From the NCBI GenBank assembly GCA_030447745.1, contig JAUJOH010000001.1, forward strand, positions 25,558-89,557: a DNA stretch of 64,000 nucleotides, in the 5' to 3' direction. The notes under the pieces are model-generated. The model was not told the origin of the DNA, did not search any database, and saw only the letters and a list, made by a program, of their open reading frames with translations. The DNA is from Chloroflexota bacterium. Its GTDB lineage: Bacteria; Chloroflexota; Limnocylindria; Limnocylindrales; CSP1-4. Position numbers and translations under genes: made by a program. Positions 1 through 64,000 of this stretch are shown piece by piece (positions within the stretch are counted from its first letter, which is position 1; every line of letters starts with the position of its first letter).

Positions 1-375
1 GGCGAGATGGAGCGACGCGCCGCCGGTGTAGGCAAAGAGGTTGAGCACCGACGGCGCGCTCGCGTCACCGCCGCCGGCGACCCGGTCGGCGAGCCACGGC
101 CACATCGCCGCCTGTTCGGGAAAGACGCCGACCTGACCGGTCGCCGTCGGCCGCAGCTCGAGGCGGAGGTTTTCCCAGCCCACGGTCCACGGCTCCGCTG
201 CCCCGGACCAGCCGACATTCCTTCTGAAGGACAGGTCTGCGGGCACCCGCGGTGGTCCCGGAGGCGACATCGCTGCGGTGCCTGGGGCCGGGCGCGCCAC
301 GATGCGCGGGCCGAACCGCTCGACGCGCCAACCGGCGTCGACGGTCAGCAGACGATAGCCGTCGTCATCGGGCAT
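1..375 (-). CDS. SAM-dependent methyltransferase (RlmI/RlmK-like), 5' part, runs off window start
   Basis: Reverse strand from ATG at 375: MPDDDGYRLLTVDAGWRVERFGPRIVARP...WENLRLELRPTATGQVGVFPEQAAMWPWL...VLNLFAYTGGASLHLA; NLFAYTGG resembles SAM-binding motif I of this family. Confidence 0.7.
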   Translation of the reverse strand, partial: MPDDDGYRLLTVDAGWRVERFGPRIVARPAPGTAAMSPPGPPRVPADLSFRRNVGWSGAAEPWTVGWENLRLELRPTATGQVGVFPEQAAMWPWLADRVAGGGDASAPSVLNLFAYTGGASLHLA

Positions 376-569
376 GCGCGCGATCGTGCCACGCCGTCGC
401 GCGACCCGGGTGGTGCCGCGCGCAGCGGCACTTGACCGTTTGCGATACCGGTGTAACCTCACCAGACCTCTCTCCAGTCGGGCTATCCCCACCAGATGGG
501 TATATCTCGGCCATTACTGCTCGGTCGGGGGAGCGAGCGCCCAACAGCAGCGAGTCTTGGAGGGTCTAT

Positions 570-1926
570 CGTGTCTCGCGCCCCAGCTCTTCGCCAGCCC
601 GCAGGCGGCCCTTCGCATGTTCGGCTGGCTGGCCGTCATGCTGATGGTCGCCGCCGCCCTGCTCGGCCCGACCGCGTCGCGCACGCTGGCCGACCCACGA
701 TCGCCCTCGCCGAGTCCGGCACGAACCAGACCAGTTCCAGTGCGAGGGCGACTATTTCAAGATCGAGAATGCCGGCGTCCTCCTTGAGGCACCCACACCT
801 ATACCGGCACGACAAAGGAGGGCGAGGATTTCACGATCACCCTCGAAGTCGTCAAGATGAGGACGATGAGGTCGAGTCGATCACGATCGTCTCGTCCGAT
901 CCCGAGGTCGACTTCAGCGTCATCAAGGCCGGCAACGACTTCTTCAAGGATCGAAGGCGACACTCTGCGCCCGCGAACGGCAAGAGCATCAGCAACGTGA
1001 CGTTCTGCCTCGAGAGGCGGATGGCCAGCGCCACTCCGTCCCAGTCGCCACGCCGACCGCGACCGTGTCGGCGCCGCCGAGCCGTCCGTCGCCCCGAGCC
1101 CGTCGGCCACCCCGAGCGTGTCGGTCGCGCCGAGCGGTCCCCGTCGGCGCCGAACGCCACGCCGACGCGACCGACCGGCAGCGTGTCGCCGACTGAAAGC
1201 GCCCCGTCCCAGACCGGGAGGGTCGCCGTCTTCAAGTTCCTGTGCGAGTCGATCGGTCAGCAGGACACCTGCAACGGCCGGGACACCAGCCTGGCCGGCT
1301 TCATGATCGAGTTCCAGATCTTCGACGACGACGGCATGCTCGTGGACACCATCACCGTGACCCTCGGCGAGAACGCCAACGGCGAGGGCAACACCGGTGG
1401 CGGTAGCCAGGGCCGCATCGTCAGCGACCCGCTGCCGATCGGCACCTACACCGTGTGCGAGGTCCCGTTCGCCTTCAACGACGAGGGCGACAGGGTCCCG
1501 CTCGACGCCGAGCCGCGGCCTGAAGCCGGCAACGGCGGTTCGACCGGTGGGCAGCAGGAGCAGACCGGCGAGAACTGCATCACCGTCACGATCACGGCCG
1601 GCACTGCCGAGCTGAAGTTCCTCGACGAGTCGTCGAGGTGACGCCGTCGCCGAGCGTGTCCGCCGACGCCGAGCGTGTCGGTCGTCCCGAGCGTGTCGGT
1701 CGTCCCGACGTGTCACGCCGACGCCGACCGGCAGTGTCGGTGGGCGGCAGCGACGCCCGCGCCGTCGCTTCCGCCGACCGACATCGATGGCGGCAACGCC
1801 GGATCAGGTGGCAATGCCTGGCCGACGCTCCTCCTTGCGATGGCGGCGCTGCTGGCGTCGATCCTGATCCTGACCCCCAACCCCGATTCGGAGCCGCCGC
1901 GACCGGTAACTCACCGGCGCACATAG
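570..1926 (+). CDS. Secreted/surface protein with prealbumin/SpaA-like domain, Ser/Pro/Val-rich linkers and C-terminal LPPTD-TM tail (frameshifted)
   Basis: Signal-like GWLAVMLMVAAALLGPTAS; domain GRVAVFKFLCESIG...GTYTVCEVPF...; C-term SLPPTDIDGGNAGSGGNAWPTLLLAMAALLASILILTP. Pieces lie in different frames. Confidence 0.5.
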
Positions 1927-1938
1927 AGCGACAGCGAC

Positions 1939-1969
1939 GCGGGGACGAGGCCATCGGCCTCGTCCCCGC
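1939..1969 (+). terminator. Rho-independent-type terminator
   Basis: Perfect 14-bp stem GCGGGGACGAGGCC-ATC-GGCCTCGTCCCCGC followed by CTCTTTCT. Confidence 0.8.
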
Positions 1970-2051
1970 CTCTTTCTGCCCGGCGAGCGATGGTGACGGC
2001 CGACGACCGTGCGTTATCATCTGCCAGCGGCGCCGAGGAACAGCACCGCAC

Positions 2052-2093
2052 GGGCGGCTAGGTCAGCTGGTTAGAGCGCTTGCTTGACATGCG
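2052..2093 (+). pseudogene. Truncated tRNA-Val(GAC) 5' fragment (putative attL)
   Basis: GGGCGGCTAGGTCAGCTGGTTAGAGCGCTTGCTTGACATGC matches the first 41 nt of the intact tRNA-Val at 6999 with 2 mismatches, then diverges. Confidence 0.8.
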
Positions 2094-2177
2094 CCAGCCG
2101 GATGCGCTGGAGCACCCAACGATTGAGCGGTCCCGGCGTTGCGCTGTGGGCCGCTTTATCGTCAAGGAGGGGCGTCA

Positions 2178-2692
2178 ATGAGCACCGAGCAGATCATCGC
2201 GCTGGTCGTGGTCGCGATCGTCGTCTTGGCCGTTCTGGCATTCGCCGCGACACGCGCGCGTGAGAAAAGGCGGAACAGGACCGGAAGCGAGCCGAAGAAA
2301 CCCGGGCCGAGGCTGTTGAGCACCGCCGAGAAGCGAGCATTCGCTCGGCTCGAGCAGAGAGCGAGCTCGCTGCGGCTGACGAGCAGGCTACCCGAGCAAG
2401 GCGCGAGCGCGCCCAGGCCGAGGAGGAAGCTCTGCGAGCAGAGCGCGAGGCGGAAGAGAGGGCTGCCGGGGCACAGCGGGAACGCGCCGCGGCACAAGAC
2501 CTGGAGCAACGCGCCCGGGAGCTCGCGCCGGACCTCGATCAGCCAGAACCGGCGAACGAACCCGATCAGCGGATCGAGCGCGAGCGGGCGGAGGCCGCCA
2601 ACCACGAGCAGCGCGCCAGGAAGTCGAACGGAACCAGAACGGGAGGTGACGCGGACCAGCGTCACGCTGGCCTCGCCGACGGCGCCCGCTGA
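2178..2692 (+). CDS. Membrane-anchored coiled-coil protein (frameshifted)
   Basis: MSTEQIIALVVVAIVVLAVLAFAATRAREKRRNR then Glu/Ala/Arg-rich coiled coil in another frame. Confidence 0.45.
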
Positions 2693-2707
2693 GCGCCACC
2701 CCTCGTT

Positions 2708-3406
2708 CGCAACGCTGCCCCGCATCGTGCTCGATGCACACCGGGGCGGCGCCGGGGAAGCGCGCAGAACAGCATCTCCGGCGCCCTACGGATGCTGGCC
2801 GCGGGCACCGTGCACGTCCTCGACGTCGACAGCCGACAGCTGGCCGACGGCACCGCTGTGCTGATGCACGACCGCGACGTCGGGCGCACGACCGACCACG
2901 GCGGGCCGGTCTCCGACTACACGGCCGCGACCTGGCGGGACGTGCTGCTGGACACCGGCGACGAGCCGCCCGAGCGGGCGCCAACGTTCGAGGCCTTCCT
3001 GGACGCGGCTGGTGGCCGAGCGGTGATCACGGTCGAGGCCAAGGACGCCGCTGGCCTGCCCGTGCTCGCCCGGATCATCCGCGAGCGGCACCTGCAGGAC
3101 AGCGTCCTGATCAACACCAACGAGCCGACGGTGGCCGAGCGGATCCACGAGCTCGGCATGCTCAGCCACCTGTGGCGGTCCGCCGCCCAGATGGCAGCCG
3201 ACGACCCGCGTGCCTGGGCCGGCTACGTCGATGTCCTCGACGTGGATCTCGAGGCCTCGGACGACCAGATCCGGGCAGCCCTGGAGTCGGGGATCGCGCG
3301 CGTCTGGGCGCACACCGTGGTGACCCCGGCGCAGCGCGACCGGCTGCTGGCTCTCGGCGCCACCGGCATCGTGACCGACTACCCGCTCACGCTCGACGAG
3401 CGCTGA
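2708..3406 (+). CDS. Glycerophosphodiester phosphodiesterase-like protein (frameshift near 2760)
   Basis: RIVLDAHRGG...SGALRMLAAGTVHVLDVDSRQLADGTAVLMHDRDVGRTTDHGGPV...GIVTDYP; GDPD-family HRG and HD motifs. Confidence 0.7.
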   Translation, partial: RNAAPHRARCTPGRRRGSAQNSISGALRMLAAGTVHVLDVDSRQLADGTAVLMHDRDVGRTTDHGGPVSDYTAATWRDVLLDTGDEPPERAPTFEAFLDAAGGRAVITVEAKDAAGLPVLARIIRERHLQDSVLINTNEPTVAERIHELGMLSHLWRSAAQMAADDPRAWAGYVDVLDVDLEASDDQIRAALESGIARVWAHTVVTPAQRDRLLALGATGIVTDYPLTLDER

Positions 3407-3533
3407 CGAGCGCGGGGCGTCGCGGGCGACGAGAAGCCCTTGCGTATTCAGCGCCACGGATGGCGTTGTGGTGAAGGGCAGACCGACCGGATGCGTCTAG
3501 CCCCGCCTAGAGCCGGATGCGGCGTTGTCCCCG

Positions 3534-3578
3534 AACGATCAAGCGGCCCCGACCTTGCGTCGTGGGCCGCTTTTCGTC
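3534..3578 (+). terminator. Terminator-like hairpin, second copy of the 2118-2163 repeat
   Basis: AGCGGCCC...GGGCCGCTTTT. Confidence 0.6.
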
Positions 3579-3650
3579 TGGATGTTATCGACTGGACTGA
3601 GCACAGAACGGCCCCGTCGTCGACGCGCGGAGCGGGGGCCGAGAATGAGC

Positions 3651-3914
3651 CTAGCGGACGACCGCCAGCGCCCGCCGGCGTCGACGAGCCTCGTCGCTCT
3701 CGCCCGAGCAGCGCCGGCACGCGCCCTCCGGCGGCTCCTCAAGGCGGATCAGCCGGTGCGTCGGGCGGCCGTACTCGTCCTCATCGTGGATCCGCAGCGC
3801 AAGCCCGCAGCGAGTGTGGGCTTGGACCTCCCATCGCCAGACCGAGAGGTCGCCGGTGCCCGCGTGCCAGGCACGCCTTCCGATCCACGGCTCCCAGCGG
3901 CCCCACTGAGGCAC
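3651..3914 (-). CDS. Small hypothetical protein with Cys pairs
   Basis: ORF ...WRWEVQAHTRCGLALRIHDEDEYGRPTHRLIRLEEPPEGACRRC... Confidence 0.3.
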   Translation of the reverse strand: MPQWGRWEPWIGRRAWHAGTGDLSVWRWEVQAHTRCGLALRIHDEDEYGRPTHRLIRLEEPPEGACRRCSGESDEARRRRRALAVVR

Positions 3915-4219
3915 CCTGCGGTGGTAGGGGATGGACTCCTCGCGGCACCACTGACCGGCCCGAGGCGGCGTGGCCTGGCGGATCCGCTGCTACGTCAACC
4001 CAGCTGGATCCCCGCACGCTCGAGAGACGCCATTAGAGCCGAAGTGTCAACCGAGGATGAGATCGAGTCGCGCGCTCGACAACGCATCGCGTTCGACCTC
4101 TCGATCGACGCGACGGTGCTGCGGGACGCGCGAGCCCGACACCCGACGTCCCCGTCCGCCTGATCCAACGGTACTGGCGCTGCGTACCGTAAGCTTCCGA
4201 GTCCCACTGGAGTACACCC

Positions 4220-4924
4220 ATGACCGAGCGAGAGCGAGAACCGCGCGACATGCCGACCAGCGAACGTGTCGGGGCGCTGGGCAGCGCGATGATGGATGCG
4301 ACCAAGCACATGGCAGCCGGCGACCACGAGACGGAGCAGGGTGCGCAGCAGCAAGTTTCACTCGGTCAGGCGGAGACGATCATCGACGGGTGGCCTGAGG
4401 CGCCGAAGAAGATCGCTCGCCAGCTGCTCGAGCAGTACGGACCACCGAACGAGGCGACGCCGACGAAGTTCTTCTGGTACCGCACCGGGCCCTGGAAGCG
4501 GATCGAACTGACGAGTGACGCCGTCGTCCACAACTTTCCGGCGCCTCACAGCGACTTCCTGACGCAGTACATCGACTATCAGGTGCCGCTCGGGATGTTC
4601 GACGTGATCGCGGCCTTCGACGGCAGTTGCCTGCCTGACCGCACCGCCGGCGAGGCCGGTGCTCGCTGCGACATGGAAGCGGCAAACATCCTGACGCTCA
4701 ATCTCATGCACGACATCGTGACCGGACAGACGAGCGTCGAGGACGCCCGGAAGACCTACGCCGAGAACCTATCCGCCTACACGATGGGCCGTTCCGCACC
4801 GTATGCCGAGCGGCTCCAGTTCAGCGTGCCGAGCGGCGGCACCGAGGATCCCGACAAGCCGAACATCGCCGGGTCGATGGTCCACCAGACCGTCGAGAAG
4901 GTGAAGGACGCGCTCGGCGGTTAG
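4220..4924 (+). CDS. Conserved hypothetical protein
   Basis: Intact 234-aa ORF: GWPEAPKKIARQLLEQYGPPNEATPTKFFWYRTGPWKRIELTSDAVVHNFPAPHSDFLTQYIDYQVP... Confidence 0.7.
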   Translation: MTEREREPRDMPTSERVGALGSAMMDATKHMAAGDHETEQGAQQQVSLGQAETIIDGWPEAPKKIARQLLEQYGPPNEATPTKFFWYRTGPWKRIELTSDAVVHNFPAPHSDFLTQYIDYQVPLGMFDVIAAFDGSCLPDRTAGEAGARCDMEAANILTLNLMHDIVTGQTSVEDARKTYAENLSAYTMGRSAPYAERLQFSVPSGGTEDPDKPNIAGSMVHQTVEKVKDALGG

Positions 4925-5233
4925 CGGGCGCACGTGCCGCCGCAAGGGCAGAAGCGCGCGTAGTTGATTCACCGACTCCCTCAAAGATTGCCGCTTTGAC
5001 GCTCCGGTGGATGTGTGAACTACACAGAGCAGGAAAAGACAGAACGGCCCCCGTCGCCGTCGCTCGAGCTGGCCGGCCGGAGCCGGGATCGTCGTCGACG
5101 CGCGGAGCGGGGGGCCAGTGAGAAACCCGAACGGGTACGATTGTGCCAACGGTACCGGCGTGTCGTGTCCGGTGGGGCTGATCCCGACCCGGTAACATCG
5201 CCGCGGAACCACCCCGTCGCGAGAGGACGCTCC

Positions 5234-5365
5234 ATGAACCGGTTGCTGCGATACGTTGCCATCTCTGCTCTACTCGTGGCCGTCGTCGGCTGCGGTGGTG
5301 GAGAAGGCGGTGGTGGAGGCGGTGGCGGTGGGGGTGGATCGTCGGTCCCGTCGTCGGACTACTAG
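5234..5365 (+). CDS. Small putative lipoprotein with poly-Gly tract
   Basis: MNRLLRYVAISALLVAVVGCGGGEGGGGGGGGGGGSSVPSSDY; lipobox-like AVVGC. Confidence 0.5.
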   Translation: MNRLLRYVAISALLVAVVGCGGGEGGGGGGGGGGGSSVPSSDY

Positions 5366-5555
5366 GCTGACCTTCGCCCCCGGATCGACGCCGCCGCGGC
5401 GGCCAAGGACTGCGCCAAGCTGCCGGGACCGCTCGTGCTCTTCGACGATCTCCCGCGCACGTCGCCCGAGCTCGGCGTCGTCCTCGATGGTGTCAGCGGC
5501 CTCGGAGAGTGCCCTGAGCGCGTCCAGGGACGGCCCTACGGCCTCGGAGACGGTG

Positions 5556-5840
5556 TCATGGACGAATGTGGCGAGCTGCTCGGTTGGTGCCGTCATGACG
5601 CAACCTTCCACGGTATCCGTCGAGGAACGCCTGGAGAACATGGCGACGACCACCGGCAAGCCGAATGAGGGAGAGGCCGAACATCACGCCCCGCATGTGG
5701 GCTTCGGCGAGCCGCTGCCGTGCCTTCGTGGCCGCATCCCACGGCTTGGGCCGCTCCGCGAGCGTCTCGTCGAGCAGCGGGGCGAGCGCCGTGATGATCT
5801 CGTGCCCCTCCCGGAGCTGAGTCTCCAGGCGTCGGTTCAT
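5556..5840 (-). CDS. Small hypothetical protein
   Basis: MNRRLETQLREGHEIITALAPLLDETLAERPKPWDAATKARQRLAEAHMRGVMFGLSLIR... Confidence 0.4.
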   Translation of the reverse strand: MNRRLETQLREGHEIITALAPLLDETLAERPKPWDAATKARQRLAEAHMRGVMFGLSLIRLAGGRRHVLQAFLDGYRGRLRHDGTNRAARHIRP

Positions 5841-5943
5841 CTCGTTCTGACGATGGATGAGGGTGAAAGCTCGAGCTTCTCGGGGTCAGTCGTCGTGCCG
5901 GCCAAGGCCGCGAGTAGCTCCGGGATGGATCGCTCGTCGGCGC

Positions 5944-6894
5944 TCACAGCTTGTCGCCGAGGGCGAGCTTGCGGCTCGACGCGATCGCCCGCTCGTTGGC
6001 TGTTGTCGAGGCGTAGCGCCGGAGCATGGCCGGGCTGTCCCAGCCGCGCTTCGACATGACGTCGGCCTCGTTCATACCGGCCGACAGCTCGTGGTGCGTG
6101 GCGGCGTGGCGGAAGTCGTGCGCGTGGAGGTCGGCGATGCCGACCCGCCGACCGCGGTCCCGGATCGCCTGGGCGATGCCCGAGTCGGTCAGTCGGCCCC
6201 GCCTGCCGAGCCACAGCCATGGCAGGGCGACGTGGTCGTGCTTGCGCCGGGCGCGCAGGTAATCCTCGACCGCGACGAGCGTGCGGTTCGTCAGCGCGAT
6301 GTAGTTGTCCTTGCCGCCCTTGCCGAGGACGTGGACGAGCCCGCGGCGCAGGTCGACGTCGCGATCGTCAGCGTCGGTGGCGGAGTAGCGCAGGGCCGCA
6401 ATCTCGTGCCGGCGCGCGCCCGTGTCGAACAGGACACGGATGAGGGCATTGTCGCGGCGGTCCTCGAACGCGGTCCCCTGGCAGGTGCCGAGGACGGTCC
6501 GGATCTCGTCGAAGGTGAGGACCCGCGGCATGAGCTTCGGCAGCCGCGGCGGCTGGAGCTTGCGCATCGGCGACGTGAAGGCGTCGTCGAGCTCGGCGTA
6601 CCAGTTGAAGAAGCGCTGGAGCCCGCGCCATCGGTTGTGCGCGGTCGCCGGCTTGCTCTTCTCGAGGATCGAGCCGATCCATTCCTCAACGTGGCGCGGC
6701 TCGATCGCCGCGACCGACGTCGGGTAGCCCTTGGCGAGCAGCCATGTCCCGAACTGCCGGACCGCGCCGCCGTAGGCGAGAACGGTATTCGGACTGACGT
6801 TGTTGGCCCGCATCGCCCGGACGAACGAGGCGAGCTCGTCGCCCAGGTCGCCCGGAGTGACGAGCTCGGGGGCGTCTGCTAGATTCAGCGCCAC
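5944..6894 (-). CDS. Tyrosine recombinase / phage-type integrase
   Basis: Core SAM-like domain plus catalytic residues: TGARRHEI, GKGGKDN, HDFRHAATH, KRGWDS, RRYAS. Confidence 0.93.
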   Translation of the reverse strand: MALNLADAPELVTPGDLGDELASFVRAMRANNVSPNTVLAYGGAVRQFGTWLLAKGYPTSVAAIEPRHVEEWIGSILEKSKPATAHNRWRGLQRFFNWYAELDDAFTSPMRKLQPPRLPKLMPRVLTFDEIRTVLGTCQGTAFEDRRDNALIRVLFDTGARRHEIAALRYSATDADDRDVDLRRGLVHVLGKGGKDNYIALTNRTLVAVEDYLRARRKHDHVALPWLWLGRRGRLTDSGIAQAIRDRGRRVGIADLHAHDFRHAATHHELSAGMNEADVMSKRGWDSPAMLRRYASTTANERAIASSRKLALGDKL

Positions 6895-6998
6895 GGATTG
6901 AGCCTCCCCATGCTGGATGTATCGCGCTGATACATGGGCTGTAATGCGGCGTAGGTCAAGGACCGACGCAGTTATCGGCTCAATCCGTGAGTAAAACC

Positions 6999-7075
6999 GG
7001 GCGGCTAGCTCAGCTGGTTAGAGCACTTGCTTGACATGCAAGAGGTCACTGGTTCGAGTCCAGTGTCGCCCACCA
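6999..7075 (+). tRNA. tRNA-Val (anticodon GAC), CCA encoded
   Basis: GGGCGGC TA GCTCAGCTGGTTAGAGC A CTTGC TTGACAT GCAAG AGGTC ACTGGTTCGAGTCCAGT GTCGCCC ACCA; all arms pair. Confidence 0.96.
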
Positions 7076-7081
7076 TCACCT

Positions 7082-7317
7082 GAACGCTTCGATCGGGATA
7101 CGCCCGTCGAAGGGGCCACCAGAGAGCCGGGTCTGGCTGCGAGCCCGGCGGCGACCGACGACCCAGGTACCACCCGTGAGCGGCCGGCGAACCGGCCCGG
7201 GATCCGCCCGTTAGCGCGGGCACGAGAGCGCCGACCGGTTCGCCGGCGGCGAACGTGGGTGGAACCGCGGGGGCTCGACCTCTCGTCCTGCATTGGACGG
7301 GAGGATTTCTTTTTCTC
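7082..7317 (+). promoter_or_regulatory. T-box riboswitch, transcriptional type, threonine specifier (ACC)
   Basis: Stem I distal CAGAGAGCCGGG...GGCTGCGAGCCCGGC; specifier ACC 7169-7171 before ACCCGTGAG; T-box core GGGTGGAACCGCGG 7257-7270; terminator CCTCTCGTCC/GGACGGGAGG + ATTTCTTTTT 7279-7314. Confidence 0.9.
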
Positions 7318-7327
7318 GGAGGCGGAG

Positions 7328-9196
7328 ATGGCGAACGAGGCACCCGCGGCGCAGGAGACGGTCGGGGTCGGCGATGCGGACGAGCTGTTCGAGGCGCCCG
7401 GCGCGCGGCTCGGCCGAGGAGCTCCTCGACGCGCTGGCGGGCCACGAGCTCGACCCGATGCGGCACTCGGCGGCGCACGTCATGGCCGAGGCGGTGCTCG
7501 ACCTGTTTCCCGGGCGCGAGGCTCGGGATCGGACCCGCCATCGTCGACGGCTTCTACTACGACTTCGAGCTCCCGCGCCCACTCAAGCCGGACGACCTGG
7601 CTGCCATTGAGGCCCGGATGGGGGAGTCGGTGGCCGCAGACCATCCGTTCGTCCGGCGCGAGCTGCCGCCGGACGAGGGAGGGCCTTCTTCGCCGAGCGG
7701 GGCCAGCTGTTCAAGGTGGAGATCCTCGACGACCTGGCGACCCGCGCCCGAGAGAACGGCACGCCGATGCCGCCGACGTCCTGTACGAGCACGGTCCCTT
7801 CGTCGACCTGTGCAAGGGGCCGCACGTCGAGCGCACGGGTGCGATCGGTCCGTTCAAGCTGCTCGCCGTCGCCGGTGCGTACTGGCGGGGCGACGAGAAG
7901 CGGCCGATGCTCCAGCGGATCTACGGCACGGTCTGGGCGACGCAGGAGCAGCTGGACCAGTACCTGTGGCGCCGCGAGGCGAGGCGAAGAAGCGCGACCA
8001 CCGCCGGCTCGGGGGTTCAGCTCGACCTCTTCTCGTTCAACAACGTCTCGCCCGGGTCGGCGTTCTGGCATCCGAAGGGACAGCGCATCTGGCGGACGCT
8101 CGAGGGAGCGATGCGCGAGCTCCAGGAACGCCGCGGCTACCAGGAGGTCTCGACCCCGATCGTGGTGAGCGAGCGGCTGTGGCAGCAGTCCGGCCACTGG
8201 GACCACTACCGGGACAACATGTTCCTGATCGAGTCGGAGGGGCAGACGTTCAGCCTCAAGCCGATGAACTGCCCCGAGGCGACGGTCCTCTACAAGTCGA
8301 AGGTCCGCTCGTACCGCGACCTGCCGCTCCGGTACAGCGAGTTCGGCCGCCTGCACCGGAACGAGCGGTCCGGCACGCTGTCCGGGCTGACCCGCGTCCG
8401 CCACTTCATCCAGGACGACGCGCACAACTTCGTCCGCCCGGACCAGCTGATGGCCGAGCTGCAGGCGGTCCTCGGCGAGGTCAGCGAGGCGTATTCGTGG
8501 TTCGGGCTCGAGCCGCGTTTCGCGTTCGCGACGAGGCCGGACGACGCGATCGGCGATCCCGCGCTCTGGGAGCGCGCCGAGGCGCTGATGAAGGAGGCGC
8601 TCGACTCGACGGGCGCCAACTACGTCGTCAAGCCGAAGGACGGGACGTTCTACGCGCCGAAGATCGACATCTACATCGACGACGCCCTCGGGCGCGAGTG
8701 GCAGATGGCGACGATCCAGATCGACCTGCTCATGCTGCCCGAGCGGTTCGACCTCACGTACGTCGACGAGTCCGGGCAGGCGCAGCGCCCGATGGCGATC
8801 CACCGCGCGATCTACGGCTCGCTCGAGCGGTTCATCGGGATCCTCGTCGAGCACTTCGCGGGTGCGCTGCCGCTGTGGGTCGCGCCGGTTCAGGCGGTGC
8901 TCATCCCGATCGCCGATCGGCACGTCGCCGGCGCCCGCGAGCTCGAGGCGGTCATGCGCTCCCGGGCGCTTCGCGTGGAGGTCGACGCGTCCGACAACCG
9001 GATGCAGAACAAGATCCGGATCGCGCAGGGGCAGAAGGTCCCGTACATGGTCGTGCTCGGCGACCGGGAGATCGAGGCGCGTGCGGCCACGGTCCGGCGG
9101 CGCGGTGCCGGAAAGGACGAGCCGCAGGAGACGCTCGGCTGGGACGAGCTTGCGGAGCGGCTGGCGACCGAGGCGCGCGAGCGGCGCGTGACGTAG
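7328..9196 (+). CDS. thrS: Threonyl-tRNA synthetase (several indels between ~7.39 and 8.02 kb)
   Basis: [48 protein letters not shown], ...[17 protein letters not shown]..., [13 protein letters not shown]. Confidence 0.93.
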
Positions 9197-9211
9197 GCTC
9201 GCGGGCCGTCG

Positions 9212-9296
9212 GGCCGAGAGCGCGGCGGGGGACATCGGGCAGGCCGTGGCCGCGGCCAGCCGACCCTGCCCTCGGCCGCCCGCCGCGCTCTCGGCC
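9212..9296 (+). terminator. Large nested hairpin downstream of thrS
   Basis: Perfect outer 18-bp arms 9212-9229/9279-9296, middle GGGCAGG/CCTGCCC, inner palindrome TGGCCGCGGCCA. Confidence 0.6.
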
Positions 9297-9333
9297 GCCG
9301 CCGCGCTCAGCGACGGTGAGCGGTTCCTCGACG

Positions 9334-9357
9334 AATGAGCGCGGATCCGCGCTCATT
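9334..9357. repeat. 24-bp perfect palindrome AATGAGCGCGGATCCGCGCTCATT
   Basis: Directly read. Confidence 0.8.
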
Positions 9358-9711
9358 TCGCATCCCCGGCGCTCCACCACGCTCGAGCGTGTCGCGTTCG
9401 CTCAGCGGTACTGAGGATCGCGCCGCTTCTCCGATCAAGCTCGGCCTCGCGGCGCTCATCGAGCCGGTCGCCTCGGCCGGGGCAGGCGTCGGGGCGGCGC
9501 GTCCCCGGCCGTCCTCGATCCCGCGTTCGGTCGAGGGGAGATGCGCGTTAACTGCCCGGTTCGTTTCACCTACTGGCGCTGGTGGTAGCGGGCGCACCGC
9601 CCGTTTCAACGAGCAACGGTGCTCGCTCGAAGGAACAAGTGAGGCCAGACGGCGGAGCGCGGCGTGCTCGGGCGCCCATGCGCGTCGGCCAGACCGCGGG
9701 CACGATGCGCG

Positions 9712-9760
9712 CCGCGTACCACCGGGGTGCCTGGATGAAACAAGCCCGCCGCCTGATCCC
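9712..9760. repeat. Third copy of the GGATGAAACARGCCCGCC intergenic repeat
   Basis: ACGATGCGCGCCGCGTACCACCGGGGTGCCTGGATGAAACAAGCCCGCC, roughly 80% match to the copy at 37498-37546. Confidence 0.65.
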
Positions 9761-9916
9761 TGCCCGCGAGGTGCAGTGGTCGCCCAAAGGTGCCGGGCTC
9801 GGTCGATTGATCGCCTGAAGGGGCCTGTGCTACGATCCCGCGGCGACTGAACCCGGGCGCGAGCGTGCCTCCGTCTCCGTCGCGGATCACCGAAAGCAAC
9901 AACGAAGGGGCCAGCC

Positions 9917-10715
9917 ATAGCAAGAGACCTGCGCGTCAACCAGATGATCCGGATCCCCCAGGTCCGGGTGATTGATGAAGAGGGCAATCAGCTCGGCGTG
10001 ATGCCGACACCTCGGGCCCTCGACATGGCGCAGGAGCGTGGCTTCGACCTCGTCGAGGTTGCCCCCATGGCTGCTCCGCCGGTCGTCCGCTTCCTCGATT
10101 TCGGTCAGTACAAGTACGAGCTGACGAAGCGGGAGAAGGACGCCAAGAAGCGTCAGCGGGTCGGCTTCAAGGAAGTCCGCCTGACGCCGAAGATCGGGCA
10201 GGGCGACTTCGACACCAAGGTTCACCGCGCGGTGGAGTTCCTGGAGGACGGCGATCGGATCAAGGTGACCGTCCGGTTCCGTGGCCGCGAGCTGACGCAC
10301 CCGGAGATCGGTCGGGCGCTGCTGACGCGGTTCACCGAGCAGATCAAGGATCACGGCGTCGTCGAGCGGGCCCCACTGCTCGAGGGCAAGCAGATGCACC
10401 TCACCGTCGCCTCGGTCCACAAGCCGAAGGTGCAGGAGGCGGGCGCTGCCGCAACGAAGGGTGCCGAGAAGGGCGATCACGCCAGGCGTGCCGACGCCAA
10501 GCCTGCCGAGAAGGGCCCCGAGGGCCAGGCGGCCCAGAAGGGCGATCAGGCCGCCGGTCCGCCCGCACCGGAGCCCGCGTCTCGGCCCACAGCCGTGGCG
10601 TCGAACGGGACCGGCGCGCCGGCGCCCGCACAACGCAACACGACTGGCGACGGAGCCGTCCGGCCCCGCGCGCGACCCAGCCGGTGGTGGCGCCGGCAAC
10701 GACAGGAGAGTGAGG
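9917..10715 (+). CDS. infC: Translation initiation factor IF-3 (putative ATA start; probable indel near 10665)
   Basis: IARDLRVNQMIRIPQVRVIDEEGNQLGVMPTPRALDMAQERGFDLVEVAPMAAPPVVRFLDFGQYKYE...; ends ...VVAPATTGE* in a +2 frame just before rpmI. Confidence 0.85.
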
Positions 10716-10720
10716 CCGGC

Positions 10721-10930
10721 GTGCCGAAGATCAAGAGCCACAAGGCGGCCCAGAAGCGCATCGGCGTGACCGGAAGCGGCAAGGCCATTCGCGTCCGCGC
10801 CTGGCGGGGCCATCACCTCGAGATCAAGTCGTCGCGGCGGACCCGCCGCTACGCCGGCAAGTCCGTCCTCGGGACGGAGCACGCGCGGCAGGTCCAGCGG
10901 CTGCTCCCGTACCTGAAGAAGAACGGGTAG
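10721..10930 (+). CDS. rpmI: 50S ribosomal protein L35 (GTG start)
   Basis: [43 protein letters not shown]...[12 protein letters not shown], preceded by AGGAGAG. Confidence 0.9.
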
Positions 10931-10934
10931 TCGG

Positions 10935-11285
10935 ATGGCACGAGTCAAGCGCGGCGTTGCCGCGCACCGGCGACACAAGCGGCTGCTCCAGGCGGCCGCG
11001 GGCCGCAAGGGCACCCGGTCGCGGCTGGTCAAGCCGGCGCGCGAGGCGCTCCTGCATGCGATGGCCTATGCCACCCGCGATCGCAAGCAGCGCAAGCGCC
11101 AACTTCGCCAGCTGTGGATCATCCGGATCAACGCCGGTGCCCGTCAGCACGGCGTGACCTACGGGCAGCTGATCGCCGGCCTCAAGAAGGCGGACATCGC
11201 GCTCGATCGGAAGATCCTGGCCGACCTTGCCGTGCGCGATGCGGCGGCGTTTGGACGCATCGTGGAGATCGCCCGCGGCGCCTGA
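10935..11285 (+). CDS. rplT: 50S ribosomal protein L20
   Basis: [31 protein letters not shown]...[21 protein letters not shown]. Confidence 0.95.
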
Positions 11286-11322
11286 GCGTATCGGCTCACC
11301 CGGACTCCGGGCATCTCCGACG

Positions 11323-11349
11323 GCCTCGACCGTCCCCGACGGTCGAGGC
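11323..11349 (+). terminator. Hairpin between rplT and pheS
   Basis: GCCTCGACCGTC-CCC-GACGGTCGAGGC perfect 12-bp stem. Confidence 0.6.
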
Positions 11350-11381
11350 TTCATGATTCACCGGCCGCAGACGAGGAGACC

Positions 11382-12422
11382 GTGGATCTCGCGGGACTGA
11401 CCGAGGACCTGCACGCGCTGCGCGACGAAGCGATCGCCGCCGCGCGCGCGGCTGCCTCGACCGGCGACCTCGAGCAGCTCGAGGTGGACCTGCTCGGCAA
11501 GAAGGGCCGGCTCACCGTCGTGCTGCGCGGAATCGGATCGCTGCCCGCCGAGGACCGCCCGCGCGTCGGGGCCATCGCGAACGAGGTCCAGACCGCCATG
11601 CGCTCGGCGCTCGCGGACGCGGCGAGCTCGCTGCGCAGCCGCGAGCTCGCCGATCGCCTCGCCGCCGAGGCCGTCGACGTGACGACGCCGGGTCGCTCCA
11701 TCCGTCGCGGCACGTACCACCCGATCGTCGAGACCGCCGACCGGATCACCCGGATCTTCGAGCAGTTCGGCTTCGTGGTCTACGAGGGTCCGGAGGTCGA
11801 GGACGACCTGACGAACTTCCGGATGCTCAACATCCCGCAGGACCACCCGGCGCGCGACCTGTGGGACACGCTGTACGTGGACGTCGAGAACCACCTGCTC
11901 CGCACCCACACCTCGCCGGGGCAGATCCGGGTGATGCAGTCGACACGGCCGCCGATCCGAGCCCTCCTGCCGGGCCGCTGCTTCCGCTACGAGGCGGTCG
12001 ACGCCAGCCACGCCAGCGAGTTCTTCCAGGTCGAGGGGCTGATGGTCGACGAGGGCACGACCCTCGCCGATCTCAAGGGTCTCCTCGACCAGTTCGCGCA
12101 GGCGATGTACGGGCGGGGCCAGCGGACCCGGTTCCGGCCGGGCTATTACCCGTTCACGGAGCCGTCAGTCGCGTTCGACGTCGAGTGCCTCGTCTGCGGC
12201 GGCTCAGGCTGCCCGGCCTGCTCGCGCACCGGCTGGATGACGATTCTCGGGGCCGGCATGGTCCACCCGGTCGTCCTCCAGTACGGCGGGATCGATCCGG
12301 AGCGCTACCAGGGCTTCGCCTTCGGCATGGGCGTCGAGCGGATCGCCAACCTCCGCCACGCCGTCACGGACCTGCGCCTGTACATGGAGAACGACCTCCG
12401 CTTCCTCGAGCAGTTCCGATGA
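11382..12422 (+). CDS. pheS: Phenylalanyl-tRNA synthetase alpha subunit
   Basis: HPIVETADRITRIFEQFGFVVYEGPEVEDD..., full-length. Confidence 0.96.
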   Translation: MDLAGLTEDLHALRDEAIAAARAAASTGDLEQLEVDLLGKKGRLTVVLRGIGSLPAEDRPRVGAIANEVQTAMRSALADAASSLRSRELADRLAAEAVDVTTPGRSIRRGTYHPIVETADRITRIFEQFGFVVYEGPEVEDDLTNFRMLNIPQDHPARDLWDTLYVDVENHLLRTHTSPGQIRVMQSTRPPIRALLPGRCFRYEAVDASHASEFFQVEGLMVDEGTTLADLKGLLDQFAQAMYGRGQRTRFRPGYYPFTEPSVAFDVECLVCGGSGCPACSRTGWMTILGAGMVHPVVLQYGGIDPERYQGFAFGMGVERIANLRHAVTDLRLYMENDLRFLEQFR

Positions 12423-14929
12423 GAGTCCCGCTGTCCTGGCTCCGGGACTACGTCGACGTCGAGCTGACGCCCGAACAGCTGGCCGAGCGCCTCACGCTGC
12501 TCGGGATGGAGGTCCAGAAGATCGAGCGATGGGGCGCCGACTGGAAGGATGTCGTGGTCGGCGAGCTCTTGGCCGTCGAGCGTCATCCCCACGCGGACCG
12601 GCTGTTCCTGACTCGCGTCACCGTGGGAGCCGGGGAGCCGCTCGACATCGTCTGCGGCGCGACGAACATCGCGCCCGGTCAGCGGGTGCCGGTGGCGCTG
12701 CCCGGGGCGGTGCTGCCCGGTGGACGGAGGATCGAGCGGACCGAGAAGATGGGGGTCACCAGCAATGGGATGCTCTGCTCGGGCGACGAGCTCCGGCTGA
12801 CGGCCGACGCGGACGAGATCCTGATCCTGTCCGACACGGCACCGCTCGGCGCCGAGTTGATCAGCCTCTACGGCGACATCGTCCTCGACGTCGACGTCAA
12901 GCCGAACCGGGGCGACGCGCTCAGCCTCGTCGGCCTCGCGCGCGAGGTGGCCGCCGCCACCGGGGCGCAGATACGGTGGCCGGAGACCGATCCGGTCGAG
13001 GGCGGCGACGACATCGAGCAGCGGCTCGCGGTCACCGTCGAGGCCCCGGACCTCTGCCCGCGGTTCGTGGCGCGCCGCCTGTCGGGCGTCCGCGTCGGTG
13101 CCTCGCCGGACCTGGTCCAGATGCGCCTCCTCGCCGCGGGCATGCGCCCGGTCAGCAACGTCGTCGACGCCTCGAACTACGTGATGCTGGAGCTGGGCAA
13201 GCCGATCCACACCTTCGATGCCGCGGCGATCGCCGCGGGCACCGACGGCCGGGCGACGATCGTCGTCCGGCGCGCGCGCCAGGACGAGCCGCTCGAAACG
13301 CTCGATCACGTCCGGCGGACGCTGGACCGGGAGACGCTCGTGATCGCCGACCCGGAACGGGCCCTCGGCATCGCCGGGATCATGGGCGGCGCGGACTCCG
13401 AGGTGAGCGAGACGACCACCGACGTCGTCGTCGAGTCGGCCATCTTCGATCCGGTGGCGATCCGGCGGACCGGCCAGCGCTACGCCCTCCGGTCCGAGGC
13501 GAGCCTGCGGTTCGAGAAGGGCCACGAGGTGCGGCTGGCGCGCATCGGCGCCGACCGTTGCGCCCGGCTGGTCGCCGAGTGGGCCGGCGGCGACGTCGCC
13601 CGGGGCCGCGTCGACAGCGACTCGGTCGAGCCGGCACCATCGACGGTCACCTTCCGCCCGGATCGGGTCAACCGGCTGCTCGGCACGTCGCTGTCGGTCG
13701 ACGAGCAGCGTGCCCTGCTCGCACGCGTCGGCCTCGAGTCGGAGGCCGCGGAGCCGGACGATCGCGTCACCGTCGCGCTCGAGCCGCAGCCCGTGGTCGT
13801 CGAGCCCGCGCCCGGGACGGCGATCACGGCGCTCGTCCCGACCTGGCGGCGGGACATCGTGATCGAGGCGGACGTCGCCGAGGAGGTCGCGCGCGTCCGC
13901 GGCTACGACGTCGTGCCGTCGGTGCTTCCGCATACCCCGATGCCGGGCTGGCGACCGTCGCCGCTCGAGGTCCGCGACGCCGTTCGCGAGATGCTGATCG
14001 GCGCCGGGCTGTCCGAGGTCATCACGTTCGCCCTCGTCTCGCCGCGGCTTCACGACGCGTTCGGGCTGCGCGCCCCGGTCCCGTCGGTCGGCGGCGAGCC
14101 GCCGCCGGGCGGCGATCGGATCGAGGTCACCAACCCGCTGTCGCGCGACCACTCGATCCTGCGACAGGGGCTGCTCGGCAGTCTTGCCGACGTCGTCGGC
14201 ACGAACCGGCGGCAGGGCCGGGCGGACGTCGCGATCTTCGAGGTCGGCAAGGGGTACGGGCGCGAGGGCGACCGGACGCGAGAGTGGTGGCGCCTCGGCG
14301 TGGCCCTGACCGGCGCCGCGGAACCAGCGGCCTGGAACCGGGCCGGGCGACCGTGGGACGTGGACGACGCGAAGGGGCTCCTCGAGCTGCTCTGCCGGCG
14401 GCTCGGGTTCGGGGAACCCGCCTACGCCGCTGAACGCGACGAGCCCGTGCTTCATCCCGGCCGCTCGCTTCGGGCTTCCGCGACCGGCGACGGTGGCGCG
14501 CCCACGCTCGAGGCGGTCGTCGGCGAGCTCCACCCGGACGTCGTCGGTGCGTGGGAGCTGCGTGCCGAGCGGGTCGTCGTCGCGGAGGTGGCGGTCGCGG
14601 GGCTTGGCGGTGGACAGCTCACCGCCGTCCGGGCGTCACCGCCGAGCCGTCACCCGGCCGTCGAGCGGGACCTCGCCGTCGTCGTCGCCGACGACCAGCC
14701 GGCCGCCTCGGTCGTCGACGTCATCCGGGCATCCGGGGGCGACCTCCTCCACTCGGCGACGCTCTTCGACATCTACCGCGGCGCGCCGCTCGCCGACGAT
14801 GAAAAGAGCCTCGCCCACCGGCTCGTGTTCGCGGCCGACCGCACGTTGACCGAGGCGGAGATCGACGCGGCGATCGAGGGGATCACGGCGGCGGTCGCCA
14901 CCGAGCTCGGGGGACGACTCAGAGCGTAG
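12419..14929 (+). CDS. pheT: Phenylalanyl-tRNA synthetase beta subunit
   Basis: MRVPLSWLRDYVDVELTPEQLAERLTLLGMEV...; ATGA overlap with pheS. Confidence 0.96.
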   Translation: MRVPLSWLRDYVDVELTPEQLAERLTLLGMEVQKIERWGADWKDVVVGELLAVERHPHADRLFLTRVTVGAGEPLDIVCGATNIAPGQRVPVALPGAVLPGGRRIERTEKMGVTSNGMLCSGDELRLTADADEILILSDTAPLGAELISLYGDIVLDVDVKPNRGDALSLVGLAREVAAATGAQIRWPETDPVEGGDDIEQRLAVTVEAPDLCPRFVARRLSGVRVGASPDLVQMRLLAAGMRPVSNVVDASNYVMLELGKPIHTFDAAAIAAGTDGRATIVVRRARQDEPLETLDHVRRTLDRETLVIADPERALGIAGIMGGADSEVSETTTDVVVESAIFDPVAIRRTGQRYALRSEASLRFEKGHEVRLARIGADRCARLVAEWAGGDVARGRVDSDSVEPAPSTVTFRPDRVNRLLGTSLSVDEQRALLARVGLESEAAEPDDRVTVALEPQPVVVEPAPGTAITALVPTWRRDIVIEADVAEEVARVRGYDVVPSVLPHTPMPGWRPSPLEVRDAVREMLIGAGLSEVITFALVSPRLHDAFGLRAPVPSVGGEPPPGGDRIEVTNPLSRDHSILRQGLLGSLADVVGTNRRQGRADVAIFEVGKGYGREGDRTREWWRLGVALTGAAEPAAWNRAGRPWDVDDAKGLLELLCRRLGFGEPAYAAERDEPVLHPGRSLRASATGDGGAPTLEAVVGELHPDVVGAWELRAERVVVAEVAVAGLGGGQLTAVRASPPSRHPAVERDLAVVVADDQPAASVVDVIRASGGDLLHSATLFDIYRGAPLADDEKSLAHRLVFAADRTLTEAEIDAAIEGITAAVATELGGRLRA

Positions 14930-14990
14930 CCCCGCTCCGAGCGGAGCCTCGCGCGGAGCGGCACGGGCGCTTCGGCGGCCGGCGCGGATG

Positions 14991-15193
14991 GTCACCTACC
15001 ATCCCCCGTAGTGCAAGGAGCGGAGTTGTCAGGCACGTCAACCGGGCTCGCGCACGGCGGCGAGCGCCGTCGCCGCCAGCCACCATCGGGGCTAGTAGGT
15101 GACCGCGAGTCTGTGGCTTCGACCACGGGGGCTGGTAGGTGACAAGGAATCCGGCCGGCACGCGCAGCAGCACCATCCGGGCTGGTAGGGGAC
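14991..15193. repeat. Cluster of four GGGGCTGGTAGGTGAC-type repeats (first inverted)
   Basis: 14991-15006 GTCACCTACCATCCCC (inverted); 15088 GGGGCTAGTAGGTGAC; 15128 GGGGCTGGTAGGTGAC; 15179 GGGCTGGTAGGGGAC. Confidence 0.75.
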
Positions 15194-15259
15194 AAACTCG
15201 CCGCGCGGCACGAGGGATCACGGACGCGCTGGGCGCGCTCGTTGCCGCCGGCGGCACGC

Positions 15260-16007
15260 CGGGTCGGACCGTCTGACGGTCCTCGCGCGCGCGCTCCTCG
15301 CGCGACCGACCCTCGAGGCCGCGGCCGCGCTGCTCGGCGCGCGCCTCGTCCGTGAGCCCCCGGCGACTGCTCCGGAAGAAGACCGCGAGCCCGGGGCCCA
15401 GCCGGCGGGGCCGGCGGCCCGACGAGCCGGGCGGATCGTCGAGCTCGAGGCGTACATCGGCGAGGACGACGCGGCCTCGCACGCCCGCTTCGGGCGGACT
15501 CGCCGGAACGAGACCATGTGGGGGCCTCCGGGAATCGCCTACGTGTACCTTGTCTACGGGATGTACGACTGCCTCAACGTGGTGACGGAGCCGCCGGGGC
15601 GTCCGGCCGCTCTGCTGATCCGGGCGGTCGAGCCGCTCGAGGGGATGGACGCGATGCGTGCTGCCCGGCTCGAGGCGATCCGCCAGCGGCGTCGGGCGGA
15701 CGAGGCCCGCCTCGAGGCGGAGCGCGACCGACTCCTCCGGCTTCCCGCCGAGCGTCTGGCGCGCGGCCCGGGACTCATCACCGCCGCCTTCGGGATCGAC
15801 CGGTCCGTGACGGGCCTCGACCTGGTTGACCCGGACTCGCCGATCCGGCTCGAGCCCCCGGAACCCGGCGCCAGGCCGCCGGAGCCCGTCTGGACCGAGC
15901 GGGTCGGCATCGGATACGCCGGCTCACCGTGGACGGAGCACCGGTGGCGCCTGGTCGACGCGTCGTCGAGGTCGGTCTCGGGTCCACCGGCCCCCCGAGT
16001 CCGCTAG
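15260..16007 (+). CDS. mpg: DNA-3-methyladenine glycosylase (MPG family); start uncertain
   Basis: [19 protein letters not shown]...[55 protein letters not shown]...[13 protein letters not shown]. Confidence 0.88.
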
Positions 16008-18374
16008 ATGGACGCCCGGTCGCTCGTCCTGCTCGAGTTCGCGGCCGTCCGCGACCGCCTGGCCGAGCTGACCGCCTTCGGCCCGTCCCGGCGGCTCGCC
16101 GAGGCGCTCGAACCGGAGTCGGACCCGGTCCTCGTCGCGCGGGCGCTGGACGAGACGGACCAGGCCCGCGCGCTGCTTCGGGACCGCCCGGGTGTCGGCG
16201 TGGGCGCCGCCCACGACATCGGGCCCGCCGTCGAGCGAGCGGTGCGCGGCGGGCGGCTCGAGCCCGGCCATTTCCTGGAGATCGCGGAGACGCTCGATGC
16301 CACATCGCGCCTGGCGACCACGCTCGCGGACGAGCGGCGGCCGCTCCTGCGCGACCTCGGCCGCGAGCTGCACCCGCTGCCCGGGCTCCGGAGCACCCTC
16401 GCGCGGAGCTTCGACCCGGTGGGCGAGCTGCTCGACACGGCGTCACCGCGTCTCGGTCCGCTCCGCGGCGCGGTGCGCATCGCGTACGACCGCTTGCGGC
16501 GCCGGCTGGATGCGCTGGTGGGCTCCGAGCTGGGCGGCGCGCTCCAGGAGCCGATCGTCACGCTGCGCAACGGCCGCTACGTCGTGCCGGTCAAGTCCGA
16601 GGCGCGGTCCCGCGTCAAGGGGATCGTCCACGACGCCTCGGGCAGCGGTCAGACGCTGTTCGTGGAGCCGCTCGTCGTCGTCGAGCTGGGCAACGCGTGG
16701 CGCGAGGCGCTCGCCGCGGAGCAGGAGGAGATCGCGCGAATCCTGGACGAGCTGTCGTCGTTCGTCGCCGCGAACGCCGAGACGCTCCGCGAGACGCTCG
16801 GAGCGCTCGCGCGGTTCGACTTCTGGGCAGCCAAGGCGCAGCTGGCGTCGCTGATGGACGGCGTTCGCGCGGAGACCGCGGACCGACCGGTGGTGACCCT
16901 CCTCGGCGCCCGTCATCCGGGCCTGACCGGTCGCGTCGTCCCGATCGACGTCCGGCTCGGCGGCGACTACACGGCAATGGTGGTGACCGGCCCGAACACC
17001 GGCGGCAAGACGGTCACGCTGCGCACGCTCGGCCTGCTGGCGGTGATGCACCAGGCCGGTCTGCACGTGCCGGCCGACGCCGGCAGCCGATTGCCGATCT
17101 TCCGCGACGTGTTCGCCGACATCGGCGACGAGCAGTCGATCGCCCAGTCGCTGTCGACGTTCTCCGGCCACCTCCGGCGGATCATCCGGATCGTCGAGGC
17201 GGCCGGACCGGGGACGCTCGTGCTGCTCGACGAGCTCGGCGCGGGCACGGACCCTACGGAGGGCTCCGCGCTCGCCCAGGCGCTGCTCGACCACTTCATC
17301 CGGGCCGGCGCGCTGGTCGCCGCGACCACTCACTACGCCGAGCTCAAGGCGTACGCACACACGACGGAGCGCGCCCGAAACGCGTCGGTCGAGTTCGACC
17401 TGGACACGCTGTCGCCGACCTACCGGCTGACGATCGGGCTGCCGGGCGGAAGCCAGGCGTTCGCGATCGCGGAGCGCCTCGGCCTGCCGGCGCCGATCGT
17501 GGCCGATGCGCGGTCGCGCCTGTCGGAGAGCCAGCGCGCCTTCGAGGAGACCCTGGCCCGGATCCGGGAGGCGGAGGGCGAGACGAGCGACCGGCTCGAG
17601 CACGCCCGGGCCGCCGAGGCGCGTGCGGCGGAAGCCCTCCGACACGCCGAGGAGGAGCGCCGGCGGGCCCGTCGGGAGCGCGACGAGCTCGTCCGGTCCG
17701 CGCGCGCGGAGGCGGAGCGGCTCGTCACCGACCTGCGCGAGCAACTGGCGGACACGCAGCGGCGGCTGGAGCGCGAGACCGTGACCGCACCCGCCATCGA
17801 AGCCGCGCTGGGGCGGGCGGAGACGAGCCTCGAACGCCTGCCGGACGCGCCTCGCGAGGCACCGAGCGCCGTGCCGGCCGCGCCGCGGACGTGGCGGCTC
17901 GGCGAGCGCGCCCGAAGCCGGAACGGTGGCTGGGAGGGGCGGATCGCGGCCCTCGAGGAGGCCGGCCGGCGCGCGACGCTCGAGGCCGGCGGGATGCGGG
18001 TCTCGGTCCCGGTCGAGGAGCTGGAACCGGCCCTCGGCTTCGGGGGCGGTGACGGCCGCGGCGGTCCGGCCGCCGGGGACGGCGGCGCAGCATCGAACGC
18101 GGCGGCGCTCCAGGTGTCCCGCGCCCGGACGGTCGCGTCATCGCTGGACCTGCGCGGTGCCAGGGTGGACGAGGCGCTCGACGCGCTCGGCCACTATCTC
18201 GACGACGCGTCGATGGCCGGGCTGGACAAGGTGCTCGTGATCCACGGCCACGGAACCGGCGCGCTTCGCGACGCCGTGCGGACACAGGCGGCGGAACATC
18301 CGCTCGTCAAGCAGCTGCGGCCCGGCGATCGACACGAAGGCGGCGACGGCGCGACGATCGTGACGCTCGGCTGA
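16008..18374 (+). CDS. mutS2: Endonuclease MutS2
   Basis: TGPNTGGKTVTLRTLGLL Walker A, DELGAGTDPTEGSALAQALL, C-terminal Smr domain LDLRGARVDEAL...IHGHGTGAL. Confidence 0.95.
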   Translation: MDARSLVLLEFAAVRDRLAELTAFGPSRRLAEALEPESDPVLVARALDETDQARALLRDRPGVGVGAAHDIGPAVERAVRGGRLEPGHFLEIAETLDATSRLATTLADERRPLLRDLGRELHPLPGLRSTLARSFDPVGELLDTASPRLGPLRGAVRIAYDRLRRRLDALVGSELGGALQEPIVTLRNGRYVVPVKSEARSRVKGIVHDASGSGQTLFVEPLVVVELGNAWREALAAEQEEIARILDELSSFVAANAETLRETLGALARFDFWAAKAQLASLMDGVRAETADRPVVTLLGARHPGLTGRVVPIDVRLGGDYTAMVVTGPNTGGKTVTLRTLGLLAVMHQAGLHVPADAGSRLPIFRDVFADIGDEQSIAQSLSTFSGHLRRIIRIVEAAGPGTLVLLDELGAGTDPTEGSALAQALLDHFIRAGALVAATTHYAELKAYAHTTERARNASVEFDLDTLSPTYRLTIGLPGGSQAFAIAERLGLPAPIVADARSRLSESQRAFEETLARIREAEGETSDRLEHARAAEARAAEALRHAEEERRRARRERDELVRSARAEAERLVTDLREQLADTQRRLERETVTAPAIEAALGRAETSLERLPDAPREAPSAVPAAPRTWRLGERARSRNGGWEGRIAALEEAGRRATLEAGGMRVSVPVEELEPALGFGGGDGRGGPAAGDGGAASNAAALQVSRARTVASSLDLRGARVDEALDALGHYLDDASMAGLDKVLVIHGHGTGALRDAVRTQAAEHPLVKQLRPGDRHEGGDGATIVTLG

Positions 18375-18444
18375 GCGGCTGGCCTTCGGCGGCGTGGTCG
18401 GCGTCGCGGCCGTGTCGATCTCCGCGCGCGACTAGCATGGCGCC

Positions 18445-19749
18445 GTGACGAACCTCCGCGCCCCCGCCAAGCCGGGCCTCGCCGGGCTCCTCGACGAGCT
18501 GCGCTGGCGGAGCCTCTTCCACGACGCGACGCCCGGGCTCGAGGCGCGCCTGGCCACCGGCCGGCCGATCGCGGGCTACAACGGCTTCGATCCGTCGGGT
18601 CCGTCGCTCCATGTGGGCAACCTGCTGCCGATCATGGGCCTGGTCCACCTCCAGCGGCGCGGCGGCCGGCCGATCGCGCTGGTCGGCGGGGCGACTGGGA
18701 TGATCGGCGACCCGTCGGGGACGTCGGCGGAGCGCAACCTGCTCGATCTAGAAACGATCGAGGCGAACCTCGCCGGGATCCGCTCGCAGCTCGAGCGGTT
18801 CCTCGACTTCTCCGGGCCAGCCGGCGCCGAGATGGCCAACAACTACGACTGGCTCGGCGATGTGCCGATGCTGGAGTTCCTGCGCGACGTCGGCAAGCAC
18901 TTCACGATCCCGTACATGCTCGCCAAGGACTCGGTCCAGACGCGGATCGGCGGCGGACTCTCGTACACCGAGTTCAGCTACATGCTGCTCCAGGCAGCCG
19001 ACTTCCGACACCTCTATCGCGAGCGCGGCGTCGAGCTCCAGATGGGTGGCGCAGACCAGTGGGGCAACATCACCGCCGGCCTCGAGCTGATCCGCCGGAC
19101 CGCCGAGACGGCCGACGGCGGTGAGCCGGCGCACGGGCTCGCCTACACGCTCCTCACGAACCCTTCGGGCCAGAAGTTCGGCAAGACCGCCGCCGGGACG
19201 TCCGTCTGGCTCGACCCGGACCGGACGAGTCCGTACGCCTTTTACCAGTACTGGATCGACCGCCCGGACCAGGATGCCGCTCAGCAGATCCGGTTCCTGA
19301 CGCTGCTCGAGCAGGATGCGATCGAGGCGCTCGAGGCGGAGCAGGGCGCACGACCGGAGAGCCGGCCGCTCCAGCGCGCGCTCGCCGTCGACGTCACGTC
19401 GCGCGTTCACGGCGAGGAGGCGGCTCGCCACGCCGTTCGCGTGTCCGAGGCGGTCTTCTCGCGGGACCCGATCCGCGAGCCGGCCGTCCTCGCCACACTC
19501 CACGAGGCGGTCGACGGCTTCGCGTTCACCGACGCCGAACGCCGGGCAGGGATCGTGCCGCTGCTCGTCGGGAGCGGCACGTTTCCGTCGAACGGCGACG
19601 CCCGGCGCACCGTCGCCCAGGGCGGCGTGACGATCAACGAGGTCAGGATCGGGTCCGCGGACGACCCGGTCCCGGAGCCGATCAACGAGGAGTGGCTGGT
19701 CGTGCGCATAGGCAAGAAGCGACTGCGGGTCGGCCGCCGAACGTCGTGA
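18445..19749 (+). CDS. tyrS: Tyrosyl-tRNA synthetase
   Basis: YNGFDPSGPSLHVGNLLPIMGL, MGGADQWGNITAG, KFGKTAAGTSVWL. Confidence 0.96.
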   Translation: MTNLRAPAKPGLAGLLDELRWRSLFHDATPGLEARLATGRPIAGYNGFDPSGPSLHVGNLLPIMGLVHLQRRGGRPIALVGGATGMIGDPSGTSAERNLLDLETIEANLAGIRSQLERFLDFSGPAGAEMANNYDWLGDVPMLEFLRDVGKHFTIPYMLAKDSVQTRIGGGLSYTEFSYMLLQAADFRHLYRERGVELQMGGADQWGNITAGLELIRRTAETADGGEPAHGLAYTLLTNPSGQKFGKTAAGTSVWLDPDRTSPYAFYQYWIDRPDQDAAQQIRFLTLLEQDAIEALEAEQGARPESRPLQRALAVDVTSRVHGEEAARHAVRVSEAVFSRDPIREPAVLATLHEAVDGFAFTDAERRAGIVPLLVGSGTFPSNGDARRTVAQGGVTINEVRIGSADDPVPEPINEEWLVVRIGKKRLRVGRRTS

Positions 19750-19761
19750 CCGGAGCGCGCC

Positions 19762-20454
19762 CTACCGGCCGTGACGGGCGCGGAGGACGCGGACGACGTC
19801 CGCCGGCTCGACGCCTCGCTCGGCCAACAGCACGAGAGCGTGATACATAAGGTCGGCGGTCTCCTCGGTGATCCGTTCGCGCGTCATGTCGCGGTCGGCG
19901 CCCGACGCGTCGCGGGCAGCGTCGTCCTTGGCGGCGAGGAGAACCTCGGTCGCCTCTTCGGTGACCTTGCGGGCGACGGCGTCGACGCCACCCTCGAGAA
20001 GCGACGTCGTGTACGAGCCGCGCGGTCGCTCCGCGACGCGCGAGGCGATCGTCGACCACAGCGTCTCGAGCCAGCCAAGGCCGTGGGCGGTGGCAGCCGG
20101 CGACGCGGCGGCGCCCGGCTTGGCCGATGCGGCCGCGCCGTCCGGGTCAAAGCAGCTCCGGGTCTCCCGATGGCAGGTCGGCCCGACGGGATCGACCGTC
20201 ACGAGCAACGCGTCGGCGTCGCAGTCGACGGTCAGGTCGACGAGGCGCAGGACGTGGCCGCTCGTCTCGCCCTTGCGCCACAGCCGGTCGCGCGAGCGCG
20301 AGTGGAAGTGGACCTCGCCCGTGGCGGTCGTGGCGGCCAGTGCCTCGGCGTCCATCCAGGCGAGCATGAGAACGCGCCCGTCGGCGGCGTCCTGGACGAC
20401 CGCCGGCGCGAGCCCGTCGGCCCCGAACCGGACGTCGGGCGCGGCGACGGTCAC
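19762..20454 (-). CDS. hisIE: Phosphoribosyl-AMP cyclohydrolase / phosphoribosyl-ATP pyrophosphatase
   Basis: [14 protein letters not shown]..., [13 protein letters not shown]..., [17 protein letters not shown] start. Confidence 0.93.
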
Positions 20455-21230
20455 GCCGCCCGCACCGGCAGGCCCGCCGCGACCATCACCCGCTTCACCT
20501 CGGCGATCGAGTGGATCCGGCGGTGGAAGATCGATGCGGCCAGAACGGCGTCGGCACCGCCCTCGACCACGGCAGCCACGAAGTCGGCCGGACCGGACGC
20601 CCCGCCGGACGCGATGACCGGCACGGTGACCCGCGACGAGATGGCCCGGAGGAGCGCCGTGTCGAACCCCGCCCGCGTGCCGTCGCGGTCCATCGACGTC
20701 ACCAGCAGCTCGCCGGCGCCGAGCTCCGCGGCGCGCTGGGCCCACTCCGCGGCATCGACGCCGGTCGCCTCGCGGCCGCCCTTGACGACCACGTCCCACG
20801 CCGGCTCGCGGTCCGTGCCGTCGTCGGTTCGGCGGCGGGCGTCGATCGCGACCACGACGGCCTGGCGCCCGAAGCGGGCCGCACACCGCGAGACGAGCGC
20901 CGGATCCGACACGGCCGCCGTGTTGAACGACACCTTGTCCGCGCCGGCACGCAGGACGTCCCGCATCTCGCCGACCGTCCGGACACCGCCCCCCACGGTC
21001 AGCGGCACGAAGGCCCGGCGCGCCGTCCGCTCCACGACGTCGAGGAGCGTTGCGCGCCCCTCCGGCGCCGCGGTGATGTCGAGGAAGACCAGCTCGTCCG
21101 CGCCCTCGCGGGCGTAGCGCTCGGCGAGCTCCGGCGGGTCGCCCTCGTCGACGAGATCCACGAACCGGGTGCCCTTCACGACCCGCCCACCGGCCACGTC
21201 GAGACACGGGATCACCCGCCGGCGGAGCAA
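20451..21230 (-). CDS. hisF: Imidazole glycerol phosphate synthase subunit HisF
   Basis: [54 protein letters not shown]. Confidence 0.97.
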
Positions 21231-21231
21231 C

Positions 21232-21960
21232 TCAGTCCCCGCCGCTCGTGCCGCCGGCGCCGACCGGCGCGTACTGCGCGCCCGCTCCAGCGGTCAGTGC
21301 ACCGGACCACCGGACGAAGTTGGCGAGGAGACGGAGGCCGTCGCCGCCGCTGCGCTCGGGGTGGAACTGCACGCCCAGCACGTTCCCTCGCTCGATGACG
21401 GACGGGAACCGGACGCCGTGCTCGGTCTCGGCGAGCGTCAGGCGGTCGGCGCCGACGCCTTCCGGCAGCCCCACGTACGAATGGACGAAGTAGAGATCGG
21501 GCTCCGCGCCGAGCCCGTCGAGGAGCGCGTGGTCGCGCCGGCGGACGACCTGGTTCCAGCCGATGTGGGGCAGCGTGGGGGCCCCGTCGAGCCGGACCGC
21601 GCGGCCGGTCAGGACGCCGAACGTGTCCGCCGCGTCCTCCTCGCTCCGGTCGAACAGGAGCTGAAGGCCGAGGCAGATCCCGAGATACGGTCGCCCGCCG
21701 GCGATCCAGTTGAGGAGCGGGTCGACGAGGCCCGCCCGGGTCAGCCGCCGCATCGCCGGCGCAGCCGCGCCGACCCCCGGCACGATCAGGGTCTGGACCA
21801 GCTCGAGGCCGCGCGCGTCGCGCACGAGCACCGGCTCCGCGCCGACCTCCAGCAGCGCCTGCTCGATGCTGACCAGGTTCCCCGCGCCGTAGTCGACGAC
21901 GCCCACGCGAAGCCGCCGGTCGTCGCCGACCGCGGGCGCCGCCGGCTGCCACGCCCTCAC
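21232..21960 (-). CDS. hisH: Imidazole glycerol phosphate synthase subunit HisH
   Basis: [18 protein letters not shown]..., [27 protein letters not shown]. Confidence 0.95.
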
Positions 21961-22583
21961 CCGAGCGCGCCCTTGGTCGAGGCCACACCGCTCCGGCGGG
22001 CGTCCGGCTCGCACGCGACGCGGAGGGCGCGCCCGAGCGCCTTGAACGCGGCCTCCGCGAGGTGGTGGTCGTTGCGGCCCGAGCCGCGGAGATGAAGCGT
22101 CGCGCCCGCCGTCCGGGCGAACGCCTCGAGGGCGTGGTCGACCAGCTGCAGCGGCAGCCCGCCGCAGCGCTCGGCGCGAAACGGAAGGTCGATCACGGCA
22201 TAGGGACGGCCCCCGACGTCGATGACGGCCGTGGCCAGCGACTCGTCCATGGGGACCGCGGCATCGCCGAAGCGCCAGATGCCAGTCCGGTCGCCGAGGG
22301 CCGCCGCGAACGCGGAGCCGAGGACGAGCGCCACGTCCTCGACGGTGTGGTGCTCGTCGACGTGGAGGTCGCCTGCCGCCCGCACCTCGAGGTCGAAGAG
22401 CCCGTGGTGTGCCAGCGACCCGAGCAGGTGATCGAGGAACCCGATCCCGGTCGCGACGGACGTCGTCCCGTCGCCGTCGAGCCGGAGCGAGACACTGACC
22501 TGCGTCTCGCGCGTCCGCCGGCTGACGGTCGCCTGTCGGGCGCCGTCAACCGCCACGTCGACCGATCCGAGCGGCGTGCTCAC
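21957..22583 (-). CDS. hisB: Imidazoleglycerol-phosphate dehydratase
   Basis: GIGFLDHLLGSLAHHGLFDLEV..., DEHHTVEDVALVLG. Confidence 0.96.
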   Translation of the reverse strand: MSTPLGSVDVAVDGARQATVSRRTRETQVSVSLRLDGDGTTSVATGIGFLDHLLGSLAHHGLFDLEVRAAGDLHVDEHHTVEDVALVLGSAFAAALGDRTGIWRFGDAAVPMDESLATAVIDVGGRPYAVIDLPFRAERCGGLPLQLVDHALEAFARTAGATLHLRGSGRNDHHLAEAAFKALGRALRVACEPDARRSGVASTKGALG

Positions 22584-23725
22584 GGCGCGGTTCCCTGGGC
22601 GATCTGCTGCGCCGCCTCGACCAGGCGGTCGTTGTCGGCGGTGTCGCGCACGGTCAGGCGCAGGTAGGCCGCCAGCGAGTGATCCGCGGCGAAGGTTCGG
22701 GGGACGAGGCCGCGGCGGAGCAGCCCCTCGGCCGTCCGACCGGCGCGCTCCGCGGTCCCGAAGTCGGCAAGCAGGAAGTTGGTCACGGAGGGGCCGACGA
22801 CCCAGCCGGCATCGCGCAGGCCGGCGGCGAGCCGGTCGCGCTCGCGCTCGACGCGGACGAGGTTGCCGTCGAGGACGGTGGGGTCCGACAGCGCCTCCGT
22901 CACGACGGCCACGGAGGGGGTCGCCACCGATCCGGGCGGGCGATAGGGGGCGATCTCGGCGATCGTCTCGGGCCGCGCGACGGCGAACCCGACCCGCAGA
23001 CCGGCCAGTGCATAAGCCTTGCTCGCGGTGCGGACCACGACCAGCCTCGGATAGCGATGACGGAGGTCGACGAGCGATCGGCCGACGAACTCCGCGTACG
23101 CCTCGTCGAGCGCGACGACGGGCGGCGTTCGGCCTTCAACCGCCGCATCGGCCGCCAGGTCGTCGAGGAGTGCGTCGACCGTGCCCGGCGGCTCGGCGAG
23201 CGCAGTGGGATTGTTCGGGCTGCAGAGCCAGAGCACGTCCGCCTCCCGGACGGCTTCGCGTGTCGCCGGCAGGTCGAGCGCCCAGCCGTCGGCGGCCCCG
23301 AGGCGCGGGACGGCTGCGACCGTCGCCCCGCGCTGCTCGGTGATGACCCGGTACATCGCGTACGTCGGCGTCGGGACGACCGCAACGGCGCCGGACGGGA
23401 GGAACGCCTTCCCGATGAGGTCGAGGATCTCGTCGGCACCCGCGCCGACGAGGAGTTCGTCGGGCTCGACACCGTAGCGCGCGGCAGCGGCGTCGACGAG
23501 CCGACGGTAGTCGGACTGCGGGTACTCGGACAGCGGCGTGTCGAAATCGCCTCGGGCAAGGATCTCGAGCGCGAGGTTCGGCGGGGCGGGCGAGGTGTTG
23601 AGGTCGAACCGGACGACCTGGTCGAGTCGCACCCCGTACCGCAGGGCGACCTCGACGTTCGTGGCCTCCCACGTGTACGTCGTCGGCGGGGTGGGGGAGG
23701 CGAAGGTGACCGGCGTGGGGCTCAT
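22580..23725 (-). CDS. hisC: Histidinol-phosphate aminotransferase
   Basis: GAGADEILDLIGKAFL..., CSPNNPTAL, DEAYAEF, RTASKAYALAGLRVGFA. Confidence 0.95.
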   Translation of the reverse strand: MSPTPVTFASPTPPTTYTWEATNVEVALRYGVRLDQVVRFDLNTSPAPPNLALEILARGDFDTPLSEYPQSDYRRLVDAAAARYGVEPDELLVGAGADEILDLIGKAFLPSGAVAVVPTPTYAMYRVITEQRGATVAAVPRLGAADGWALDLPATREAVREADVLWLCSPNNPTALAEPPGTVDALLDDLAADAAVEGRTPPVVALDEAYAEFVGRSLVDLRHRYPRLVVVRTASKAYALAGLRVGFAVARPETIAEIAPYRPPGSVATPSVAVVTEALSDPTVLDGNLVRVERERDRLAAGLRDAGWVVGPSVTNFLLADFGTAERAGRTAEGLLRRGLVPRTFAADHSLAAYLRLTVRDTADNDRLVEAAQQIAQGTAP

Positions 23726-25074
23726 CGGTCCCGTCCGTCGGCGTCGTCCCCCGCGAAGCGCGCCTCGACAGCGTCGCGATGCGCGAGGAGGCCCTCGGCC
23801 GAGGCGAGCGCGCCGATCGTGCGGCGGATTCCGCCCAGACCGTCGCGCGTGAGCCGTTGCACTTGAAGGTAGTGGCCGAAGGTCGCCACGTCGAGCGGTC
23901 CGCAGGCCCGTGCCAGCCCGCCCGTCGGGAGGACGTGGTTGGCGCCCGTGGCGTAGTCCCCGGCCGATTCGGGCGCCCAGCGGCCGACGAACACGGACCC
24001 GGCGTGGCGGAGCCGCGCGACCGTCGCCTCGAGCGGCCCGACGTCGACCGACAGGTGCTCCGGCGCGTAGCGGTTCACGAAGTCGACGGCGGCGTCCAGG
24101 TCCCGGGCGAGGACCATGGCCCCGTGCTGGGCAAGAGCTCGCTCGAGGACCGCCCGTCGCGCGGCGGTCGAGAGGCGCCGCCCGACCTCCGACTCCACCG
24201 CATCGGCAAGCTGCGGGTCGGTCGTCACGAGGATCGCGGGGGAGTCCGGGCCGTGCTCGGCCTGGGTGATCAGGTCCGCCGCCACGGTGAGCGGGTCCGC
24301 TTGGGCGTCGGCCAGCACCATCCCCTCGGAGGGCCCGGCGGGAAGGTCGATCCCGACCTCGCCGACGAGCTCGATCTTGGCGGCGGTGACCCATGCGTTC
24401 CCGGGCCCGACGATCCGGTCCACGGGGTCGAGCCCCTCGTCGGGCAGCCCGAAGGCGAGCGCTCCGATCGCCTGGGCGCCACCCGACACGACGAACGCGT
24501 CGACGCCAAGCAGCCCCGCCGCCCCGAGCACCACACCATCCGCCGTGCCGCTCGGACCCGCGGGCGAGGCGACGACGATCCGGCCCACGCCGGCCACGCG
24601 GGCGGGCGCAACCGTCATGACCAGCGAGGAGGGATACGGCGCGGAGCCGCCGGGAACATAGGCGCCGACGCTGTCGAGCGGCTCCCACCGGCGCTCGATC
24701 TCGATCCCGCGCGCGACCTGGGTGCGGGCCGTCTCCGGGTGCTGGTCGCGGGAGAAGCGAGTGACGTGATCGATCGCCTGGTCGAGTGCGCGCCGAACCT
24801 CCGGCTCGAGGGCGGTCGCCGCCGCGGCGAGCTGCTCGCGCCCGAGGACCAGCCGGCCGGCCGCGTCGCCGCCCCCGAACCGACCGTTGGCCGCGCGAAC
24901 CGCCGCGGCACCGTCGCGGCGGACGTCGTCGAGGATCCCGCGAACGGCGGTGCGAACGGCCGGATCGCACACGGATCCGCGGCGGGTGAGTGCGGCGAGC
25001 GCAGCGGCGGTGGCGGGGTCGTCAGCCGCGAGATCGAGTCGGCGGAGCCGGAGCGCCGGCGTCGCGGCGGTCAC
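23722..25074 (-). CDS. hisD: Histidinol dehydrogenase
   Basis: GAYVPGGSAPYPSSLVMTVAPARVAGV..., RIVGPGNAWVTAAK..., YAPEHLSVDV. Confidence 0.96.
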   Translation of the reverse strand: MTAATPALRLRRLDLAADDPATAAALAALTRRGSVCDPAVRTAVRGILDDVRRDGAAAVRAANGRFGGGDAAGRLVLGREQLAAAATALEPEVRRALDQAIDHVTRFSRDQHPETARTQVARGIEIERRWEPLDSVGAYVPGGSAPYPSSLVMTVAPARVAGVGRIVVASPAGPSGTADGVVLGAAGLLGVDAFVVSGGAQAIGALAFGLPDEGLDPVDRIVGPGNAWVTAAKIELVGEVGIDLPAGPSEGMVLADAQADPLTVAADLITQAEHGPDSPAILVTTDPQLADAVESEVGRRLSTAARRAVLERALAQHGAMVLARDLDAAVDFVNRYAPEHLSVDVGPLEATVARLRHAGSVFVGRWAPESAGDYATGANHVLPTGGLARACGPLDVATFGHYLQVQRLTRDGLGGIRRTIGALASAEGLLAHRDAVEARFAGDDADGRDR

Positions 25075-25931
25075 GGGACGATCTTCTCGATCGGCAGGAC
25101 GAGGATGCCCGATGCGCCGGCCGCCTTGAGCCTCGGCAGGAGGCTCCACACCTCGTCGGCGCCGACGACCGAGTGAATCGCGATCATGCCCGCGTGCGCG
25201 AGCGGGATGACGGTCGGTGACTCGAGCGCCGGGAGGAGCCGCTCGAGCTCTGGCAGCGTCGTGGCCGGGGCGTTCAGCATCAGGTACTTGCGGTCGCGGG
25301 CGGCGATGACGGACGAGAGCATCGTGTCGATCGCGTCGAGCTCGTCGGCGCGCTGGCGGTGTGCCGTCGGGTTGGCGACCAGGACCGCCTCGGACGCCAG
25401 AACGTCACCGATCGGGCGAAGGCCGTTCATCACCAGCGTCGAGCCGGTCGAGACGAGGTCGACGACGGCCTCCGCGAGCCCGAGGCGGGGCGCGACTTCG
25501 ACGGCCCCCGAGATCGGGATGACATCCACTTCGAGCCGCTGCTCGGCGAAGAACCGGCGGGTGGTGTTGGGGTGCGCGGTGGCGACGCGCAACCCGGCGA
25601 GGTCCGCGATGACGCGGATTGGGCTGTCGTTGGGCGCCGCGGCAGCGAGGCGGCAGCGGCCGTAGCCCAGCTCGCGGATCCGAGGCAGCTCCGCCCCCGT
25701 CTCGGCGAGCAGGTCGACGCCGGTGACGCCGAGGTCCGCCACGCCGTCACCGACGAACTCGATGACGTCGTTCGTGCGGATGAACAGGATATCCAGATCG
25801 AGGTTCTGGACGCGAGCCACGAGCGCCCGGTCATGCTCCTCGAAGACCAGACCCGCGTCCCGGAGCAGCTTGACCGTGGGCTCGACGAGGCGGCCCTTGT
25901 TGGGGACGGCGAGCCGGAGCCGGCCGGTCAA
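25071..25931 (-). CDS. hisG: ATP phosphoribosyltransferase
   Basis: LRLAVPNKGRLVEPTVKLLRDAG..., GVADLGVTGVDLL...; TTG start inferred. Confidence 0.93.
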   Translation of the reverse strand: MTGRLRLAVPNKGRLVEPTVKLLRDAGLVFEEHDRALVARVQNLDLDILFIRTNDVIEFVGDGVADLGVTGVDLLAETGAELPRIRELGYGRCRLAAAAPNDSPIRVIADLAGLRVATAHPNTTRRFFAEQRLEVDVIPISGAVEVAPRLGLAEAVVDLVSTGSTLVMNGLRPIGDVLASEAVLVANPTAHRQRADELDAIDTMLSSVIAARDRKYLMLNAPATTLPELERLLPALESPTVIPLAHAGMIAIHSVVGADEVWSLLPRLKAAGASGILVLPIEKIVP

Positions 25932-26254
25932 CGCTCGACGCCCGCGGGGTAGGGGAGCTCCCCGGCATCGCGAAGCCGATCCAGCATCCGGCGGTAGCCG
26001 CCCTCCCCGTGGTGGAGCCACGAGGCGATCCGGGTGATCGTCGCCGTGCTCGCACCCGTCCGGCGGCTGATCTCGCCGTAGTGGAGCCCCGCTTCCAGCA
26101 GACGCGCGACGGCCCAGCGCTGCGACATGTCGCGCAGCTCGCCGAGCGTGCACAGGTCGCGCAGGAATGCCGCTGCCTCGTCGCGATCCTCGACACGGAG
26201 GAGGGCGTCGAGCAGCGCGTTCACGTCGTCCGTGCGCCAGGTGTCGTCGGCCAT
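25928..26254 (-). CDS. TrpR/YerC-family transcriptional regulator (HisR-like)
   Basis: LRDLCTLGELRDMSQRWAVARLLEAGLHYGEISRRTGASTATITRIASWLHHGEGGYR. Confidence 0.88.
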   Translation of the reverse strand: MADDTWRTDDVNALLDALLRVEDRDEAAAFLRDLCTLGELRDMSQRWAVARLLEAGLHYGEISRRTGASTATITRIASWLHHGEGGYRRMLDRLRDAGELPYPAGVER

Positions 26255-26302
26255 CGCTCCTGCTCCGTGGAAACCGGTGAGGCCGCGTCTGCCCGACCCC
26301 GT

Positions 26303-26316
26303 GCTAACGTATTAGC
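26303..26316. promoter_or_regulatory. Candidate regulator operator GCTAA-CGTA-TTAGC
   Basis: Perfect 5+5 inverted repeat in the divergent yerC-like/hisA gap, with a further GTGCTAAAACG half-site. Confidence 0.5.
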
Positions 26317-27084
26317 GTGCTAAAACGATATCATGGTGAGCGCGAGCGCGCAACCTTCGATCTCCTGCCGGCAATCGACCTCCGCGGCGGGCGTGTCGTG
26401 CGGCTCGAGCAGGGCGACTTCGCGCGAGAGACGGCCTACGGCTGGAATCCCGTCGCGGTCGCCGCACGCTTCGTCGCTGAAGGGGCCACCTGGCTCCACG
26501 TCGTCGATCTCGACGGCGCCCAGACGGGCCGTCCAGCGCAGCTCGGGGCGGTCCAGGCGATCGCGAACACCGTCGCAGGGACGGCCCAGTGCGAATTCGC
26601 CGGGGGACTGCGGTTCCCGGCATCGGTGGACGCTGCATTGGCTGCCGGCGCGGCCCGCGTCGCCGTCGGAACTGCCGCCCTTCGGGACCCCTCGTTCGCC
26701 GCCGAGCTGGTCCACCGGCTCGGCGCGGACCGCGTCGTCGCAGCGATCGATGTTCGCGACGGCCGAGCCTTGGGGGAGGCGTGGAGATCCGGTGCCGCCG
26801 GCGTCCCGGTCGAGACGGCCGTCGAGCGCCTCGCCGACGCCGGCGTGCTGGTCCTGGAGGTCACGGCCGTCGACCGCGACGGGCTGCTCGGCGGACCGGA
26901 TCTCGAGCTGCTCCGGCGGGTCATCGCCCTCGACCGGGGGGCCGTGATCGCGTCGGCCGGGATCGGGTCCGTGACGGACCTGCTCGCGGTCCGGGACGTG
27001 GGCTGCGCCGGTGCGATCGTCGGCCGGGCGCTGTACGAGGGACGGTTCACGGTCCAGGAGGCCCTTGCGGCTCTGGCCGGCTGA
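26317..27084 (+). CDS. hisA: Phosphoribosyl isomerase HisA
   Basis: FDLLPAIDLRGGRVVRLEQGDF..., WLHVVDLDGA, GLRFPASVDAALAAGAARVAVGTAAL. Confidence 0.94.
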   Translation: MLKRYHGERERATFDLLPAIDLRGGRVVRLEQGDFARETAYGWNPVAVAARFVAEGATWLHVVDLDGAQTGRPAQLGAVQAIANTVAGTAQCEFAGGLRFPASVDAALAAGAARVAVGTAALRDPSFAAELVHRLGADRVVAAIDVRDGRALGEAWRSGAAGVPVETAVERLADAGVLVLEVTAVDRDGLLGGPDLELLRRVIALDRGAVIASAGIGSVTDLLAVRDVGCAGAIVGRALYEGRFTVQEALAALAG

Positions 27085-27190
27085 CCGGCGAGGGCCAGTC
27101 CCGCCGCCCGAGGATGCCAGAACGGCAGCGACGGAGGCGCTCGTTCAGTCGCCGGGCGACACCTCGCGGGCCGCCCACGTGTCCTCCCGG

Positions 27191-29272
27191 TCAGTGCGCC
27201 CCCGCCTCCGCTTCCTTTCGGTGCTCGGCGATCACCTTTTCCGCGAGGTGCGACGGCACCTCCTCGTAGTGGTCGAGCGTCGCGGAGAACGTGCCGCGGC
27301 CGCCGGTCAGCGACCGGAGGTCGATGGCATACGTGAACAGCTCCGCCTGCGGGACGTGGGCGGTGATCACCTGGGTGCCGTCCCGACTGTCCATCCCGAG
27401 CACCCGCCCGCGGCGCCCGTTCAGGTCTCGGTTGACCTCGCCCATGTAGGCGTCGGGGATGCGGATCTCGACCGACATGATCGGCTCGAGCAGGACAGGC
27501 TTTGCCTGCTGGACGCCGTCCTTGAGCGCCATCGAGGCCGCGATCTTGAAGGACAGCTCGTTCGAGTCGACGTTGTGGAACGACCCGTCGTAGAGCGTCG
27601 CCTTGAAGTCGCTGAGCGGGAAACCGGCCACGACGCCGTCGGCGGCCGTCTCGCGGATGCCCTTCTCGACGCCCGGGAAGTACTGCTTCGGGACGGCGCC
27701 GCCGACGACCTTCTCGGCGAACTCGATCCCGCCGCCCGGGTTCGGCTCCAGCTCGAGCCAGACGTCGCCGAACATGCCGTGGCCGCCGGTCTGCTTCTTG
27801 TAGCGCCCGTGGACCTGCGTCTTGCCGCGGATCGTCTCCCGGTACGGGACCTTCGGCACGCGGGTCGTGATCGCGGCCCCGAACTTGCGCTTGAGCCGCT
27901 CGATGATGACGGCGGTGTGCGCCTCGCCCATCGTGACCAGGACCTGTTCGCCGGTCTCGCTGCGCTCGACGCGGGCGGTCGGCTCCTCCTCTGCCATGCG
28001 CTGCAGCGCGGGGCCCATCTTGTCCAGGTCGCCCTTGCTCTGCGGCTCGATGGCGAGCGTGAGCGTTGGGGTTGGGAACTCGATCGGCGGCAGGGTCAGC
28101 GGCCGGTCACGTGTCCCGAGTGTGTCGCCAGTCTCGGTGACAGCCAGCTTCGCCACGGCGCCGATCTCGCCCGCCCCAAGCTCGCCGATCGGCTCCTGCT
28201 CCTTGCCGTGCATGAGCAGCAGCTGGCCGATGCGCTCGTCCTCGTTGCGTGACGTGTTCCAGACGTGGCTCTGCGAGCGCAGCGTGCCGGACAGCACGCG
28301 GACGTAGGTCAGCCGCCCGACGAACGGGTCCGCGGCCGTCTTGAACACGCGCACGAGGAGCGGTCCGGACGGGTCGGCGCGCACCTCGACCTCCGCGCCG
28401 GACTGGTCGAGCGCCGTGTACGGGCCCTCCTCGTCCGGCGAGGGCAGGTACCGTACGAGCGCGTCGAGCAGCGCGTTCAGCCCGATCCCCTTCGACGCCG
28501 ACGCCACGAGAACCGGTGCCAGGATCGACTCCCGGACGCCCTTGTGGAGGCAGGCGTCGAGCTCCTGGTCGGAGATCTCCTCGCCCTCGAGGTACTTGGT
28601 CAGGACATCGTCGTCAGCCTCGGCCGCCGCCTCGAGCAGCTGGTCCCGGCGCGTCGCGATCTCCGCCTCGAGGTCGGCCGGGACGGGGATCTCGGTCTCT
28701 TTGCCGCCGTCGAAGCGCCACGCCTTGCGGTGGACGAGGTCGACGTACCCGCTGAACGACTCGCCCTTGCCGATGGCGAGGTGGAGCGGCGCGATCTTGT
28801 TGCCGAACTCGGCGCGCAGCGCCTCGAGCGCGGCCGTGGGATCGGCGTTCTCCCGGTCGCACCGGTTGATCACGAAGCAGGCGGCCGTCTTCGTCGAGCG
28901 GCCGAGGGCGACGGCCTTCTCGAGCCCCGCCTCGACCCCGGCCGAGGCATCCATCACGAACAGGGCGGCATCCGCGGCGTGGAAGCCCTCGACCATCTCC
29001 GCCACGAAGTCGGGATAGCCCGGCGTGTCGATGATCGTGATCCGGTAGCCCTCGCGCTCGAAGGTCGCGACCGCCAGGCTGAGTGACTGCGTGCGCTTCT
29101 GCTCCTCCGGCTCGAAGTCGAGGTGCGCGGTGCCCTCCTCGACGCGCCCGAGGCGCGACACCGCTCCGGCCCGGAAGAGGAGCTGCTCGGCCAGCGTCGT
29201 CTTGCCGGCGCCGGCGTGACCGGCCAGGACGACGCTGCGGAGATGGGGGAGATCGACGGACTTCATCGTCAT
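27191..29272 (-). CDS. EF-G-like translational GTPase
   Basis: VVLAGHAGAGKTTLAEQLL (P-loop), DTPGYPDF, NRCDRE; C-terminal EF-G domains. Confidence 0.92.
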   Translation of the reverse strand: MTMKSVDLPHLRSVVLAGHAGAGKTTLAEQLLFRAGAVSRLGRVEEGTAHLDFEPEEQKRTQSLSLAVATFEREGYRITIIDTPGYPDFVAEMVEGFHAADAALFVMDASAGVEAGLEKAVALGRSTKTAACFVINRCDRENADPTAALEALRAEFGNKIAPLHLAIGKGESFSGYVDLVHRKAWRFDGGKETEIPVPADLEAEIATRRDQLLEAAAEADDDVLTKYLEGEEISDQELDACLHKGVRESILAPVLVASASKGIGLNALLDALVRYLPSPDEEGPYTALDQSGAEVEVRADPSGPLLVRVFKTAADPFVGRLTYVRVLSGTLRSQSHVWNTSRNEDERIGQLLLMHGKEQEPIGELGAGEIGAVAKLAVTETGDTLGTRDRPLTLPPIEFPTPTLTLAIEPQSKGDLDKMGPALQRMAEEEPTARVERSETGEQVLVTMGEAHTAVIIERLKRKFGAAITTRVPKVPYRETIRGKTQVHGRYKKQTGGHGMFGDVWLELEPNPGGGIEFAEKVVGGAVPKQYFPGVEKGIRETAADGVVAGFPLSDFKATLYDGSFHNVDSNELSFKIAASMALKDGVQQAKPVLLEPIMSVEIRIPDAYMGEVNRDLNGRRGRVLGMDSRDGTQVITAHVPQAELFTYAIDLRSLTGGRGTFSATLDHYEEVPSHLAEKVIAEHRKEAEAGAH

Positions 29273-29506
29273 CGCGCGTGTCCTCTCCTGGAGCGGAGGC
29301 GGCTCGGCAGCGCCAGGCCCCGAGGCCGGTCCGCGGGCTGGCGACGTCGGCTGGGAGTGGTCCCCGCGGTGTCCTCCGCCCGCGTGACCACCGTCCCCGG
29401 ATGATAAGAGGTGGCGAGCGGGTGGGGTAGACGGCCACTCCCGGGGCATCCCGAGGTAGCCGCGCTCGCCGGGCGCTGATCGGCCTTCGCTATACTCGCG
29501 CCCGAG

Positions 29507-30259
29507 ATGTCCGGTCACTCCAAGTGGTCCACGATCAAGCGCCAGAAGGGCGCCAACGACGCGAAGCGCGGGGCACTCTTCACCAAGGTCGCCCGTGAGA
29601 TCAGCGTCGCGGCGCGCCAGGGCGGCGGCGATCCGGACGCCAACTACCGGCTCCGCCTCGCGATCGACAAGGCTCGCGCGGTCAACATGCCGGCCGACAA
29701 CATCAAGCGGACGATCGACAAGGCGACCGGCGGCGGCGACGCGGACCAGTACGAGGAGATCGTCTACGAGGGCTACGGCCCGGGCGGCGTGGCGGTCCTC
29801 GTCGAGGCCCAGACGGACAACCGGAACCGAACGGCCGCCGAGGTCCGCTCGATCTTCACCAAGACGGGCGGTCAGCTCGCGGGCTCCGGGGCCGTTTCGT
29901 GGCAGTTCGAGCCACGCGGCCTGATCACCGTGCCGCGCGACGGCATCGACCCTGACGAGGTCGCCCTGGCCGCGATCGACGCCGGCGCGGAGGATGTCGA
30001 CACGGACGACGACGAGACGATCGCGATCCTGACCAACCCGACGGAGCTCGAGGCGGTCCGCAAGGCGCTCGAGGGCGGCGGCATCGCCGTCGAAACGGCG
30101 GAATCCACGATGGTGGCCAGGCAGACGATCGAGCTCGACTCGGCGCGGGCGCGTCAGGCCGTGCGGCTGGTCGAGCTGCTCGAGGATCTCGACGACGTCT
30201 CGCGGGTGACCGCCAACTTCGACATCCCCGAGGACGTCTTCGCCGAGATCGCGGGGTGA
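29507..30259 (+). CDS. yebC: YebC/PmpR-family protein
   Basis: MSGHSKWSTIKRQKGANDAKRGALFTKVAREI. Confidence 0.96.
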   Translation: MSGHSKWSTIKRQKGANDAKRGALFTKVAREISVAARQGGGDPDANYRLRLAIDKARAVNMPADNIKRTIDKATGGGDADQYEEIVYEGYGPGGVAVLVEAQTDNRNRTAAEVRSIFTKTGGQLAGSGAVSWQFEPRGLITVPRDGIDPDEVALAAIDAGAEDVDTDDDETIAILTNPTELEAVRKALEGGGIAVETAESTMVARQTIELDSARARQAVRLVELLEDLDDVSRVTANFDIPEDVFAEIAG

Positions 30260-30852
30260 TCGTCCTCGGGATCGACCCGGGGACCGCTGCGCTTGGCTAC
30301 GGGATCGTCGAACGGAAGGGCGGCACGCTCCGTGCGGTGGACCACGGCTGCCTCCTCACGTCGCCGGACGACGGGCTGCCGGAGCGGCTGCTCCAGGTCC
30401 ACCAGCTCGTGGCGGACCTCGTGGCGCTTCACCGGCCGGCGCTCGTCGGCGTCGAGCGGCTGTTCTTCTCGCGCAACGCGCAGACGGCGTTTGGCGTGGG
30501 GCAGGCGCGGGGCGTCGTCCTGCTCGCCTGCGCCGAGGCGCACGCCACCGTCCGCGAGGCGACCCCGAACGAGGTGAAGGTCGCCGTGGCGGGCTACGGG
30601 GCGGCGGACAAGGAGCAGGTCCAGCGCATGGTCAAGGTCGTGCTCGGGATGGCGGAGGTCCCGACGCCGGACGACGCCGCAGACGCGCTCGCGGTCGCGA
30701 TCTGCGTCGCCAACCGGGAGCGCGCCGGCGAGCAGCTCGGGGCCGCGGTCCTCGACCGTGCCGCCGCCGCGCCGATGGCACGCGGCGAGTCCGGCTATGA
30801 CCGGGCGGTTCGGGACGCGGTGGCGCGGGAGCGGGCCGCCGGGCGTTCGTGA
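30256..30852 (+). CDS. ruvC: Holliday junction resolvase RuvC
   Basis: VLGIDPGTAALGYGIVE..., VGVERLFFSRNAQTAFGVGQARGV. Confidence 0.95.
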   Translation: MIVLGIDPGTAALGYGIVERKGGTLRAVDHGCLLTSPDDGLPERLLQVHQLVADLVALHRPALVGVERLFFSRNAQTAFGVGQARGVVLLACAEAHATVREATPNEVKVAVAGYGAADKEQVQRMVKVVLGMAEVPTPDDAADALAVAICVANRERAGEQLGAAVLDRAAAAPMARGESGYDRAVRDAVARERAAGRS

Positions 30853-31451
30853 TCGCGTCGGTCGAGGGTCGCGTCGGCGCGGTCGCGTTCGACTCGCTGG
30901 TGATCGAGGTCGGCGGGATCGGGTACCGAGTGTTCGCGGCGCCGTCCGTGCTCGCGGCCGTGCCGCCGGGGTCGGCGCTGAAGCTCCACACCTACCACCT
31001 GGTCCGGGAGGACCAGCAGGCGCTGTTCGGCTTCCGGACCGCGGAGGAGCTCGGCTTCTTCAACCTGCTGCTGACCGTCACCGGTGTGGGACCGAAGGTG
31101 GCGCTGGCGATCGTCGGCTCGCGGCCGACGCCGGACCTGCAGCTCGCGATCATGCAGCAGGACCACGCGGTCCTCGTGTCGATCCCGGGGATCGGCAAGC
31201 GGCTGGCTGAGCGGGTCATCTTCGAGCTCAAGGAGAAGGTCACGGCCGCCGGGGTGGCCGCGTCGACGGCCGCCGCCGGTGGGTCCGGCCGGGAGACCGG
31301 GGAGGGCGAGATCGTGGCCGCGCTCCAGGCGTTGGGTTACTCGCCGGCCGAGGCGCGCGAGGCGGCGCGGGCCGCGCTCGCGCGCGCCGGGGTGGGGGCG
31401 TCGCTCGAGGAGCGGGTCAAGGCGGCGCTCCGATCGCTCCTGCGCGAGTAG
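30849..31451 (+). CDS. ruvA: Holliday junction helicase subunit RuvA
   Basis: MIASVEGRVGAVAFDSLVIEVGGIGYRV..., LLTVTGVGPKVALAIV. Confidence 0.95.
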   Translation: MIASVEGRVGAVAFDSLVIEVGGIGYRVFAAPSVLAAVPPGSALKLHTYHLVREDQQALFGFRTAEELGFFNLLLTVTGVGPKVALAIVGSRPTPDLQLAIMQQDHAVLVSIPGIGKRLAERVIFELKEKVTAAGVAASTAAAGGSGRETGEGEIVAALQALGYSPAEAREAARAALARAGVGASLEERVKAALRSLLRE

Positions 31452-31961
31452 CCACGGGCGCCCGCTGCGGCGAACGCCCGTGTCATCGTCGCGGCCACAT
31501 ATGCGTGGACGGACTGTTGGGCCGCGCCATGACGCCGAGCACAGGCACAGGCACGCTCGGGCGCGCGCGCCAGACCGCACCGGCACTCCCGATTCCGCGC
31601 CTACGAGTCCTCGGGTGCATGGCTGGCCGCGATTCGGCGACTCGTACGCGATAGCAGTCCCGGGCGGTATGAATGGCAACGATCCCTGCCGCTCGGGGAT
31701 CGAGAACGGTCGCGGGCCTTGGCCGTTCACGGCGCTGTTGGCGCCAAGCTGGCAGAAGGCTCGCTGCGCCGCGAGCGTTGAGGCCGGTCGCCCGCGACCG
31801 TGCTGTGCTGCGGTGGTTTGCCTCTTGCGTCGCCGGGCCCCGAACGTCGAAACGCTGGGGTCACGCTGGTGAACACGGCGTGACCCGAGCACATGGGATC
31901 GCTGGTCTGTCACGTCCGAGCAGAGCCGGCGTGGCCGGGCGGAAAGCCCAGCGCGTGCTTC

Positions 31962-32426
31962 TTACCGGAAGCGATCTGCGTTCTCATAGAAGTGGATGGT
32001 GCACTCCGGATACCAGTTGCCGTCGCTGGCGTACACCGTCAACTTGGACTGGTACAGGTCGTAGGAGCCGCTCCAATGGGTGTGCCAGCCCCAAGGCCAT
32101 CCGGAACGGACCGTTCGAGCCGAGTACGAGGTGCTCCGTGGGAAGCTCGTGAAAGCCTCCTGGCGCTGCCACATCGGCTTGGCGCTCCACATCCCCCACA
32201 GATCGACCTGCTTGACGGCGATACTCGAGGAGCGGAACTCCATCTTGTAGAGGTAGCCGCTGCTGTTCCAGTACAAGCGGGCTGCGAACGACCTCGATCC
32301 GGATGAACAGCTTGCCCACTGGTATCCCGAGGCTGCCGACGCCTCGTGCGCGGACATTCCGGTCAAGCCGAGGACGAGCGTAAGCGCGACCAGCCCGCGA
32401 ACCGCTGTCATCGAGAACCTTCTCAT
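31962..32426 (-). CDS. Small secreted aromatic-rich protein
   Basis: Signal peptide MRRFSMTAVRGLVALTLVLGLTGMSAHEASA then Trp/Tyr-rich mature region with two Cys. Confidence 0.6.
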   Translation of the reverse strand: MRRFSMTAVRGLVALTLVLGLTGMSAHEASAASGYQWASCSSGSRSFAARLYWNSSGYLYKMEFRSSSIAVKQVDLWGMWSAKPMWQRQEAFTSFPRSTSYSARTVRSGWPWGWHTHWSGSYDLYQSKLTVYASDGNWYPECTIHFYENADRFR

Positions 32427-32576
32427 TGCTTAACTCCTTGGTCTCCGCTCCGGCCGCGAACTGCACCGGTCGCCCGCACGATGGGCGCAAGTGGCCAGGC
32501 TGGCATCCGGCAGAGTCCCCATCGCGCTAGGCCAGGCATACTTAATGTGCTTCCTTAATCTGCTTCGCGACCGGCG

Positions 32577-32592
32577 TCGAACATGCGTACGA
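32577..32592. promoter_or_regulatory. Candidate LexA/SOS box upstream of ruvB
   Basis: TCGAAC-ATGC-GTACGA; one mismatch to Gram-positive-type TCGAAC-N4-GTTCGA; 30 bp before ruvB ATG. Confidence 0.5.
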
Positions 32593-32622
32593 TATGGTCG
32601 GCTGCGTGCTAGACTCCCGCCG

Positions 32623-33702
32623 ATGACCGACGACGTCTCCCGGCTCCTCGCGGCGGACCTCGTCGACGACGCCGACCTCGCCGTTGAGGGCACGCTCCGG
32701 CCGCGGACGCTCGCCGAGTACATCGGCCAGCGCGAGGTCAAGGCCAACCTCGCGGTGCTCCTCGCCGCGGCACGGGGCAGGGAAGAGGCGGCCGACCACA
32801 TCCTCCTCTACGGCCCGCCGGGGCTCGGCAAGACGACACTGGCCACGATCGTGGCCCGCGAGCTCGGGGTGAACATCCGGTACACGAGCGGCCCCGCCGT
32901 CGAGCGCGCCGGCGACCTGGCGGCGGTCCTGACCGCGCTCGACGAGCGGGACGTGCTGTTCATCGACGAGATCCACCGGCTGAACCGCGCGGTCGAGGAG
33001 ATCCTCTACCCGGCGATGGAGGACTACGCGCTCGACGTCATGATCGGCAAGGGCCCCAGCGCCCGGAGTCTCCGGCTGAGTCTCAAGCCGTTCACGGTGG
33101 TCGGCGCCACGACCCGCGCCGGCCGGATCTCCTCGCCGCTCCGGGACCGCTTCGGGGCCACCTACCGCCTCGACTTCTACGGCGAGGACGAGCTGATGGC
33201 GATCGTCCAGCGCTCGGCTCGGATCCTGGGCGTCGAGGTCGAGCCGGGCGCGGCGCACGCCATCGCCCGGCGCGGCCGCGGAACGCCGCGGATCGTCAAC
33301 CGGCTGCTCAAGCGCGTCCGCGACCATGCCCAGGTGCACGGCGACGGCCGGGTCGACGAGACCACGGCGACCGAGGCGATGCGGGCGATGGAGATCGACG
33401 ACGAGGGCCTCGACTCGACGGACCGCAAGCTCCTCGCGGCCATCGTCCAGAAGTTCGCGTCCGGGCCCGTCGGCGTCCAGGCGCTGGCCGCCGTGCTGGC
33501 GGAGGAGGTCGAGACGATCGAGGATGTCTATGAGCCGTTCCTGCTCCGGCTGGGGTTCATCGACCGCACGCCCCAGGGACGGATCGCCACGGACGCGGCC
33601 CGGCAGCACCTGGCGCGACTCGGGTTCGAGATCCCGCCGCCTCGGCGCGCGGAGCCCGAGATGGTCGGGCTGTGGGGAGACCCCGCGATCGGGCCCGGTT
33701 AG
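32623..33702 (+). CDS. ruvB: Holliday junction helicase RuvB
   Basis: [19 protein letters not shown]..., [24 protein letters not shown]. Confidence 0.97.
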
Positions 33703-33924
33703 GTGGACGGGCTCGATCTCGGGCGGCTCCTCATCATCGGCGGCATCGCGCTCGCCGTGGTCGGCGTGATCGTCGTGCTCGCCCCGAACATCCCGTTCCT
33801 CGGCCGGCTGCCGGGCGACATCCGGATCGAGGGCGAGAACGTCCGCGTGTTCATCCCGCTGGGCACGATGCTGCTCCTCAGCGTCATTTTGACGATCGTC
33901 CTGAACGTCATCGGTCGGCGGTGA
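33703..33924 (+). CDS. DUF2905-family membrane protein
   Basis: LGRLLIIGGIALAVVGVIVVLAPNIPFLGRLPGDIRIEGENVRVFIPLGTMLLLSVILT. Confidence 0.85.
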   Translation: MDGLDLGRLLIIGGIALAVVGVIVVLAPNIPFLGRLPGDIRIEGENVRVFIPLGTMLLLSVILTIVLNVIGRR

Positions 33925-35111
33925 CGGCCGACGCCCCGGCGTCGTCGTTCCGCGGCCGCGCCGCCCGCTACGACATCCTCGTGCCGCCGCCGCCGGACGG
34001 GTCGACGCACGGAAGAGTCGGGCGTCTCGAGCTGCACCACGGGGTGGTCGAGACGCCGCAGTTCATGCCGGTCGGCACGAACGCCACCGTCAAGGCGCTC
34101 GACCCGGACGAGATCGCGGCAACCGGCGCCACGATCGTGCTCGCCAACACGTACCACCTCTACCTGCGGCCCGGGCACGAGCGGATCCGGCGCGTCGGCG
34201 GCCTGCACCGGTTCATGGCCTGGAACCGCCCGATCCTCACCGACTCGGGTGGCTTCCAGGTCGTCTCGCTCGGCGACCTGCGGGTCGTGGACGAGGACGG
34301 TGTCACGTTCCGGAGCCATCTCGACGGGTCCGTTCACCGGTTCACGCCGGAGCATGCGATGGCCGTCCAGGAGGCACTCGGCGCCGACGTCGCGGTCGCC
34401 TTCGACCAGCCCGTGACGCCGCTGTCACCGCGGCCCGTCGTCGCCGACGCGACGGCCCGAACGCACTCCTGGGCGGAGCGGTCGCTGGCGGCGCATGGTC
34501 GCGCGGACCAGGCGCTCTTCGGGGTGATCCAGGGCGGGCTCGATCCGGAGCTCCGGACGGAGTCGACGCGCTGCATCGCGGGCCTGCCGTTCGACGGGCT
34601 CAACATCGGCGGGCTGGCCGGCGACGAGACGCCCGAGCAGCGCAACGCGACCCTCGATCTGGTCGTGCCGCTCCTGGCCGCCGACCCGCGGCCACGCTAC
34701 CTGATGGGGCTCGGATCGCCGGCGGACCTGCTCGAGGCGGTGCACCGCGGGGTGGACCTCTTCGACTCCGTCCTGCCCGCGCGCGTCGCGCGCAACGCCA
34801 GCCTGTGGGTCCCGGGCGGGAAGCTGAACCTGCGCAATGCCCGGTTCCTCGACGATCCGGATCCCGTCCAGGCGGACTGCCCCTGCCCCCTCTGCCGGCG
34901 CTTCTCGCGGGCGTATCTCGCCCACCTGTTCCGGGCCGGCGAGCTGCTGGCCTACCGCCTCGCGACGTGCCACAACCTGAGGTTCACGCTCGACTTCATG
35001 GCCCGGATCAGGACCGCACTCGGGGCCGGAACCTTCAGCACGGACCTCCTAGAATTGCGGGAACGGGCCGGTCGATTGAGTCGCGGTGAAGCCGCCGACA
35101 AGTCGGCGTGA
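33921..35111 (+). CDS. tgt: Queuine tRNA-ribosyltransferase
   Basis: TPQFMPVGTNATVKAL..., ILTDSGGFQVVSLG..., zinc site CPCPLCRRFSRAYLAHL. Confidence 0.96.
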   Translation: MTADAPASSFRGRAARYDILVPPPPDGSTHGRVGRLELHHGVVETPQFMPVGTNATVKALDPDEIAATGATIVLANTYHLYLRPGHERIRRVGGLHRFMAWNRPILTDSGGFQVVSLGDLRVVDEDGVTFRSHLDGSVHRFTPEHAMAVQEALGADVAVAFDQPVTPLSPRPVVADATARTHSWAERSLAAHGRADQALFGVIQGGLDPELRTESTRCIAGLPFDGLNIGGLAGDETPEQRNATLDLVVPLLAADPRPRYLMGLGSPADLLEAVHRGVDLFDSVLPARVARNASLWVPGGKLNLRNARFLDDPDPVQADCPCPLCRRFSRAYLAHLFRAGELLAYRLATCHNLRFTLDFMARIRTALGAGTFSTDLLELRERAGRLSRGEAADKSA

Positions 35112-35153
35112 AGGACCGATCGCTAGCCTTGTCGCCACGCGGAGGATCGCCGG

Positions 35154-35315
35154 ATGGGCTCACGAGATCGCCCGAGCCGCGAACAGAAGAAGAAGCCCAA
35201 GGAGAAGTCCGGGCCGCCGAAGCTCGCGCCGCTCTCGGAGCCGCCCCAGAACGTGGAGCTGATCCGGAAGGAACGCAAGCCGCGGCGCGTCGACCAGGAG
35301 CCGGAAGAGAGCTGA
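35154..35315 (+). CDS. Small basic hypothetical protein (53 aa)
   Basis: [53 protein letters not shown]; between tgt and recA. Confidence 0.5.
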
Positions 35316-35385
35316 ACCGCGGTCGGACGCCGGGAACGTCCGCTCCGTCGAACGGCCGAGGGAACGACAGGAGCGTGACAGACGG

Positions 35386-36459
35386 ATGGCGATGACGACC
35401 AACTCGCGGAACGGCGAGCGAGCGACGGCGGACCGAGCGACCGCGGAGCGCGGCAAGGCCGTGGATGCCGCGATCGTCGCGATCGAGAAGCAGTTCGGGT
35501 CGGGCTCCATCATGAAGCTCGGGTCGGCGTCGCGGCAGCAGGTCGACTTCATCCCGACGGGATCGATCGCGCTGGACTTGGCCCTTGGTGTGGGTGGCAT
35601 CCCGCGCGGCCGGATCACGGAGATCTTCGGCCCGGAGTCGTCGGGCAAGACGACGGTCTGCCAGCACGTCATCGCCGAGGCGCAGCGTCGCGGCGGCGTG
35701 GCCGCCTTCATCGACGTCGAGCATGCACTCGACCCGGGCTACGCACGTGCCTGTGGCGTCAACGTCGACGAGCTGCTCGTGTCGCAGCCGGATACGGGCG
35801 AGCAGGCGCTCGAGATCACCGAGACGCTGATCCGGTCCGGTGGCGTCGACTGCGTCGTGGTCGACTCCGTCGCCGCTCTCGTGCCCCGGGCCGAGATCGA
35901 GGGCGAGATGGGGGACTCGTTCGTCGGCATCCAGGCCCGGTTGATGAGCCAGGCGCTGCGCAAGCTGACCGGGGCGGTCTCGCGCTCGAACACCGCCCTC
36001 GTCTTCACGAACCAGCTGCGCGAGAAGATCGGCGTCATGTTCGGCAACCCGGAGACGACGACCGGCGGTCGCGCGCTGAAGTTCTACGCCAGCGTCAGGC
36101 TCGACATCCGGCGGGTCGAGACGATCAAGACGGGCACGGAATCGGTCGGCAACCGAGTGCGGGTCAAGGTCGTCAAGAACAAGGTCGCGCCGCCGTTCCG
36201 CGTCGCCGAGTTCGACGTCATGTACGGCGAGGGCGTGTCGCGCGAGGGCGGGCTGCTCGACGTCGGCGTGGCGATGGACGTCGTCACCAAGACTGGTGCC
36301 TGGTTCACGTTCGCGGACACGCGCCTCGGGCAGGGTCGCGAGGCGGCCAAGGAGTTCCTCAAGGGCGCCCCGGACATTGCCGCGGAGATCGACCGCCGCA
36401 TCCGGGGTAGGATCGACGAGGTCGAGCTCCCGGTCGAGGGCATCGCAGAGGTCGAGTAG
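35386..36459 (+). CDS. recA: Recombinase RecA
   Basis: [29 protein letters not shown]..., full-length. Confidence 0.98.
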
Positions 36460-36529
36460 CCCGCGTGTCGTTCGGGCGCGTCGAGACTCCCGCGGACGCG
36501 GTCATCCCCGGCGTGCGACCGAGCGGCTG

Positions 36530-37156
36530 ATGGAGCCGCGCCGCCGCCGCATGTCGTTCTCCCAGCGACGCGAGCAGCGGGCCGCGATCGACGATCCGGA
36601 GCTCGTGCTTGCGGCCGCCAGCCGCTTCCTCGAAACCCGCGCGCGCTCCGTGGCTGAGGTGCGACGCCGGCTGACCCAGGCGGGCTATCGCTCGGAGTTG
36701 ATCGACGGCGCGATCGGTCGGCTCGTGGAGCTCGGGATCCTCGACGACGAGGCGTTCGCCCGCGTGTGGGTCGAGTCGCGCGATCGGGCGCGACCGCGGG
36801 GAGAGTCCGCGCTGCGGAGCGAGCTGGCCGTGCGAGGGGTGCCGCGCGCGGTGATCGACGGCGCACTCGAGGCGCGCCGCCGGGGGGAGCGGGCGGCCCG
36901 CCTCGGTGAGGCGATTGCGCGCGCCCCGGCCGACGAGAGCGGCTCCCCGGACGAGGCGGCGGCGCGGCGCTTGCTCGAGCGGCGTGGCGCGACGCTCCGC
37001 CGCGAGGCCGACCCGCGGGCACGCCGTCACAGGGCCTACGCACTCCTGGCACGCAACGGGTTCGACCCGGGCACCTGCGCCACGGTTGCGGCGGCGTGGG
37101 TCGGCCGATCGAACGATGCCATCGACGGGGACGCGGCGGAGCCGCCCGACGGCTGA
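36530..37156 (+). CDS. recX: Regulatory protein RecX
   Basis: ASRFLETRARSVAEVRRRLTQAGYRSELIDGAIGRLVELGILDDEAFARVWVESR. Confidence 0.88.
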   Translation: MEPRRRRMSFSQRREQRAAIDDPELVLAAASRFLETRARSVAEVRRRLTQAGYRSELIDGAIGRLVELGILDDEAFARVWVESRDRARPRGESALRSELAVRGVPRAVIDGALEARRRGERAARLGEAIARAPADESGSPDEAAARRLLERRGATLRREADPRARRHRAYALLARNGFDPGTCATVAAAWVGRSNDAIDGDAAEPPDG

Positions 37157-37343
37157 CGGCGAGCCGGCGGTCGAACGCCGCGCCGAACCGCCCGCGCGGC
37201 GGCGACGCGGGCGGGACGGGCGACCCGGCGACGCGCGGCGCCGGCCGCACGCCACGCGGGCGACGCGCGCGACCAACCGCCGGCGTCAACGTCGGCGCGG
37301 CTTGGGCACGACGTTTGGTGTCGCCGGCGGCCACACGGGCGAT

Positions 37344-37665
37344 CGTTCGTTTCACCTGCCAACCCGCGTGCCCCGCCCGACCGTCCGTTGGACCGCTGGC
37401 GAACCCAGGCCCGCCCGATGCGTCACGGCGGGCGAGATCGATGGATACCACGCCCTGCAGGGCGGACACGGCAGCCACGTGGCGCGACAACCCGGAGACA
37501 TGGCGCTCGGCGTGCCACCGGGCTTCGTGGATGAAACAGGCCCGCCCGATGAAACGGCGGCGCGGCGCGGCGCGGCGCGGCTGCGGGGCGCGGCGGCCGG
37601 CGCGACAACAGGGGGACATGGCGCTTGGGGTGCCACGCCGGCGCGGCGGATGAAACGGGCGGCGC
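37344..37665. repeat. Intergenic repeat cluster (two 66-bp copies; related copy at 9712-9760)
   Basis: 37481-37546 and 37600-37665 share GGCGCGACAAC..GG.GACATGGCGCT.GG.GTGCCAC...GGATGAAAC.GGC. Confidence 0.7.
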
Positions 37666-38003
37666 GGGCGCGCCGCGGCGCGGGCGCGGCAGCCGGCGGC
37701 TCGGCGCGGTGGGCCCGCCGGCGCTCTGCGCGGCCCCGCCGCCCGTCGACGCGACTGACGCTCCCCGAACGGGCGTCGCGCGCGGGCAACGGCCGCCGAC
37801 TGGCCGCCGTAGTAGGCTACGCGGAACACCGACGGTCGGACCTTCGGGCCACCGCCGGCCGAGCCGCGCAATCGTCTGCCGGGCCGGGCCCAACCGAGCC
37901 CAGCCGGTCCCGGCCCCCGTTCAGGACGGTGCGCGTCGCCCGAATGACCGTATGACCTCCGGTCGGCCCGTCAGACCCGCCGACCGGACGGAGGGAACAG
38001 AAG

Positions 38004-39530
38004 ATGGAGACACCGGTCGCCGTCGCGATCGCCCTTGTGGCGCTCGCTGCGGGGGTGATCGTCGGCATGCTCGTGCGAAGCATGGGGCGACCCAGGCAGT
38101 GAAGGCCGCCCAGGTCGAGGCCCGCCGGATCGAGGCCGAGGCGCGCGCGCGCCAGAAGGACCTGATCCTCGAAGCGAAGGAAGAGAAGATCCGGCTGCTG
38201 CGCGAGGCCGAGGGGGAGGCGCGCAGTCGTCGCACGGAGCTCCAGTCGTTCGAGCGTCGGCTGCTGCAGCGGGACGAGCAGCTCGACCAGCGGACGGACA
38301 TGCTGGAGCAACGTGACCGAAACTCCTCGAGCGGGAGCGCGAGCTCGATCGAACCTGGGAGGAGCTCGCGCGCGCCCACCAGGACCACGTGGCGGCTCTC
38401 GAGCGCGTCAGCAGCATGTCCGCCGAGGACGCCAAGACGATGCTGCTCGAGGAGGTCCGCGAGGAAGCGGAGCACGACGCCGTCAAGGTCGCCCGCGCCA
38501 TCGAGCGCAAGGCTCGCGAGGAGGCGCACGAGAAGGCGCGCGACGTCATCGTCACCGCGATCCAGCGTGTCGCCGCCGATCACACGGCGGAGCACACGGT
38601 CAGCGTGATCCACCTTCCGTCGGACGAGATGAAGGGCCGGATCATCGGCCGCGAGGGCCGGAACATCCGGGCGCTGGAGCAGGCGACCGGCGTCGACCTG
38701 ATCATCGACGACACGCCGGAGACGGTCATCGTGTCCGGCTTCGACCCGGTCCGCCGCGAGGTTGCCCGGCTGTCGCTGACGAAGCTGATCAGCGACGGCC
38801 GGATCCATCCTGGGCGGATCGAGGAGGTCGTCAACAAGGCCCGAGCGGAGGTCGACCTGATCATCCGGCAGGCGGAGAGAGTGCCGCCTACGACGCAGGC
38901 GTGCCCGGGCTGCCGCCGGAGCTGATCAGGCTGCTCGGCCGCCTGAAGTACCGGACGAGCTACGGGCAGAACGTGCTGAACCACTCGGTCGAGACGAGCC
39001 GGCTCGCCGCCGTCGTCGCGGCCGAGGTCGGCGCGGACGTGACGATCGCGAAGATGGGCGGCTTGCTCCATGACATCGGCAAGGCCGTTGACCACGAGGT
39101 CGAGGGTCCCCACGCGGCCATCGGCGCCCAGATGGCACAGCGGCACAACCTGCCGTTCAAGGTGATCAACGGGATCGCGGCGCATCACCAGGAGGTGGAG
39201 TACGCGTGCATCGAGGCGCCCATCGTCCAGATCGCCGACGCGATCAGCGCCTCGCGGCCGGGCGCCCGCGGCGAGGCCATGGACACCTACGTCAAGCGGC
39301 TCGAGGACCTGCAGGCGATCGCCGAGAGCTTCAACGGGGTCGAGAAGTCGTTCGCCGTCCAGGCCGGTCGGGAGGTCCGGATCCTCGTCCGGCCGGAGGA
39401 GATCGACGACCTGACCGCCACCCGCCTCGCGCGTGACATCGTGCGCAAGATCGAGGACACGCTGACCTACCCGGGTCAGATCAAGGTGACCGTCATCCGC
39501 GAGACGCGGGCCGTGGAGTACGCGAAGTAG
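38004..39530 (+). CDS. rny: Ribonuclease Y (three apparent indels near 38.08, 38.32 and 38.88 kb)
   Basis: N-terminal [27 protein letters not shown] region [32 protein letters not shown] domain [14 protein letters not shown]. Confidence 0.92.
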
Positions 39531-39682
39531 TCGCCGAGCGACCCGGCGGCGACCTCGGAGGACCGGACAAGACACCGTCGGCGACGGGTTCGACCGTCGG
39601 CACCACGGCCGGCGAGATCGGGCGGACCCGACTGGGCAACCCGCCCAACGGCAACGCGCCGCGACCACCCGGCGCGTGCCGC

Positions 39683-40474
39683 GTGTTGATGATCGGAGAC
39701 GTCATCGGCAAGCCCGGCCGGCAGGCCATCGAGCGCTGTCTGCCGGAGCTGCGTGAGGAGCGCGGGATCGACTTCGTGACCGCCAACGGCGAGAACCTCG
39801 CCGGCGGGATGGGGCTGACCGCCTCGACCGCGGAGGCGATCCTGGCGGCCGGCGTGGACGTGATCACGTCCGGCAACCACATCTGGGACAAGCGCGAGAT
39901 CTACCCCTTCCTCGATCAGTCGGACCGGGTGCTTCGCCCGCTGAACTACGGCACGCACGATGTGCCGGGGCGCGGCTGGGGCACGTACGAGGCGCTCGAC
40001 GGGACGGACGTCGCGGTCGTGAACCTGCAGGGCCGGACGTACATGCAGCCGATCGACAACCCGTTCACGGACGCAGACCGGCTGCTCGACGAGGCCTCGG
40101 AGCCGCTGCCGCCCGTGCGGCTCGTCGACTTCCACTGCGAGCTGACGTCCGAGAAGAATGCGCTCGGGCTGCACCTCGACGGCCGCGTCAGCGTCGTCGT
40201 CGGGACGCACACCCATATCGTCACCGGTGACGAGCGGATCCTGCCCAACGGGACCGCCTACCTCACCGACCTGGGAATGACGGGTCCTGTCTGGAGCGTC
40301 ATCGGGTTCGACCCGGCGACCGTCCTGCCGCGGTTCATGAACGCGCTGCCGACGCGCTTCGAGGTCGGCAGCGGCCCCGTCATCTTCAACGCCTGCCAGA
40401 TCGACGTCGATCCGGCCACCGGGCGAAGCCTCGCCATCGAACGCGTCCAGCGGCTCGTCGAATCCTCGGCCTGA
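39683..40474 (+). CDS. YmdB/TIGR00282-family metallophosphoesterase
   Basis: MIGDVIGKPGRQAIERCLPEL..., TANGENLAGGMGL, TSGNHIWDKREIYPFL. Confidence 0.93.
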   Translation: MLMIGDVIGKPGRQAIERCLPELREERGIDFVTANGENLAGGMGLTASTAEAILAAGVDVITSGNHIWDKREIYPFLDQSDRVLRPLNYGTHDVPGRGWGTYEALDGTDVAVVNLQGRTYMQPIDNPFTDADRLLDEASEPLPPVRLVDFHCELTSEKNALGLHLDGRVSVVVGTHTHIVTGDERILPNGTAYLTDLGMTGPVWSVIGFDPATVLPRFMNALPTRFEVGSGPVIFNACQIDVDPATGRSLAIERVQRLVESSA

Positions 40475-40538
40475 TGGCTCGCGGGGCGTCGCCTCAGGCC
40501 TCGGCCGGCGAGTCGCGGCAGCCCGCGGAGGTTGCCGC

Positions 40539-41447
40539 TTGAAGGGCCGGCACGGCGTCGCGCCGTTCGACCCCGTGGTCGCACCCGCTCCCTCGCCGGT
40601 CGACCTTCACACGCACACGCGTCGCTCCGATGGCGTCCTGGAGCCCGCCGAGCTCGTGGCACAGGCTGCCGCGGCCGGCGTGCGGACGCTCGCCATCACG
40701 GACCACGACAGTCTGGCCGCCTGGCGCGAGCTGTTGGCGGCGGACGCCGTGCCCGCGGGCGTGTCGCTCATCCCGGGCGTCGAGATCAACGCCGTCGCCG
40801 GTGGTCGAGACGGGTTCTGGGAGGGGGAGCTCCACGTCCTCGGCTTCGGCATGGACCCGGACGACGCTCCCTTCGAGGCGGCGTTGCACAGCCAGCGCCA
40901 GCAGCGCCGCCGCCGCTTCGACCGGATCCTCGCCCGGCTGCGCGAGCTGGGCATGCCGATCGACGAGGAGGTCGAGCAGCTGTCGATCGGACACGACGAC
41001 GCACTCGGCCGACCCACCGTCGCGCGAGCGCTCATCGCTCGCGGCCACGCCGAGAGCGTCGAGGATGCCTTCCGGCGCTGGCTCGGGCACGGGCAGCCGG
41101 CCTGGGCGCCGCGCGGCGGGCTGGGGCCACGCGAGGCGATCCGGGCGATCCGCGCCGCCGGCGGGCTGCCGGTCCTCGCGCACTTCGGGGAGGCGCGTCA
41201 GCGGATCGGCGTCGTCCGCGAGCTCGTGGAGGCCGGGCTCGGCGGGCTCGAGGTCCACTACCGGGGCTGGGAACGGGCGACGGTCGAGTCCGTCGCCTCG
41301 GTCGCCGACGAGCTCCGGCTCGTCGCCACGGGCGGCAGCGACTACCACGGCGACCTCGGCCCGTACGCCCAGACGCACGCGCTGCTGTGGGTGCCGTCCT
41401 CGGTTGGCGACCGCCTGCGCGAGGCGCTCCGCCCGGCGAACGCCTAG
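40539..41447 (+). CDS. PHP-domain phosphoesterase
   Basis: VDLHTHTRRSDGVLEPAELVAQAAAAGVRTLAITDHDSLAAW...GGSDYHGD. Confidence 0.9.
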   Translation: MKGRHGVAPFDPVVAPAPSPVDLHTHTRRSDGVLEPAELVAQAAAAGVRTLAITDHDSLAAWRELLAADAVPAGVSLIPGVEINAVAGGRDGFWEGELHVLGFGMDPDDAPFEAALHSQRQQRRRRFDRILARLRELGMPIDEEVEQLSIGHDDALGRPTVARALIARGHAESVEDAFRRWLGHGQPAWAPRGGLGPREAIRAIRAAGGLPVLAHFGEARQRIGVVRELVEAGLGGLEVHYRGWERATVESVASVADELRLVATGGSDYHGDLGPYAQTHALLWVPSSVGDRLREALRPANA

Positions 41448-42232
41448 CCGCTCGCCGGTCGCCCGCCTGCGGGCGCGGCTGCCCCCGCCTCGTCGAGCGA
41501 CGGGCGGAGGTGGACCGGTTCGGTCCGTGCCCGGAGCCGGAGGTTGAGCAGCTCGACCAGCACGCTGAAGCCCATCGCGAAGTAGATGTAGCCCTTCGAG
41601 ATGTGGAGGTCGATCCCCTCGGCGACCAGCGACATGCCGATGAGGAGCAGGAAGCTCAGGGCCAGCATCTTGACCGTCGGGTGCTGCTCGACGAAGGCGG
41701 CAAGCGGACCCGCCGCGATGAGCATCACCCCGATCGCGATGACGACCGCCGCGATCATCACCCCGATCTCCTCCGCCATGCCGACCGCCGTGATGACCGA
41801 ATCGAGCGAGAACACCGCGTCGATGAGGACGATCTGGACGATCACGGCGCCGAACGTGGCCCGCGCCGCGCCGGCGCCGGACGTCCCGTGACCGCCGCCG
41901 CCCTCGAGCGATTCGTGGATCTCCGTGGTGGCCTTGGCAAGGAGGAACAGCCCGCCACCGATCAGGATCAGGTCGCGGCCGGAGAACTCGAAACCGGCCA
42001 CCGTGATCAGCGGCGCGGTGAGCCCGATGACCCACGAGAGGGTCAGGAGCAGCAGGATCCGCATCCCGAGCGCGAGCCCGAGCCCGATCGCCCGGCCGCG
42101 CGCCTGCTGTTCCTTCGGGAGCTTCCCGGTCAGAACCGAGATGAACACGATGTTGTCGATCCCGAGCACGATCTCCAGGGCGGTGAGCGTGAGCAGGGCG
42201 ATCCAGATGTTGGGGTCGGTCAGCCAGTCCAT
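41444..42232 (-). CDS. TerC-family integral membrane protein
   Basis: LEIVLGIDNIVFISVLTGKLP..., DAVFSLDSVITAVGM. Confidence 0.93.
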   Translation of the reverse strand: MDWLTDPNIWIALLTLTALEIVLGIDNIVFISVLTGKLPKEQQARGRAIGLGLALGMRILLLLTLSWVIGLTAPLITVAGFEFSGRDLILIGGGLFLLAKATTEIHESLEGGGGHGTSGAGAARATFGAVIVQIVLIDAVFSLDSVITAVGMAEEIGVMIAAVVIAIGVMLIAAGPLAAFVEQHPTVKMLALSFLLLIGMSLVAEGIDLHISKGYIYFAMGFSVLVELLNLRLRARTEPVHLRPSLDEAGAAAPAGGRPASG

Positions 42233-42311
42233 CCGGAAACTGTAGCGAGCGAGCCGGCCATCCGGCCCGCGACTGCGCCTGTCGGGACCGGGCGGCGTAC
42301 CATCCGCCGCG

Positions 42312-44021
42312 ATGACCGATCTCGCGCCGCCGCGCCGACGCGCGCTCCCGATGCTCGACGTGCCGGCGCCCGCGCCCGTCGCCGCTTCGCCGGGGCGCCC
42401 AGTGCCGGCCGACGGACGTCTCGCGGAGTACGGGCCGGAACCGCTGGCCCTGCCGCGCTTCTTCGTCTGGACGCTGGGCTGCCAGATGAACCGGAGCGAC
42501 TCGGAGGAGATGGCCGGCCGGCTGCTCGCGGCGGGCTGCGAGCCGGCCACGGCGATCGAGTCTGCCGACCTCGTCGTGATCAACACCTGCGCCATCCGCG
42601 AGGGCGCCGAGCAGAAGGTGATCGGCCGCCAGGGCCAGCTCCGGTGGCTCAAGGACACGAACCCGTCGATGCGCGTCGTGCTCACCGGCTGCTCCGTGCG
42701 GGAGGCGGACCGCGCCGGGCTCGGGCGGCGCTACCCGGCGGTCGACCTGTTCCTCCGGCCGGACGAGGAGCCCGAGCTCGTCGATCGCCTCGGGCTCGCG
42801 TCGGCGCAGGCGGCGATCGGGCGGATCGGCGGCCCGACCGGGGCCGTCGGAACGACGACCGTGGTCGGCCGGACCCAGGTCGGCGTGGCGGAACACCTGG
42901 CCGAGACCCGGGCCGCGGCGGTCGGGGGCGGCGCGATCGCGCGCGAGTCGTCGATCAGCGCCTGGCTGCCGATCGTCTACGGCTGCGACAAGACGTGCAC
43001 CTACTGCATCGTGCCCTTCAGCCGCGGCCCGGAGCGGAGCCGGCCGTTCGACGAGATCCTCGACGAGGCGCGCTCGCTCGCCGCCGCCGGGTACCGCGAG
43101 GTGACGCTCCTCGGGCAGAACGTGAACAGCTACGGCCACGACCTCCCGCCGGAGCCGCGGTTCCGCCACATCGCGACGGAGCGATGGGCGGGCCGGCGGC
43201 TCGATCTCGGCTCGCGGCCGGACCTCGCGGAGCTGATCCGCGCCATCGACGCGATCCGGGCCGCCGACGGGGCGCCCGCCCTGCCGCGCCTGCGCTTCGT
43301 CACCAGCCACCCGTGGGACCTGTCCGACCGGCTGATCGAGGCCATGGCCGAGTGCTCGTCCGTCTGCGAGCACCTGCACCTGCCGGTCCAGTCCGGCGAC
43401 GACACGGTGCTCCGCCGGATGGGGCGCCAGTACACGATCGAGCACTACCTGGAGCGCCTCGACCGGATCCGCGCGGCGGTGCCGGGAATCGCCATCTCGA
43501 CCGACGTGATCGTCGGCTTCTGCGGCGAGACCGAGACGCAGTTCGAGGCTACGCTCCGGCTGCTGGAGCGGGTCGGCTACGACCAGGTCTTCGCCGCCGC
43601 CTACTCGCCGCGCCCGGGCACGCCTGCCAGCCGCCTGCCGGACGACGTGCCGGCCGCGGACAAGCGCCGCCGGCTCAACACCCTGCTGGCGCTGCAGGAG
43701 GGGATCGGGCTCGAGCACAATCGGACGTGGCTGGGACGCGAGGTCGAGGTGCTCGTCGACACCGTCACGCCGCCCAGGTCGCACGACCACGACGCCGGGG
43801 CGGGGGAGGGGCCGCGCCGTGCTCCCGGCGAGGTTCGCCTCTCGGGGCGGACCCGGCACCACAAGCTCGTCCACCTGGCCGGTGATCCGTCGCTGGTCGG
43901 ACGGTTCGTCAGGGTTCGCGTCGACCACGCCGGTCCGTACGCGCTGCGCGGCGACCTCACTCAGCCGATCCCGACGCGCTCGTCCGTCGGCGAGCCGGAG
44001 CGGACTCCAGCCGCGGTCTGA
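42312..44021 (+). CDS. miaB: tRNA-2-methylthio-N6-dimethylallyladenosine synthase
   Basis: FVWTLGCQMNRSDSEEMAG..., YGCDKTCTYCIVPFSRGPERSR, TRAM-like C-terminus. Confidence 0.94.
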   Translation: MTDLAPPRRRALPMLDVPAPAPVAASPGRPVPADGRLAEYGPEPLALPRFFVWTLGCQMNRSDSEEMAGRLLAAGCEPATAIESADLVVINTCAIREGAEQKVIGRQGQLRWLKDTNPSMRVVLTGCSVREADRAGLGRRYPAVDLFLRPDEEPELVDRLGLASAQAAIGRIGGPTGAVGTTTVVGRTQVGVAEHLAETRAAAVGGGAIARESSISAWLPIVYGCDKTCTYCIVPFSRGPERSRPFDEILDEARSLAAAGYREVTLLGQNVNSYGHDLPPEPRFRHIATERWAGRRLDLGSRPDLAELIRAIDAIRAADGAPALPRLRFVTSHPWDLSDRLIEAMAECSSVCEHLHLPVQSGDDTVLRRMGRQYTIEHYLERLDRIRAAVPGIAISTDVIVGFCGETETQFEATLRLLERVGYDQVFAAAYSPRPGTPASRLPDDVPAADKRRRLNTLLALQEGIGLEHNRTWLGREVEVLVDTVTPPRSHDHDAGAGEGPRRAPGEVRLSGRTRHHKLVHLAGDPSLVGRFVRVRVDHAGPYALRGDLTQPIPTRSSVGEPERTPAAV

Positions 44022-44025
44022 ACCC

Positions 44026-45027
44026 GTGCTCGCGCCGCGGTCTGAACCCGTGCTGCCGCCGCTGCTCGTCATCGCCGGGCCCACCGCGACCGGCAAGACC
44101 GGCCTCTCCGTCCGCATCGCCGAGGCTCTGCGGGACGAGGGCGTGCCGGCGGAGATCGTGTCGGCCGATTCCCGGCAGGTCTGTCGCGGCCTCGACATCG
44201 GGACGGCCAAGGTGTCCGCGGCGGAGCGCGCCTGGGTGCCCCATCACGGCCTCGACCTGGCAGAACCGGACGAGGCGTACTCCGTCGCGGACTTCGTGGT
44301 CCATGCGCGGTCGTGCTCCACGAGGTCGCCGCGAGCGGCGGGCTCGCGATCCTGGCCGGCGGTACCGGGTTCTACCTTCGGGCCGTCGCCGGGGGCTCGA
44401 CACCGCGGCCCTGCCCCACGACTCGGGCGTCCGAGAGCGGATCGAGCGCGAGCTGGAGCAGGGCGGGCTCGGGGCGGCGGCCGGGCGACTTGCGATCGTC
44501 GCCCCGCAGCGCGCCGCGCGAACGGACCTGCGCAACCCACGCCGGGTCGCACGCGCGCTCGAGCTCGCGAGCTCGCGGGCGACGGCCACCGTCGCGCCCG
44601 CGGGTACGACGCGCCGGTTGCCTGGCTGGGGCTCGACCTCGACCCGCGCCACGCACCGGGAGTGGGTCGCGCATCGCGCTTGCGCGCAGTTCGACGCCGG
44701 CCTCGTGGAGGAGGCGCGGGCGCTTCGTGAGCCGGTTCGACCTCGCTGCCGGCGGCGTTCAGCGCGATCGGCTACCGCGAGGCGGGACGTCATCGACGGC
44801 CGCCGGACGCTCGAGCAGGCGATCGAGGACGACGCCGCTCGGAACGTCGCGTTCGCGAAGCAGTAGCGGACGTGGTTCCGCGCCGAACCCGACATCGCCT
44901 GGCTCGACGCCGGGTCGGACACGCTCGCCGAGGCGGAAGGAGCGGCGCGCCGCCTGCTCGACGCGGCGAGGTCGCCGCGCCGCCGGCGCACGCGCCGGAG
45001 CTGCGCGGCAAGCGGCCGGGCGGCTGA
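44026..45027 (+). CDS. miaA: tRNA dimethylallyltransferase (frameshifted, apparent internal TAG at ~44865)
   Basis: VIAGPTATGKTGLSVRIAEAL..., ADSRQVCRGLDIGTAKV..., ILAGGTGFYLRAV. Confidence 0.85.
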
Positions 45028-45054
45028 GCAACGTCGAGCGGGTATCCTCTGGCG

Positions 45055-46430
45055 ATGCCGCGTCACTCATTCATCGAGCTCGAGCCACCCGCCGAGAAAG
45101 CATTCCTCGTCGCCTGCGACACCGGCGCGGACGCCGGCTGGTCCGCGGAGGACTCGCTCGGCGAGGCTGGCCAGCTTGGCCACGACCGCCGGAGCGGAGG
45201 TGGTCGGCGCGGAATGGCAGAACCGCCGGCACGTCGACCCGACCTGGTATGTCGGCAAGGGCAAGGCAAGGAGGAGCTGCTGGCGGCAAAGAACGAGACC
45301 GGCTTCGAGGTCCTCGTCGCGGACGACGAGCTGTCACCCGGCCAGCAGCGCGCTGGAGGAGCTGCTCAAGGTCAAGGTGATCGACCGGAGCCGCCTGATC
45401 CTCGACATCTTCGCGCAGCATGCCCAGACCCACGAGGGTCGCCTGCAGGTCGAGCTGGCGCAGCTCGAGTACCAGCTGCCCCGCCTGACCCGGCTGTGGA
45501 CCCACCTGTCGCGCACGGGCAGCGGAATCGGCACCCGGGGTCCCGGCGAGACGCAGCTGGAGACCGACCGGCGGGTCATCCGCGACCAGATCAAGAAGAT
45601 GAAGGAGCGGGTCGAGCAGGTCCGACAGCAGCGCGCACGGCCGCGCGCGGCCGCGACCGGCGGCTGATGGCCACCGTCGGCATCGTCGGCTACACGAACG
45701 CCGGCAAGTCGACCCTCCTCAACGCGCTCGTCGGCTCCGAGGTCGCGCGGGCCGAGGACAAGCTGTTCGCCACGCTCGACCCGACCTCGCGCCCAGGTCC
45801 GGCTCGGCGACGGCCAGACGGCGATCGTCACCGACACGGTCGGCTTCATCCACAAGCTGCCGCACCAGCTGGTCGACGCTTTCCGGGCGACGCTCGAGGA
45901 GGTCAATCGGGCCGACGTCCTGCTCGAGGTCGTCGACGCCGCGGACCCGCACTTCGAGGAGCACCGGGCGACCGTCCAGACGGTCCTCGACGAGCTCGGG
46001 GCGGGCGACAAGCCGCGCCTCGTCGCCTTCAACAAGGCGGATCTGCTCGAGCCCGCCCGGGATGCCGATGCGCTGGGCCCGGCGATCTCCGGGGCGGTCT
46101 TCGTCTCCGGCCTGACGGGCTACGGCATGGACACGCTGCGGGCGGAGATCGCGGTGCTGCTCGCGTCGCTCTGGGAGGACGTCGACGTGGCCCTCGTACG
46201 CCGCGGGCGAGCTGCTGGCGCGGGTTCGCGAGCGCGGCACGATCGAGCTCGAGTACCGCGAACGCGACGTCCACGTCCGGGGTCGGATCACGCCGTCGCT
46301 GGCCGGTGAGCTGCGGGCCGTCGGCGGCCGCTGGGCGGAGTCGCTCCACGGCGCCGGCGGGGCGGAGAGGACCGATGCGGCGACCGAAGCCGACGCGACG
46401 GGCGCCGACAACGATGCGACCGTGCTGCTT
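45055..46430 (+). CDS. hflX: GTPase HflX (frameshifted)
   Basis: [37 protein letters not shown]..., [37 protein letters not shown]. Confidence 0.9.
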
Positions 46431-46469
46431 GACGTGGGGGCGCCCGAAGCTTCGGGCGACATGGCAGCC

Positions 46470-46935
46470 AATGGCGCGGCTGGGACGCGCCGGCCGTCGC
46501 GTCCAGCACCGGGACCGCCTCCCGTCGAGCGAGCGCCTGGCTCCGGCGTGCCGGCCGGGGCCGCGACGCAACCGGCGCGCTCGTCATCTGGTCGGTCGCC
46601 GAAGGGCGGCGTGGCCGACGCTGGCGGGAGGTGCGCGTCCTCGACGGCGCGATCGCGAGGCTCGCTGCTCTTCGAGACCGATCGCCGGGGACGCTTCAGC
46701 CACACCGAGCTGTCCTCGCCGGCCGGTCTCCTGACGCTCCACCCGGAAGGCGACGGCACGATCCACGGCAACCTCGTCACGGCGGATGGCGTGGCGCACG
46801 TCGTCGGCCTCCCGTGGCAGGAGGACGGCTTCGTCCTGATCGATGACTCGTCGATCGCCCGGGATGCCGGGGCTCACGAGCGCGGTCGTGCCGGCGGTCG
46901 GGCGGGGAGCGCGAGACACTGGTGCTGCGCGTGAG
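46470..46935 (+). CDS. Conserved hypothetical protein (frameshifted)
   Basis: [79 protein letters not shown]. Confidence 0.4.
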
Positions 46936-47355
46936 CCTCGACCTCGCCTGCCGCGTCGGGCGTGGCGCTCGACGCACTTGACCTCGCCGCGACGCGCCGG
47001 GTGGGCTCCCGATCCCGTCCGGATGCCGCCGGAGGCCACCTCGACCTCGCCGGGCGCCTGAGCGCAGGCGGCGACGCTAGTGGCGCCCGGCAGGATCGGC
47101 TCGCCGGCGTGGACAGCGTGTGGACAACAATGGGCCAGTACCGCTCTGGCCGCGAAAGTCGTGGACAACTGCCCTTCCGCTCCGGCCCGCCGTCGACTAT
47201 CGCTGGTCGTGCCCGAAGGGGCATTCGGAAACCATCCCCTGACCGGTGTTTACATGGGTCCGAGAACGGGGACCGAGGTTCCTTCGGGTGTTTTCGTGTA
47301 CCCATCCACCAGGCGTCGAGGAAGCGGTCGCGCCTGCCTCGCGCCAGGCCAACGG

Positions 47356-47857
47356 CTACGCGATCGACTCCCGGAAGCGCGTGAAGAGCTTGACCAGCTC
47401 GGGCAGCTGGTAGTGCGCGTTGAGCGCTCCGGCAGGATCGGCAGGCGACCCACGACGGCGCCGGCGATCGAACGCCGCGCGGTAGGCCGTCACGCCCAGG
47501 ACCGCCACGACTCGCGGCCGGTAGTGCTCGACCGTCGCCCGCAGTCGCTTCGCGCCGGCCCGCAGCTCTGATGGACGCAGCTCGGCCGCCGTGGCCGTCG
47601 TCCGGTTGACGATGTTCAGGATGCCGAGCCCGAGGCGGAGCAGCTCGTCCGTCTCGTCGACTGTCGCGGCGTGAACCCCGCCCGGTGCAGCGTCGGCCAG
47701 AAGCGGTTGCCGGGCCGGGCGAAACGATGGCCCGTCGCGCCCGAGTACAGCCCGGGGTTGATCCCGACGAACAGGACGCGCGCACGTCCGGCGCGATGGT
47801 GTCGGGGATCGACCGGTCGACCGCGGCCCTGAGCTCGGCCGGGGATGGCTTCATCAT
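47356..47857 (-). CDS. mug: G/U mismatch-specific uracil-DNA glycosylase (frameshifted)
   Basis: [60 protein letters not shown]...[16 protein letters not shown]. Confidence 0.8.
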
Positions 47858-48062
47858 TGCGCCATGATGTCGTCGTAGCCAATGACGGATGCGGTCCGAC
47901 AGGTGGCGCACAACAGAGCGCGCAGGTCCCGCGCGACGTGTCGGGGATCCTGCTCAGGCCTGGGACGTGTTTCGTCTGGGCGTGCCGACATCACCGAGCC
48001 AGGCACGCGTTCGCCCGGTGAGCGCAATGCTGTAGTAGTACGCAACAACAGGAGGAACGCTC

Positions 48063-48270
48063 GTGCTCACCGTGGCGCAGGCGGCCCGGCGTGCCGGCCG
48101 CAATCCGGAACGATCCGCCGCTGGATCCGCGAGGGCAAGCTGCCGGCGCGCAGGTCGGGACGCAGCACGTGCTCGACCGATGCCGGACGTCGGGGCAATC
48201 CGCCGTTCGCGGGCCGCTCACTGATCGATGGGCGTGGTCGTTGACGCGAGCGTCATCGTTCATCAGCGGT
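48063..48270 (+). pseudogene. Excisionase-like HTH antitoxin and truncated PIN (VapC) remnant
   Basis: VLTVAQAARRAGRNPE.IRRWIREGKLPAR (AGGAGG RBS), frameshift, then MGVVVDASVIVHQRC*. Confidence 0.6.
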
Positions 48271-48469
48271 GCTGATCTGGGCCCGCTCGCACGTGTCTCG
48301 CTCTGCGAGGGCCTCTATGCGTCCCGCTGTGGACGATGGACGCGCGGCTCCGGCGCGCTGCTCGCCTCGTCGCGGTGCCGTTGCCCTCGGATCTCTGATC
48401 AGGGTCTCTCTACTTCCGATAAGGTGAGTTATGTCTGTAGCTCGTCGAAGTCGGGCAAGCCCACCATCG

Positions 48470-50609
48470 TTACGGCGATTCGGTTACCGGCCAACGAGCG
48501 CAATTCGGCGAGTCGGTGATCCGGCCAAGTATCCAGGGATCGAACACGACCCTGTCCGCCGCGAGGTCGACCGCGAGTTGGAGCGTCGACCGAGCCAGCT
48601 CATCCGTGAGGCCGGCGACGATGTCTTCACCTCGGCCACCACAACTTCGTCCTTTGATATCGCGAGCACATCTATTTCGCGGGCTTCGCCACCATGGACT
48701 TGTTGGAGGTCGACTCCCGGAAACGACCACTTTGCTCCGAGGGCCACGGTAATCCAGTCTTGCACCGGAAGGTGGCCCAAACAATCTTGGTCCAAGGTGC
48801 GGTCGACGAGACTATTGAGGCCGTACGTCAACTCCGGCTCGCCGGACGGGCCGACAAGGGTCGATGTTGCAGCGCATCCCTGGCACCTAACCCGATCCGA
48901 TGCACGCCCAAGCGGCACATGGCTGGTCAACCCACAGTTACCGCACGAGAATCGAAACGCTCGGAGACGAGTCGTTCGCCACAAGTCGGGTTAGCGAGTC
49001 GACAACGGTTCCGCGTCGGACCTGGCCGGGCAGCTTGGATGGTGTCGCCGGCCGTAAGCCACCGCGGTGTCAGTGCTGGCACGGTCGCTGTGACCGCGTG
49101 CCCTATCGTGTCATCCGTTACGGTTTCGGGGAGGGTCGCCCGGGAGGACTTGTGCTGCCTTCCGGCTCGTCAAGCTCGCTAGGGCGCGAAGGATGTCGAG
49201 AACAACGGGCTCGCGGAGGATGGGGATTCCGTCCTTCCTTGGATGGCCGCAAGAAGCGCGTTTGCATACCGGCCCTTGTCGGACGGGCGCCAGGCCCACC
49301 CCGCGTCTAGGAGGAGTGCATCCGCGACTTGCCGCGGCGCAGGAACGGATTTCGTAGCGCCTCGACGGGGCATAGATCCAACTGAGCGCGATGGCATCCA
49401 TTCGGCGTGCGGGCCGCCAATAAGATGCGCACTAGCGGGACGGCGGGGCCATTCGGTCGCCGCGAGCTGGTCGATATCCACGCGGATGTGGCCACCTATC
49501 CTCGATTGAACTCGATGGGCGACTCTACGTGCACCGTAGTCGTTGGGCGGGTTACGGTGACTGGAACTGAGGCGCGACGACCTTCTCGGCGCTCGCCGAG
49601 GACGTGCGCTCGCGGATCCCCTTTGGTCGAGTAGGTGAGCGGGTGCTCTCCGACGTCTCGAGCGCGGGTGCTCCAGATCCTCTTGGAAGTCCGTCGACCG
49701 ACCTCAACCTTGAAACCCAGGGAAATCGCGATATCCCGAAGCTTCACGTCGTCAGAGCCGAGAAGTTGAAGGTCGGGAACGCTAAGCCACTTGGTTAGAC
49801 ACAGTTCGCGCAGACGGGCGGCGACCTCAGCGTCGCGCAATGCCGGAAGGCAGCCAGAGCACATGGAGATCGTGGGCGCCTGCGCTCAGTGCCCGCATGT
49901 TCCAGAACCACACTACCTGCGCGACGTCGGGCGGGGCTCGGTGAAGACGAGGACGGGTCCGCCATAGACGGAGCGCTATATAGACCGAACCCCTGCCGTG
50001 TGATCCAAACTGGAGAAGGCACATCAAGTTGCCGCCAGCAACTCCGGCCAGCCGGCCCTCTGTCGAGCTTTCGCGCCTGACGCCATCCAATAACCGAGGT
50101 GCTCCGGATCATCGGGCAGGACTCGAGGGCTGCCACTTCTCCGGTAGTGCCCGCGCGTGCGGCACCAGAAGGAGACGTCCCGCTAGAGTTCCAGGAGGGA
50201 CTGCCACCGTCGCATGGACTCCGGGCTCATTTCCCGGCGCCAAGATGGAGTGCGGGTGCAGGCGGGAGCCGACTCTGTGCTCGATCTGTTCCTCTAGCCC
50301 GCGGCCGACGACTGCATAGTCGATCAACACCTCGGGCCGCAGTTGTTCCAAGATCTGCCACCACGCGGCCCCGACGTGATCGCGGCGGTCGACGGGGATG
50401 ATGACCTGCCCGACGCCCGCCCACTCCGTGCAGGCGTAGGCGATGGCCTTGCGGACGTGCGTGGCATTTCCCGCTCGGACTAGATAACCAAGCTTTCGCG
50501 GTCGGAGAGTTGCTTGCGCTACGTCGGTGCCGACAAATTCCACCTGCGGTCGCGATCGCCCCGCCCCGTCCGTCACCCCGTCAGGACCGTCGCCGGATGC
50601 CGTTATCAT
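48470..50609 (-). pseudogene. Large uncharacterised protein, interrupted by several indels: N-terminal conserved domain, middle VWFWNMRAL segment, C-terminal zinc ribbon and PD-(D/E)XK-like nuclease
   Basis: VEFVGTDVAQATLRPRKLGYLVRAGNATHVRKAIAYACTEWAGVGQVIIPVDR...; GGPVLVFTEPRP.DVAQVVWFWNMRALSAGAHDLHVLWLP; CGNC...CQGC; EIDVLAISKDEVVVAEVKTS. Confidence 0.55.
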
Positions 50610-50629
50610 TTGGCGGGATCGCGGAGCTC

Positions 50630-50780
50630 GGGACCCGTGAGGCACAGCCGCGGACACGCCTGACCGAACTGCTGGAGCACCATCGCGACACGCCCGCTCT
50701 CGACCCTCGAGCGCCGAAGAAGGCGTTGCCCACCTTGTTGCGTCGCATCGCCGATGAACTGGCGCGTGGAGTCCTGGTAG
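50630..50780 (-). pseudogene. VapC (PIN) remnant
   Basis: VAMVLQQFGQACPRLCLTGPEL resembles VAVVLEALGQVCPRLSLTPAEL of the intact vapC at 51246-51680. Confidence 0.55.
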
Positions 50781-50929
50781 ACGTGCAGCGCTGCCCTCGC
50801 CCGCGGCGGAGCAATCCGGCCCCCGCGGACGCTGACATTGCCGACGCGCGGCTGGCGCCGGGCATCGGGCTGCCTCGGGGGATCTTGAACCCAACCGATC
50901 GCGACATCCTCCACGGAACGGGAGGCCGT

Positions 50930-51195
50930 CGAGCACAACGCCCTTCCGCCTGGGTGACAGCAGCTCGATGCCGATCACGGTGCCGTCGGCCGCGTAGTTG
51001 ATGCCGCGGGCATCGTCCAGGCGCTCATGCCGCGCCCACGGCTCGTCACTCACGGTCAGGGTACGCAGCGTCCACCGACTCGTCGTACTCGAGGAGCAGG
51101 TGCGTCACGGCTTCTCGCCCTTCCGCCACACGGTCACCACCCGACCGTCCGTCGTGTCGAGGCTCACGCCTCGGCTTCCCGTACAGCGTGGCGGC
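50930..51195 (-). CDS. DUF4258 C-terminal fragment followed by DUF2283-family protein (frameshifted)
   Basis: LDTTDGRVVTVWRKGEKP*; VTHLLLEYDESVDAAY|LTVSDEPWARHERLDDARGINYAADGTVIGIELL. Confidence 0.6.
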
Positions 51196-51245
51196 TCAAC
51201 AGCTCTGGTCGGAAACGCTGCGCCACGGACGCCTCTGAACATCAG

Positions 51246-51680
51246 TCACCCGTCGAGCGTCGCTACCAGCTCGCTCGGACGTTGGCCGAGTCCGCTTCGG
51301 AGCAGACCGCGGTCCATCGTGGCGAGTCTGGCCCCGCGACTGACCGCCGCAGCGGCGTACGCAGCGTCGTAGAGGGTGAGCCTGTATTGCTCCGCAAGGC
51401 TCGCGGCCTCACCGAGCTCGGCCGGTGTCAGCGACAGACGCGGGCAGACCTGACCGAGCGCCTCGAGCACCACCGCGACACGCTCGGCACCCGCCCTCGA
51501 GGTGCCTCGCAGAAGGGCATACCCGATCTCGTATGCCGTCAGGTCGAGCACTGAGAGCGCGATGGTCCGCCGGCGGTAGCGCTCGACCAGCTCGCGCGCC
51601 GCCTCGACCTCCTCCTCGCCGTCGGCGTGGAACCACTTGAGAGCGACGCTGGCGTCGCTAACGATGCCGATCGAGGGCAT
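51246..51680 (-). CDS. VapC-type PIN-domain toxin
   Basis: MPSIGIVSDASVALKWF...EYRLTLYDAAYAAAAVSRGARLATMDRGL-like layout. Confidence 0.88.
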   Translation of the reverse strand: MPSIGIVSDASVALKWFHADGEEEVEAARELVERYRRRTIALSVLDLTAYEIGYALLRGTSRAGAERVAVVLEALGQVCPRLSLTPAELGEAASLAEQYRLTLYDAAYAAAAVSRGARLATMDRGLLRSGLGQRPSELVATLDG

Positions 51681-51910
51681 CACGCGCCTGCCGGTCACGC
51701 CGGACGAGATCCGCCGACTCGAAGGGTCCGTTGATCCCAGCGCCTCTCGCCTCTCGCGAGCGCGCGCGTCGATGGCCGCGGCCGATGGCCAGCTCAGCTC
51801 GCGCTGGGCGGCCTCCTGGAGGAACCGGCTGCGATTGGTCCCGCGCGCGGTCGCCTCGGCGTCGATCGCGAGAGCAGCTCTTCGGGCAACGAGATCAATA
51901 CCTTCGCCAT
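51661..51910 (-). CDS. RHH antitoxin (VapB-type), frameshifted
   Basis: MAKVLISLPEELLSR|IDAEATARGTNRSRFLQEAAQRELSW. Confidence 0.75.
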
Positions 51911-52039
51911 GCCGTAGAGTATATCCATGCGATATCCGCGCTCGTCCAAGGTCGCAGCTTTCTGTCCGAAGGTATGCAGCCTCGCCGGCGAATTGACGCT
52001 CGCGCGGATGGCTCGTTCGACTCGTTGCACCGGCAGTGG

Positions 52040-52560
52040 CTCCTCGACGGTTCTCGAGCCGCTGCGCGGACTCGCTCGAGGATCTCGATGTGGCCGGTGT
52101 CCTTTGGTCTCCCGCCGACCGCTTCATGGCGATGAGGTCCTCGACAGCGGCCACCTGGTATGTCTCCTGCCCGTGGATCGTGCGGCTCCGTGCGCGGAGT
52201 TTCTCGTGGTCGAGGCCACCCGGTCTGAAAGTAGGTCGAGCCGTCCCAGACGCGTCATCAGCGTCCAGGTGCTTCCCTGCGCGAGGGCGCGAGCATCAAG
52301 GGTGATCCTGACGCCGGCCGGCACATCCACAGGCTCGGCGTGGAGCTCGGCCACGGCCGCGGCGATCGCGGCTTCGGGCGTACGATGTCGACGTCGACAG
52401 TCGCCCACATCGCGCCCTGGACGCCTGCTGCGATGCCACCGATCACCACGAACTCGACATGATGCTGATTGAGAACCGAATGATCCCCAGTGGATCGAAC
52501 GCCGCGGCTGGCCGTTCGGTCACCGAGCGTCGCGCGCGTCGTCGAACATCCGGAGCATGT
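52040..52560 (-). CDS. AbiEii/DUF6036-like nucleotidyltransferase (frameshifted)
   Basis: LNQHHVEFVVIGGIAAGVQGAMWATVDVDIV...; C-term VEDLIAMKRSAG. Confidence 0.65.
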
Positions 52561-52649
52561 TCCGGTTCGAGGCGAGGTAGTGAGCCTCCCGATCTTGTCG
52601 GTCATTCCGACAAGGCGCGCGATTTCTGCCTGGTCAGCGTCCGCCTGCG

Positions 52650-55324
52650 CCTGACCCGCCGTCCGAGAACAAGCGCCGCTCGGTCGGTCGACCGAGAACA
52701 CCTTCATGACCTCGTCGCCGTAGTGGTTGATCACCTTGACGGCGACCTTGGCCGTCGAGGGGCGCGGGAACGGGCGCGAGACCGTTGAGTTGACCGTCGC
52801 CCACGCTTCGTCGGAGATGTCGGCACGCAGCGCGCGGCGGAGCTTGTCGTAGGGATCGTCTGCACCCGTGAAGTAGGCGTGGCGGACGAAGAAGGCGTCG
52901 CCGTCGTAGTTTGTGTCGAGGAACCAGGCGGCGATGTCGTCGACTGACGATGCGCGCAGCGCGCGCCGGTCGTCGGGTCGTACACGTCGAGGCCCTTCAC
53001 CTCGACCTCGATCTCGCCGTCGCCTGCCGGTCGGACGTCGATGTCGGGCTCGCCGAAGACCATGAACAGGTTGCCAGTGCCGGTCTTCTTGAGCAGCTCA
53101 TCGCCCATCGCGAGGTCCGGGTTCATGCGCGCCTGGAGGATCGTCAGGCGGCCGAGGGTCGAGGCCTCCTCCCCTGCCAACGGGTCGAACGCGAAGCCGC
53201 ACACGACCAGTAGGTCGGCGAACTTGACGGCCTCCTTGGCGGCGTCGCGGATGAGCTCGGGTCCGACCGTGCCGAACTCGGGACCGATCGCGATCGCCAC
53301 CGACCTCGTCGTGCCGTTCTCGCCGTACTCCCCGACCCCCTGGACGTAGACGCCGGGGTACGGGTCGAGTCGGCTGAGCTCGAGGCGCTCGTTGCGCTTG
53401 GTGTTCTGGACGCCGGCGCGTCGGAGGTTGTCGAGGATGCTGGTGACGAACTGGCCGGCATCGACCGACGGCGCGGTTGGGTCGGCGGCGGTGTCCTCCG
53501 GGCCGTCGGCCATGACCGATGGGGTGACAGGCTCTCGACGGTGAACGGGCCCGACACGCGGACGATCTTGGGGTCCTGGTAGGGGCGATCGAACAGGGTC
53601 TCGCTCTCGGCGTGGCGGGCGATCGCGGCGTCGATCTCCTCGCGACTCATGTCCTCGCGGATGTCCGGGTTCTGGGCGATCGACTTGAGGGTCACGTGCG
53701 GCACGCGCTCGTAGACGAAGCCGCGGCGGACGTCGGCCGATGTCGGCGGCATGGCGCTCGGCGGCGCCTGGCCGGTCAGCTGGGCCTCTTCCGGATGCCG
53801 GCCTCGGAGTCGGCGAGGAGGTAGTACGGGTACTGGGCGGCCATCAGGCGCGAGCGCGAGGGCGAGCGCGACGCGGCTCGTGTCGACCGTGATCCAGCGT
53901 CGGCCCCACTGCTCGGCGACATATGCGGTCGTACCGGAGCCGCAGGTCGGGTCGAGGACGAGGTCCCCGGGATCGGTCGTCATCAGGAGGCAGCGTTCGA
54001 CGGCTGTTGTCGCTGTCTGAACGACGTACACCTTTGGGTCGGCGCGACTCCGATACGCCGATGTCCATCCACGTGTTCGTCAGTGGGTACGCCGGAAAAT
54101 CATCGAGGTATCGAACGTACGCCAGCGTGTTCCCGGTAACGCGAACCCTTCCAGCCACCGGAGGGCCGCCATCCCGGCTTCGTTGGTCTTCCATCGACTC
54201 CGATGTTCGGTCGGTACTCCCGGCATCCCTCGATCAACACCGGAAACCACGACGCCGGCGTGCGCCTTTCTCGCGACCCATGCTCTGGCTCATGAGATCT
54301 GCGCAGTCGAAAGACGCGTCCTGCCGGCAGCGGGGTCGCGCCCGACCGTTCGGCTAGCGTGATCGGTCGCGTGTCACCCGACGGAAGCTCGACTTGGTCG
54401 TACTTGGACCCGCCTTGGCCGCCGACGCCCTTCGTCACGTGGATGGAACGGTACTTCGTCGCCGCTCGTTCTTTGCCGTACCAGAGGAGCCAGTCGGCGT
54501 CCCCGGAAGGAGGTCCGCAGTAGCTCCGGTGGTCTTGGAGTAGGTAACCCGACTTGAGACGAACCCATCGAACCCAAAACCTCGTCGAGCACCGACCGCA
54601 CGAGATGGACGTTCTCGTCACCGATCTGGACGAAGACCGAACCAGCATCGGTCAACAGCTTACGTATGACGACCAGTCGGTCTCGCAGATAGGCCAGGTA
54701 GGAGTGGACGCCGAGTCTCCATGTGTCTCGGTACGCGCGAATCTGCTCCGGTTGGCGCGTGAGGTCGGAGTCTCGGCCATCCGTGATGTCGCGTTTGCGC
54801 GTACTTACCTGCCAGTTACTTCCTGAATTTGATGCCGTACGGAGGATCGACATAGATCGTTTGGACCTGGCCCTTGAGGCCTTCCTTCTCGGCCAGGCTG
54901 GTCATCACCAACAGCGAGTCGCCGAGGATCATCCGGTTCGCCCACTTGCCGGGGTGGCGGTAGAAGTCGACCTTCTCCTCGAACGTCAGCTCGCTGTACG
55001 GCCCGAAGAAGCCGAGCTGCTGCTCTGACCGGCGGCCCTCGCTCTCCGCGCGGAGCTCCTCGACCAGCGCCAGCGGATCGATCGTCTCCTGGATGTAGAT
55101 CGGGACCGCCGGCACCTCGAGGTCGTGGCTGTGTCCTGCTCGTCCTTGCCCTTCCAGACGAGCTGCGGGTCGAGGGTCGGGTCCCGGGGATAGCGCACGA
55201 TGGCCGGCCTCTTCTCCTCCGGGCGGGCGAACGACTCCAGCTCGGCGGTGGGGATGTTCGAGCGGCGGTCAGACGGGTGAGTCGTCGCCCGGACGATCGT
55301 GCTCGGCTTGATCTTGTCAGCCAC
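52650..55324 (-). pseudogene. mod: Type III restriction-modification DNA methyltransferase (Mod), multiple frameshifts
   Basis: LVWKGKDEQD..., [77 protein letters not shown]. Confidence 0.85.
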
Positions 55325-55329
55325 CGCTC

Positions 55330-55638
55330 ACCTCGGGCTTCCGCGCATCAAGCACGTCCGACGTGGGAGCTCGGGACGAGCGACCGTCCTGGAGCGTCAC
55401 GATCGTGACCTCGTTGAGCGAACCGTCGTATCGGTAGACGATGAGCATCCAGCGCCAGGGCCCGAGGATGAAGGAAACCTTCCCACCGGCCATGGAGCGC
55501 CGGTCCGAGCAGCGGGAAGCGGCGAAGAGGCTCCAGTGATCGGCGGACCCGCGCCCGCGTGCCGCGCGGCAGACTGTGCGTCCGAACGAGACCGGTCAGA
55601 TCGTCGGCCGCGCGGCGGGTGACGACGACCGTGGGCAA
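55330..55638 (-). CDS. RelE/ParE-type toxin (frameshifted)
   Basis: LPTVVVTRRAADDLTGLVRTHSLPRGTRARVRRSLEPLRRFPLLGPALHGRWEGF..., then MLIVYRYDGSLNEVTIVTLQDGRS in another frame. Confidence 0.65.
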
Positions 55639-55901
55639 CCGTCGAGGTCCTCCAGCGGGATGATGCGCCCGGCCTTCGCGTCGGCCAGACCTTCTTGCGC
55701 GCGCTCCCAGGCACCGTCGATGCCGTCGAGCAGGGCTGTCACATCCCTCGGATCGGGGTCCGCCTCGTCGAGCGCCGACGAGAGGAGCGAGCGGGCCAGC
55801 GTGCCCGCGGTCACGTGCGTCCGCTCCGCGAGGCGGTGGAGCTTCTCGGCGTACGGGCCATCGAGGATCACATTCACCCTCGTCGGCGTCGACCGTTCCA
55901 C
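55596..55901 (-). CDS. Antitoxin partner (RHH-like)
   Basis: MERSTPTRVNVILDGPYAEKLHRLAERTHVTAGTLARSLLSSAL...LEDLDG. Confidence 0.6.
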   Translation of the reverse strand: MERSTPTRVNVILDGPYAEKLHRLAERTHVTAGTLARSLLSSALDEADPDPRDVTALLDGIDGAWERAQEGLADAKAGRIIPLEDLDGCPRSSSPAARPTI

Positions 55902-55989
55902 GGCGCTAGCCTAACACTGCCCGACACGATTCGTGCATCGATCAGCGCATCCCAGTACGGGAACCGCATCGCGAGTCGAGCGGTCCGTG

Positions 55990-56460
55990 GGTCTGGCTGG
56001 CTGGCTGGTCATGTGCCAGTCTCCTCGACCGGGTCCGCCGGAGGTGTTCGGAACGGGTCCTCGACGCGCACGGAGCCGTAGGTCCTCCGTGCGCCAGGTC
56101 CTCGCTCAACAACGTCCGACACCCGGCCGTTCGCGCAGCACTGAGGACCAGGGCGTCCCAGTATGAGACGTGCCACTGCTGTGTCCCGTCGATCGCTTCG
56201 TCCACGAGCCGGGTATCGATGGGCACGACGGGCAACTGCCCTCATCCATTCGACCATCGCCCGGCCGTCCGGCGGGGCCACGACATCCTCAGCTTTCCGG
56301 TCACGGTCGCGTAGAACTCACCCAGCACCTGGGCCGATATGACGTAGTCCTTGTCCGGGCTGGCCGCGGGGACCTCGAGGGCGCGTGCTCGCTTTGTTGG
56401 CTCGGCCACATCGACCGCGTAGACCCAGACGTTCGTGTCGATGAACGCGCGACCGTTCAC
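55990..56460 (-). CDS. VapC-type PIN toxin (frameshifted)
   Basis: NGRAFIDTNVWVYAVD..., YVISAQVLGEFYATVTGKL, IDGTQQWHVSYWDALVLSAARTAGCRTLLSEDL. Confidence 0.8.
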
Positions 56461-56711
56461 TTCGCGCGCAAGTACCTGGGTCGGTCGTACAGATCCTCGC
56501 GTCGCCACGTTCGGCCTTCAGGCCCGCTGCTCGCCGTGGACTTCGATGCCAGCTCGACGAAGCCGGCGAGGGCGGACTGCGTCTGGCTGGGTCCGGCGTA
56601 CCGCTGCAAGTAGTCACTGACCACGGCGTTCACCGAGGTGCCGTTCTCCAGCGCTCGTATCCTGGCCCGCCGCAGGACTTGCTCGTCGACCGTTACCGTC
56701 AAGTTCGCCAT
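56457..56711 (-). CDS. VapB-type antitoxin
   Basis: MANLTVTVDEQVLRRARIRALENGTSVNAVVSDYLQRYAG. Confidence 0.8.
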   Translation of the reverse strand: MANLTVTVDEQVLRRARIRALENGTSVNAVVSDYLQRYAGPSQTQSALAGFVELASKSTASSGPEGRTWRREDLYDRPRYLRAK

Positions 56712-56719
56712 CGGAGTCC

Positions 56720-56753
56720 CTCGTGTAGCACGAGGTTGGTGTAGCACGAGGTT
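56720..56753. promoter_or_regulatory. Candidate TA operator: CTCGTG-TAG-CACGAG palindrome, partly repeated in tandem
   Basis: GTGTAGCACGAGGTTgGTGTAGCACGAGGTT immediately upstream of vapB. Confidence 0.55.
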
Positions 56754-57209
56754 AGCGCGCTTTCGTGCCGCCACGGCAGCAGCGTCGCGACGACAGTCCG
56801 GAGGCGTGGAACCGGAGCCAGGGCCCGCCGCGGGCTGAGCGCCGCTGCTCGTGGATGCGACCGACTGGATCGCTCGCCGGCGCCGAGGATCGGGCCGCTG
56901 CTCGTGGATACGACGGACACGACCGCCGACCAAACGACCGAACACTCGGCACGCTCACGCGGAGGGTCCACGACGCCGCTCATACCTCCAAGCGTTCGCG
57001 CGCCGCGCCGCGATACGGCTCCGCGCAGCGCCGATGGCGGCCGCGGTCCGGGCCGAGGTCGGTTCGGCGAACGAGTCGCTCGCATCTGCGGTTGGCACCG
57101 CGCGATGACCGGCAGGTGAGCGCCGGAGCCTGACGCCAAACCTGTCCAGCAGGGTCGCTGCGGCCGACACGTACTCCCTGATCGCGTCCTCCGTCCCCCG
57201 CATCCCGCC

Positions 57210-57470
57210 TCACGCCTGTTCAAGCTCGGCCAATCGCTCGCCGGCGCCGAACCGGCCGCCCTCGGCGACGCGACGGGGAACGACACGGCGAGTCGCAGGC
57301 TTCCGGCCGCTGGCATAGAACTCGAACGTCGGTACCGGAATGCGGACGATCCGCTTGGACACACGGATGGCCGGCAGCTCGCCTCCTCGACCAGGCGCCA
57401 GACGGTGTCGTGACTGACGCCGAGTTGTTGCGCCGCCTCCTTGATGCTGTACCAGCACTCGGCCTTGTCT
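57210..57470 (-). CDS. Excisionase-like HTH protein (frameshifted)
   Basis: WYSIKEAAQQLGVSHDTVWRLVEE|ELPAIRVSKRIVRIPVPTFEFYASGRK. Confidence 0.6.
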   Translation of the reverse strand, partial: RQGRVLVQHQGGGATTRRQSRHRLAPGRGGELPAIRVSKRIVRIPVPTFEFYASGRKPATRRVVPRRVAEGGRFGAGERLAELEQA

Positions 57471-57499
57471 CTCCGTTGCGATCGGTGCGTCTCAGGTGG

Positions 57500-57600
57500 A
57501 CCGTAACGCGCTCGACTCAGATGTCCAGCACCGTGGTTTGGCGTCGTCCTCGTCCACGAGCGCGAACAGTGCCGATGTGTCGACGAATGCCGTCACTCGC
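57500..57600 (-). pseudogene. Truncated PIN-domain (VapC) N-terminus
   Basis: VTAFVDTSALFALVDEDDAKPRC..., overlaps res 3' end. Confidence 0.6.
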
Positions 57601-60600
57601 CAAAGGCCTCGGCGAGGTAGGCATCGTGGTTTTCACTTACGTCCGGCTGGCCGGAGTGGAAGCCGCCCACCGAGGGTTGTGAAGGCAGTACGTACTTCGC
57701 CCGGATCAGGCCGCCGGCGTCCCACGGGTCGGTCACCTCGAGGAACGCCCAGCGGCCGAGGCCGCCCCAGTTGTTGACCGCGACCGTCCACAGGTGCTCC
57801 GCGGTGGCGACCTTGACCTGCTTCTCCTTCTTCGCCTCGCCGGTGACCTCGAGGACGAGCGTCAGCAGGTCGTCACCCGTCGAGGCGGCATCGCGGAGGC
57901 GGATCAGGAAGTCCGGCACGTAGTTGCCGGCGCGGCCCTCGTAGGTGTACGGGATCTTGAAGTTGAGACCCTGGTTCTTGGCGTAGCTGACGACCTCCGG
58001 CATGTCCTCGAGCACCTGGGCCAGCTTCGATTCCCAGCCTGAGTCCTCCGGCACGAGGTTGAGGTGGCTCTTGGCAGTCTCGTAGCACGTCTTCGTCGTC
58101 TCGAACCAGACGTCGTCCGTGGAGCCGATCGGCTCGTACGGCCGAAGGTTCGGAATGAGCCGCTTCTCGCCGCGGGTGCCGGCCACGATCGCCCGGTGGA
58201 TCCGGTCCGCCGCCGCGTGGCTGTACTGGGCGAACAGCAGCATCTGCTCGAAGGTTCCGTCCTTCTTGTACGGCGTGACGCACTCGTCGATCCAGCGCCT
58301 CGTGATGCGGACGAGCTGCGGGAAGAGCCACGGCCGCCCGGCGCCGTCCTCGTCCTGGAAGTGGTTGTCCAGCGTCCGCTTGGCGACCGCGAACACGACG
58401 GTCTGGATGCGGTGATCCCGGAGGTCGATCTCGTGCCGCTCCATCTGGCCGACGATCGGGTCGACCTGCGTCTTGATCGCGACATCCTGCGTCGAGAGCT
58501 GCAGGATCGACGAGGCGTCGAAGGTCGCCTCGAGGTGCTCGGTCGGCATCTCGTAGCGGTAGCCGACGAGGCGCGGGAACTCGATCCGGAGGTGCGAGCG
58601 CTCCGGCAGGGCGCGGACCTGGCGGACCGGCTTGGCGACCTTGACCCTCCCCTTGCCGGAGACGCTGAGGAAGCTGAAGGGCACGCCGTAGACCTCCGCG
58701 TACTCCGGCTCGAACAGCCCGTCGGCATTGGCGTCGTAGCTCGCCCGCCGGAGCGCCCGCCCGACCACCTGCTCGCACAGCAGCTGCGTCCCGAACGCCC
58801 GGATACCGAGGATGTGGGTGACGGTGTTGGCGTCCCAGCCCTCGGTCAGCATCGCGACCGAGACGACGCACCGGATGTGCTCCCCCAGCCTCCCCCGCTT
58901 CCCGACCGTGTTCATGACCTCGCGCAGGATGTCCTCGTCCGTGATGTCCTCGGCCGACCGGCCGGGGAAGCGGGTGACGTACTCGCGCTTGAACTGGTCG
59001 ATCTCCGCTGCGGCCGCCTTGCGGAAGGCGGGGTCGAGGGCGTCGCCGCGGTCGAGCTGCGCCGAGTCGACGAGGAGTGTGTTCGGGCGGTCCCGGAAGC
59101 GACCGTCCTCCTCGTTGCTGAACAGCGGGAGGTTGCCGGGCACGACGACCTGGTCGCCGTTCCCCAGCTCCTTCTGCCAGCCGGCGATCCAGTCGGACAC
59201 GAGCTTGGACGTCGCGGTGTTCGAGCAGACGACGATGAACACCGGTGGCGTGCCCATCCCGGCCGCGTCCCACTCGACGTGGCTGCGCTCGTAGTCGGCG
59301 TACAGGCTGCGGAGCGCGCCCTCGAGCTCCTTCGGGATCACCGGCAGCCCGTCGATCGGCGTGTCGCGCAACCCCTTCCGCGGGAGCGCGCTGCGCACGC
59401 GGAGCCAGAGGTCGCGGTACATCGGGCCCTTCCCCGTCATGGAGTCGTCGCTGACCGGCACCCGCGGGATCTTGACGATGCCCGACTCGATCGCGTCCAT
59501 CAGCCCGAAGTCGCTGACGACCCACGGAAACAGCGTGCCCTCGGCGTAGCCGGAGCCCTTGAGGAAGAACGGGGTGGCCGACAGGTCGTAGACCGCCCGG
59601 ACGCCGAGCTTGTCGCGGACTGCCTGGACGCCGGACAGCCAGACGCGCGCCTCCTCGAGGTCCTTCTTCGCCTGCGTCCGCTCGTCCGCGTCGAGCGCGC
59701 CCTCCTCGGCGACCTCCTTCGGCGCCGGCGCGTAACAGTGGTGCGCCTCGTCGTTGAGCACCACGATGTTCTTCGCGTTGCCGAAGACGCGGCAGACCCG
59801 GCGGACCATCTCGGCCGGCGTCTCGCGGAATCGGTCGTCGTCCTCGAAGCCGGCGAGGACCTTCTTGGTCAGGCTCGCCGCCTGGATCTTCTCGCGCCGC
59901 AGGAAGGCGTGAAAGTTCGTGATCAGGACGGTCGCGGCCTGGAGACGGTCGAGCTGCTCCGGCGTGACGATATCGAGCGCGCGGTAGTAGCTGTCCGGGT
60001 CGTTGGGGATCAGGACCCGCAGGCGGTCGCGGATCGTGATGCCGGGCGTGACGACGAGGAACTTGTCGCTGAACCGCTTGTCCTGGGCGTTGGCCGCCTT
60101 GTTGAGCGCCTGCCAGGCGATCAGCATCGCCATGAGCACGGTCTTGCCGGAGCCCGTCGCCATCTTGAAGGCGAACCGCGGCAGGCCGCCGTTGTGCTGC
60201 TGGTTCTCCTGGCGGATGACGTTGAGCGCCTTCGTGTCGCCGAGCCGCTCCGCCGCCTCGGTCAGGTAGATCGCCGTCTCGGCCGCCTCGAGCTGGCAGA
60301 AGAAGAGCCGCCGCTCGCGGTCCTCGTCGCGCCAGTGCGCGAGCAGGTCGCGGGTGACGCTCGTCGTGTGGGGGTAGTCCTGGAGACGCCACCGCTCGAC
60401 GGACTGGCGGATCTCGTTGACGATCTCGTTCGGCTGCTGGCGCGTCGGGCCGCCGAAGGCGTCCATCGTCAGCTGGGCTGAGGCCTTCTTCGGCCACGCA
60501 ACCGGGACGAAGAACTCGCTGGGTCGACGGCGTGGGGCGATCTCGCCGGTGACCTGCCCGTCGGTCGTCGTGACGAAGTGCTGGCGGGGCTCGACGAACG

Positions 60601-60640
60601 GCGAGTTGATCACGATCGGGTTCTCGATGACTGGCGCCAC
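57593..60640 (-). CDS. res: Type III restriction endonuclease subunit Res (DEAD/DEAH helicase), intact 1015 aa
   Basis: FAFKMATGSGKTVLMAMLIAWQAL (Walker A), VVLNDEAHHCY (DEAH), C-terminal IPYTYEGRAGNYVPDFLIRLRD nuclease region. Confidence 0.92.
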   Translation of the reverse strand: MAPVIENPIVINSPFVEPRQHFVTTTDGQVTGEIAPRRRPSEFFVPVAWPKKASAQLTMDAFGGPTRQQPNEIVNEIRQSVERWRLQDYPHTTSVTRDLLAHWRDEDRERRLFFCQLEAAETAIYLTEAAERLGDTKALNVIRQENQQHNGGLPRFAFKMATGSGKTVLMAMLIAWQALNKAANAQDKRFSDKFLVVTPGITIRDRLRVLIPNDPDSYYRALDIVTPEQLDRLQAATVLITNFHAFLRREKIQAASLTKKVLAGFEDDDRFRETPAEMVRRVCRVFGNAKNIVVLNDEAHHCYAPAPKEVAEEGALDADERTQAKKDLEEARVWLSGVQAVRDKLGVRAVYDLSATPFFLKGSGYAEGTLFPWVVSDFGLMDAIESGIVKIPRVPVSDDSMTGKGPMYRDLWLRVRSALPRKGLRDTPIDGLPVIPKELEGALRSLYADYERSHVEWDAAGMGTPPVFIVVCSNTATSKLVSDWIAGWQKELGNGDQVVVPGNLPLFSNEEDGRFRDRPNTLLVDSAQLDRGDALDPAFRKAAAAEIDQFKREYVTRFPGRSAEDITDEDILREVMNTVGKRGRLGEHIRCVVSVAMLTEGWDANTVTHILGIRAFGTQLLCEQVVGRALRRASYDANADGLFEPEYAEVYGVPFSFLSVSGKGRVKVAKPVRQVRALPERSHLRIEFPRLVGYRYEMPTEHLEATFDASSILQLSTQDVAIKTQVDPIVGQMERHEIDLRDHRIQTVVFAVAKRTLDNHFQDEDGAGRPWLFPQLVRITRRWIDECVTPYKKDGTFEQMLLFAQYSHAAADRIHRAIVAGTRGEKRLIPNLRPYEPIGSTDDVWFETTKTCYETAKSHLNLVPEDSGWESKLAQVLEDMPEVVSYAKNQGLNFKIPYTYEGRAGNYVPDFLIRLRDAASTGDDLLTLVLEVTGEAKKEKQVKVATAEHLWTVAVNNWGGLGRWAFLEVTDPWDAGGLIRAKYVLPSQPSVGGFHSGQPDVSENHDAYLAEAFGE

Positions 60641-60689
60641 GCGTTCCCTCCCGGCCGATCGGACGACTTCCGCCTGTGCGACGGTCTAT

Positions 60690-61229
60690 CCGGCGGGGCG
60701 GGACTCAACCACAACCGCCCGCCCGTGTACGCCCTGACCGGCGTTCACCGTCAGTGAGCGAGCACGTGCAATCCGGGAGCGGATCGCCAGGCGTTGATGG
60801 GATCGCCAGGGTGATGGGTCTGCTACGCAGGTCGGATTCAAGACCTGCACGCCAGTTCGCCCGACGTCCGTGTTGCGCGTGACGAGGACGAGGTCGTGCA
60901 CGAGAGCCGTCGCGGCCAGGAGGCCATCCACCGTCGGGATCGGGTCCGGAACGTTGAGGAAGCCCCAGCGCTCGGCGACCCGGGCGTCGACGGAGAGGAC
61001 GCGATCGCTGAACGTGGTGGTCAGGCGGGCCAGCCACTGTTCGAGCGCGAGGGCGGCAGGCGTATCGCGCCGGCGGACCGATTCGATGCCGCGCCGGATC
61101 TCGCCGAGGACCAGGACGCTCGTGAACAGCTCTTCCTCGTGAACTGCGGCAAACCAGGTGCGGATCCCTTCGGGGTTCGACCGCCCTTCGAAGCTCGGAC
61201 AGGACGTTCGTATCGACGAGCCAGCTCAC
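60690..61229 (-). CDS. FitB/VapC-type PIN toxin (frameshifted)
   Basis: MSWLVDTNVLSELRR..., VDGLLAATALVHDLVLVTRNTDVGRTGVQVLNP. Confidence 0.82.
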
Positions 61230-61456
61230 GCGACGTCGCGCGGGAGGTCGCGAGCCACCAGGAAGTCGTCATCGTCACCGACGTCGGGCATCGAGAGCAG
61301 GAGCTCCTTGAACGATCCACGCCCCAACTCACCCTGCAACGCATCCCGGAGGATCTCGCGATGCTCAGCCTCGGCCGAACGCCCATGGCGGGCGGCTCGG
61401 CTCTTGAGCGCCCGCACGATCTCAGCGCCGATGTTTCGCACGATCAGTTGACTCAT
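61226..61456 (-). CDS. FitA-like antitoxin
   Basis: MSQLIVRNIGAEIVRALKSRAARHGRSAEAEHREILRDALQ. Confidence 0.88.
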   Translation of the reverse strand: MSQLIVRNIGAEIVRALKSRAARHGRSAEAEHREILRDALQGELGRGSFKELLLSMPDVGDDDDFLVARDLPRDVA

Positions 61457-61468
61457 CCGACATCACCT

Positions 61469-61487
61469 CTGCTATCAACGATAGCAG
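61469..61487. promoter_or_regulatory. Candidate FitAB operator CTGCTATC-AAC-GATAGCAG
   Basis: Perfect 8-bp inverted repeat 12 bp upstream of fitA-like start. Confidence 0.6.
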
Positions 61488-61917
61488 CTTGGTCGCCGGC
61501 ACCACCGTGCTGGACCTCGAGCTGGCCGTCACGCTCGCGCGCTCCAACACAACTCCACCCTCGGCCGCTTCTTGCGGATCGTTTGAGATCGATACCGTCC
61601 CAGCGACCATCCGGCGGCGTACCACAACCGCGCGGCCGCTCGCGAGCGGCTTCACCGCCCTGGCCGGCAATCACCGTCAGTGAGCGAGTTGCCCACGTGC
61701 GAGCGTGGCGGATCGCCCGGTTTGCAGTCCGGGAGCGGGGCCACGCTCAATTGTCTCGAGATCGCTCAGTGGCGTTGAGGCGATCACGCAGCGCTCCGAC
61801 TCGCCCGCGAGCCTCTTCGAGCTTCACCCGCTTCGATGATCTCGGCTGCGGAAGCCTGGGATGCGCGCGGCGCCACTCACGGTCGCCGCCCAGCTGGCGT
61901 AGCCGCAGTCCGTCCCG

Positions 61918-62850
61918 CTACCCGCCCTGCTCGAACCAGCGGAGCACGCGCATGGCGCGCAGCGTGTTCCAGCGGCTCGGCTGGCCCTCGCCGTCCTCCA
62001 TCTCGAAGTGAGACTCGCCCTCGTGGACGTTCTGGAGCGGCCAACGGCCGTCGGGATCCCGGTTGTCCTCGACGACCCGGATCGCCTCGGTGACGCGATC
62101 GTCGCCCGTGAGCCGCGCGTCGCGGAGGTAGTCGAGGCCGCGGAGGACGTCGTCGTGCCACCAGGTCGGAAACGAGAACCCGAGCCAGCTCTGGTCGATC
62201 ACCTCGCCAGTCGACTTCCGACGGAAGAGCCGGCGCTGGAGCATGTACTCCTCGCCGCGGCGCCGGGCCGCGGCGATCTCGGCTGAGCCGCCGGTCGCCC
62301 GCTCGTGCTCGAGCAGGCCCTCGAGGACGTTGATCGTCGTCGCGAACGACGACACCGTCGCGCCGTTCTCGACCTCGCAGTTCCAGCCGCCGTCCGGGAG
62401 CTGCTCGCCGAGGAGCCGGTCGACGAGCGGCGCCATGTCGACGCCGAAGTACGAACCGGTCGCGACGACGTTGCCGTTGATGCACGGCTCGACCTCGCCC
62501 TCGAAGAACCGGTTGTCGGCCCAAGGCGTCTCGTCCGGTGCCCCGCCGCTCCATGTGACGTGCTCCTGGACGAGGCCGACGGCCCGTCGAGCCTGCTCGC
62601 TCTCCGGATCGAGCCCGAACCGTCGCAGGAGCTCCAGGACGTGGAACGTGTCCGTCCAGTCCTGGGACCACGGCCTGCCGCCCCACAGGCCGTCGGGCGC
62701 CTGGAGCTCCAGCAGGCGGGCACCCCAGCGCTCGGTCGCGACCCTTGACCGCTCGGCGGCGATGACGTCGGCCGGCTCGTGCGTCAGGTCGCGCATCACC
62801 TGCCAGCGGATCGAGGGATCGGAGTCGAGCAACCAATCGGTGACGTTCAT
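61918..62850 (-). CDS. Squalene-cyclase/prenyltransferase-like alpha-toroid protein
   Basis: MNVTDWLLDSDPSIRWQVMRDL...QAPDGLWGG..., LPDGGWNCE..., RDPDGRWPLQ repeats. Confidence 0.7.
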   Translation of the reverse strand: MNVTDWLLDSDPSIRWQVMRDLTHEPADVIAAERSRVATERWGARLLELQAPDGLWGGRPWSQDWTDTFHVLELLRRFGLDPESEQARRAVGLVQEHVTWSGGAPDETPWADNRFFEGEVEPCINGNVVATGSYFGVDMAPLVDRLLGEQLPDGGWNCEVENGATVSSFATTINVLEGLLEHERATGGSAEIAAARRRGEEYMLQRRLFRRKSTGEVIDQSWLGFSFPTWWHDDVLRGLDYLRDARLTGDDRVTEAIRVVEDNRDPDGRWPLQNVHEGESHFEMEDGEGQPSRWNTLRAMRVLRWFEQGG

Positions 62851-63176
62851 GTCGCTCCCTGGTGCCTGACCGCGAATGGCCGCGGGTCTCCGGTCCGGGT
62901 CGACCCTGGCGCGAATGGTGACAGAGCCACTGCGCCGGATGCGCGGGACTACGAGATGGCCACGACGAGGCTCGACACGAGCATCGCGGCGCTCGAATGC
63001 GTCGGACGGCGCGCTCGTGGCCATGAGGGCGTCGAGGATGCGGGTCCGCGTCGGAGTCAGTTGCTGGAATGACAGCTCGTCGAGGACGACGGGTCGGGCC
63101 GAAATCGGGCGGCGGCCGCTTCGACTCGGACGGCGGGACGATGATCAGCACGTGCGTCGATCAGCGCGACGCGCCA

Positions 63177-63593
63177 TCAGCCGTCTGGATGCGGAACGGG
63201 CACGATCGTGAGCCCGTCGATGGCGGCGAAGTCCTCGGGGTTGCACGTGTAGACGGGGAGACCGTTCGCGATCGCCACCGCTGCGATCATGGCGTCGTAG
63301 GCGCGAGCCGCAGGCTTCCGCCCCGCGCGGCGCAGACCGGCAGCGACTGCACCGAACGCCCTGGCTGCCGCCGCATCGAACGGCAACGGATCGAAGTCTG
63401 CCTCGGCCTGCTGCAGATGGGCGAGCCGAGCCGCCCGCTCCGCGTCATCACGTGCGACGAGCGGCCCCACGGACAGCTCGGCAAGCGTGATCGTCGAGAT
63501 CAGCGGCCGTGCCGGCAGGAGCCTGGGATCGGCGAGGCGCGACAGCAGAATCAGCGTGCTCGTGTCAAGGAGCCCGGACTCCGTTGTGGTCAC
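63177..63593 (-). CDS. VapC-type PIN toxin
   Basis: SGLLDTSTLILLSRL..., TLAELSVG, YDAMIAAVAIANGLPVYTCNPEDFAAIDGLTIV. Confidence 0.9.
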   Translation of the reverse strand: MTTTESGLLDTSTLILLSRLADPRLLPARPLISTITLAELSVGPLVARDDAERAARLAHLQQAEADFDPLPFDAAAARAFGAVAAGLRRAGRKPAARAYDAMIAAVAIANGLPVYTCNPEDFAAIDGLTIVPVPHPDG

Positions 63594-63826
63594 AGCGCCG
63601 GATCGATGACATCGTCGATGTCGCGCCGAAGTGTGAGCGGATCGACGGCGGGCAAGTTTCGACGCCGCCGGAGGAGCTCGCTCGCGGTGAGAGCGGACGG
63701 CGAGAGCGGCCGCAGCTCGGCCACAGGCTTGCCATCCCGGGTCACGAGGACGTGCTCGCCTGCCTCGACGCGGTCGACCACGTCGCCCCCACGGTTCCGC
63801 AGTTCCCGGATCGTCACGGTGGCCAT
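63590..63826 (-). CDS. Phd/YefM-type antitoxin
   Basis: MATVTIRELRNRGGDVVDRVEAGEHVLVTRDGKPVAELRPL. Confidence 0.9.
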   Translation of the reverse strand: MATVTIRELRNRGGDVVDRVEAGEHVLVTRDGKPVAELRPLSPSALTASELLRRRRNLPAVDPLTLRRDIDDVIDPAL

Positions 63827-63913
63827 GCCGGGCAACTGTATCACGCGTGAGACAGCGGCCCAAGCCGCCGGCTCGCTGACGCCTTCGCCGGTCGCCATCC
63901 AAGGCGGACACCG

Positions 63914-63931
63914 TGATACCACTCGGTATCA
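63914..63931. promoter_or_regulatory. Candidate operator TGATACC-ACTC-GGTATCA
   Basis: Perfect 7-bp inverted repeat just upstream of the ORF at 63945. Confidence 0.6.
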
Positions 63932-63944
63932 TCCGCGCGTGCCG

Positions 63945-64000
63945 ATGACCCTGCGCCTGTCGAGCCAGGAGACCGAAGCCCTGCGCGAGACCGCTCGCCG
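63945..64000 (+). CDS. RHH-type antitoxin-like N-terminus, runs off window end
   Basis: MTLRLSSQETEALRETARR. Confidence 0.5.
   Translation, partial: MTLRLSSQETEALRETAR

Follow-up and report, generated by a model that had tools for sequence, protein, structure and literature searches.

Does a run of minus-strand reading-frame fragments in the 64,000-nucleotide stretch of Chloroflexota DNA analyzed here (the window) represent a single interrupted gene, and if so, what might its product do? A preliminary description had joined these fragments into one protein with a zinc ribbon and a nuclease-like C terminus. By three-frame translation of the window, all of the fragments that it quoted were recovered on the minus strand where it had placed them: VEFVGTDVAQ...AVVG at 50543-50304, DVAQVVWFWN...WLP at 49928-49848, VHVESPIEFNRG within 49540-49499, CGNC at 48945-48934, CQGC at 48885-48874, EIDVLA at 48678-48661, EVKTS at 48633-48619, and GLTDELARSTLQ... 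within 48628-48536. Based on this translation, the coordinates of the pieces, and a colinear match to a family profile (see below), the whole gene occupies 48429..50543 on the minus strand, which is ~705 codons with at least 9 frame switches. The GTG at 50543 is the likely start, and the first residues that follow it align with the N terminus of the family; the ATG at 50609 is an alternative possible start. The gene ends with the TAA at 48431-48429, beyond position 48470, where the preliminary description had stopped, and the C-terminal tail AELRSLAGNRIAVTMVGLPDFDELQT (48509-48432, minus strand) extends past that point.

Five parts can be distinguished along the minus strand. The N-terminal part (50304..50543; LRPRKLGYLV...EWAGVGQVIIP...LRPEVLIDY) corresponds to family profile positions 15 to 85 and to a unit that has a Rossmann-like appearance when a homologue is modeled with AlphaFold2. 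The middle part (49700..50119; VLVFTEPRPDVAQVVWFWNMRAL...VLWLP...LQLLGSDD), which is spread over several frames, is the counterpart of a second Rossmann-like unit and aligns with the family columns VVGDTAEDFALA...WLP...TSxS. It is followed by a linker with beta and helical segments (49144..49540; VHVESPIEFNRG...WRPSDKGRYANALLAAIQG...LREPVVLDILRAL), which was placed by alignment with the family (profile domain 2) and with a protein encoded on an Embleya plasmid. The zinc ribbon (48874..48945), formed by the CxxC pairs CGNC and CQGC, has weak matches to Pfam zinc-ribbon families, and its 4 cysteines are kept both by the window protein and by 29 to 30 of the 30 homologues. The predicted C-terminal PD-(D/E)XK nuclease domain (48429..48855) contains E-x-D at 48678-48670 and E-x-K at 48633-48625, with its last third in two other frames. 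The E, D, E, and K of the E-x-D...E-x-K motif are conserved in 29 of 30 homologues, and the window has EID and EVK.

In order to search with the whole protein, we strung the pieces together with X at the breaks and gaps; this joined window protein served solely as a search query. It matches the Embleya plasmid protein, in order, over residues 1 to 255 (E value of 4.8e-10, the block that includes the middle part) and residues 480 to 619 (E value of 4.5e-12). A profile of 30 homologues also matches it (E value of 6.6e-14), in the order N-terminal unit, middle stretch, C-terminal domain. These colinear matches indicate that the joining of the fragments is not due to chance, and we conclude that the minus-strand fragments are one gene encoding one protein. 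The length of 650 to 750 amino acids and the order of N-terminal domain, zinc ribbon, and nuclease that had been predicted for the intact protein both hold for the window gene, and full-length homologues have the same order. In the homologues, the N-terminal unit, zinc ribbon, and nuclease are colinear within one open reading frame, whereas in the window the frame is broken.

The most likely explanation for the frameshifts is sequencing or assembly error. Neighboring housekeeping genes share the breaks, which the preliminary description had not noticed. In a same-genus relative the hflX frame is open, and by comparison the nearby hflX gene of the window (45054-46351) is interrupted by 7 frame-breaking indels within 1.3 kb; the gene of interest is broken at a similar density (at least 9 times within 2.1 kb). 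The miaA gene (44056-44469) has 2 frame-breaking indels in 0.4 kb relative to the same-genus relative, and the assembly of the window is rich in indels around these two genes. Errors are unevenly spread, however, given that the Res gene of the type III system (57596-60640) has an unbroken frame of 1015 amino acids. That the window copy is instead a decayed pseudogene seems to us quite improbable. Such a reading would fit the crowding of frame switches within 2.1 kb, the neighboring PIN-like reading frame that resembles a fragment, and the existence of broken homologue copies (three loci and a second K. indigofera plasmid). However, hflX and miaA are equally broken nearby while the hflX frame of the relative is open, and every catalytic and zinc residue is retained in the window copy, whose frame is probably unbroken in the cell itself. 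Among the homologous loci, split, frameshifted, or truncated copies are found in finished or draft genomes (L004, L032, L034, L036, and L008, which is K. indigofera plasmid unnamed1), as if the family gene is often lost.

The C-terminal window piece alone matched the Embleya plasmid protein, which itself had to be read across one frame change, and a Kitasatospora protein. When genome contigs were searched with a query built from three plasmid homologues, 30 homologous loci were found in Actinomycetota genomes, mostly as single open reading frames of 780 to 900 amino acids; a scan of genome contigs with the single Embleya sequence did not find relatives. The full-length 30-member profile consists of 27 genome-contig members and the 3 plasmid copies. 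In a six-frame search of the whole genome that contains the window, the sole match to the 27-member profile is this locus (E value of 4.6e-6), and in the 18 genomes checked there is at most one full copy of the family per genome. Within its own phylum, the genome of the window is the only one of 399 to match either the C-terminal piece or the family profile, which makes it probable that the gene was acquired horizontally. In a tree of the C-terminal domain, the window copy pairs with the Embleya copy (support of 0.988), apart from the others. Phage records gave no match to the K. indigofera homologue. The family is sporadic, mostly actinobacterial, and unnamed.

No characterized system had been recognized with this order of domains, and the curated libraries bear this out. 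The window piece matches NERD weakly (Pfam E value of 0.0052, below the curated NERD cutoff) and one homologue has a weak profile match to UPF0102/YraN; apart from these and the weak zinc-ribbon matches, no Pfam, NCBIfam, or PADLOC family was found for the protein. Among PADLOC 2.0.0 models, a single member matches (DpdF, E value of 0.0047) and the best value for a window piece is 0.022, which does not place the protein in a system. The 27 members have no match to DUF1887 (Can2) in Pfam at an E value of 0.01, and neither a CARF domain nor a known modification-reading domain was detected in members with Pfam. A sequence search of the PDB gave no significant match, and we did not find the Rossmann/zinc ribbon/nuclease architecture described in the open-access literature.

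Structure prediction was carried out on a Microbacterium homologue, L020, whose AlphaFold2 model has a pLDDT of 84.4 and a pTM of 0.85. With domain names assigned from the order of secondary-structure elements, the model contains a Rossmann-like unit 1 (residues ~12 to 100), a less ordered part, a Rossmann-like unit 2 (residues ~263 to 404, followed by strands), a helical/winged-helix-like part (residues ~526 to 607), a zinc ribbon (residues 611 to 650), and a PD-(D/E)XK nuclease (residues 660 to 798). The domain order in the model is therefore unit 1, linker, unit 2, helical/winged-helix-like part, zinc ribbon, and nuclease; the presence of two Rossmann-like units in the N-terminal half had not been noted in the preliminary description. 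In a fold search with the full-length model, the best solved match is VC1899 (1xmx; E value of 1.1e-6). Can2 (8bao; E value of 2.5e-4), several Can2-cA4 structures, Cdn1 at rank 11, and EcoT38I are also among the matches, and restriction endonucleases are among the matches in the viral library at E values of 0.003 to 0.02. The global TM-scores are low (0.17 for VC1899 and 0.31 for Can2), as expected for a multidomain chain whose domains are arranged differently, and the match to VC1899 and Can2 may therefore rest chiefly on the nuclease. The nuclease fold is present in the model of the homologue and is assigned by homology to the window domain, the last third of which lies in other frames. Based on the conserved motif, the predicted fold, and the fold search, the C-terminal domain appears to be a PD-(D/E)XK nuclease, as had been proposed, and metal-dependent cutting is predicted. 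None of the three outcomes that would have spoken against the original reading (fragments from unrelated families, homologues that always occur as separate genes, or a C-terminal part that lacks a nuclease fold) was observed.

The genes around the family bear on its function. The window copy adjoins a PIN-domain gene and a type III restriction-modification (R-M) system. The R-M genes (52734-60640, minus strand) comprise the intact Res and a Mod that is spread over several frames. Just before the gene of interest, at 50606-50938 on the minus strand, lies a fragment that resembles the C-terminal half of the PIN-domain protein (51249-52154, minus strand) and is either a duplicate or a remnant. 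On the plus strand, 48030-48390 holds an HTH antitoxin-like fragment (TIRRWIREGKLPARR) and, after it, a truncated PIN-like end (WTMDARLRRAARLVAVPLP). The two may be what is left of a VapBC pair; they were recognized by eye and have no Pfam hit. Around the homologues, 69 PADLOC models were matched among 85 neighboring proteins, compared with 6 among 74 proteins from control regions of the same genomes, a rough enrichment rather than a statistic, given that multiple model hits to a single protein and housekeeping-like models (kinase, RecD, TPR) both raise the counts. The named neighbors include Avs2, PD-T4-6, Dsr1 (at L031), and a MADS gene (mad6). These defense-rich surroundings partly support the proposal that the protein is a defense effector; they are not fixed, however, and neighbors vary between loci. 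No gene family regularly accompanies the homologue among 34 loci, which suggests that the protein works alone or with a distant partner. A codirectional upstream gene of ~400 amino acids, present at several loci, was considered as a partner and rejected, as its copies are unrelated (transposases, a dehydrogenase-like protein, and an ATPase, named by eye). At three loci (L005, L017, and L018), on Streptomycetaceae linear plasmids or short contigs, homologues lie beside transposase or TniB-like ATPase genes.

Nuclease activity, a role in defense, and gating by a signal are all inferred for the family protein, and we lean slightly toward the view, by analogy, that it is a self-contained, stand-alone defense nuclease that is signal gated in the manner of the Can1/Can2/VC1899-type sensor-nucleases. 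The Rossmann-like half would sense a signal of invasion, and until that signal arrives, the N-terminal half would hold the nuclease off. Once released, the nuclease may cut DNA (or RNA) nonspecifically, with the zinc ribbon and the winged-helix-like part perhaps positioning the nucleic acid. Points that weigh against this view are the low global TM-scores for VC1899 and Can2, the lack of a significant fold match for a truncated N-terminal half (see below), the loss of the unit 2 motif GDxxxDFALA in the branch that includes the window, the roughness of the PADLOC enrichment, and the variation in neighbors from locus to locus. A stronger form of this proposal is doubtful: that the protein is an entire immune system in a single chain, a CRISPR-independent cousin of Can1/Can2. 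Its two-Rossmann sensor would have no link to CRISPR or CBASS and would respond to an infection signal by unleashing a zinc-ribbon PD-(D/E)XK nuclease.

One alternative, which we consider unlikely, is that the protein truly belongs to the CARF effectors, with two CARF units per chain as in Can1, and is activated by a cyclic oligonucleotide that the cell produces elsewhere. This would account for the solved structures that rank best against the full-length model (VC1899, several Can2 structures, and Cdn1 at rank 11), and Can1 itself combines two CARF domains with a C-terminal PD-D/ExK domain in a chain of 636 amino acids (PMC6981274). The ~540 aligned columns would, we infer, fit an alignment that begins at unit 2 and runs through the nuclease. 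A serine or threonine that follows strand 1 and a basic residue that follows strand 4 are features of CARF domains (PMC4012209). The family alignment has two conserved motifs in unit 2, GDTxxDFALA behind the first strand and TSxS behind a later one. Inspection of that alignment by eye revealed no conserved basic residue, so that the signature after strand 4 is not evident, and the branch that includes the window lacks the GDTxxDFALA motif. Also against this alternative, Pfam gives no CARF match, and a Cas10 palm domain was found in 0 of 19 genomes (that of the window and 18 with homologues) in a search whose control worked, while a CD-NTase was found in only 3 of the same 19; for the genome of the window, which is 77% complete, the absence of Cas10 is weak evidence. 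A separate model of residues 1 to 366 (pLDDT of 76.6) has no significant fold match and matches no CARF domain, but this construct cuts off the later strands of unit 2 and is therefore an unfair test of that unit. On balance we do not file the protein as CARF, although it may work like Can1/Can2.

It is also improbable that the N-terminal units recognize DNA or a DNA modification directly, which would make the protein a restriction-like enzyme (type IV or standalone) that needs no second messenger. A zinc ribbon, a winged-helix-like part, and a PD-(D/E)XK domain in one chain would suit such an enzyme, and next to one homologue are genes for an HsdM methylase and a GHKL ATPase, which also occur together in R-M operons of the MORC type (PMC2292703). 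However, this neighborhood is not conserved, and the Pfam search of members detected no known modification-reading domain. The locus in question, on an S. longwoodensis plasmid (L006:676-14302), carries the HsdM-type methylase, the GHKL ATPase, the homologue, and then an 1800-amino-acid AAA protein that it shares only with L015; a MORC-type operon was rejected as the general context of the family. A mobile-element maintenance or repair nuclease, serving transposition or linear-plasmid ends rather than defense, is very unlikely: some copies lie near linear-plasmid ends or beside transposition genes (a Mu-type transposase and ATPase in K. indigofera, a related transposase piece at L017, and an ATPase gene upstream at L018), but most loci, including the window, lack such conserved genes, and the defense genes in its neighborhoods have no relation to transposition.

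A set of frameshifted fragments has led to a protein family that has no Pfam, NCBIfam, or PADLOC entry and has testable active-site residues, and cultured actinobacteria hold intact copies, so the family can be tested now. Should the Rossmann-like half prove to sense a ligand, Can1/Can2-type sensor-nucleases would be shown to act outside CRISPR and CBASS, a question that the orphan VC1899 had left open.

Of the known systems, the MORC/paraMORC R-M operons resemble the family at the one locus with the HsdM methylase and GHKL ATPase; this context is not seen at other loci or beside the window gene. NERD and UPF0102/YraN share the E-x-D...E-x-K core and the weak profile matches, but these matches cover only the core motif, and the architecture is not shared. 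Can1 of Thermus, like the family, has two Rossmann-type units and ends in a PD-D/ExK nuclease, all in a single chain (PMC6981274). It differs in having a nuclease-like domain between its CARF domains, no reported zinc ribbon, and an adjoining type III CRISPR system, whereas the family described here has a different middle part and no detectable Cas10. Compared with VC1899 and Can2 (Card1) of DUF1887, it has no sequence-level match, no evident CARF signature, and no Cas10 detected in its genomes; it is about twice as long, with two Rossmann-like units and a zinc ribbon ahead of the nuclease. VC1899 and Can2 are nevertheless its top fold matches and likewise carry a Rossmann-like domain ahead of a PD-(D/E)XK domain on the same chain, and VC1899, like this family, has no tie to type III CRISPR (PMC7969007).
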